NCBI GenBank assembly: GCA_903907855.1
Contig: CAIVPT010000178.1
Span: 1 to 45,537, forward strand
Reading direction: 5' to 3'
From: an uncultured Synechococcaceae cyanobacterium
GTDB lineage: Bacteria > Cyanobacteriota > Cyanobacteriia > PCC-6307 > Cyanobiaceae
DNA length: 45,537 bases
In this document: positions 1-45,537 of the stretch, piece by piece
How positions within the stretch are numbered: the stretch's first letter is position 1
How the letters are laid out: every line of letters begins with the position of its first letter
Translations under genes and position numbers: made by a program
Notes under the pieces: generated by a model
Database searches by the model: none
What the model was told of the DNA's origin: nothing
What the model saw: the letters and a program-made list of their open reading frames with translations, nothing else

Positions 1-60
1 CCCTGGTGACGCTGGACCGTGGGAGGAATCCCGTAGGAGCGGGGCCGGCGGCAGGGTGGC

Positions 61-104
61 GGGGCGTGGGGCGGCAGGCGGTGGGGCGTGGGGCGGCAGG
101 CGGT
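61..104. repeat. 22-bp tandem duplication in the spacer downstream of rpsM
   Basis: GGGGCGTGGGGCGGCAGGCGGT occurs twice back to back (61-82, 83-104), followed by a partial G-rich continuation. Confidence 0.8.
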
Positions 105-137
105 GGGGTGGGGCGGGAGGGACTCCGGCCCGAAACC

Positions 138-503
138 TCACTTCTTCTTGCCGGCCACGGTCTTGCGGGCGCCTCGGCGGGTGCGGGCGTTGGTACGGGT
201 GCGCTGGCCGCGCACGGGGAGCCCGGCACGGTGTCGGCGACCCCGCAGGCAACCAATGTCCTGCAGGCGCTTGAGGGCCATGCCCTCCTCCCGCCGCAGG
301 TCGCCCTCGAGGGTGAAGCTCTCGGCGGCGCCACGCAGTTTCTGCACGTCAGCGTCGCTCAAGTCCTTGACGCGGGTGTCCGGGTTAACCCCGGATTTGG
401 TCAGGATTTTGCGGGCCCGGGTGAGCCCGATCCCATACACGTAAGTGAGAGAAATCTCGACCCTCTTGTCACGAGGGATGTCGACACCGGCGATCCGAGC
501 CAC
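138..503 (-). CDS. rpsM: 30S ribosomal protein S13
   Basis: [29 protein letters not shown]...[13 protein letters not shown] is characteristic S13. Confidence 0.97.
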
Positions 504-630
504 GTTGGGGAAAACGATCAGTGGGGCAAGGGGGCCAGGCGAACAGCGGAAGGCTGACGAAAAAGCCAGCGGCCGCTGGGGCCTGGGGAATGGACGGGCT
601 GGGCCCGTCCGTGGAGCTTGGGGGCTGGGC

Positions 631-744
631 TCAGCCCTGACGCTGTTTGTGCTTGGGATTGGTGCAGATGACCATCACCCGGCCGTGGCGACGGATCACC
701 CGGCACTTGTCACACATTCTCTTGACTGAGGCGCGCACCTTCAT
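631..744 (-). CDS. rpmJ: 50S ribosomal protein L36
   Basis: Reverse strand translates to [37 protein letters not shown]; below the ORF track cutoff. Confidence 0.95.
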
Positions 745-815
745 GGTGTGGGTGCTCTCCGCTTTCGCAAACCGCTACCCTATCACACGGGTCAACCGCC
801 CCGGCCCTTGACCAG

Positions 816-1364
816 TCAGGTGAGCAGGGCCTCGATGCGCGCGCCGATCTCCTCGATCGAGCCTGAGGCCTCCACCGACTGGAGCAGTCCCAAGCCGCTG
901 TAGTGCTCGATCAGGGGGGCCGTCTGTTCCCGGTATACCTGCAGGCGGTGCCGAATCACCGATTCGTTGTCGTCGCTGCGCCCTCGGGCCAGCAGGCGCT
1001 GCAGCAGCACAGCGTCGTCGAGCTCCATCAGCACCACCAGTTCGATGCCCTGGCTGAGGGCGGCCAGCAGCTCATCGAGGGCTTCGGCCTGCGCCAGGTT
1101 GCGGGGGAATCCGTCGAGCAACCAGCCTCCGGGGTGCCCCTCCAGGCGACTGCGCACAATCGCCAGGACCAGGGCATCACTCACCAGCTCCCCGCGGGCC
1201 ATGACCGCCTCCGCTTCCCGGCCCAGATCCGTACCAGCCTGAACCTCGGCCCGCAGCAGATCGCCCGTGGAGAGATGCAACAGCTGATGGGAGACAGCCA
1301 GGCGCTGGGCCTGGGTGCCTTTACCGGCCCCCGGGGGACCGAGGAAGAGAAGGCGTTGCTTCAT
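816..1364 (-). CDS. adk: adenylate kinase
   Basis: MKQRLLFLGPPGAGKGTQAQRLA P-loop; LLDGFPRNLAQAE motif; position next to secY. Confidence 0.96.
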   Translation of the reverse strand: MKQRLLFLGPPGAGKGTQAQRLAVSHQLLHLSTGDLLRAEVQAGTDLGREAEAVMARGELVSDALVLAIVRSRLEGHPGGWLLDGFPRNLAQAEALDELLAALSQGIELVVLMELDDAVLLQRLLARGRSDDNESVIRHRLQVYREQTAPLIEHYSGLGLLQSVEASGSIEEIGARIEALLT

Positions 1365-1411
1365 GGCGGGGAGAGGTGAGGAGGCGGAAGGTGGATCGCG
1401 CGGCGGTACCC

Positions 1412-2734
1412 CTAGCGGCGCACCATGCCTTCGTAACGCTGGGAGATCACAAAGGTCTGCACCTGCTTGGCGGTCTCGATCGCTACGCCCACCAGGATCA
1501 ACAGGGAGGTGGCTCCCAGGCCTTGGAAGGTGCGCACCTGGGTGGCTCCCTCCACCGCCGACGGGATGATGGCGACCGCACCGAGGAAGATGCCACCCAG
1601 GAGTGTTAGGCGGTTCTGCACATTGGTGAGGTAGTTGGCCGTGGCAGACCCGGGGCGGACACCGGGGATCGCCACACCGCTTCGTTTGAGGTTGGTGGCG
1701 ATATCCACCGGGTTTACGGTGAGGGAGGCGTAAAAGAAACCGAAACCGCAGATCAGCAGGAAATAAACCAAGGGATAAAGCCAGGGGATGCTGCTGTTGG
1801 GGCTTAGGTAGCCAGCCGCCTGGATCAGGGTGGAATTGCGGGCGAGATTGGCGATTGTTAGAGGCAGGAACATCACCGCCGAAGCGAAGATGATTGGCAT
1901 AACGCCGCCGGCATTGAGCTTGAGGGGCAGATAATTCTGCCGGGAGCTCAACATGCCTGCACCGCCACCCACCTGGCGTTTAGCGCTCACGATCGGGATG
2001 CGGCGGTTTCCCTCTTGCACGAAGATGATGCCCACGATCGTCACCAGGAAGACCAATACCAGAATCGCGATGCCTCCCACCGTGGCCCTGTCGCCGCTCT
2101 GGGCCAGCTCGATTGTGGAGCCCAGTGCCCGCGGCAGCGTTGCCACGATGTTGAGGAAGATCACGAGGGAGCCGCCCTGGCCGATGCCGCGCTCTGTGAT
2201 CACCTCAGAGATCCACATCACCACCATCGAACCCGCCACCAGCGCCAGGCTGGTTTGCAGCACGAACTGCCAGTCGGGGATGTCGGCGATTTTGTACTGG
2301 CGCAAGATCATCGCGAACACCACGCTCTGGATCAAACCCCAGCCGAGGGCCACATAGCGGGTGATCTGGGCGATGCGTCGCCGTCCTGCCTCCCCTTCGT
2401 TTTTCTGCAGGTCCTCAAGTTGCGGCAAGGCCGCGGTGAGCAGTTGCAGGATGATCGAGGCGTTGATGAACGGCAGAATGCCGAGTGCGAAAACCCCAAG
2501 GGTGGAGAGGCCGCCACCGGTGAAGATGTCGAGAAAGCCGAGCAGCTGGCCGCCCTGCTGGAGAAAGCCCTGGAACGCCACCCGATCGATGCCGGGTACA
2601 GGCACGTAGATGCCCAGGCGCACCAGGAGAAGCAGCCCGAGAGTGGTGAGCACCCGGTCGCGCAGGCCCTTGGACTGAAACACCTGGCTGAGGATTTCAG
2701 CGGCGCTGGGGTTGCGCCCCCGGCTGACGACCAT
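1412..2734 (-). CDS. secY: preprotein translocase subunit SecY
   Basis: Multi-TM ORF with SecY signatures (YVPVPGID, GIGQGGSLVIFLNI, TALPQLEDLQKNEGEAGRRRI). Confidence 0.97.
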   Translation of the reverse strand: MVVSRGRNPSAAEILSQVFQSKGLRDRVLTTLGLLLLVRLGIYVPVPGIDRVAFQGFLQQGGQLLGFLDIFTGGGLSTLGVFALGILPFINASIILQLLTAALPQLEDLQKNEGEAGRRRIAQITRYVALGWGLIQSVVFAMILRQYKIADIPDWQFVLQTSLALVAGSMVVMWISEVITERGIGQGGSLVIFLNIVATLPRALGSTIELAQSGDRATVGGIAILVLVFLVTIVGIIFVQEGNRRIPIVSAKRQVGGGAGMLSSRQNYLPLKLNAGGVMPIIFASAVMFLPLTIANLARNSTLIQAAGYLSPNSSIPWLYPLVYFLLICGFGFFYASLTVNPVDIATNLKRSGVAIPGVRPGSATANYLTNVQNRLTLLGGIFLGAVAIIPSAVEGATQVRTFQGLGATSLLILVGVAIETAKQVQTFVISQRYEGMVRR

Positions 2735-2832
2735 GGCGGAAGGGTGGGGAGGGACAGAGATGAAAAGAGCCGTTCCCCCGCGGTAGGGCAGGGGGAACGG
2801 CTTCGAACTTAGGGTCTCAAGGTCACCGGCGA

Positions 2833-3285
2833 TCAGCCGAGGATCTCGCAGCTTCCACCGGCCGCCTCAATCTTCTCCCGGGCCGAGGCCGAGAAGGCGG
2901 AGGCCTGAACGGTGAGTTTGACGCTGAGGTCGCCGTCCCCGAGCACCTTCAGGGGATTGCGGCTGTCCGTGAGTACCCCATCTTTGACCAGCGAATCAAG
3001 GCTGATGGTGCTGCCGGGTTTGCAATCCGCCAGGTCGCCCACGTTCACGATGGTGAAGGAGCGGGGATTGACCAGGGGGAAGTGCTTGAGCTTGGGAACA
3101 CGCCGGTAAAGGGGCATCTGGCCGCCCTCGAAGCCGGGGCGGGTCGGCCGGCCGGAACGCGACTTTTGGCCGCGCATGCCGAAGCCGCAGCTGGCCCCTT
3201 GGCCGGCCGCGATGCCGCGGCCCTTGCGGGTCTTGCGGCGCCGGGCGCCGGGGTTGGGCTTGAGCGATTGCAGGGTCTGTGTCAT
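2833..3285 (-). CDS. rplO: 50S ribosomal protein L15
   Basis: [38 protein letters not shown] signature. Confidence 0.97.
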
Positions 3286-3293
3286 CGGGAGCC

Positions 3294-3944
3294 TCAGGAG
3301 TAGATCTGCTCGAGGGGGATGCCCCGCTCCTTGGCGGTCTCCTTGTGGGTGCGCAGGGCTTCCAGGGCCTCCATGGCGGCCCTGGCGTTGTTGAGGGGGG
3401 TCTTGGATCCGAGGCGCTTGGCCAGCACATTTTTGATGCCGGCCAGCTCCAGGACCGTGCGGATGGATCCGCCGGCGATCACGCCGGTGCCCGGGGCGGC
3501 CGGACGGATCAAGACGCTGGCGGCGCCATCGCGGCCGCGGCTTTCCGTGGGAACGGAGCTATGGCGGGTGAGGGGCACCTTGACGAGGTGTTTCTTGCCA
3601 TCGGCCACGCCCTTGCGAACGGCTCCGATCACATCGCCGGCTTTGCCGACGCCCACTCCAACCTGGCCACGTTCGTTGCCGACAACGACGATGGCGCGGA
3701 AGCTCATCTTCTTACCGCCTTTGACGGTTTTGGAGACACGGCGGATCTGCACCACCCGCTCCTGCCATTCGGAGTCACGCTCCTGGCCGCGTCTCTCCCC
3801 GCCGCGTCGGACACCGCCGCGACGGTCACCGCCTTGGCCTTCGCCGCGGCCGCCGCGGCGCTCCTGCTGCCCCTCGGCGGCCGCAGGCACATCGGCCGCC
3901 GCCGGAATGTCGTTGGACTGGAGCTGGTCGTTGGATTCGGTCAT
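3294..3944 (-). CDS. rpsE: 30S ribosomal protein S5
   Basis: [34 protein letters not shown]; start placed at MTESNDQL rather than the longer ORF start. Confidence 0.95.
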
Positions 3945-3957
3945 GGTGAGAGCAGGA

Positions 3958-4323
3958 TCAGAACTGAAGGCCCGCTTCCCGGGCGGCATCGGCCAGGGCC
4001 TTGACCCGACCGTGGTACAGGTTGCCGCCGCGATCGAAGACCACCTGCTGGATGCCCTTGGCCAGGGCGCGCTTGGCCACCAGCTGACCTACGGCCACTG
4101 AGGCGTCGCAGTTGCCACCGGATTCGAGGCTGGTGCGTAGGTCCTTGTCGAGGCTGGAGGCGGCGGCCAGGGTGTTCTGGCCGTCGTCGTCGATGACCTG
4201 GGCGTAGATGTGATTGTTGGAGCGGAACACCGACAGCCTGGGGCGATCGGCGGTGCCGGTGAGATGGCGACGCAGGCGCCGGTGGCGCTTCTGGGTCTGC
4301 AGTTTGCGGGAGAGGGAAGACAT
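3958..4323 (-). CDS. rplR: 50S ribosomal protein L18
   Basis: [31 protein letters not shown]...[26 protein letters not shown]. Confidence 0.97.
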
Positions 4324-4355
4324 GGGTGTACTCGGGGACGTCGCTCAGGCAGACC

Positions 4356-4895
4356 TCACTTCTTGCCGGTTTTGCCGGCCTTGCGCAGGATCCGTTCGCC
4401 TTCGTACTTGATGCCCTTGCCCTTGTAGGGCTCGGGGGGACGGATGGCGCGAACTTTGGCGGCTTCGTTGCCTACCACTTCTTTGTCGGCTCCAGAGACA
4501 AGCACCGTAGTGTTGTTCTCGACGACAAAGGTGACCCCCTCGGGTGGATTCATCTCCACCGGGTGGCTGTAGCCGGCGCTGACCACCAGCTTTTTCCCCT
4601 GCACGGAGGCGCGGTAACCCACGCCCACGATTTCCAGCTTGCGCACGTAACCCTGGCTCACCCCTTCCACCATGTTGGCGACAAGGGTGCGGCAGAGACC
4701 GTGGCGCTCCCGGGAGCGACGGTGGGAGCTGGTGGGGCTGACCACCAGTGAGCCCTCCTCCTGGGCAACGGCGACGCCGTCTGGGAGGGTGCGGCTCAGT
4801 TCTCCCTTGGGCCCCTTCACGGTGACCGTCAGCCCATCGAGACTGACGTTGACCTTGTCGGGAATGGGGATCGGAGCCTTGCCGATGCGTGACAT
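4356..4895 (-). CDS. rplF: 50S ribosomal protein L6
   Basis: [21 protein letters not shown]...[27 protein letters not shown]. Confidence 0.97.
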
Positions 4896-4913
4896 GTTCG
4901 GGTCCTCCGAGGA

Positions 4914-5315
4914 TCAGTAGATGTAACAGAGCACTTCGCCGCCCACGCCTTGGCGGCGTGCGTCGCGGTCGCTCATCACCCCCTTGGAGGTGGAGATGAT
5001 CGCCACTCCCAGCCCACCGAGAACCTTCGGCAGCTGGCGGGTGTTCTTGTAGATGCGTAAGCCAGGGCGGCTGACGCGCTGCACGCGGCGAATGGTGGGC
5101 TGGCGGTGTTTGCCGCTGTACTTGAGCTCGAGGATCAGTTGTTTCTCGTAGCCCTCACCCTCCTCGCTGATGGCGGCGATGAATCCCTCTTGCTGCAGCA
5201 CGCTGGCGATGCTGCGGGACATCCGTGATGCGGGAATCCGTGTGTTCTCATGACGTTTCTCACTCGCATTACGGATGCGGGTGAGCATGTCGGAAATCGG
5301 GTCGTGGTTGGCCAT
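4914..5315 (-). CDS. rpsH: 30S ribosomal protein S8
   Basis: [22 protein letters not shown]...[22 protein letters not shown]. Confidence 0.97.
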
Positions 5316-5335
5316 GGTCGTGTCCGGGAGAGGGC

Positions 5336-5875
5336 TCAGTTGCTGCGGAACGGCATCCCCATTTCGCGGAGGAGGGCCCGGCCCTCTTCGTCGCTACGGG
5401 CGGTGGTCACGATCGTCACGTCCATGCCCCGGATGGCGTCGATCTTGTCGAAGGAGATTTCGGGAAAGATGATCTGCTCCCGAATCCCCAAGGTGTAGTT
5501 GCCGCGACCATCAAAGCTCTTCGGGCTGACGCCGCGGAAGTCGCGGATGCGGGGAAGGGCAAGGTTGATCAGACGCTCCAGGAAGGCGTACATACGCTCA
5601 CCCCGCAGGGTGACGGCCACGCCGATCGGCATGCCCTGGCGGATCTTGAAGCCGGCGATGGCCTTCTTGGCGCGGGTGACCACGACCTTCTGGCCGGTGA
5701 TCTGCGCCAGCTCGGCAATCGAGGCCTCCAGGGCCTTGGCGTTCTGGGCCGCCTCGCCGAGTCCCCGGTTGACGGTGACCTTCACCACCTTGGGGACTTC
5801 ATGGATGTTGGAGAGATTGAGATCTTTCAGCAACTTGGGCTGGATCGTCTCCCGGTAGCGCTGTTTCAGTGACAT
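5336..5875 (-). CDS. rplE: 50S ribosomal protein L5
   Basis: [62 protein letters not shown]. Confidence 0.97.
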
Positions 5876-5996
5876 GGCGGAGGGGGGGAGCTGCGTTTCT
5901 GGACGTGGTCAGAAACGGAGAGGAAGGGGGCGGAGTGGAGCGGAAGGGAAGTGGCAGGTGGCGCTTCTGTCTTAGGCTTGTGGGCCTGCGGTGACG

Positions 5997-6353
5997 TCAG
6001 TCCAGAATTTCACCGGTTTTCTTGAGCCGCCGCTTTTTGTCGCCGTCCTTGTCGACGAAAAACTCGACGCGGCTGGCCACGTTGGCGGTGGTGGAGTAGA
6101 GCATCACGTTGGAGGCATGCAGAGAGGCTTCCTCGGTCACGATGCGGCCAGTCTCACCTTCTTGGCTGGGCTTGACGTGGCGGGTGCGGAGGTTGATGCC
6201 CTGCACCACAATCCGGTTCTCGTAGGGGAGGGTGCGAAGCACTTCTCCGGTCTTGCCCTTGTCCTTGCCGCTGATCACCTGAACGGTGTCTCCCTTGCGG
6301 ATGCGCATTTTCATGCGCACGGGAGTCTGAGCTTTGGGGGTGGCGGTGGCCAT
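5997..6353 (-). CDS. rplX: 50S ribosomal protein L24
   Basis: [27 protein letters not shown] motif. Confidence 0.96.
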
Positions 6354-6355
6354 GG

Positions 6356-6721
6356 TCAGATCACCTCCGGAGCGAGGGAAACGATCTTGGTGAAGTTGCG
6401 CTCGCGCAGTTCACGGGCAACAGGTCCGAAGACGCGGGTGCCCTTGGGGTTGTTGTCGGAGCCGAGGATCACGGCTGCGTTGTCATCGAAACGGATGGAG
6501 TTGCCCGTTTCGCGACGCAGGGTGGCTCTGGTGCGCACCACAACCGCTTTGACGACATCCGACTTCTTGACGCCCATGTTGGGCATTGCGTCTTTGACGG
6601 CGGCCACGATCACGTCACCGACGTGGGCATAGCGACGGTTGGTGCCCAGCACGCGGATGCACTGGATGCGCTTGGCGCCGCTGTTGTCAGCGACGGTGAG
6701 GAAGGTTTCCTGCTGAATCAT
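6356..6721 (-). CDS. rplN: 50S ribosomal protein L14
   Basis: [26 protein letters not shown]...SLAPEVI; start trimmed from the longer ORF. Confidence 0.97.
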
Positions 6722-6734
6722 GGGGAGTTCCTCC

Positions 6735-6983
6735 TCAGGAGTGGGAGGTGGGGAGGACTTCAGCCACGGTCCAGCGTTTGGTGCGGCTGAGGGGGCGGGT
6801 CTCGGTGATGCGGACCCGATCACCCACTTTGCAGCTGTTCGCTTCGTCGTGGGCCTTGTAGCGGGTGGTGCGGCTCACGGTCTTTTGATAGATGGGGTGG
6901 GGGAAGCGGTTTTCCACCGCCACCACCACCGTTTTGTCCATCTTGTCGCTGACGACGGTGCCGACCCTTTCCTTGAGTGCCAT
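6735..6983 (-). CDS. rpsQ: 30S ribosomal protein S17
   Basis: [39 protein letters not shown]. Confidence 0.96.
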
Positions 6984-7000
6984 GGGGTTCTCGGGGGGGA

Positions 7001-7210
7001 TCAGGAGGCGGAGGAGAGCTGGCGCTCCCGTTGCACGGTCTGGAGGTGGGCCAGCCGGATGCGGGCCTCACGGAACCGGTGCGGGTTTTCCAGTCGGCGG
7101 GTGGCCTGCTGGAAACGGAGATCGAACAGTTGACGGCGGGTGCCGTTGATCTCCTCGAGGATCTGGTCGTCGGTGAGCTTGCGCACCTCGGCAATCGCGG
7201 GACGGGCCAT
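7001..7210 (-). CDS. rpmC: 50S ribosomal protein L29
   Basis: [51 protein letters not shown]. Confidence 0.95.
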
Positions 7211-7212
7211 GG

Positions 7213-7716
7213 TCAGGACTCCACGGAGACGGCATCACCGGCTGCCACGATGGCAGCGGCAGGGGCGGGGGATGCCTCGGGCTCGATGCCCAGGGCTTCT
7301 TGGTCCGCCAGGGAGATGAATTTGGTTTTCAAGGGCAGTTTGTACTGCGCGAGGCGCATGGCCTCTCGGGCGATCTCCGGAGTGATTTCGGCTCCCCCCA
7401 TCTCGAAGAGGATCCGGCCCGGCTTGATCACAGCCACCCAGAATTCCGGGTTGCCTTTGCCGGAGCCCATGCGGGTTTCGGCGGGACGCATCGTGACCGG
7501 CTTATCCGGGAAGATGCGGATCCAGATTTTGCCGCCCCGCTTGACGTAGCGGGTCATGGCGCGGCGGCTGGCCTCGATCTGGCGCGAGGTGATCCAGCCG
7601 CACTCTTGGGCCTGAAGGGCGAACTGCCCGAAGGCGATGGTGTTGCCGCGGGTGGCGATGCCGCGCATGCGGCCTCGCTGTTGCTTGCGGAATTTGACGC
7701 GTCTTGGACTCAGCAT
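7213..7716 (-). CDS. rplP: 50S ribosomal protein L16
   Basis: [38 protein letters not shown]. Confidence 0.97.
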
Positions 7717-7730
7717 GATTCAGGCCTCCC

Positions 7731-8459
7731 TCACTCCTCGTTAGAGCGATCTTCGAACTGCTGGGGACGCCGGCTGATCCGGCGTTTCGGCGCTCCCCCC
7801 ACCGGCAGCTGATCCTGCTGACCCGGGAGCACCTCCCCTTTGAACACCCACACCTTGATGCCGAGCACGCCGTAGGTGGTGCTGGCCACCTTGGTTGCGT
7901 AGTCGATGTCGGCGCGGAGGGTGTGCAGGGGAACGCGGCCCTCGCGGGTCCATTCCGTCCGGGCGATTTCGGCGCCATTGAGACGGCCGCCCACCTGGAT
8001 CTTCAGGCCAAGCACGCCGGCCCGTTGGGCCCGCTGCACGGCCATGCGCATGACGCGGCGGAAGGCGACACGCTTCTCCAGCTGCTGGCCGATGTATTCG
8101 GCCAGCAGATAGGCGTCAGCGTCGACGCGCTCCACCTCAACGACGTTGATGCGCACCTGACGACCTGGGTCGCCAAGGGTTTTCTGAATGCCCTGGCGGA
8201 GTTCTTCGATGCCGCTGCCTTGGCGGCCGACCAGGACGCCGGGGCGAGCGGTCTTGAGCTCCACTTCCAGCTGGTCCGCCTTGCGGGCGATCAGCACATC
8301 GCTGATGCCGGCGGCGCTGTACTTCTTGTGGACGAACCGGCGAATGCGGTCGTCCTCCTGAAGCAGGGTGGGATAGGTCTTGCTAGGGGCGTACCAGCGC
8401 GAGCGGTGTTCCTGGGTAATCCCCAGGCGCAGGCCGGTTGGATGGATTTTGTGTCCCAT
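7731..8459 (-). CDS. rpsC: 30S ribosomal protein S3
   Basis: [24 protein letters not shown]...; start trimmed from the longer ORF. Confidence 0.97.
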
Positions 8460-8478
8460 CGGTCTGTGTCCTCGGGAA

Positions 8479-8838
8479 TCAGGCGGAAGTGGCCGCCACA
8501 CCAATGCTGATGTGGCAGGTCTGTTTCTTGATCGCGTAGGCGCGACCTTGGGCGCGGGGGCGGAACCGCTTCAGCGACGGCCCCATGTCGGCAAAAGCCT
8601 CGCTAATCACGAGACTGGCCGGGTCGAGGCCGAGGTTGTGCTCGGCATTCGCCACCGCGGAGCGCAGCACCTTGGTGATCGGGCCGGTGGAGCGGTAGGG
8701 CATGAACTCAAGCATGATCAGCGCGTCGCGGTAAGTGCGACCACGGATCTGATCGAGGACACGGCGCACCTTCGACACGGAGCCGCGGATGTAGCGGCCG
8801 TGGGCGAGGGCCTGGCTAGTGGATTTGTTGGTAGCCAT
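8479..8838 (-). CDS. rplV: 50S ribosomal protein L22
   Basis: [40 protein letters not shown]. Confidence 0.96.
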
Positions 8839-8842
8839 CGAA

Positions 8843-9118
8843 TCAGCGACCTCCCTTCTTGTCTTTGATGTGGCCGCGGAAAGTGCGGGTGGGGGCGAAT
8901 TCGCCCAGCTTGTGGCCCACCATCTGCTCCGTCACGTAGACGGGCACGTGGGCCTTGCCGTTGTGAACGGCGATGGTGTGGCCGATCATCATCGGCAGGA
9001 TGGTCGAAGCGCGTGACCAGGTCTTGATCACGGACTTGTCGTCGGCGGCATTCTGCTTCTCGACTTTGCGGAGCAGGCTGTCGGCGACGAACGGACCTTT
9101 CTTGAGTGAACGTCCCAT
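8843..9118 (-). CDS. rpsS: 30S ribosomal protein S19
   Basis: [23 protein letters not shown]...[20 protein letters not shown]. Confidence 0.97.
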
Positions 9119-9153
9119 GGCGGATCAGGCGAACTGCGGTGCGGAGAGGGTCA

Positions 9154-10017
9154 TCAGGAGTCGCGTCCGCCACGGCTCCGTTTGGAGGTGCGGCGACGTT
9201 TGCGCAGCACGAAGCGGTTGCTCGGCTTGTTGCGCTTGCGCGTCTTGTAGCCGAGGGCCGGCTTGCCCCAGGGAGTGACAGGGCCGGATCGACCGATAGG
9301 AGCCCGCCCCTCGCCACCACCGTGGGGGTGATCGCAGGGGTTCATGACGCTGCCGCGCACCTCCGGCCGTCGACCCAGCCAGCGCTTGCGCCCCGCCTTG
9401 CCGAGGCTGGTGTTGCGCTGCTCGGAGTTGCCCACTTCGCCCAGGGTGGCGTAGCACTCGCGGCGCACCAGGCGCACCTCGGTGGAGGGCAGCTTCAGGG
9501 CCACGTAGTCGCCCTCTTTGGCCATCACCTGGGCGCTGGCGCCGGCGGTTCGAACCATCTGGCCGCCGCGGCCGGCGTAGAGCTCCACGTTGTGGACACT
9601 GGAGCCGAGGGGGATGGCCGAGAGGGGCAGGGCGTTGCCGTTCTCGATCGGAGACTCGGGGCCGGAGACCAGGGTGTGGCCCACGGTGACGCCCGCAGGA
9701 GCAAGGATGTAGCGCTTCTCCCCGTCCACGTAGTAGAGCAGCGCCAGACGGGCGTTGCGGTGGGGGTCGTAGTGGATGGCTGCCACCGTCGCCGGCACGC
9801 CGTGCTTGTCGCGGCGGAAATCGACGATGCGGTAGAGGCGCTTGTGGCCGCCACCCCGGTGGCGGCAGGTGATCACACCGCGATTGTTGCGGCCCTTGCG
9901 GCGGTGTTTGGCCACCACCAGCCCGCGTTCGCGGCCACGGCCCGTGATCTCACTGAAGTCGGTAACGACCAGCGTGCGGGTGCCGGGGGTGATGGGCCTG
10001 TAGGTACGGATTGCCAT
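9154..10017 (-). CDS. rplB: 50S ribosomal protein L2
   Basis: [26 protein letters not shown]...[32 protein letters not shown]. Confidence 0.97.
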
Positions 10018-10028
10018 AGGTCAGGCCC

Positions 10029-10331
10029 TCAGGACTCGGGGAACAGCTGGATGGCGTTGCCATCGGCAAGGCGCACCACCGCCTTCTTCACTTGCGCCCG
10101 CTTGCCGGAAAACCGGCCGACCCGACGGGTGCGGCGAGGAGGATTCATGGTGCTGACGCCGACGACCTTGACGTCGAAGAGGGATTCGACAGCCGCCTTG
10201 ATATCGGGCTTGGCGGCCCGATGATCGACCTCAAAAGTGTACTGATTCATCTCGAGGGCCCGGGTGGCCTTCTCGGTGATCAGTGGGCGGCGGATCACAT
10301 CCGCCAGCCGGTCGGTGAACCGTTCAGCCAT
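10029..10331 (-). CDS. rplW: 50S ribosomal protein L23
   Basis: [42 protein letters not shown]. Confidence 0.96.
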
Positions 10332-10959
10332 CGCCGTAGACCTCCTGAATCTTCGCGAGTGCCTCCTCGCTCACCACCAGCTTGCCGGCGTTGAGCAGAT
10401 CGAAGACGTTGAGCTGATCCGCGGCGATCAGCTTGACCTTTTCCAGATTGCGCACCGAAAGCTTTACCGCTTCCGTGGCGCCGTCCAGCACGAGCAGCAC
10501 CTTGGTGCCTGTCTCAATGCCCAACCGCTGCAGGGCGGCGGTGATCTCCCGGGTCTTGGGGGTGTCGATACCGGTGCCGAACCCCTTCACCACCAGGATG
10601 TCGTCCGTGCGGCTCATCAGGGCCGTACGCAGGGCGAGGCGACGCTCCTTGCGGTTCATCGCCAGCTCGTAACTGCGCGGCTTCGGGCCGAACACGATGC
10701 CGCCGCCCGGACGCAGAGGGGTGCGAATCGAACCCTGGCGGGCCCGTCCTGTTCCCTTCTGCTTGTAGGGCTTGCGACCACCGCCGGCCACCTCGGCCCG
10801 GGTGAGGGTGCTGGCGGTGCCCTGACGGGCGTTGGCCAGCTGCCGCACCACGGCGCGATGGAGCAGGTCGGTGGCGGAGCTTTCCTTGGCGACGGTCAGC
10901 TGGAGAGTGGCGGTGCCGCTCTCCTTTCCTTGCCAGTCGCGAACAGAGATGGATGTCAT
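10324..10959 (-). CDS. rplD: 50S ribosomal protein L4
   Basis: [36 protein letters not shown]; start trimmed to [10 protein letters not shown]; short overlap with rplW. Confidence 0.96.
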
Positions 10960-10970
10960 GTCTTCGTTCC

Positions 10971-11618
10971 TCACTTCTCGCTCTTGTTGCCTACCCGCTT
11001 GGCCGGGCGGATGTCGAGCAGGGCGCCGGGCTTGCCGGGGACCGAGCCCTTGACCACAAGCAGATTGCGTTCGCTGTCCACCTTCAGAATGGTGAGACCG
11101 CGGGTGGTGATTTGCTTGCCGCCGTAGCGGCCGGCCATCCGCTTGCCGGGATAGACGCGGCCTGGCGTGGTGCCGGCACCGGTGGAACCCGGCTCGCGGT
11201 GGTTCTTCGAACCGTGACTCATCGGGCCGCGGCTGAAGCCGTGACGCTTCTGATAGCCGGCGAAGCCACGACCGATGGTGTCGCCGCTGACGTCGACCTT
11301 CTGGCCGGCCTCGAAGGCTGCCACGGTGATCGGGGACCCAAGCTCAAGATCGTCGACGCGGTCGACGCGATATTCGCGCAGGTGACGCAGGGGTTCCTCG
11401 CCGGAGCGGGCCAGGTGACCCTGGGCCGGCTTGTTGACGAGCTTGCTGCGGATCTCACCGAAGCCAACCTGCACGGCGCAGTAGCCGTCGGTGGCGTCGC
11501 TCTTGAGCTGGGTGATGCGGCAGGGACCCGCCTCGATCAAGGTGACCGGGATGGACCTGCCCTCGTCGTCGAAGAACTGGGACATGCCCAGTTTCTTCCC
11601 GAGAATGCCGATGGACAT
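10971..11618 (-). CDS. rplC: 50S ribosomal protein L3
   Basis: [33 protein letters not shown]...; start trimmed from the longer ORF. Confidence 0.96.
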
Positions 11619-12055
11619 GGAAGGGGAGAGCACGCCAGCTGGACAGCCGCACGCTGCGCCCGCAGAGCGGACGCGGACCCGGAACAAGCCCGGATCGGCG
11701 GCGGGTGCTGAGTTCGGAATTCGCAGGGGTGGCAATCTTCAGCGCCGAAGCGAGAAGGAAGCCAGGAGCTAGCGAGGCGAATCAGCGGGGCTGGGACTTG
11801 TCGAACCGATGGAGCGAGGCTCCGGGTGGGACAGTTTCCCGACGCTGCCTCTGGCGCAGGGCCGCGGGCAAAGACGTACTGGCCTGGAGGATCTGCCGTC
11901 TAAGGCGGACCCTGTGCTGGGAACCGGAGGCCCGGCTAGCGGACGGGCGCGGATCTGCAGCACAAGCAGACAATGTAGACCATCAAGGTCCACCCCTCCC
12001 CCCAGTCCTCCCGCGGGACTGTCAGACTGCCGCCCTGCACCGTTCTCCCGTTGCG

Positions 12056-12517
12056 ATGCCCCTCCTGCTCACCGGCCGCGGCTTCCGCGAGGAACTTGAG
12101 AAGGCGGGAGCCCTGGCTCTTTATGTACCCCTCGAAGGTGGAGCCGAGACGCGCCTGTTGCGCCGCCTGCGGGCGGCCGGCTATCGCGCCCTGCTCACTT
12201 CCGCCCGAGGCCTGGGGGATCCCGCAGCCTTCCTGCTGGAGCTCCATGGCGTGCGCCCCCCGCACCTCGGTCACCAGAGCGTGGGGCGCGGCGCAGCCGT
12301 GGGTGAAGTGCAGCGTGTGATGCCATGGCTGGGCCCCCAGTTTGAAGGCGAGGGCCCCGTATTGCTCTGGCTGCTTGAAGGACAGGTGCTCTCCTCGGCG
12401 GAGCTTCAGTCGCTGCTGAGCCTTACGCGGCTCGAGCCCCGTTTGCGCATCGTGGTGGAGATGGGAGGGTCGCGCGCTCTGCGCTGGCAGCCCCTGGCTT
12501 CCCTGGTCTCCGCCTGA
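12056..12517 (+). CDS. ndhN: NAD(P)H-quinone oxidoreductase subunit N
   Basis: [44 protein letters not shown]...[18 protein letters not shown] matches the NdhN family; divergent from rplC. Confidence 0.93.
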
Positions 12518-12542
12518 GGCCTCCAGACGCCGCTGCCGCCCC

Positions 12543-13610
12543 ATGTCCTCCCGCCCCGAGCAGGCCCTGCGGGCCGGCCGCTGGGTCAAGTGGATCGGCG
12601 GGGCCAGCAACCAGGATCTTGCCGCCATCGAAGACCTCGCTGGGCTCTACACCTGGGCAGGCGTGCATTGCCTCGATGTAGCCGCCGATCCGGCCGTGGT
12701 GGCCGCGGCCCGACGTGGCATCGCCTGGGCCTGCGAGCGGGGTGCGGAGCCGCCCTGGTTGATGGTCAGCCTCAGCGACGGTGGCGACCCCCACTTCCGC
12801 AAGGCCTGGTTCGATCCCAGCCGCTGCCCCGCCGACTGCCCGCGCCCATGCGCGCGCGTCTGCCCCGCCCTGGCGATCGATGCGGCAGGTGTGGTGGCTC
12901 CTCGCTGCTATGGGTGCGGCCGCTGCCGGCCCGCCTGCCCCCTCGGATTGATTGAGGAGCGCCAGCAGCTCCTGGAACCCGAGGCCGTGCCCGCGTTGCT
13001 GGCAGCACTCCGCCCTGACGCTGTGGAGCTGCACACCCGTCTCGGTCGCTCCGCCGCCTTCGCGGAACGCCTCGAGCAGCTGCTGCGCTCCGGAGTGTCC
13101 CTCAAGCGGCTCGCTGTCAGCTGTGGTCTGGAGCCGGCCGCTGGCTCAGGAGATCCGTCCGACCGCGCCGAGCCCGTCAGGCCCGAAGCCCTGGCGGCCG
13201 AGCTCTGGGACCGCTTCCGCCTGCTGCGCGCCGCTGGATTCCGCCCCCTCTGGCAGTTGGATGGGCGGCCGATGAGTGGCGACGTGGGCGGCGGTACCGC
13301 CCATGCCGCGGTGCGCCTGCTGCGGCGGGTGGCGGCCCAGGCCCCCCCTGGGCCCCTGCAGCTCGCCGGCGGTACGAACGCCCGCACGCTGGCGCTGGTG
13401 GAGCGGGCCGCCGTGCCGGGGGTGGCGGGCGTGGCCTTCGGGGGCGTGGCCCGCTCCCTCCTCCAGCCCCTGTTGGTGCAGGCCCAGGCGGGGGGCGGGC
13501 GGCTGCTCGACGAGCCCGAGCTGCGGGAGCGGGCCCTGGGGATCGCCCGGGCGCTGGTGGATCCCTGGTTGCACCGCCGGATGGGCGAACCGGTCGCCTT
13601 CGCCCCCTGA
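12543..13610 (+). CDS. ldpA: LdpA-like iron-sulfur protein (light-dependent period / circadian redox input)
   Basis: Two ferredoxin-like Cys clusters (CPADCPRPCARVCP and CYGCGRCRPACP); sits directly after ndhN. Confidence 0.85.
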   Translation: MSSRPEQALRAGRWVKWIGGASNQDLAAIEDLAGLYTWAGVHCLDVAADPAVVAAARRGIAWACERGAEPPWLMVSLSDGGDPHFRKAWFDPSRCPADCPRPCARVCPALAIDAAGVVAPRCYGCGRCRPACPLGLIEERQQLLEPEAVPALLAALRPDAVELHTRLGRSAAFAERLEQLLRSGVSLKRLAVSCGLEPAAGSGDPSDRAEPVRPEALAAELWDRFRLLRAAGFRPLWQLDGRPMSGDVGGGTAHAAVRLLRRVAAQAPPGPLQLAGGTNARTLALVERAAVPGVAGVAFGGVARSLLQPLLVQAQAGGGRLLDEPELRERALGIARALVDPWLHRRMGEPVAFAP

Positions 13611-13691
13611 AACCCGGCTAGAACCGGAGGGCGATTTCGCGCCGGTTCCCTGGGCACGCCGCATCTTTTCCCCGACCCTTCGTCCGCGGGG

Positions 13692-15374
13692 GTGGCGAGC
13701 GCCACCCAGCGCGTCACCGACGACCTCGACCGGCTGTTGGAGGTCCTGCCCCTCACCGTGCAATCGGCCCTGGCCTCGCCCCAGAGCCGTGAGCAGCTGC
13801 TGGAGGTGGTGCTCGACCTGGGCCGCCCGCCCGAGGCGCGCTACCCCGGGCGGGCCCAGCTCCTGGGGGATGCCCCGATCGAGCGGTCGGACCTGGCGGA
13901 GATCCTGCAGCGTCTTGGACCGTTCGGTGGGGACAACCGCGCCGGCATCGAGCGCACGCTGCACCGCATCAGCGCCATCCGCAACCGCACCGGCGAGGTG
14001 GTGGGCCTGACCTGTCGGGTGGGCCGGGCCGTGTACGGCACCGTGGCGTTGGTGCGCGATCTGCTCGATTCGGGCCAGTCGCTGCTGCTGATGGGCCGCC
14101 CCGGGGTCGGCAAGACCACCGCCCTGCGTGAGATCGCCCGGGTGCTGGCCGACGACCTGGGCCGCCGGGTGGTGGTGATCGACACCAGCAATGAGATTGC
14201 CGGCGATGGCGACATCCCCCATCCGGCGATCGGAAGGGCCCGGCGCATGCAGGTGGCCCGGCCGGAGCTGCAGCATCAGGTGATGATCGAGGCGGTGGAG
14301 AACCACATGCCCGAGGTCATCGTGATCGATGAGATCGGCACAGAACTGGAAACCCAGGCGGCGCGCACGATCGCTGAGCGGGGTGTGCAGCTGGTGGCCA
14401 CGGCCCATGGCAATGAGCTGGCCAATCTGATCCGCAACCCCACCCTCAGCGACCTGGTGGGGGGCATCCAGTCGGTGACCCTGGGCGATGAGGAGGCCCG
14501 CCGGCGCCGCACCCAGAAGACCGTTCTGGAGAGAGCCGCGGAGCCCACATTTCCTCTTGCGGTGGAGATGCACAGCCGCCATCGCTGGTCGGTGCATCGG
14601 GAGGTGGCCCTCACCGTCGACCTGCTGCTGCGGGGCCAGGCGGCCCGCCCCCAGGTGCGCGAGCTCACTCCCGGCGGCGAGGTGCGGCTGGCGGAGCCGT
14701 CGGTTGCCCCTGAGCCCCTTCCCCGCTCCCCCCGGGCTGCCCCCACCCCCCGGCGCTTGGCACCGGTCCCCTTGCCGGATCCGCAGGCTCCCTCCCCGCA
14801 TGCGCCCCCCGCAACGGCGCCGGCAGCACCGGTCGCCCGAGTGCCAGCTCCCGCTACGGCACCCGTTCCCGCAGGCCCCCTGCGTCTGTGCGGGGTGGGT
14901 CTGCCGGCGCGGGCGCTGGAGGAGGCGGTGCGCAGCCGGGCCTGGCCTGTGCAGGTGGTGGGCGATCCCGACCAGGCGGATGCCCTGCTCAGCCTCCGGG
15001 GTCAGCTCGGGCGCGATCCTGGACTGCGCCGCCGCGCCCGAGATCTGGGCCTGCCGATTCTGGTGATCAAGTCGGACAGCCTGCACCAGCTGCAGCGCGC
15101 GATTGAGCGGCTGCTGGAGCGGCGTGATCGCGGAGAGGATCCCGAGGCCTCTCCTTCCCCCGGCGGCGCCGACCCCGACGACGCCCACGCGGCGATGGAG
15201 GAGTGCCGGCTTGCGGTGGAGAAGGTGGTTCTTCCCCAGGGACGGCCTGTCGAGCTGCTGCCCCGCAGCGAGCGGGTGCGCACGATGCAGGCCGAGCTGG
15301 TGGGCCGCTACCGACTGCGCAGCGCCGTCTTTGGCCGTGGGCCGCAGCAGCGGCTGCGGGTGTTCCCGGCCTGA
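13692..15374 (+). CDS. AAA/SpoIIIAA-like ATPase with C-terminal R3H-type nucleic-acid-binding region (Ycf45-like)
   Basis: Walker [19 protein letters not shown], Walker [13 protein letters not shown], Pro/Ala-rich linker, R3H-like C-terminus; GTG start. Confidence 0.85.
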
Positions 15375-15464
15375 GCCGGTTGACGAAGGCCCGGCCGTTG
15401 TGGGTTACTGATTCGGTACCCGACCGGCAGCCGAATTTTCGCGCGGCAGGAATCCCGGGCACGT

Positions 15465-15536
15465 TGGGCCGTCGCCAAGCGGTAAGGCAGCGGGTTTTGG
15501 TCCCGCCATTCCTAGGTTCGAATCCTAGCGGCCCAG
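15465..15536 (+). tRNA. tRNA-Gln (anticodon TTG)
   Basis: Cloverleaf: acceptor TGGGCCG/CGGCCCA, anticodon arm GCGGG-TTTTGGT-CCCGC, T-arm CTAGG-TTCGAAT-CCTAG. Confidence 0.95.
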
Positions 15537-15552
15537 TTTTTTCTCTCTCGCC

Positions 15553-16317
15553 CTGGTTCCCGGCCCCCTGCTGGTCTTTGATTTTGACGGGGTGCTGGTG
15601 GACGGCATGCCCGAGTACTGGTGGTCGGCCCGCCGGGCCGCCCTCGCCCTGGCCGTTGAATCTGGTTTCCCCCTCGGGCTTCCCGAGCTTGCTCCCCCCG
15701 GCTTCCCCCTGCTGCGGCCCTTCATTCACCAGGGCTGGGAGATGGTGCTGATGGCGGCGGAACTGGGCCGCCCCGGTTTTGACGCCGCGGCAGCGGCGGC
15801 CGACTACGAGGCCTGTCTTGCCGCCGCCCTGGGGCGTTGGGGCTGGATCCCGGAGCAGCTGCAGCGCCAGCTTGAGAGCGTGCGGGAGGACGCCCTCGCC
15901 CAGGACCGGGACGGCTGGCTTGCCCTGCATCGCCCCTACCCCGGGGTGGTGGAGCGGCTCTCTTGCCTGGGAGCCGAAGGGGCGGAGTGGATGGTGCTCA
16001 CCACCAAAGGATCCGCCTTCGCCGCGGAGCTTCTGGGGGCCGCCGGCCTGGCCCCCGCCGCCCTCTTCGGGCATGAGCACGGGAGCAAGCCGGAGGTGCT
16101 GCTGCGGCTGCGTGAGCGGGGGCGCCCCCTGTGGTTCGTGGAGGACCGTCGGCCGACCCTCGAGCGGGTGCGGGCCACCCCCGGCCTGGCGGCGGTGCGC
16201 TGTTACCTGGTGTCGTGGGGGTACCTGGCCCCCGGTGACGGGCAGGGGGTGGAGGCGGCGGGCCTGCGCTGGCTTGACCCGCAGTGCTTCGCGGCCCCCC
16301 TGGCGGACTGGCCCTGA
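15553..16317 (+). CDS. HAD family hydrolase
   Basis: Reading frame encodes ..PGPLLVFDFDGVLVDGMPEYWWSARRAAL... with HAD motif I DFDGV; ORF-track start (GTG 15592) is inside motif I, so the true start must be upstream; 5' end uncertain. Confidence 0.75.
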   Translation: MVPGPLLVFDFDGVLVDGMPEYWWSARRAALALAVESGFPLGLPELAPPGFPLLRPFIHQGWEMVLMAAELGRPGFDAAAAAADYEACLAAALGRWGWIPEQLQRQLESVREDALAQDRDGWLALHRPYPGVVERLSCLGAEGAEWMVLTTKGSAFAAELLGAAGLAPAALFGHEHGSKPEVLLRLRERGRPLWFVEDRRPTLERVRATPGLAAVRCYLVSWGYLAPGDGQGVEAAGLRWLDPQCFAAPLADWP

Positions 16318-16325
16318 ACCGCTAG

Positions 16326-16339
16326 AGTACGCTCGTACT
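16326..16339. promoter_or_regulatory. putative LexA/SOS-box-like palindrome upstream of recA
   Basis: AGTACG-CT-CGTACT perfect inverted repeat ~135 bp upstream of the recA ATG; resembles the cyanobacterial LexA half-site GTAC, without an exact consensus match. Confidence 0.5.
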
Positions 16340-16473
16340 ACACGCGATCGCACTGCCGGCCCCCGGTGGTGGAACTTCTTTTCCGGAGGTCGCAGGATGG
16401 CGGCCAGGTCCGGTTTCCACCCGCCGCCTGATGTCCGTCTCCGCGGCCCCTTTCCCCATCGCTTACCACCGCC

Positions 16474-17670
16474 ATGCCCTCTGATCCCAAGGCCGCCGTC
16501 CCCGCTACCACCGCTTCCGCCAGCGCTTCCGGCTCCCTCGCCCCGGCCGATCCCCGCGCGGCCGCGGAACGGGACAAGGCCCTCGGCCTGGTGCTCAACC
16601 AGATCGAGCGCAACTTCGGCAAGGGCTCGATCATGCGGCTTGGCGATGCCTCCCGCATGCGCGTCGAGACCATCAACACCGGCGCTCTCACCCTGGATCT
16701 GGCCCTTGGCGGCGGCTATCCCAAGGGGCGTGTGGTCGAGGTCTACGGCCCTGAGAGCTCTGGTAAAACCACTCTCACCCTCCACGCCATCGCTGAGGTG
16801 CAGAAGCGCGGCGGCGTCGCGGCGTTTGTGGATGCCGAGCATGCCCTCGACCCGGTGTATGCGGCCGCCTTGGGGGTCGACATCGAAAACCTGCTCGTCT
16901 CCCAGCCGGATACCGGCGAGATGGCGCTGGAGATCGTCGATCAGCTGGTGCGTTCTGCTGCGGTCGACATCGTGGTGGTCGATTCGGTGGCCGCCCTCAC
17001 GCCGCGGGCGGAGATCGAAGGAGAGATGGGTGACTTGGCGGTGGGAAGCCAAGCCCGCCTGATGAGTCAGGCGATGCGCAAGATCACCGGCAACATTGGC
17101 AAGTCGGGCTGCACGGTGATCTTCCTCAACCAGCTGCGCCAGAAGATCGGCGTCACCTACGGCAATCCGGAAACCACCACTGGTGGTAACGCACTCAAGT
17201 TCTACGCTTCAGTGCGTCTGGATATCCGTCGCATCCAGACGCTCAAGCGAGGCACTGAGGAGTACGGCATTCGAGCCAAGGTGAAGGTGGCAAAGAACAA
17301 GGTGGCGCCGCCATTCCGCATCGCCGAGTTCGACATTCTCTTCGGCCGAGGCATCAGCACCCTCGGTTGTCTGCTCGATCTGGCGGAGGAAACCGGGGTG
17401 GTCACCCGTAAGGGCGCCTGGTACAGCTACGAAGGCGACAACATCGGCCAGGGTCGCGACAACACGATCGCTTGGCTCGAGCAGAACCCTGATCAGGTGG
17501 AGGTGATTGAGCAGCTCACCCGCCTCCGGCTCACCGAGGGATCCGAGGTAACCGCCAACTCGATGAAGCCCCTGGCCGCGGCAGCTCGTCAGGCGGCCAC
17601 CAAGCCCATGGGGGCTGCGGAGGCCGAGGCGGCGGCGGTGAAGGTGCTCGAGGAGATTCCGGCTGACTGA
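16474..17670 (+). CDS. recA: recombinase RecA
   Basis: [56 protein letters not shown]. Confidence 0.98.
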
Positions 17671-17728
17671 TGTCAGTGGCTTCCGGCCGCCCCAGGCGGC
17701 CGGCGGCAAGGGTTTGGTGGAGTGCCGC

Positions 17729-18091
17729 TCAGGCGGCCTCCGCCTCCTCGGCTTGAGCCGCGCCCGAGAGGGCACTGGGCTCCTGCTCCTGGCGCAGCAC
17801 ATTCGCCACCCGTTGCATTTCCTGGATCGCTTCAGCGCCTTCGAGGCTCACGAGCTCGTGACCATTGCGGGATTCCACCCAGTTGATGCCGCAGTCGGAC
17901 ACGCGGAAGCGGACCAGGTGATGGTCGGCGAGCTGGGCAACGAAGGCGGTGCCTTGCCGCTCGCCCGGCTCGCCGCACGTGTAGCAGCTGGCGAGGCGTC
18001 CCTGCTCCTTCAGGCATCGGGCCAGGGCCTCAAGGCTCAGCACCAGATCGTCGACCACCGAGCGGTATTGCTCGGCCAGACGGGAAAACAC
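17729..18091 (-). CDS. DUF1815 family protein
   Basis: MFSRLAEQYRSVVDDLVLSLEALARCLKEQG..CYTCGE.. pattern recalled from the cyanobacterial DUF1815 family. Confidence 0.8.
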   Translation of the reverse strand: MFSRLAEQYRSVVDDLVLSLEALARCLKEQGRLASCYTCGEPGERQGTAFVAQLADHHLVRFRVSDCGINWVESRNGHELVSLEGAEAIQEMQRVANVLRQEQEPSALSGAAQAEEAEAA

Positions 18092-18208
18092 GGCGGCAGT
18101 CCAGACAGTGGGGCAAGCCTAAGGTTTTCTTCCGATTTCCGGGAGGGGGATGGCGCCATGTGCGCATCCCCACTCCGAGGCCTCGGGCAGCCAGTCGTGG
18201 GGGCTGCC

Positions 18209-18454
18209 TCAGCCGTCGGCCAGTTGCCACCAGCCCAGCGCCGGTCCCAGGAAGCGGACCGTGAGCCAGAACAGCACCAGGGCGCTGATGCCCACCCAGG
18301 CCCCGCGGGTGCTCAGCTGCACGAAGCGATCAGCTTGCTGGCGGCTGAACGGCAGCCAGGGAAGGATGCGCGGGGAGGTGTCCACCGGGCGACCTGCGGC
18401 CTTCTTCGCGCGGGGAGGCAGCCCCTGGTTGGCTCGGCGCTTGGCTTCTCCCAT
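18209..18454 (-). CDS. DUF2839 family small membrane protein
   Basis: MGEAKRRANQGLPPRAKK... followed by a C-terminal TM segment. Confidence 0.8.
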   Translation of the reverse strand: MGEAKRRANQGLPPRAKKAAGRPVDTSPRILPWLPFSRQQADRFVQLSTRGAWVGISALVLFWLTVRFLGPALGWWQLADG

Positions 18455-18498
18455 TGAGGTTCAGGGGACGGTTCGACACCCGGGAGGCTAGGGCGGCC

Positions 18499-19962
18499 TC
18501 AGGAGGGCAGCAGGCGGGTGAGCTGCACCCATGGCTCCAACGTGGCGAACACCTGGCGGCCCCAGCTGCGACCGCGTAGTCGTCCATCGAGTACGGCCAG
18601 CCGTCCGCCGCTTCGCCGCAGGCTGGCCACGCCCCGCTCCAGCCGGTTCAGGGCGTCGGGAAGCAGCAGTTCGCGGAACCAGTCGCGACCCTGCTGGCGG
18701 AGCCGGGCCACCCGGGCCGCGGTGAGCGGATCCTCCAGGCTGGCGATCGGCAGCAGAGCCACCACCACCTGGGCGGGCACCGGCAGGCGGCCCTGGTGCT
18801 CCAGCCACCACGACCAGCGGCCGCAGATCACACCATTGCCCTCGGGGGCCATGCACTCGTGTCCCACGCGGCTGCCGAACTCCCCCGCCAGGGCGCTGGC
18901 CAGGGCCCGCCGCAGTCCGTCGTCGTCGAGGAGAACCACGCTCAGCCCCGCCTGGCCCAGCACCAGGCGGCGGCAGTGGTCGAGCAGGTGCTCCGCCAGC
19001 TGCGGGCTGGTGGGCAGGGGCTGACGCAGGGGGGCATAGAGCGGCAGCGGGTCGGCCAGCGGCGGATCGGTCAGCTCGAGTTGCACGGTGGGCGCCAGGC
19101 CCAGCCCTTGGGCGGGCAGCAACTCCCCGGCGGCTCCGGCGCCCCTGCCACGGGCCAGCTCCCCCACCAGCACCGCGCCTCGCCCCTTCAGCAAGCCCGC
19201 CAGCTCGGCCAGGGGATCCAGTGGTTGCCGCTGCAGGGTCCACTGCAGTCCGTCGGGCTCCAGGGCCGCCCAGCCGCACCATCCGTCGCCGCCGGCCGCC
19301 AGCCAGGCGGCCCAGGGGCCGGGCAGGGGTTGCAGCAGCCGCAGCAGGTGGCGCAGCGGTGCCTCGTCCTCCGGCGCCAGGGGTACGGGGCCCAGGGGCC
19401 GGCGTGGGTGGCGCAGGATCCTGCTGCTGAGCCGCTGGTGCAGGGTCAACAGGCTCTCCTCCAGCGCCGGCTGGCTGCGGATCAACGCATCCCAGTGGCT
19501 CGGGCTCACCTGGATGGCCATCGCTTCCCGCAGCTCGCTCTCCAGTCGCTCCGCCTCGGGAATGACCAGCTGCCGTTCCCCCAGCTGCTCCAGCCGCCAG
19601 GCCGTCAACAACTCCCGGTGGCTCAGCAGCCAGACGCGGGCCGACGGCGGTGCATCGGCTCCCTGCCAGCAGGGCAGCGGCAGGCCCGCCGCCTGCAGAC
19701 GCGGCCACTCCACCCGCAGCAGTCGCTGCCGCAGCGCATCGCTGACCACCAGCGCCAGGGGCTCCTCGCTGAGGGCCAGGGGCACCAGCAGGCTGATCGC
19801 CCAGCTCGGATCGGTGCCCGGAGCCAGCCGAACCACCGTGTGGTCGCCCCGCCGCAGGCTGCGGGCCACCAGGCGACTCAGGGTGAGGTGGTGCGGCCAG
19901 CGCTGCCTCCCCTCGCCCCGGAGCAGGGCCTTGAGATGGCGGTGGGCGCTGGCTTCCAACAT
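18499..19962 (-). CDS. DinG/XPD-like helicase-fold protein with degenerate catalytic motifs
   Basis: Start trimmed to MLEASAHRHLKALL; helicase-like layout with LVIPEAERLESELREAM (DEAH-like position) and a C-terminal DWFRELLLPDALNRLERGVASLRR block. Confidence 0.65.
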   Translation of the reverse strand: MLEASAHRHLKALLRGEGRQRWPHHLTLSRLVARSLRRGDHTVVRLAPGTDPSWAISLLVPLALSEEPLALVVSDALRQRLLRVEWPRLQAAGLPLPCWQGADAPPSARVWLLSHRELLTAWRLEQLGERQLVIPEAERLESELREAMAIQVSPSHWDALIRSQPALEESLLTLHQRLSSRILRHPRRPLGPVPLAPEDEAPLRHLLRLLQPLPGPWAAWLAAGGDGWCGWAALEPDGLQWTLQRQPLDPLAELAGLLKGRGAVLVGELARGRGAGAAGELLPAQGLGLAPTVQLELTDPPLADPLPLYAPLRQPLPTSPQLAEHLLDHCRRLVLGQAGLSVVLLDDDGLRRALASALAGEFGSRVGHECMAPEGNGVICGRWSWWLEHQGRLPVPAQVVVALLPIASLEDPLTAARVARLRQQGRDWFRELLLPDALNRLERGVASLRRSGGRLAVLDGRLRGRSWGRQVFATLEPWVQLTRLLPS

Positions 19963-20023
19963 CCGGGGATCGTAGGGAGGGCCCTGGGTGCGCACGGCAG
20001 CGTGGGCGACAGCGCCTCCGCCA

Positions 20024-20062
20024 GCGAACCGCCTCTGCGAACCGCCTTTGCCAACGGCCTGT
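20024..20062. repeat. three 13-bp near-tandem repeats between the helicase-like gene and tyrA
   Basis: gcgaaccgcctct / gcgaaccgccttt / gccaacggcctgt. Confidence 0.65.
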
Positions 20063-20094
20063 AGGAAGCTGGACGCAACGCGAGCCCTCGCCCC

Positions 20095-20976
20095 ATGCCC
20101 CCTCTCTGGCAGTCGCGCCCCGTGGGGCTGGTGGGATTGGGGCTGATTGGCGGCTCCCTCGGCCTTGATCTGGGCCGCAGCGGTGCGTCGGTGCGGGCGC
20201 TGGTGCACCGGCCCGAGACCGCGGCCCGGGCCCGCCAGCGTTCCCTCGCTGCGGTGGTTTCCACCGACCCCTGCGTGCTGGCGGACTGCGGCCTGGTGAT
20301 CCTCTGCCTGCCCCTGGACCGCTTGCTGGAGCCGGATCCCGCCCTGCTCGCGGCCCTTCCCCCCGAGGCGATCGTCACCGATGTGGGCTCGGTGAAGGGG
20401 CCGGTGCTGGCGGCGTGGGAGCCGCGGTTGGGCGGGCGCTTCGTGGCCTCCCATCCGATGGCCGGTACCACCCGCTCTGGCGTCGAGGCAGGGGAAATCG
20501 GTTTGTTTCAGGGGCGGCCCTGGGTGATCACCCCCACCGCCGGCACCGATCCGCAGGCCCTCGAGGAGGTGGAGGCGCTGGCCCGCGCCCTTGGGGCGGT
20601 GCCACTGCGCTGCCTTGCCGCCGACCACGACCGTGCCGTGGCCCTGATCTCCCATCTGCCGGTTCTGGTGGGTGCCGCCCTCCTGCAGGCCGCCGACCAG
20701 GGTGCGCCAGGGGCCCTCGGCCCCCTGGCGCGGGCCCTGGCCTCCAGCGGCTTCGCGGACACCACTCGGGTGGGGGGAGGCAACCCGGATCTCGGCCTCT
20801 GGATGGCCCGCCATAACCGATCCGCCCTGCTGGCGGCCCTGGCGCAGTACCGCGCGGCCCTGGAGGGCCTCGAGAGCCTGGTGCGCGCCGAGGATTGGCC
20901 GGCCCTGCGGGATCAGCTGGAGGCGGCGGAGGCGTTGCGGCCGCCGTTCCTGGAACCGCTGGCCGCCCCCCTCTGA
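20095..20976 (+). CDS. tyrA: prephenate/arogenate dehydrogenase
   Basis: VGLVGLGLIGGSLGLDLGRSG Rossmann motif; VTDVGSVKGPV, ASHPMAGTTRSGVEAG. Confidence 0.9.
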   Translation: MPPLWQSRPVGLVGLGLIGGSLGLDLGRSGASVRALVHRPETAARARQRSLAAVVSTDPCVLADCGLVILCLPLDRLLEPDPALLAALPPEAIVTDVGSVKGPVLAAWEPRLGGRFVASHPMAGTTRSGVEAGEIGLFQGRPWVITPTAGTDPQALEEVEALARALGAVPLRCLAADHDRAVALISHLPVLVGAALLQAADQGAPGALGPLARALASSGFADTTRVGGGNPDLGLWMARHNRSALLAALAQYRAALEGLESLVRAEDWPALRDQLEAAEALRPPFLEPLAAPL

Positions 20977-20986
20977 CGGCTCCGAT

Positions 20987-22546
20987 TCAGGAGGGAAGCC
21001 GCAGGGGCCTGCCCCGAGCCTGCAGCAGCTGGCGGCAGGCCATCAGCGCCGAGAGGCTGACGCCGGCGGTGCCCTCCCCCGGATGGATCCCATCCCCGCA
21101 GAGCCACAGTCCGGCCAGGGGGGTGCGGCTCGCCAGCCCGAACGGACCGAAGCGGCTGGGATGCTGCCCCAGCCCCCCCACGAATCCCCAGGGCCGGCCG
21201 GTCCAGTGGGCGAATCCCCGCGGCGTGGCCAGCTCCCCATGGCGCCAGCCGTGGGCGGGCACTCCCAGCAGCCGCTCCAGCCCCCGCTGGATTCCCGCCA
21301 CCGCCTCCCGTTTGGCCTGGGCATAGGCGGCGGGGTCGAGGGCGAACCAGGGCCGGGCGGCCGTGAAGACACTGGCGATCACGGTGGCCTCCCCGGCCGG
21401 GGCCCGGCCGTCCCCCTCCCGACTCACCGACACGAACAGGGAGCCCGGCTCACTCCAGTCGAGCTGGAGATGGCCCGGGCAGCCGGCCGGCAGCCAGCGC
21501 CGCTCCACCACCCCGTAGAACACCAGCGCGCCGCTGGATTCGGGCAGGGTCTCCAGCCGTCTTCGGTAACCCTGGGGCAGGGCGTCGCCCAGCAGGTCGG
21601 GCAGGCCCTGGGGAGGAAGGCTGAGCACCACGTCGCGGGCCCTCCGTCGGAAACGGCTGCCGTCGGCGGCCGTGCCCTCCAGTTCCCAGTCCTCGCCCTT
21701 GTGGCGCGGGGGGGACAGGCGCTCGAGTCGGTGCCGCAGCAGCAGCTGGCCATCGGCCGCCGCCAGGGCCTGCTCCAGGGCGGTGCTGAGGGACTGCATC
21801 GAACCCTGCAGATGCCAGAGCCCCAGAGGCTCCTGCACCATCGCCAGCACCGTCGCCCCGTAGAGGGCCGCCGTGCGATCCGCCGGCTCCTGGGAATAGA
21901 GCCGCAGCTGCAGGTCGAGGAACCGCCGCAGGCGCTCCATGCCGCCGCAGCCGCTGAGCCACAGCAGGTCGGCGACCGTTGCCGTCGTCAGGGGTGCGCT
22001 CAGCCAGGTACCCGGGCCCACCGCCCCCAGCAGCTGGCCCAGGTCCCAGAAGGAGCGGGGCGGCAGCACTGGATCCCGTGCCGCAAAGCGCCAGTTGGCC
22101 TGGTGGATCGCATCGCACAGCCGCCAGAAGCGCTCACTGCCGGGGAACTGCCGCTGCCGCTCCTCTCGCCAGGCCGCCGGGTCCCGTCGGATGCGTACCG
22201 GCGGTAAGCCGTCCGCCAGGTCGACGACGCAACCCGGATCCAGGGGTTCAGCGATCGGGGCGGCGACCCCCAGATGCCGGAACAATCGCTCGTGGATGCC
22301 ACCAGCCTCGAGGCCGGCCACCTGGGTGGCGCCCACATCGAAGGTCCAGGGGCCCCGGCGGAAGGTGCCGGCGCAGCCACCACTTTGGTGGTGGGCCTCG
22401 AGCAGCGCCACCGCCAGCCCGGCCCGGGCCAGCAGCGCGGCGGCGGTCAACCCGGCGATGCCTGCCCCCACCACCAGCACATCGGATACCCCATCAGGGG
22501 CCCCATCGGGGCTGCCCGGGGAACTGGCGGCCGCGGCCTCACGCAT
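20987..22546 (-). CDS. FAD-dependent carotenoid desaturase/isomerase family (CrtD-like C-3',4' desaturase)
   Basis: VLVVGAGIAGLTAAALLARAGLAVALLEAHHQSGGCAGTF; C-terminal GLWLCGDGIHPGEGTAGVSLSALMA. Confidence 0.8.
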   Translation of the reverse strand: MREAAAASSPGSPDGAPDGVSDVLVVGAGIAGLTAAALLARAGLAVALLEAHHQSGGCAGTFRRGPWTFDVGATQVAGLEAGGIHERLFRHLGVAAPIAEPLDPGCVVDLADGLPPVRIRRDPAAWREERQRQFPGSERFWRLCDAIHQANWRFAARDPVLPPRSFWDLGQLLGAVGPGTWLSAPLTTATVADLLWLSGCGGMERLRRFLDLQLRLYSQEPADRTAALYGATVLAMVQEPLGLWHLQGSMQSLSTALEQALAAADGQLLLRHRLERLSPPRHKGEDWELEGTAADGSRFRRRARDVVLSLPPQGLPDLLGDALPQGYRRRLETLPESSGALVFYGVVERRWLPAGCPGHLQLDWSEPGSLFVSVSREGDGRAPAGEATVIASVFTAARPWFALDPAAYAQAKREAVAGIQRGLERLLGVPAHGWRHGELATPRGFAHWTGRPWGFVGGLGQHPSRFGPFGLASRTPLAGLWLCGDGIHPGEGTAGVSLSALMACRQLLQARGRPLRLPS

Positions 22547-22621
22547 GGCCGCATGCTGCCACCCGGCCCGGCCTTCCCGTGGCAGGGTGGAGGTCGCCCC
22601 GCCCTGTCCCCGTCCCGGTCG

Positions 22622-22846
22622 ATGACCACGACGACCCTGCTGGTGGCCGCCCTGGTGCTCCTGATCGTGTTGGGGGTGCTGCGCTGGATCGGCCAGGCGT
22701 TGGCCCTGGTGCTGCGGTTGGTGCTGCTGGCGGCCCTTGTGGCGCTGCTGGCGGTGTTCGCCTGGCGTGGGGGGCTGCTGCCCAGCGGAGGCCCGGGGGC
22801 GCCCTCCTCGCAGCCTGTGCCCGTTTCGCCCAGCGGGCCCCGCTGA
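22622..22846 (+). CDS. small hydrophobic membrane protein
   Basis: ATG ORF of 74 aa with two predicted TM stretches; stop overlaps the next gene's ATG by 1 nt. Confidence 0.5.
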   Translation: MTTTTLLVAALVLLIVLGVLRWIGQALALVLRLVLLAALVALLAVFAWRGGLLPSGGPGAPSSQPVPVSPSGPR

Positions 22847-23796
22847 TGGCCGCCTTCTCCTCGTCTGCCTGCGCCTCCGACCCCCTGGCCCCCTGGCTGG
22901 CCCGCCACCTCGACGTGCGCCTGGTGGCCCGCAGCCCCGTCGGGGGCGGCTGCATTCACAGCGCCTGGTCGCTCACCCTGGCGGATGGGGGCCGCCTGTT
23001 CGCCAAGAGCGGCCCCCTTGCCGCGCTGACCCTCCTGGAGGCGGAGGCCGACGGTCTGGTGGCGCTGGCGGCTGCCGCGGACCCGCAGCGCCTGGGGGTG
23101 CCCGTCCCGCTGGTACTGGGGCAGGTGGAGGAGCAGGCGGTGCTGGTGCTCCCCTGGCTGGATCTGGGCTCCTCAGGGGGGCAAGGGGATCCCTGGCGGG
23201 GCCTGGGCGCCTCCCTGGCCGCCCTGCACCGTCGCAGCCTGGAGGGGCCGCTGGTGGCCGGGGATCGGGGCGGGTTGGCCTTTGGCTGGGGGCGCGACAA
23301 CCACATCGGATCGACACCCCAAGCCAACGGTTGGCTGGAGGATTGGGGGCGTTTTTTCGTGGAACGCCGCCTTGCCCCCCAGGTGGATCGCTTCGTGCGC
23401 CGCGAAGGCCCCCTGCCAGGGGCCTCTGCCCTGCTGGAGCGAGTGCCGCAGTGGCTGGCTGCCCACAGCCCGGAACCCTGCCTGGTGCATGGGGACCTGT
23501 GGAGCGGCAACGCCGGACATCTCGGGGACGGCCGGGGGGCGCTCTTCGACCCCTCGGTGCACCGCGCTGATCGGGAGGTGGACCTGGCGATGGCCCGCCT
23601 CTTCGGTGGGTTTCCCCACGCCTTCTTCGCAGGATATGAAACGGCGTGGCCCTTGCCGGCGGGCCACGAGCACCGCCGGGATCTCTACAACCTCTATCAC
23701 CTGCTCAACCACGCCAATCTGTTTGGCGGCTCCTACGGGGAGCAGAGCCGGCGCCTGATCGGAGGGTTGCTGCAGCGGGACGGAGGTGGTGGCTGA
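22846..23796 (+). CDS. fructosamine/ketosamine-3-kinase family protein
   Basis: LVHGDLWSGNAGHLGDGRGALFDPSVHRADREVDLAMARLFGGFP kinase motif. Confidence 0.88.
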   Translation: MAAFSSSACASDPLAPWLARHLDVRLVARSPVGGGCIHSAWSLTLADGGRLFAKSGPLAALTLLEAEADGLVALAAAADPQRLGVPVPLVLGQVEEQAVLVLPWLDLGSSGGQGDPWRGLGASLAALHRRSLEGPLVAGDRGGLAFGWGRDNHIGSTPQANGWLEDWGRFFVERRLAPQVDRFVRREGPLPGASALLERVPQWLAAHSPEPCLVHGDLWSGNAGHLGDGRGALFDPSVHRADREVDLAMARLFGGFPHAFFAGYETAWPLPAGHEHRRDLYNLYHLLNHANLFGGSYGEQSRRLIGGLLQRDGGGG

Positions 23797-23803
23797 GCGG
23801 GCC

Positions 23804-24202
23804 TCAGCCCAGGTACTCGCGCTTCACGCTCTGCACACGATCGAGCACCGCATTGCGCTTCTCGCTGGTGGTGAGGTTGTCCCAGCTCCACTTGCCCACC
23901 ACGACCAGGCCGAGCAGCTCGAGGAGGCCCGGGACGATCGGCAGGAGGTTGATGGTGTCGAGCACCCCTTTGATCAGGATCTGGGCGACGATCACGGCCA
24001 CGAAGATGCCGGCGATCTTGCCGATTTTGCCCATTTCGGACCAATCGAGCTTGCCGAGGGTTTCGTTCAGCTTGCCCACCACGTCCTGGTAGCGCTCACT
24101 GAAATCGAAACCGTGGTCGGTGCCCTCGCCCGTTGCGGTCGCAGGGGAGGTCAGGTCGGTGTCTGGGCTCGTCTCCGGGGGGGCGCTGGGGGTTTCGCTC
24201 AT
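23804..24202 (-). CDS. CAAD-domain thylakoid membrane protein (CURT1-like)
   Basis: Start trimmed to MSETPSAPP; two TM helices in the conserved ILIKGVLDTINLLPIVPGLLELLGLVVVGKWSWDNL. Confidence 0.85.
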   Translation of the reverse strand: MSETPSAPPETSPDTDLTSPATATGEGTDHGFDFSERYQDVVGKLNETLGKLDWSEMGKIGKIAGIFVAVIVAQILIKGVLDTINLLPIVPGLLELLGLVVVGKWSWDNLTTSEKRNAVLDRVQSVKREYLG

Positions 24203-24220
24203 GGGAGGGGCGAGCCGTGA

Positions 24221-24757
24221 ATGGACCGGCCTAAGGTACCCCTCGTGCTCCCGATCACGCCAGCCGGTCTTGAGATCCATCGGCAGGCCCTGACGGTTCT
24301 GCGCCGGGTCCTCGCCGCCGCAGAGCCCCACGAGGGGTGCGCCCTTCTTCTGGGCCGTCGCCTGAGCGTCCCGGCAGCGGCCGGAGGCCCGGGGGGGCGT
24401 GTTTGGCGTGTGGAGCGGGTCTGGCCTGCCCTCAACACCTGGGAGCCCTTCGGGGAGCGCCGGCACCGCTTCCAGCTCGATCCCCGTGAGCAGCTGCTCG
24501 CACAGCGCTGGACCCGGGAGCGGGGTCTGGAGGTGCTGGGCGCGGCCCACAGCCACCCCGATGGCGTGCCGGTTCCCTCCGCCACCGATCTGACCCTCAC
24601 CGCCGGGCCCACGCTGATGGTGATTCTTGCCCCCCCTTCCGGGGGCGGCGCCCTGGTGGAGGGGGCCCTGGGCTGCTGGTGGCTCGACGGGGCTCCCGAG
24701 GATCCGGGGCAGGATCCGCTGCCACCGCACCCCCTGGTGTGGAGAATGGTGGATTGA
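24221..24757 (+). CDS. M67 family JAMM/Mov34 metallopeptidase
   Basis: JAMM motif: E in PHEGCALLLG and HSHPDGVPVPSATD. Confidence 0.88.
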   Translation: MDRPKVPLVLPITPAGLEIHRQALTVLRRVLAAAEPHEGCALLLGRRLSVPAAAGGPGGRVWRVERVWPALNTWEPFGERRHRFQLDPREQLLAQRWTRERGLEVLGAAHSHPDGVPVPSATDLTLTAGPTLMVILAPPSGGGALVEGALGCWWLDGAPEDPGQDPLPPHPLVWRMVD

Positions 24758-24775
24758 GACTGTGAACCGGGACCG

Positions 24776-25948
24776 ATGCTTCCTCCCGATACCACCGGCG
24801 TACAGCTCACCCCCGACGAGGTGGCGCGGTTTTCGCGGCACCTGATCCTGCCGGAGGTGGGCATGGAGGGGCAGAAGCGCCTCAAGGCCGCCTCGGTGCT
24901 CTGTGTGGGCACCGGCGGCCTTGGCTCGCCGCTGCTCCTGTACCTCGCCGCCGCCGGCGTGGGCCGCCTCGGCATCGTCGACTTCGACGTGGTGGACCAC
25001 AGCAACCTCCAGCGCCAGGTGATCCACGGCACAAGCTGGGTGGGCAAGCCGAAGATCGAATCAGCCAAGCACCGCATCCATGAGATCAACCCCCACTGCC
25101 AGGTGGATCTCTACGAGACGGCGCTCACCAGCGAGAACGCGCTGGAGATCATCGGCGGCTACGACCTCGTCTGCGACGGAACAGACAATTTCCCCACCCG
25201 CTATCTGGTCAACGACGCCTGCGTTCTGCTGGGCAAGCCGAATGTCTACGGCTCGATCTTCCGCTTCGAGGGCCAGGCCACGGTGTTCAACCTCGACGCC
25301 AACAGCCCCAACTACCGCGACCTCTTCCCCGAGCCGCCGCCGCCGGGCATGGTTCCCTCCTGTGCGGAAGGGGGCGTGGTGGGGGTGCTGCCCGGGATCA
25401 TCGGCGTGATCCAGGCCACCGAGGCGGTGAAGATCATCACCGGAATCGGCACCACTCTCAGCGGCCGATTGCTGCTGTTTGATGCCCTGAAGATGAGCTT
25501 CCGCGAGCTCAAGTTGCGCCCCAACCCGGAGCGCCCGGTGATCGATCGCCTGATCGACTACCAGGAGTTCTGTGGTGTGGGTGGCACCGCCCCCGGCCAG
25601 GAAGAGGCCGGCAGCGTTCCCACGATCACCGTCGCTGAGCTCAAGACCCTGATCGACGGCCAGGTGGAGGATCTGCTGTTGCTTGATGTGCGCAATCCCC
25701 AGGAGGCGGAGATCGCCGTGATCCCAGGCGCCGTGCTGGTGCCCCTCGACCGGATCGAAAGCGGCGAAGCGATCGAGGACGTGCGCCGTCTGGCCGCGGG
25801 CAAGAAGCTTTACGTGCACTGCAAGCTGGGCGGGCGCTCCGCCAAGGCCCTCATCGCCCTGGGGCGCCATGGCATCGAGGGGGTGAACGTGGCCGGCGGC
25901 ATCAACGCCTGGAGTGAGGAGATCGACCCCTCGGTGCCCCGCTATTAG
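24776..25948 (+). CDS. moeB: ThiF/MoeB-type adenylyltransferase with C-terminal rhodanese domain
   Basis: GTGGLGSPLLLYLAAAGVGRLGIVDFDVVDHSNLQRQ; VPSCAEGGVVGVLPGIIG; rhodanese loop CKLGGRS. Confidence 0.92.
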   Translation: MLPPDTTGVQLTPDEVARFSRHLILPEVGMEGQKRLKAASVLCVGTGGLGSPLLLYLAAAGVGRLGIVDFDVVDHSNLQRQVIHGTSWVGKPKIESAKHRIHEINPHCQVDLYETALTSENALEIIGGYDLVCDGTDNFPTRYLVNDACVLLGKPNVYGSIFRFEGQATVFNLDANSPNYRDLFPEPPPPGMVPSCAEGGVVGVLPGIIGVIQATEAVKIITGIGTTLSGRLLLFDALKMSFRELKLRPNPERPVIDRLIDYQEFCGVGGTAPGQEEAGSVPTITVAELKTLIDGQVEDLLLLDVRNPQEAEIAVIPGAVLVPLDRIESGEAIEDVRRLAAGKKLYVHCKLGGRSAKALIALGRHGIEGVNVAGGINAWSEEIDPSVPRY

Positions 25949-25961
25949 GACCAATAAAGGG

Positions 25962-25976
25962 GTGCCCACCGGGCAC
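25962..25976 (+). terminator. possible weak hairpin downstream of moeB
   Basis: GTGCCC-ACC-GGGCAC inverted repeat shortly after the moeB stop; no T tract follows. Confidence 0.3.
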
Positions 25977-26078
25977 ATGTCGGTCACGTTTGTGAATGTA
26001 TGGAGAATGCGTTGCTCAGCAGTCGCAAAAACAACGACCAAGAGTGAGTTATGGATTTCTCCCTGATGTAAGCTGTTA

Positions 26079-27113
26079 TCAGGTTGAGCGTGGTAGTCCC
26101 CTGGATTTTTGATACATACTCAGGATTTTTTTCCTCAGTCGCTGGGCAACGGGCTGGCTAGGAGCCAGGGTGTAAAGACTGTTCTGTGGAAGAGGGCTCA
26201 GATACGAGGCGCAAATGCTGAACGAGGAGCTGATTGGGTAGAGCAGCGCCTGGCAGGAAGAGAGTAAGAGCATGTCCAATAGGGCGTCCCGCGTTTGCTC
26301 GCTCCTGGGCTGGCCAAAGTCAGTGAGGTGCAGTGGGGATTCGTCGGGGCTGAAGGGTTTGTGTCGAATGACAGTGTCTGGGTAGACGCGCAAAAACCAA
26401 TCCTGGGTGGGGGCGTGATCCGTGGCAAGAAAGATGCCTGAGCAGCCATGAATATCCAGGATTCTATCAACCTTCTTGCGAATCGTTTCGGGGGAGGCGA
26501 GCATCTTTTGTACCGCCTCTTCTTTGGCGGCACGTATGTGCACACCGAGCATCGATGGTTTGAAGTGCTGTTGGCAAAAGTCCGTGCACTGCTCGCGAAT
26601 GGCTTGTGTCGGGCGTAAATAGCGCTTAGTGCAGGTCTGAATCTGGGAAAGATTGTAGTCTGCTATTTCGTCAAAGTCCCACATTACGCAGACTGTTTCG
26701 CTGGCCAGATGCTGTCGGTTGAAGGAGAGTTTTTGGCGCGCAACTTCCCTGTCCCATTCGGCGATTCTCAGCTCTCCCCACATCTGAACCATGGTTTTGT
26801 CTAGGTTGCCGCGCCAAATTTCGGGCGTCACCGATGGGCACCCATACCAGTCTTCAGGGCGGGAGCTTGGCAGGCCATCCAAAAGCTCAAAGAAATGGGG
26901 AAAAGTGTTCTCCCCCTCTTCCCCAAAGCGTCCGTCTCGCCAGTCGATGATGACTCGCCTGTCCGTGCGGCCCGCGTAGAGGAGCGCAAGGATTACGGCG
27001 CGAAGAGAGTCTCCCAGTCCGGCTCCGGAGCTTTTGACCAGGACACAGCCTGAGCGAGTGGTTTCAGGCGAGTTGCCCTCGCGATCAAGAAGAGGCGCAA
27101 CGCTTGTGTTCAT
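26079..27113 (-). CDS. putative NodZ/GT23-like (fucosyltransferase-fold) glycosyltransferase
   Basis: GAGLGDSLRAVILALLYAGRTDRRVIIDWRD, MLGVHIRAAKE, FLATDHAPTQDWF, SSFSICASYLS resemble donor-binding blocks of NodZ/GT23 proteins. Confidence 0.55.
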   Translation of the reverse strand: MNTSVAPLLDREGNSPETTRSGCVLVKSSGAGLGDSLRAVILALLYAGRTDRRVIIDWRDGRFGEEGENTFPHFFELLDGLPSSRPEDWYGCPSVTPEIWRGNLDKTMVQMWGELRIAEWDREVARQKLSFNRQHLASETVCVMWDFDEIADYNLSQIQTCTKRYLRPTQAIREQCTDFCQQHFKPSMLGVHIRAAKEEAVQKMLASPETIRKKVDRILDIHGCSGIFLATDHAPTQDWFLRVYPDTVIRHKPFSPDESPLHLTDFGQPRSEQTRDALLDMLLLSSCQALLYPISSSFSICASYLSPLPQNSLYTLAPSQPVAQRLRKKILSMYQKSRGLPRST

Positions 27114-27285
27114 GTAGGAAAAACGGTATGTAGCAGGGGCCCATTCCTGCTTTGTTGAGGGGCAGGGGCCGCCTCAACGGGAGGAGAGGGTAAATCCTGA
27201 CAGCATGGCATTTCTGTACATGCCCGAGCCACTGGGGTCGTGGAAAGGCCTCGATCAACCCGCAGCCTGGTCGTTCGGGAGGCCC

Positions 27286-28638
27286 CTAGACAGCGGTGTC
27301 GGTGGCGGCGGGTTCGGTGGGGATCACCAGGCGCAGCAGCACCGGCGCCAGGAAGGTGGTGCCGATCACCATCACCAGGATGGCCGCCTCCAGTGACGGG
27401 TTAAGGATCCCGGCCTGGCTGCCGAGGCCCAGGAAGATCAGGCCCACTTCGCCCCGGGGCATCATGCCGAGCCCCACCACCAGCCGGTTGGTGGGTGCCT
27501 GGCTCAGATAGCTCCAACCGGCCGCCACCTTGCCGGCGATGGCCACCACCAGCAAGAAGGCGGCCACAATCAGCCCTTCGCGGTTGGCCGGATCGAACGG
27601 GTTGAGCACCGACAGGTCCATGGTCGTGCCGATCAACACGAAAAACACAGTGGCGAACAGGGCCACCAAAGGCTTCACGGCCGCATCAATGTCGTGGGTG
27701 TGCTTGGAGGCACTGAGGATCAGGCCCGCCGCGAAGGCCCCCAGGGCCGCCTCCAGGCCGATGGCCTGGGCGGCGAAGCAGCAGACGGTGAGCACCAAAA
27801 AGCTGGCTACGGCCACATCCCCCGGAGCCTTCAGGCGGTCGACCACCCAGTCGAAGGCCGGTGCGGCCCTGCGGCTGAGCACCAGGGCCACCGCCACGAA
27901 GACCACAGCCGCCAGGCCCAGCCGGATCAGGGGCCCCAGGCTGAAGGCGCCGCCGCCGGCGATTGCCACCACCACCGCCAGGATCACAATGCCAAGGATG
28001 TCATCGAGCACGGCGGCACCGATCACGATCTGGCCCTCACGGCGCTTCAACCAGCGCAGGTCGCTGAACACGCTGGCGGTGATGCCGATCGAGGTGGCGG
28101 TCATCGCCGCTCCGGCGAACACCGCCGGGATCAGGGGCACGTGGAAAAAGTAGTAAAGGCCAGCAGTGCCGGCGGCAAAGGGCAGCACCACCCCGGCCAG
28201 CGCCACCGTGCTGGCTTGCACCCCCACCGCCACCAACTCATCGAGCTCGCTCTCCAGGCCGGTGAGGAAGAGCAGGGCGAACAGGCCGAGCTGCGAGACC
28301 GACTGGAGGCTGGGGAAGGTTTCGTCGTAGACGTGCTTCACCGCTTCGGGCGTGATTTCGGCCAGGGAGCCCACCAGGGCCGTCACTCCGGCGCTGAGCT
28401 CGGCTCCGGTCTGGGGGGGCACGATCAGGTGCAGACCCGAGACACCGATCAACACCCCCGCCACCAGCTCTCCGAGAATTGTGGGCAGCTCCAGCCGCAC
28501 CAGCAGTTCGGCGATGGCGCGGGCGACCAGGAAGATCACCACGAAGCGGCCAACCTGCAGAAGGGTTTCGGCCACCTCGAGCTGGTGGGGGCTGATCTCC
28601 AGCAAAAACGGGGGCAGGGGGGGCATCGCGGGCCTCAT
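27286..28638 (-). CDS. cation:proton antiporter (CPA2/KefB-NapA type)
   Basis: Multi-[56 protein letters not shown]; start trimmed to MRPAMPPL. Confidence 0.9.
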
Positions 28639-28891
28639 GGGGTTACGGGGTTCTAGGCATCCCTTGATTGGATTGGGGCGGTGGATTGGTGGGGCCCTGC
28701 GTTCCGGAGGAGATTGCCGATACCTCACCCAACCGCACCGGACACTGCCTATGGTTCTGCGCCAACCCCAGGCTGTAGCGATCCGTACCCCATCACCCCT
28801 GGGAGGTAGGCCGCTGACGAGAAGTTCGCTCGCAAGGGCGGTTGATTGCCCGGTTCACCATTCCACAGCCTGTGCCATTTGAGGAGTTGAA

Positions 28892-29890
28892 GTGTCTGAT
28901 TTTGTTTCCCTGTTTGTCGAACAGCTTCAGTCGCCAACGTTGGGTTTTCTGATCGGGGGCATCGTTGTTGCCGCGTTGGGCAGCCAGCTGGCGATTCCAG
29001 ATTCGATCTATAAATTCATCAGTTTCTTTTTGCTGATGAAGATTGGGTTAACCGGTGGCATCGCCATCCGCAATTCCAACCCCTCTGAAATCTTCCTTCC
29101 GGCAATTGCCGCGGTTCTCCTGGGTATCGTGATTGTTTTTATCAGTCGCTATACGCTCGGCAAGCTGCCAGGTATCACCGTGCCAGATGCTGTGGCAACG
29201 GGTGGTCTGTTCGGCGCCGTCAGTGGCTCCACCCTCGCGGCGGTGCTGCCCCAGTTGGATGCTGCCAAGGTGCCCTACGAAGCCTGGACGGCCGCTCTCT
29301 ATCCCTTCATGGACATCCCGGCTCTGGTCACGGCGATCGTGGTGGCCAGTGTGTATCTCAGCAAGCGGACAGGCAACGCCGCCGATAAAGTTGAGATCTG
29401 GCCGATCATCAAGGAGAGTCTGCAAAGTTCCGCCGTCACGGCCCTTTTGCTTGGCGTGGCCTTGGGCATACTCACCAGGCCTGAGCCGGTCTATGAGAGC
29501 TTCTTTAACCCCCTGTTCCGCGGCTTTCTTGCGGTCTTGATGATCATCATGGGGATGGAGGCCGCCCAGCGGATGAATGAGCTGCGCAAGGTTGCCCAGT
29601 GGTTCGCTATCTATGCGTTCATCGCGCCGATCCTGCATGGTTTTCTCGCCTTCGGTCTTGGCCTGATCATCCACAAGATCACTGGGTTCAGCATCGGTGG
29701 TGCTGTGGTTCTGGCCGTGATTGCGGCATCCAGCTCGGACATCTCCGGCCCGCCCACCCTGCGCGCTGGTATCCCTTCGGCGAATCCCTCGGCCTACATC
29801 GGTGCCTCCACGGCCATCGGCACGCCCGTTGCGATCGCCATCTGCATACCCCTGTTTATCGGCCTTGCTGAGATGATGCTGGGACGTTAA
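28892..29890 (+). CDS. sbtA: sodium-dependent bicarbonate transporter SbtA
   Basis: QLQSPTLGFLIGGIVVAALGSQL, KIGLTGGIAIRNSN, VPYEAWTAALYPFMDIPALVTAIVVASVYLSK; GTG start with GAGGAG RBS. Confidence 0.95.
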   Translation: MSDFVSLFVEQLQSPTLGFLIGGIVVAALGSQLAIPDSIYKFISFFLLMKIGLTGGIAIRNSNPSEIFLPAIAAVLLGIVIVFISRYTLGKLPGITVPDAVATGGLFGAVSGSTLAAVLPQLDAAKVPYEAWTAALYPFMDIPALVTAIVVASVYLSKRTGNAADKVEIWPIIKESLQSSAVTALLLGVALGILTRPEPVYESFFNPLFRGFLAVLMIIMGMEAAQRMNELRKVAQWFAIYAFIAPILHGFLAFGLGLIIHKITGFSIGGAVVLAVIAASSSDISGPPTLRAGIPSANPSAYIGASTAIGTPVAIAICIPLFIGLAEMMLGR

Positions 29891-29953
29891 TCTAGACCAA
29901 TTCTGGAAATTCCAGCCACCAATCAATTCCCATTCCACTTGGAGTAAAGAGCC

Positions 29954-30268
29954 ATGAGTCAACAGGTATGGAAGCTGGTGATCGTCGCTGAGGAGGTGCT
30001 CTCCAAAAAGCTCACCAAGCTCATCAAGGATGCCGGCGCCACTGGCTACACCGTCAATGCGGCCGGTGGTGAAGGTAGCCGCAATGTCCGCTCCACGGGA
30101 CAGCCCAGTGTTTCCCACACCCTCTCGAATGTGAAGATTGAGGTGCTCACTGGCACCCGTGAGCTTGCCGATAAGATCACCCGTGAGATCGAAGCCAAAT
30201 ACTACGCAGACTATTCCATTATCACCTACATCTATCAGGTGGAGGCACTGCGGGATCATAAGTTCTAG
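29954..30268 (+). CDS. sbtB: PII-like regulator SbtB
   Basis: [30 protein letters not shown]...[17 protein letters not shown] directly downstream of sbtA. Confidence 0.93.
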
Positions 30269-30303
30269 CTTCGGCATCTGGTGCTGACTCCCCTCTGCAA
30301 GTT

Positions 30304-30340
30304 TCGACCGCGGGCTGTCTCGTCCAGCGGTCGATTTCTT
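30304..30340 (+). terminator. rho-independent terminator after sbtB
   Basis: TCGACCGC...GCGGTCGA 8-bp perfect stem followed by TTTCTT. Confidence 0.7.
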
Positions 30341-30392
30341 GTGATTGCTTGCCGCAAGATTCTGCCTGCCACTCCATTCTTTCGCCTGCATC

Positions 30393-30851
30393 ATGGATCT
30401 CTTCAGTGACAAGCGCTTTCTGGGCGCCATTCATAGCTACGAGCGGCAGCTGGCCAAGATTCTCGCGCTGTTGCTTGCTGTTGTGATCGGCTTTGCCACC
30501 ATCGAGCTGTTGATCCAGTCGGGTGTCAAAGTTGCCCAGTGGCAGACAGACTGGTTCGACGGCAGCCTTATCAAGCTGCTCGATCGCCTGCTGCTGATCT
30601 TCATCGCCCTGGAGGTGTTGCAGAACGTGATGGCCTATCTACGCGATCAAGTGGTGCAGATCGAACTGGTGCTCCTCACCGCCCTTACGGCAGTGGCCCG
30701 AAAGGTGATTGTTCTGCCCCCCGGGACCGAAGACAAGGCGCCGCTGATGGCGGGCTTCGGTCTGCTCGTGGTGGGACTGGCGGTGGCCTACTGGCTGGTG
30801 CGCCAGGCGGGACAGGCATCCAGTCGCTCACTCAACTCCGACGCCCGCTGA
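30393..30851 (+). CDS. PsiE-family membrane protein
   Basis: Four hydrophobic segments; LLDRLLLIFIALEVLQNVMAYLRDQVVQIELVLLTALTAVARKVIVL resembles phosphate-starvation-inducible PsiE proteins. Confidence 0.75.
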   Translation: MDLFSDKRFLGAIHSYERQLAKILALLLAVVIGFATIELLIQSGVKVAQWQTDWFDGSLIKLLDRLLLIFIALEVLQNVMAYLRDQVVQIELVLLTALTAVARKVIVLPPGTEDKAPLMAGFGLLVVGLAVAYWLVRQAGQASSRSLNSDAR

Positions 30852-31006
30852 CCCGAGCTAAGGCGCGGGAAGACGCCGGAAGATTCAGGCTGATCAGGGT
30901 CGCTGATCGTCGTGATTGGAGTTGCTGTGTGCCAACTCCCATGGCGCAACACCCATCCGCCAGGTGCAGTGATTAACGTCTGCCGACCCATCCCAACCAT
31001 CCACCA

Positions 31007-31978
31007 ATGCCTGCGCCACAGAAGCGCCCCGAGGGCCGCTGCGACGCACTCAGCCTGCCTATGGCTTCCCTTTTGCGTGTTCCCTTGCTTACAGCTTCTG
31101 AGGAGATCTCGCTGGCTCGTGATGTGCAGAAAAGTCGGCAACTCCTTGAGGTGAGAGAGGAGATGATCATTCGTTCTGGCGGCAGCACCCCATCCCAGGA
31201 GGCCTGGGCCCTGGAGGCGGGCATGGACGTGCGTCAGTTGCAGAGTTGCCTGCGTCGGGCCGAGCGAGCCCGCAGTCGCATGGTGGTGGCCAATCTGCGC
31301 CTGGTGGTGAGCCTGGTGCGCCGCTATCAGCCTCGGACTGCGGATTGGGAGGATTTGATCCAGGAGGGGAGCATCGGCTTGATCAAGGCGGTTGAGCGCT
31401 TCGACCCCAGCCGTGGCTATCGCTTTTCCACCTATGCCACCTGGTGGATCCGTGACGGCATCGGCAGTGCCCTGGTGAATCGGGGGCGCACGATCCGGTT
31501 GCCCTCCACGATGGTCGACCAGCTGCAGCTTCTGCGGAAGTGCCAGCACAGCCTGGGCCAGCAGCTGGGCCGTGATCCCAGTCTGGCTGAACTGGCCGAT
31601 GCCACTGGGCTGACGCCGCTGGACATTCGCGAGGTGTTGTTTCGTGCCCAGGAGCCGCTGAGCCTTGATGCCCAGCAGGGGACGAACAGCGACCTGGGGC
31701 TGGTGGAAAGCCTGGCCTGCGGCAGCACCAACCCCCAGGAAGAGGTCGCCACGGCCTTGTTGCGCCAGGACATCGAGCGGCTGCTCCAAGGTCTGCCTGA
31801 TCAGGAGGCCACCCTGCTGCGCTTCCGCTACGGCCTCACGGCGGACCAGCCGCTCAGCCTCAGCGCCACGGCCCGGCGGATGGGCATCAGCCGCGACAGC
31901 GCCCGAGGCTTGGAGCGGCGTGCCACCGCTGCGATCCGCCAGCTCTCCGCAGGTTTCGCCGACTACCTCGAGGCCTGA
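31007..31978 (+). CDS. RNA polymerase sigma factor, sigma-70 family (group 2-like)
   Basis: [50 protein letters not shown]; the start may instead be ATG 31061. Confidence 0.9.
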   Translation: [323 protein letters not shown]

Positions 31979-32020
31979 GGGCCCGGGCCCGAAGCGGCTT
32001 CGAGGCGGTATGGACCCCCC

Positions 32021-33211
32021 CTAATAATCCACCCCGCGCTTGAGGTCGACGCCCCGCTCGGCGTAGTGCTTGTGACACACCATCTCGGAGTGCACGCTGG
32101 CCAGGTCGAAGTAGGCGGGGCGGCTCTTGCAGCGGCCGGTGATGATCACCTCCGTTTCCGCCGGTTTGCGCAGCAGCGTTTGCACAATGGGCTCCACCGG
32201 CAGCAGTTCGAGATCCACGGTGGGGTTGAGCTCATCGAGAATCACGGTTTTGTAGAGGCCGCTGGCAATCGCCGCCCGGGCGATCTCCCAGGCCCGCTCC
32301 GCCTCCACGTAGTCGATCGGCTGCTGCTGGCCGCGCCAGACGATCGCGTCGCGGCCTGACCGCAGATGGTCGACCAGGTGGGGATAGCTTTCGCGCAGGG
32401 CCGCGATCGCCGCGTCCTCGGTGTAGCCGCTGCCGCCCTTGAGCCACTGCAGGATCAGCACCCGATGGCTTTTGTCCTGGCTGATGCCACGGCCGATCGC
32501 CTGCAGGCCCTTGCCCAGGGCGCTGGTGCTCTTGCCCTTGCCATCTCCGGTGTAGATCTCGATGCCGTCGAGACCACGCTCGCCGCCGCTCCCCTCTTCG
32601 CCGGGGGCCAGGCGCCGGTGGGCGCGCATCTCCGAGTGCAGGTCGGCCAGCTGCACCAGATCCCGCGGCGCCCCACGTCCGGTGCAGATGATCTCCATGC
32701 CCGGCGGCCGGGCCGCCAGGGTGCTCACCACCTCAGCAGTGTCGAGCAGGCCCAGGTCGAGCACCGGGTTGAGTTCGTCGAGAACCAGAACCGAATAGAG
32801 GTTGCTCGCGATGGCCCCCCGGGCGATGTCCCAGCCGCGGCGGGCCTCCTGGTGGTCGAAACGGCTCGCCTCCTCGGCCGTGAAGAACTCCCCACGGCCG
32901 GTGCGCACCTGATCGATCAGGTGGGGGAAGCCCTGCTGGAGGGCCTCGATCGCCGCGTCTTCGTCGTAGGAGCGCCCCGGACCCTTGAGGAAGCGCAGCA
33001 ACAACACCCGCGTGCGGCGCTGCTCACAGATGCCCAGGCCGATGGTGCGCAGCACCACCCCCAGGGCGGCCTGGCTCTTGCCCTTGCCCTCCCCGTCGTA
33101 GACGTGCAACTGCCCCAGGGCGCGCTCATCGCTGCCGGCGGCGGTGCGAATGCCGATGCCGCGGCCGGTGCCCCGCTGGGGGCTCTGGGTGGGGCTGCTG
33201 GACGGGGTCAT
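32021..33211 (-). CDS. CobO/BtuR-type cob(I)alamin adenosyltransferase with two tandem domains
   Basis: Two P-loops GEGKGKSQAALG and GDGKGKSTSALG, each followed by VLDELNP and a terminal HSEM block. Confidence 0.88.
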   Translation of the reverse strand: MTPSSSPTQSPQRGTGRGIGIRTAAGSDERALGQLHVYDGEGKGKSQAALGVVLRTIGLGICEQRRTRVLLLRFLKGPGRSYDEDAAIEALQQGFPHLIDQVRTGRGEFFTAEEASRFDHQEARRGWDIARGAIASNLYSVLVLDELNPVLDLGLLDTAEVVSTLAARPPGMEIICTGRGAPRDLVQLADLHSEMRAHRRLAPGEEGSGGERGLDGIEIYTGDGKGKSTSALGKGLQAIGRGISQDKSHRVLILQWLKGGSGYTEDAAIAALRESYPHLVDHLRSGRDAIVWRGQQQPIDYVEAERAWEIARAAIASGLYKTVILDELNPTVDLELLPVEPIVQTLLRKPAETEVIITGRCKSRPAYFDLASVHSEMVCHKHYAERGVDLKRGVDY

Positions 33212-33426
33212 CGGCCGGGGAGGCGCACTCGGATGCTACTGAGCCCGGCCGGCTTCTCCGCCCAAGGTTCGTCTGCGGTCCGTCGCGCCAACCTGCCGCG
33301 TCGCCAGCGCCAGCGCCGACTTGCCAGGATCGGGGCCGGCTACGGCGCGACCCTCCCCTGACCTCCGACCGACCCCTCACCCTGCTGGAGGCCCTGCCTC
33401 CCCCCCTGGAGCGATCCCTGGGCCTC

Positions 33427-34218
33427 GTGCGTGCCCAGCTCGACGCCCTCGGCCGGGTGGTGGTGGCCTACTCCGGTGGCGTGGACAGCGCCCTGGTGGC
33501 GGCCCTGGCGGTGGACCGTCTCGGCGATAACGCCCTGGCGATCACAGGGGTCTCCCCGGCCCTGGCCCCCCATCTGCGGGAGGAGGCGCGCTCGCAGGCC
33601 ACCTGGTTGGGCCTGCGGCATCGGGAGGTGACCACCGCCGAGCTGGCCGATCCTGCCTATGCCAGCAACCCGGCGGACCGTTGCTACGCCTGCAAGCGGG
33701 AACTGCACGGTCTGCTGGCGCCGATCGCCGCCGCCGCCGGTGCGGCGCAGGTGGTGGATGGGGTCAACCTCGATGACCTCGGCGATCACCGCCCCGGCCT
33801 GCGGGCCGCCCGCGAACACGGAGTGCGTTCGCCGTTGGCGGAGGCCGGCATCGACAAGGCCGGGGTGCGCCTCCTCTCCCGCGCCCTCGGCCTGCCCTGG
33901 TGGGACAAACCCGCCCAGCCCTGCCTGGCCTCCCGCTTCCCCTACGGAGAATCGATCAGCGCCGGGCGCCTGCGGCGGGTGGCCGCGGCTGAGGATTGGT
34001 TGCGGCAGAGGGGCTTCACCGATCTGCGGGTGCGCAGTCAGGGGGAGGTGGCCCGCATTGAACTGCCCGCAGCCTGCCTACAGAACGCACTGCAGCGTCT
34101 GGCGGCCGAGGGGTTGCGGGCGGAACTGGTGGCCGCCTTCCTGGCCCTCGGGTTCCAGGCGGTGAGCCTCGATCTCGAGGGACTGGTGAGCGGCAAGCTG
34201 AACCGGGCCCTCAGCTGA
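33427..34218 (+). CDS. larE: LarE-type ATP-dependent sacrificial sulfurtransferase
   Basis: [19 protein letters not shown]-loop, [24 protein letters not shown]; the reading frame stays open upstream of the GTG start. Confidence 0.88.
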
Positions 34219-34714
34219 TGCTTTCCAGGGCCGGTTCCCGCTCGGTGCCCTCCACGCTCGCGGGTGTCTCGCGGCGGAAGCTGGTGAGCTTGTGGTGACC
34301 CGATCCGAGCTCCTCGGCCAGGGTGAGACAGGCCTTCTCGGGCATCGTGTGGTCGCCGCACGTAAACACGTCGACCGCGGCGTAGCCCGACTCCGGCCAG
34401 GTGTGGATGGAGATATGGGACTCGGCCAGAAGGGCCAGGCCCGTGACGCCCTGGGGCTGGAAGCGGTGGGTGATCAGGTTGAGCAGGGTGGCACCGGCAC
34501 GTTTCGCTGCCGTCGTGATGGTGTCCCTGAGAAAAGCTTCGTCGTCGAGCTTCGATGGGTTGCAGTCGTAGAGCTCGAGGATGCAGTGTTTGCCGACCGC
34601 TTCACAGCTGGGGCTGGGTGGCTGGGGCTTGTCGCAGGCAACGGACCATCCCGGGTTGGGGTGGAGGCAGGACAGGCTCTGGTTCATCGAATCCAAGCAG
34701 AGAAGTCTCACCAT
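34211..34714 (-). CDS. speD: S-adenosylmethionine decarboxylase proenzyme (SpeD/SpeH type)
   Basis: [38 protein letters not shown], including the ESH autocleavage site. Confidence 0.9.
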
Positions 34715-34761
34715 ACGGGATGGGACGCGTTTCAGCAGGTCTGGTCATCACACCATCGTCC

Positions 34762-35973
34762 CTAGCCCGCGCTGAGCACGCCCGCCTGCATGCGCACCAC
34801 CTGGGCAGCCCGCGTCCAGCCGCCGCGGAAGGCTCCTAGGTGGGTGGCGCTCACCAGGCACTGGTGGCCTTCGCCAACGGCCTCCAGCAGCAGCTGCTGG
34901 CGCTCCGGATCGAGCTCAGCGAGCACGTCATCGAGCAGCAGTAGCGGCGGGTGGCCCACCACTCGCCCCACCAGCTCCAGCTCCGCCAGCTTCAGGGCCA
35001 GCACCAGCGTGCGTTGCTGCCCCGCCGAGCCATAGCGGCGGGCAGGCTGCTCGGCCAACTGCAGCTCGATTTCGTCCCGCTGGGGCCCCACCTGGCAGGA
35101 GCCGAGCCGTGTCTCCTCCGGGCGCTGCTGGCGCAGCTGTTCCTCCAGCGCCTGGCGCCAGAGCTCCTCCTGGCGGGCTTCCTCCGGCTCCGGAGCGAGG
35201 ATGGTGCCGCTGCGATAGAGCAGGGAAAGGCGTTCCCCGCCGCCCCCCAGCCGCTCCTGCCAGAGGGCCGCCAGGGGCTCCAGTCGCTGCAGCGCCCGAA
35301 AGCGGCGGCGGTGCAGGCGGGTGCCCACCAGGGCCATCTGCTGGTCGAAGACATCGAGCAGGGCCTCCCGCTGGCCAACGGCCAGACCGCGGCGCAGCAG
35401 CTGGCTGCGCTGCCGCAGCAGGCGGCCGTAGCGGCTGAGCAGGGCGCCGTAGGGCGGCTCCAGCTGCAGCACTACCCGGTCGAGCCATTGGCGCCGCTGG
35501 GCGGGCTCCCCCCGCACCAGATCAAGATCGAGGGCACTGAAGCCCACACAGCGCAGGGGGCCGATCAGGTCGAGCTGGCGCTCCAGCGGCCGGCCATTGC
35601 GCAGGGCCATCCGACCGCCGCTGCGCCGCAGACGCAGCTCCCAGCTGTCGCCTTCGTCGTCCCCGGCCCGCAGCCGGCTGGCGTCGTGGCCATGGCGGAT
35701 CAGGTCGCGGTCGTGGCTGCAGCGGTGGGAACGCAGGCTGGTGAGCAGCTCCACCGCCTCCAGCAGGTTGGATTTGCCCTCGCCATTGCGGCCGACCACG
35801 AGCAGACGCGGCTCCGTCAACGCCAGCTCGAGGCAGGCGATGTTGCGGAAGTGGTGCAGCTCCAGGCGTTGCAGCCGGATGGGACTGGGGCGATCGACCG
35901 CTAAGGTAGTGGAATCAGGACCAGGAACCGGCCACGAGCAATCGGGTTGGCGGTGGGCCCTGATGTTGGGCAT
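34762..35973 (-). CDS. recF: DNA replication/repair protein RecF
   Basis: [67 protein letters not shown]; 5' end uncertain. Confidence 0.9.
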
Positions 35974-36041
35974 GTAGCTCAGTTGGATAGAGCATCAGAT
36001 TCCGGTTCTGAGTGTCGGGGGTTCGAGTCCCTCCATGCTCG
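35968..36041 (+). tRNA. tRNA-Arg (anticodon CCG)
   Basis: Acceptor GGGCATG/CATGCTC, D-arm GCTCAGTTGGATAGAGC, anticodon arm TCAGA-TTCCGGT-TCTGA, T-loop TTCGAGT. Confidence 0.95.
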
Positions 36042-36101
36042 CTGCCCGGGCCCCCCGGCCCCCAGCCTCCCAGCCCTCCCCGCTTCCCCCCCCCCCGGCC
36101 C

Positions 36102-36563
36102 TCAGCTGCCCCCCAGGTGCAGCCCCATGGCGCGGATTCCGCCGGGGTCCACCACGAATCCTGCGCGGCTGAGGGCCGCCAGGGCTTCAGGCGGTGCCGA
36201 TACCGACACGCTGCAGCCGCTTAACTCCCGCCGCAGCCGCGCCAGGGAAGCCTGCAGCAGCGCCGTGATCACCTGTTCGCGGGCAGGATCGCTCGGGTCG
36301 CTGAGCAGATCCCAGAGGTTGGCGTTCAGGGCCTGGTCGCTGGTGATGCGCACGTAGCCGCGCAGATTGTTCTCGGCGTCGAGGACCGCGAACTGACCGT
36401 GGCTGCGCTCCAGGGCTCGCTGCCACAGCTCCGGCCGGCGGGGCGGTTCGCCGCAGGCCTGGCGCAGGCGGTTGAGCGCCTCCACTGACGGCGGCTCGTC
36501 GCTCACCAGGCGGTAGCCCTCGCGCAGGCGGGGAGTGGGGCTTGGGTTGCGGAAGGGAAGCAC
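36102..36563 (-). CDS. GNAT-like N-acetyltransferase
   Basis: REGYRLVSDEPPSVEALNRLRQACG...QFAVLDAENNLRGYVRIT..; weak GNAT-like pattern. Confidence 0.55.
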   Translation of the reverse strand: MLPFRNPSPTPRLREGYRLVSDEPPSVEALNRLRQACGEPPRRPELWQRALERSHGQFAVLDAENNLRGYVRITSDQALNANLWDLLSDPSDPAREQVITALLQASLARLRRELSGCSVSVSAPPEALAALSRAGFVVDPGGIRAMGLHLGGS

Positions 36564-36574
36564 CGGATTGGCCG

Positions 36575-39500
36575 TCAGCCTGTGTTGCGCATGCCGGCAG
36601 CGATGCCATTGATCGTGAGCAGGGCGCCCCGCAGAAGTTCGCTGCGGCTGTAGGTGCGGCCGTCGCCGTCGCCGGCGGGGGTGGGGCTTTCACTCATCGG
36701 CGGCTGGCGGTTTTGATCCCGCAGGCGCCGCAGCAGCGCCACCTGCAGGAACCCCAGGGGCACGATCGTGCGATTGCGCAGGTCAACGGAGAGCTGCAGG
36801 CCCGGATCGCCGTCGAGCAGGCGGCCATGGTTGCTGATCTGGAGCACCAGGTCGCGCGTGAGGGAGAACTCTTCGGCGATCGCCGCGTAGATGGCGGCAA
36901 ACGCCTCCCGGTTCGCTGGACGGCCCAGCGATTGCACGTAGTGGTGGGCCAACTCCAGATCCACCTTCGAGAGGGTCATCTCCACCTTGGAGATCAGCAT
37001 GCGGAAGAACGGCCAGCGTTGATAGAGCTGCTGCAGCAGCTCCATCTGGCCGGGGTCGTTGTCGAGTTCTGCCTGTAGGGCGTGGCCGACGCCGTACCAG
37101 CTCGGCAGCAGGAAGCGGCTCTGGGTCCAGCCGAACACCCAGGGGATGGCCCGCAGGCTGGAGAGATCCTTGGCCCCTCCTTTGCGCCGCGCTGGCCGGC
37201 TGGAGATCTGCAGTTTGCTGATCTCCTCGATCGGTGTGACCTGCTGGAAGAAGGCCACCAGGTCCGGGTTGTCATGCACCAGGGCGCGGTAATGGTCGCG
37301 GGAATTGGCGGCCAGTCTCTCCATCAGGGCGTTCCAGCTCGGGGTGTCGTCGAGCGGGGTGGTCACCATGCTGTTCTGCACCACGGCGGTGGTGACGGTT
37401 TCGAGGTTGTAGAGCGCCAGGTCGAGCAGCGAGTACTTCGAGGCCAGCACTTCCCCCTGCTCGGTGATCTTGATCCGCCCCCGCAGGGTGCCGCTGGGCT
37501 GGGCCAGGATCGCCTGGTAGGCCGGGCCGCCGCCGCGCCCCACCGAGCCGCCGCGGCCGTGGAAGATGCGCAGGGCCACGCCGTGTTCCTCGGCCAGGCG
37601 CTGCAGGGCGATCTGGGCCCGATGGATCTCCCAGTTGCTCGAGAGGAAACCGGAATCCTTGTTGCTGTCGGAGTAGCCGAGCATCACCTCCTGCAGCGCT
37701 TCGCCGGTGCCGCCCTGCAACAGGGAGCGGGTGAAGGGTTCGCGGAACAGCCGGGCCATCACCGCCGGCGCGCCCTGCAGGTCTTCCACCGTTTCGAACA
37801 GCGGCACGGCCTGAAGGTCGCAGCGCTGGGTGACCGGATCCACCAGACCCGCCTCCTTGGCCAGCAGCAGCACCTCCAGCAGATCGGAGACGGTGTGACT
37901 CATCGAGATCACATAGCTCTGGCAGATGCGCGGCCCAAACTCCTGCTGCAGGCGCTGCAGCATGCGGAACACCTGGAAGGTCTCGGCGGTGGGGTCGCTC
38001 CAGCGGGCGGCCGGGGGCACCAGGGGACGGCGGGTCTGGAGCTCCTCCAGCAACCAGCGGATGCGCTGCTCCTCCTCCATGGCGCCGTAGGGCACCGGCA
38101 GGTCGAGGTAGCGGCTGAGCTCGTCGATCGCATCGCTGTGGCGGGTGCTCTCCTGGCGGATGTCGAGGCTGGCCAGGTGGAAGGCGAAAATGTGCACCTG
38201 GCAGAGCAGGTGATCCAACGGTGCGCAGCTCAGGCCGGTGGCCTCCAGGCTGTCGCGGATCAGCTCCAGGTCGGAGCGGAATTCATCGGCGCTGGCGTAG
38301 TGGAGGTCGGGGCTGGTGGGGGTGAGGCCGCCGATGCCCGTGGGGTCGGGAGCGAGGGGTGTTTCGGTGGGCGCTTCCCAGCCGGCCTGGGCCAGTTTGC
38401 GGTTGCGATCCTCGGTGCGGCGCAGCCGCTCAAGGATGTAGCTGAGTTTGAGGCGGTAGGGCTCGAGCCGGTAGCGGGCGGCGCGTTCGTCGTAGATCTC
38501 CGGGAACCGCAGCCGATCCATCTCCAGGGATTCCAGCAGCTGGGGGCTGACCTGGCTCCACTGCATCGAGATGCTCAGCTGGTCCCGCAGATCGGAGACG
38601 GAGCGCACATAGCGCTCCAGCATCAGCTGGCGCTGATAGCAGGCCGTGCGCCAGGTGATGTCGTGCGTCACCGACGGGTTGCCGTCCCGGTCGGCGCCCA
38701 CCCAGGAGCCGAAGGTGCAGAAGGCTGGTTTCGGGGGCTGGACGTCGGGGTAGCTCGCGGCGAGAGCGGTGCGCAGCCGTTGCTGCAGCTGGGGCATCGC
38801 GTCGAAGAGCACCTGCTGGAAGTAGTGCAGGGCGTAGTCGACCTCGTCGAGCACCGAGGGTTTGAACTGGTGCAGCTCATCGGTGCGCCACCACAGCCGG
38901 ATCTCCTCCTCCAGCTGCTGGCGCAGAAAGGCCTGCTCCTCGGGCGTGGGGGTGCGTTCCCCCTGCAGGGCCTGGATCAGGGCGGCCACACGCCGTTGTT
39001 TGTGGCGCACCGTATGGCGCACGATCTCCGTGGGGTGGGCGGTGAACACCAGCTGGATGTCGAGCTCCCCCAGCAGGTTTTCCAGCTGGGCCGGGGGCAC
39101 GTTGAGGGCGCGCAGCCGCTCAAACAGTTGCCGAAAGGTGGCCGGGTCGCTCTGGCTCGCCAGGGGGGGGAGGAAGGGGTCGTTGTTGGCGCGGACGCTC
39201 GCGCGGTTGAGGCTCTCCAGGTAGCTGTCCTCCTCGATGTGCTGCTCGAGGATGTTGACCAGCTGGAAATAAAGGGAGAAGCCGCGGGCGGCGGCGATGC
39301 CATCGGCCAGATCCATCGAGCGGATCACGGCCACGATCGCTTCGGTGGCCCCGCTTGGCAGGGTGGTGCCTTCCCCCTCCGGACCGATCTCCGCCGGGGA
39401 GAGGGGGCCGCTGCACCGCTTGAGTCGCAGCAGTTTCTCCACCTGCTCCGGCGGGCACTCGCTGCGCAGCACGGTCTCCCAGAGCTCCTCCACCAGCTCC

Positions 39501-39628
39501 AGGCGCTCCCCCAGCAGGCGGATGGCACCGGGGGTGGTCTCGGCTGCCCCACCCGTGGTTGCCGCGGTCACAGCTTCGATGGGCTGCCGCATGGGGGCAG
39601 GCGGGGGGCAGGAGGGTTCCATGATCAT
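36575..39628 (-). CDS. ppc: phosphoenolpyruvate carboxylase
   Basis: [77 protein letters not shown]. Confidence 0.97.
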
Positions 39629-40797
39629 CCCAAAGCGCGCGCCGCGTCTGTGGCAAGCCATGCCGCCAGCTGCTGCTCGCGCTGCTCGAGGGCAGCGGCC
39701 TCGTCCGCGAGGATCGCCGCCACGCTCTCACCGGCCCCATGGCGGGCCAGCCAGCGCATCGCCGTGTTGCCGCCGCCCCGCTCCAGGGGCAGGAGCAGCA
39801 GCCGCAGGGGTTCGAGCACCTCGGCCAGGTCGAGGCTGGCGGCGAGGGGGGCCATCTCCTGCAGCTCGGCCGCGATCCAGTCGCGGGCCGGCAGCGTCTG
39901 GCCTGTGCGCCAGTGCCGCAGGGGAGCATCGAGGCTGGCGCGGGCGACGGCCCGGTCGTTGCTGTCGGCCAGTTGGGCCAGGGTCTCGGGGTCGAGGCCC
40001 GAAGCCTGCAGCGGGTCGTGGCTGGGGGGATCGGCCAGCAGCTGCTGCACCCGCAGTTCCGCGAAGGCGGTGACCGCCAGCAGCAACAGGGGGTCGTGGA
40101 TCAGATCGCAGATCCGGATCTCCACCCGGTTGAGGTCGTGGGGGCGGTCGTCCCCATTCGGACGCACGGAGGTCCAGAGATGGCGCACGTTGACCATGGC
40201 GCCGCTGCGCAACTGCTCCTCCATCCAGGCGACGTAGTGGGCGTGGCTGGTGAACAGGGGCGTGTGCGGGGGGGTGAGGGGAAACTGCAACCACCGGTGC
40301 GAGTGGGCGCCGGTGGGGTGGTTGTCGAGGAAGGGGGAGGAGGCGCTCAGGGCCAGCAGCAGCGCCCCTTCGCAGCGCAACAGGCGCAGGGCCGCGAACA
40401 GGGGCTCCATGGCGGCCACGCCCAGGTTGATGTGCACGCTGGCGGTGACGACCCGGGTGCCGTAGGTGGCCTCGATCGTGCCGTGATAGGCGTTGCTGGG
40501 ATCGGAGCGCTCGAAGCGCTGGCTGTCACCGGTGCTCAGGGTGCTTCCCGGCAGCAGGGTGAGGCCGCGGGGTTCGAGCCAGCGCCGGAGCCGCTGGCGG
40601 GGTTCGAGCAGGAGCTCCAGCTGGTGGCGGTAGCTGGGATCGGGGGGGGTGATGTACTCGAGGTTGCGTTGGTCCGGCTCGGTGACGAAGCCCTCGAGGG
40701 CCGCGGCGGCCTCCGCGGCGCAACCGACCACCGTGCCGTCGGGCCGGCCGGTGTACATCTCCACTTCAAACCCCTTCGACAGCAGGGTGGCGCTCAT
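39625..40797 (-). CDS. gshA: glutamate--cysteine ligase (cyanobacterial type)
   Basis: [25 protein letters not shown]...[19 protein letters not shown]; start trimmed; ATGA overlap with ppc. Confidence 0.88.
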
Positions 40798-42399
40798 CGC
40801 AGACCATCCGCCGGGGCCTCGGCCGGCACCACCCTGCGGGGTTGCAGACAGGCCAGGGCCTTGAGCATGCCCCGGGCCTTGTTGAGGGTCTCCTGGTGCT
40901 CGGCCTCGGGGCGCGAGTCGGCCACCACCCCCGCCCCGGCCTGCACCTGCACGCGCCAGCGGCCCTCCCCCGCCGGCAGCACCACCATCGTGCGGATCGT
41001 GATCGCGGTGTTCAGGGCTCCATTGAGGTCCACCGCTCCGTAGACCCCGGAATAGGGGCCTCGGGCTTCGGGTTCGAGGTCGTGGATCAGCTGCATCGCT
41101 CGGATCTTGGGCGCTCCGCTCACGGTGCCCGCCGGGAAGCTCGCCATCAGCAGGTCCCACACGTCCCGCTCACTCTGGAGCAGCCCCTCCACCTGGCTGA
41201 CGATGTGCATCACGTGCGAGTAGCGCTCAATCACCATCAGTTCGTTCACGCGCACGCTGCCGGGCCGGCAGACCCGCCCCAGGTCGTTGCGGCCGAGGTC
41301 GACGAGCATCACGTGTTCGGCCCGCTCCTTGGGATCGGCCAGCAGGTCGGCCTCCAGGGCCCTGTCCTCCGCCTCGTCCTCCCCGCGGGGCCGGGTGCCG
41401 GCGATCGGCCGCAGGGAGGCCAGCACCGACCCATCCGCCAGGGTTTCGGCCTTCACCATCACCTCGGGGCTGGAGCCGATCAGATACCAGTCGCCGAAGT
41501 TGAAGAAGGCCATGTACGGCGAGGGGTTGACCATCCGCAGGCTGCGGTACAGGTCGAACGGGTCTTGGGCCACGGTGGTTTCGAGCCGCTGGCTGAGCAC
41601 CAGCTGGAACACGTCGCCGGCGACGATGTGGTTTTGGGCCTGCCGCACCGCCTCCTGGAAGGCCGCTTCGCCCATGTTGCTGGTGGGCTGCAGGCTGGCG
41701 TCCACCTCGTCGTTGGCGGCGTCACGCCAGTCGAGTGGCACCACGTCCGGGGGCAGGGGGGCGTGCATGCGCGCCTCCAGCTGGGCGATGCGGGCGGCGG
41801 CGTGCTCCCAGGCGTGGGCCGGATCGGCGCCGTCGCTGAGGTCGGCGTAGGCCACGGCGGTGATCTGGCGTTTCACCTGGTCGAACACCAGCAGGCTGTC
41901 GGCGAGCATCCAGCAGCCATCGGGGGGCGCCCCGGCGGCGGCCGGGTGGACCGGCACACTCGGCTCGATCCACTGGATCAGCTCGTAGCCCCAGAAGCCG
42001 AGCAACTGGCCGAAGGGGGGCAGCCCGGGCACCGGGGCCGAGCGCAGGGGGGCCAGGCACTGGCGCAGCAGCTGGAAGGGGTTGCCCGCCAGCTCGTCGT
42101 GCCGTCCGTCGCGCCAGTGGCGCTCAGCCCGCCCCCCCCCGGCAGGTGAGGATCCAGAGCGGGTCGCTCGCCACGAAGCTCCAGCGGCCCAGGCGCTCGC
42201 CCCCCTCCACCGACTCCAGCAGCACCCCATGGCGGCTGTGGGCACCCGCCTTGATCCAGGTGGTCAGGGGCGTTTCCAGGTCGGCCGGCCAGCGCTTCCA
42301 GAGGGGCGCAAAGTTGGGGCCCTGGGGGCCTCCCACCGTGCCTGCGGCGACCTGCTCAAGGAAGGTGGCACGGTCAGGGCTGCGTGCGGGTGCCGGCAT
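40794..42399 (-). CDS. trpE: anthranilate synthase component I (TrpE), frameshifted in a homopolymer at 42132-42140
   Basis: N-terminus MPAPARSPDRATFLEQV...LGRWSFVASDPLWILTCRGG in one frame, remainder RAERHWRDGRHDELAGNPF...SGAPKIRAMQLIHDLEPEARGPYSGVYGAV in another; joined by a C9 tract. Confidence 0.9.
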
Positions 42400-42416
42400 C
42401 GGGACGACGGGCGGGC

Positions 42417-42445
42417 AAAAAAAACGGGGCTGCTCGCCCCGCTTT
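42417..42445 (-). terminator. rho-independent terminator downstream of psaD
   Basis: Minus strand CGGGGC-gagca-GCCCCG hairpin followed by eight T. Confidence 0.85.
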
Positions 42446-42466
42446 TCTACTGGATAGAGGGGGGGA

Positions 42467-42898
42467 TCAGGCTTCGAAGGTGGCCTTGCCGCTGAACTTG
42501 AGGCTGGCCGGATTGGGGTTGGCGCCGATGCGCCGGGGGTTGTGACCCACCATCGGGCGGCCTTCATTCACCTTTTCGGGGAACACGCCATCCTTGGGGT
42601 GCAGGAATTCGGTGTCACCGCCGGGGTAGATGCGGTAGATCTTGTAGTCCTCGATGCGGGGCTTGAACTTCGTACGCAGCTGGGTGCCCAGGGCCAGGCA
42701 CTGCTCCTTGCGGGCGAAGTACATAAGGTTTTCGCCGGCGTGCATCTCGGCGGCGCCACCGGTGGGGAGCTCGAAAACCTGGGCGGCGGTGCTCGTCCAG
42801 GTGATGGCGTACTTCTCCTCGGTTTCCGCGGCGTTGAGCAGGCCGCCCGTGCTGCCGATGTACTTGGGAAGTTGACCGGTCAGGGCCGTAGCTGGCAT
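42467..42898 (-). CDS. psaD: photosystem I reaction center subunit II
   Basis: [27 protein letters not shown]...[55 protein letters not shown]. Confidence 0.97.
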
Positions 42899-42993
42899 GG
42901 CTCGCAGATCGCTTCAGGCGGAAGCTAGCACCGTGTTTTCGGGCTCCTCCACTGTCCGCGCGGACTCTTCACACCCGTCAACAAAGGCCCCCC

Positions 42994-44373
42994 TCAGCCC
43001 GCCGCCTCCGCCAGGGGGAAGAACACGGTCAGGCTGCTGCCCCCCCGTTCGGTGAGCCGGCCGCCCAGCTGATGGAACAGCTGGCGCGTGGCCTGGCGGC
43101 TCAGCTGCAGGCTGCCGGTGTCCGGATTCCAGCTGAGCACCGGCCCCACCGGCTCGCTGCGGCCCGCCGCCACGGCTCCCGCTTCCCCCCGGTCGCTGAC
43201 CGCGCGGCTGAGCTGCAGCTTCAGGCGTGGTCCCGCCGGCTGCAGGCGCATCACCACCTGGCCGCCGCTGGGCAGGCCGCGGCTGAAGCGGTCCATCAGC
43301 CCCCCGAGCATCGTCTCCAGTCGACTGGGATCGCTGAGCACCGGCGGCAGGTCGTCGTCGATCACCAGCCGGAATTCCAGGCCGCGGCGACCCAGCTGAC
43401 GGCGCCAGAGATCCTCGAGCTGGCGGAGCAGCTCGGCCAGGTCGGTGCGCGCCAGTTCGCCGCTGGCAGCGGGCCTGCCGCCGCCACGCCGCTGCAGCTC
43501 GGCGGCGAGAAAGATCAGGCCGAAGCGGTCGATCTGCTCGCTGCATTCCCCGTCGATCTGCTCCAGCCGCTGGCGCACCAGCGCCGTGAGGTCCCGGCGG
43601 CGCAGCACCGAGCGGATCAGGGTGCGGATCGTCGCCAGGGGGGTGCGCACCTCGTGGGTGAGGGCTTCGAGCAGCGCCAGTTCGCCGCTGGCCTCGCGCC
43701 GTTCGCGGTTTCGGGCCGGGGAGGGCGCCACCACCGGTTGCAGGGTCACACTGGGGGCCATCCCCGCCAGGCGCTGGGCCAGCAGGGGCCAGAAGCGCAG
43801 GGCCAGGGAGGGGTCATTGTGCAGGGGGCCCAGGTCCCGCAGGTGCTGCCGCAGGCGGCTCGCGCCGGTGGGGTCGTCCTCCTGCAGGCGCCGGTCGAGG
43901 AGGGACAGGGTGGTGGAGAGCGAGGCCGCATCGAAGCGCACCAGCAGCCGCCGTCCATCCGCCGGACCATCAACCGCCAGGGCCACCTGCAGCCGGCCGG
44001 TGATCAGCACCAGCAGCGGATCGGTGCCGTCCTCCTCCCGCAGGGGCAGGCGCTGGAAACGATCCGCCAACGCCCGGGCGCCCCGCGCCGGAGCCCCCAG
44101 ACCGCCCGGCAGCGCTGGGGTGGAGGCGGGCAGCAGGCTGTCGATCCCGGCCGGGGCCCATACCCAGCCCTCCAGCCGATGCAGCAGGGCCGGTTCGTAG
44201 AGCGCCGGCAGGGGCGCCGCCAGCCACAGGCCGCCGCCGGCCGTGGCGGGGCCAAGCAGATCCTCCTGCAGGGTTGCCAGGGCAGCCCACCACTGGCGGC
44301 GCACGCTGTCCTCGTCGCCGCGGCCCGCGGGGGCTCCTTCGGCCAGGCCGCGCCGCAGCACGGCGAGGCTCAC
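42994..44373 (-). CDS. histidine-kinase-like protein (intact H-box, degenerate ATPase region)
   Basis: H-box ALLEALTHEVRTPLATIRTLIRSVLRR; C-terminal HATPase-like end; start assigned to GTG overlapping the rodA stop; the 828-aa ORF upstream extension is spurious antiparallel-frame sequence. Confidence 0.75.
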   Translation of the reverse strand: MSLAVLRRGLAEGAPAGRGDEDSVRRQWWAALATLQEDLLGPATAGGGLWLAAPLPALYEPALLHRLEGWVWAPAGIDSLLPASTPALPGGLGAPARGARALADRFQRLPLREEDGTDPLLVLITGRLQVALAVDGPADGRRLLVRFDAASLSTTLSLLDRRLQEDDPTGASRLRQHLRDLGPLHNDPSLALRFWPLLAQRLAGMAPSVTLQPVVAPSPARNRERREASGELALLEALTHEVRTPLATIRTLIRSVLRRRDLTALVRQRLEQIDGECSEQIDRFGLIFLAAELQRRGGGRPAASGELARTDLAELLRQLEDLWRRQLGRRGLEFRLVIDDDLPPVLSDPSRLETMLGGLMDRFSRGLPSGGQVVMRLQPAGPRLKLQLSRAVSDRGEAGAVAAGRSEPVGPVLSWNPDTGSLQLSRQATRQLFHQLGGRLTERGGSSLTVFFPLAEAAG

Positions 44374-45537
44374 CACCGGCGTCGACTCTGGCGGTTGCGA
44401 CGGGCCACGGAAGCCACCATGCCCAGGCCGAGGAAGTTCACCAGCATGGCGAAGCGCCCGTAGCTCAGCCAGGGGAGGGGGATGCCGGTGATAGGGCCGA
44501 GGCCGATGGTCATGAAGACGTTGACCACCACCTGAAACATCAGCATCGCACCGACGCCCACCACCACCAGGGACTCCACATCGGAGGAAGCCCGCCCGGC
44601 GATCTGCAGCAGCCGGGCCATCAGCAAGGCGAAGGCCGCCACCACCAGCACGCTGCCGACGAAGCCCAGCTCCTCCCCCAGGGCGCTGAAGATGAAATCG
44701 GTGTGCTGCTCCGGGATGAAGCGCAGCTTGGTGAGCTGCCCCTGGAGCAGCCCGGTGCCCCACCAGCCGCCCGAACCGATGCCGATCTGGCTCTGGATCA
44801 GGTGGTAACCACCCCCCAGGGGATCCTGGGAGGGGTCGAGGAACATGGTGAGCCGCTCGCGCTGGTGCGGCCGCAGGCCGTGCTGCCAGAGCCAGGGGGT
44901 GGCGACGGCAACCAATGCCTGCACCGCCATCACGATCGTCAGGGCGGCCCGTTTCCAGGGCAGGGAGCGCCAGCTCAGCACGGCGGTGAGGGGGATCCAG
45001 GCCAGGAGCCCCCAGGCGAAGCTGCCCGCCAGGATGGCCGTGAGCAGGGGCGAGAGCAGCAGCACCAGCCAGGGCAGGGGCATGCCCGCCCAGAAGAGCA
45101 TCGTTAAAAGCACCGCCCCGAACACCAGGGAGGTGCCCAGGTCGGGCTGTACGAACACCAGCAGCCAGGGCAGGCCGATCATCGCGGTGGGTCGCACCAG
45201 GTCGACGGGCCGCTCCACCGGATGGCGGGCGAGCACCTCCGCCAGCAGCAGAATCGCGGCCAGCTTGGCGAATTCCGACGGCTGCACGTAAAACCCGCCG
45301 ATGGCGATCCAGCTCTGGGCCCCCAGAGCAGAGGTGCCGATCAGCCGCACGGCAATCAGGCTGAGCACGGTGAGGCCGTAGATCGGCCAGCGCAGGCGGG
45401 TGATGCGCTCCACCGGCAGGCGGGCCAGGGCGAGGGCCAGCGCGAAGCCCACCGCCGCAGTGACCCAGTGCTGCCACCACACCGCATCGCTGGCCTGGCG
45501 CTGGGTGCTGGCGATCAGTACACCCGCCAGCAGGGTC
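44370..45537 (-). CDS. rodA: RodA/FtsW/SpoVE family cell-shape glycosyltransferase, 5' end beyond the window
   Basis: GAQSWIAIGGFYVQPSEFAKLA, FVQPDLGTSLVF, FIPEQHTDFIFSALGEELGFVG; the frame stays open to the window edge. Confidence 0.9.
   Translation of the reverse strand, partial: TLLAGVLIASTQRQASDAVWWQHWVTAAVGFALALALARLPVERITRLRWPIYGLTVLSLIAVRLIGTSALGAQSWIAIGGFYVQPSEFAKLAAILLLAEVLARHPVERPVDLVRPTAMIGLPWLLVFVQPDLGTSLVFGAVLLTMLFWAGMPLPWLVLLLSPLLTAILAGSFAWGLLAWIPLTAVLSWRSLPWKRAALTIVMAVQALVAVATPWLWQHGLRPHQRERLTMFLDPSQDPLGGGYHLIQSQIGIGSGGWWGTGLLQGQLTKLRFIPEQHTDFIFSALGEELGFVGSVLVVAAFALLMARLLQIAGRASSDVESLVVVGVGAMLMFQVVVNVFMTIGLGPITGIPLPWLSYGRFAMLVNFLGLGMVASVARRNRQSRRRW

Follow-up and report, generated by a model that had tools for sequence, protein, structure and literature searches.

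Short-type DinG (sDinG) was defined in a 2025 review by Cheng (PMC11981726) as a form of DinG without ATP-binding residues and without the Fe-S domain, and was judged there to be probably not an ATPase. The sDinG proteins of that review came only from Nostocales, Chroococcidiopsidales and Pleurocapsales, no study of their function existed according to its author, and its AlphaFold3 prediction for the Nostoc sp. PCC 7120 protein put DNA on domain 2 only in part. Our own literature search, which included guessed S. elongatus locus tags, found no paper on sDinG function. For the active enzymes, structures of E. coli DinG (EcDinG) with ssDNA show that the P motif and F638 contact the single strand (PMC6300356), and the AZT tolerance that E. 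coli YoaA provides depends on the Walker A, Walker B and Fe-S residues of that protein (PMC8378479). Given this requirement, the ancestral role cannot simply persist in sDinG and its function must be changed. Outside the DinG family, PriA of D. radiodurans is a pseudohelicase for which binding to DNA and DnaB was shown experimentally (PMC4504706).

We analyzed a window of 45,537 nucleotides from a contig of an uncultured Synechococcaceae cyanobacterium, in which the sDinG gene and its neighbors are arranged as follows:
18499..19962, minus strand: sDinG, a predicted pseudo-helicase of 487 amino acids plus stop, based on translation, aligned relatives, the PDB profile search, AlphaFold2 and Foldseek
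20095..20976, plus strand: tyrA (prephenate/arogenate dehydrogenase), the divergent neighbor
18209..18454, minus strand: DUF2839 (PF10999) protein, downstream, 44 bp past the sDinG stop
17729..18091, minus strand: DUF1815 (PF08844) protein, the gene after DUF2839 on the same strand

Translation from 19962 to 18499 gave 487 uninterrupted residues with no internal stop, in agreement with a sequence-only reading of this DNA that had counted about 488 open codons. The peptides quoted in that reading (RLAPGTDPSWAISLLVPLAL, VIPEAERLE and DALNRLERGVASLRRSGGRLAVLDGRL) are present in this minus-strand frame. Support for a start at the ATG at 19962 comes from 78 aligned picocyanobacterial relatives of named genomes, all of which have an ATG start there; the frame remains open upstream of it only because of high GC. 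None of these 78 relatives has a premature stop, and their frames are open in 78/78 cases. The closest named relative, CANEWU010000126, is 96% identical, and the window comes from a Cyanobium/Synechococcaceae genome.

Homology to DinG is detected with an alignment profile, single-protein Pfam and phmmer searches being nearly blind to it. With the single protein, Pfam returned Helicase_C_2 at only 16.4 bits, under the cut-off, and phmmer had no match in the PDB. NCBIfam models matched the C-terminal third of the single protein (YoaA, 1.4e-11; DinG, 7.8e-10), and in a cyanobacteria-wide alignment YoaA was matched by 18 of 18 divergent members (best E 4.6e-32). A profile built from sDinG only retrieved E. 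coli DinG from the PDB (6fwr, E 5.6e-10), covering parts of domain 1 and the whole of domain 2 in the correct order. An AlphaFold2 model based on 79 picocyanobacterial sequences (pLDDT 88.4, pTM 0.87) had DinG 6FWS as its best Foldseek match in the PDB (E 2.2e-17), and the best 37 matches were all DinG, CasDinG or XPD, several of them within TFIIH/PIC complexes. The DinG/XPD-type SF2 relationship is thus found in sequence and in fold and extends over both motor domains. The protein is a true DinG/XPD-type helicase homologue and the relationship is settled, which bears out the helicase fold proposed from the letters alone.

To compare motifs we tabulated 144 non-redundant sDinG homologues against 12 active DinG/YoaA proteins, namely nine from sister-class non-photosynthetic genomes, one Gloeobacter-like protein, and E. 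coli DinG and YoaA. The motif columns fall at these places in the window, all assigned from the motif table:
19792..19833, minus strand: degenerate Walker A (motif I) region, residues 44-57, with W54 in the lysine column
19543..19566, minus strand: degenerate motif II (DEAH column), residues 133-140, VIPEAERL
19153..19167, minus strand: degenerate motif III (SATL column), residues 266-270, VGELA
18784..18816, minus strand: degenerate motif V (SSFWEGVDVPG column), residues 383-393
18613..18639, minus strand: degenerate motif VI, residues 442-450, ERGVASLRR, with the first Arg and its Gly lost

The Walker A lysine, present in all 12 active proteins, occurs in none of the 144 sDinG, and Trp or Tyr fills its column in 135 of them. 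Motif II (Walker B) reads PEAE in the window protein, and the His of DExH is kept in a single sDinG (1/144), the Gloeobacter-like one, which reads DGAH. SATL, FWEGVD and the QxxGR of motif VI are all lost; W386 alone remains of the FWEG core (144/144). The first Arg of motif VI is found in 0/144, while the invariant R449 lies at most one residue from the second Arg, the retention of which hinges on a one-residue gap. Where active DinG has the Fe-S region (KGR..YLC..DDC..C), the alignment shows a gap in essentially every sDinG. Correspondingly, the interval between motifs Ia and II, the seat of the Fe-S domain, spans ~43 residues compared with ~128 in active DinG, and motifs II and III are 133 residues apart compared with 181. 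Of the features of active DinG/YoaA, Walker A, DEAH/DEGH, the motif VI QxxGRxxR and the Fe-S cysteines, sDinG has none. Nor did a search of the rest of the protein find intact catalytic motifs, the stray GK[ST] or DExD strings of a few homologues being in unrelated places or partnerless. The sequence-only reading was therefore right that every core catalytic motif is gone, and the loss is common to all 144 homologues examined; it overlooked the absence of the Fe-S domain region and, with regard to the orthologues, the cyanobacteria-wide spread and the prior description of sDinG. We infer that sDinG neither hydrolyses ATP nor unwinds DNA. The two early-branching proteins L035 (Gloeobacter-like) and L036 (JA-type Synechococcus) still read WPHQL at the Q motif, a visible remnant of the ancestral enzyme.

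Other residues are strongly conserved, some retained from DinG and others new to sDinG. Three segments of the window encode part of them:
18727..18753, minus strand: P-motif-like strand of domain 2, residues 404-412, LPIASLEDP, from the conservation alignment (P-motif role, PMC6300356)
18673..18684, minus strand: DWFR, residues 427-430, with F429 in the column of E. coli DinG F638
19852..19956, minus strand: N-terminal alpha1-alpha2 patch, residues 3-37, with E3, H7, W22, H24, R30, R34 and R37

In the P-motif-like strand L404 and P412 are each conserved in 143/144 sDinG and P405 in 144/144, and D427, W428 and F429 are invariant (144/144). Domain 2 also keeps LP (434-435) and the LDxR element (D459 and R461, 143/144). 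Other DNA contacts are altered: F615 of the EcDinG P motif is replaced by Ile or Leu, the Fe-S-domain region that contains the EcDinG DNA contact R211 is gone, and motif Ia of domain 1 is degenerate. The seven residues of the N-terminal patch are conserved in sDinG and not in active DinG, as are G363, R365 and V366 of an FGSRV segment; the most conserved stretch of the whole protein is residues 21-40. Retention of domain 2 together with newly conserved residues is a pattern that points to a new function rather than to decay.

Consistent with function, dN/dS in 30 close pairs is 0.04-0.15. This indicates strong purifying selection and rules out neutral decay, the outcome that the sequence-only reading had proposed to check for. 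sDinG was found in 40 of 40 near and far relatives examined and in 139 of 141 Cyanobacteriia genomes with completeness ≥90%, including Gloeobacter, Prochlorococcus and Cyanobium, and it is retained even in Prochlorococcus-size genomes of 1.6-1.7 Mb. The two genomes without it (G220 and G308) belong to one genus (g70, family f36). They carry Photo_RC reaction-centre genes, i.e. are photosynthetic, and have neither any PF13307 match nor DUF1815, while DUF2839 is kept. sDinG is thus dispensable at least in that genus. In other classes of the phylum, 9 of ~150 genomes were matched, all through intact DinG of 621-663 aa.

In a maximum-likelihood tree all sDinG form one clade (support 100/100), and homologues from large cyanobacterial genomes fall in the same clade as the window protein. 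The first branches are Gloeobacter-like and then JA-type Synechococcus, as in the species tree, the order expected from vertical descent. We tentatively take the genomes concerned to be Gloeobacter violaceus (G036) and JA-2-3B'a (G027). A viral source was rejected, as no relative was found among the viral contigs searched. Membership in a defence system was rejected too, since the sole match, to type IV DinG, is weak, confined to the C-terminus and reflects a common fold. The contig CALPNT020000014.1 (L122) carries a gene for a Cyanobium-type sDinG (72% identical) and is filed under the 'Bifidobacterium breve' MAG HRS-ES1-bin-439, a label that is therefore probably wrong.

Canonical DinG is nearly absent from the same genomes. 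A PF13307 search of the host genome (99.7% complete) found no PF13307 helicase of any kind, and a canonical full-length PF13307 protein was present in one sampled Cyanobacteriia genome only, the Gloeobacter-like G036 (139.5 bits). In family f22, which has many genomes of 4-8 Mb and is probably Nostocaceae, sDinG is usually the sole PF13307 match. G036 encodes an intact canonical DinG (L039, G036:C1:655937-656428) together with the sDinG that reads DGAH (L035), and the latter, judged by its motif II, seems to be an intermediate state. A weaker PF13307 relative of 750 aa (55 bits), distinct from sDinG, occurs in G148 (L090, G148:C179:850-1266, minus strand).

The gene neighborhood is conserved as well. 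The order tyrA / sDinG - DUF2839 ... recA is kept in all 72 longer picocyanobacterial loci, and DUF2839 lies directly downstream of sDinG on the same strand in 78/78 picocyanobacterial loci, mostly within ~200 bp. Among 20 distant cyanobacteria, DUF2839 directly follows sDinG in 8 and DUF1815 is next in 6. Judged from its sequence, the DUF2839 protein is short and has a single hydrophobic segment. The DUF1815 protein of the window contains a CYTCG motif; DUF1815 is conserved in Cyanobacteriia and is found beside sDinG-DUF2839 in several families. Both DUFs occur in Cyanobacteriia and were absent from the five sister-class genomes tested. In G137 (1.7 Mb), the one genome of the Prochlorococcus kind tested, sDinG is present and DUF1815 was not found. 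Strict co-dependence of DUF2839 and DUF1815 with sDinG was rejected on account of this genome and of G220 and G308; since the latter keep DUF2839 in the absence of sDinG, those two genes are not strictly dependent.

On balance, and by a modest preference, we interpret the window protein as a Cyanobium-type sDinG that acts as an ATP-independent docking scaffold gripping ssDNA (or RNA). A DinG/YoaA-like helicase would have been stripped of the ATP-binding motifs, the DEAH box, the motif VI Arg and the Fe-S domain at a time before the living Cyanobacteriia diverged, and sDinG would thereafter have been passed on vertically under strong purifying selection. The surface of domain 2 (the LP...P strand and DWF) would grip single-stranded DNA or RNA statically, and a partner would dock on the N-terminal patch, on the FGSRV segment or on both. 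SSB is one candidate for this partner; another is the protein encoded by the neighboring DUF2839 gene, through which sDinG may be anchored to a membrane. The affinity for ssDNA may be weak, because R211 and motif Ia are gone, F615 is replaced and AlphaFold3 placed DNA only in part (PMC11981726). When the SSB-Ct pocket of EcDinG predicted in PMC11981726 is mapped on sDinG, K8 becomes E, R32 becomes L and K40 becomes R (141/144); the correspondence of these residues is not one to one, and SSB binding is therefore no more than a lead.

The main competitor to an ssDNA-gripping scaffold is one for RNA or protein, for example in RNA metabolism or in a membrane complex with DUF2839, for which the helicase fold would be a mere chassis. 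Most newly invariant residues (the E3–R37 patch, G363, R365 and V366) are outside the ancestral domain 2 motifs, the most regular neighbor is a small protein with a single hydrophobic stretch, and Utp25 is a pseudohelicase of the ribosomal SSU processome (PMC9539457). However, no ancestral feature is retained more completely than the equivalents of the DinG ssDNA-contacting strand and of F638, and we regard this possibility as a serious one that is clearly less probable than a grip on ssDNA. The Glu-, His- and Arg-rich character of the invariant N-terminal patch (E3, H7, H24, R30, R34) could also suggest a cryptic enzyme with another nucleotide or catalytic site in place of the ATPase site. 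We consider this improbable, since Pfam, NCBIfam and PADLOC reveal no new motif beyond weak C-terminal matches to the DinG family, and the column of the Walker A lysine is aromatic in 135/144.

A role as regulator of an active DinG paralogue within one cell, put forward in the sequence-only reading, would fit the Gloeobacter-like G036, which has both forms. The search for an active paralogue that the reading called for came out empty in the 99.7% complete host, where there is therefore no active DinG to regulate, and with canonical DinG missing from almost all Cyanobacteriia this explanation is very unlikely. The other roles that the reading offered, DNA binding and scaffolding, are plausible. 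Decay into a pseudogene has next to no probability: every catalytic motif is eroded, as it would predict, but the low dN/dS, the open frames in all 78 relatives, the near-universal retention even in the smallest genomes and the class-wide invariant residues all argue against it. Returning to the scaffold for ssDNA and SSB, we suggest, as a speculation that we would not expect to hold in full, that one event, predating the ancestor shared by the oxygenic cyanobacteria, replaced the Fe-S helicase DinG by a dead, Fe-S-free version. This version would have become a near-universal core protein with a new docking surface (N-terminus and FGSRV), serving as an ATP-independent scaffold in partnership with DUF2839 as a membrane protein; the reason may be that an Fe-S helicase sensitive to redox state is a liability in oxygen makers.

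A protein of unassigned function that nearly all cyanobacteria keep is a candidate for a task peculiar to oxygenic phototrophs. In this case, a family of helicases that protect DNA elsewhere among bacteria survives only as a dead version, long kept even in the smallest free-living photosynthetic genomes. sDinG is a clear test case for a helicase fold that works without ATP, and automatic labels such as 'ATP-dependent helicase' would be misleading for this family.

Compared with E. coli DinG and YoaA (6FWR/6FWS), sDinG shares the colinear helicase domains 1 and 2, the P-motif region and LP...DWF...LDxR, whereas the E. coli proteins have intact ATPase motifs, an Fe-S domain and ~640-716 aa rather than 487. 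The intact DinG of non-photosynthetic sister classes (L081-L089) has the same block order, GRDWFREY.LPEAI and NWVELDR.RGYFELKSAPLDV, and differs in its intact GTGSGKS, DEAHH, SATL, FWEGVD and QGFGRLIR and its length of 621-663 aa. PriA of D. radiodurans, which belongs to another family, likewise descends from a bacterial DNA helicase and became a pseudohelicase within a single lineage, where it replaces the active form. The closest described system is sDinG itself (PMC11981726), with which the window protein has in common its cyanobacterial origin, an architecture of MD1-Arch-MD2 only, a compact Arch, and the absence of the ATP-binding residues and of any FeS or pFeS domain. That review also describes an extra helix (alpha3a) that fills the ATP site between beta1 and alpha3; in our alignment, most members from outside the picocyanobacteria have a longer loop behind the first strand (for example GAPSGYHGRY), and the loop of the window protein is short. 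The range differs: here it covers almost every sampled member of the Cyanobacteriia, with Gloeobacter, Synechococcus/Cyanobium and Prochlorococcus among them. What is new is this near-universality, together with the selection, the single origin, the absence of canonical DinG and the conserved neighbors; sDinG, known since 2025, is now widened in range to a near-universal protein of the Cyanobacteriia.
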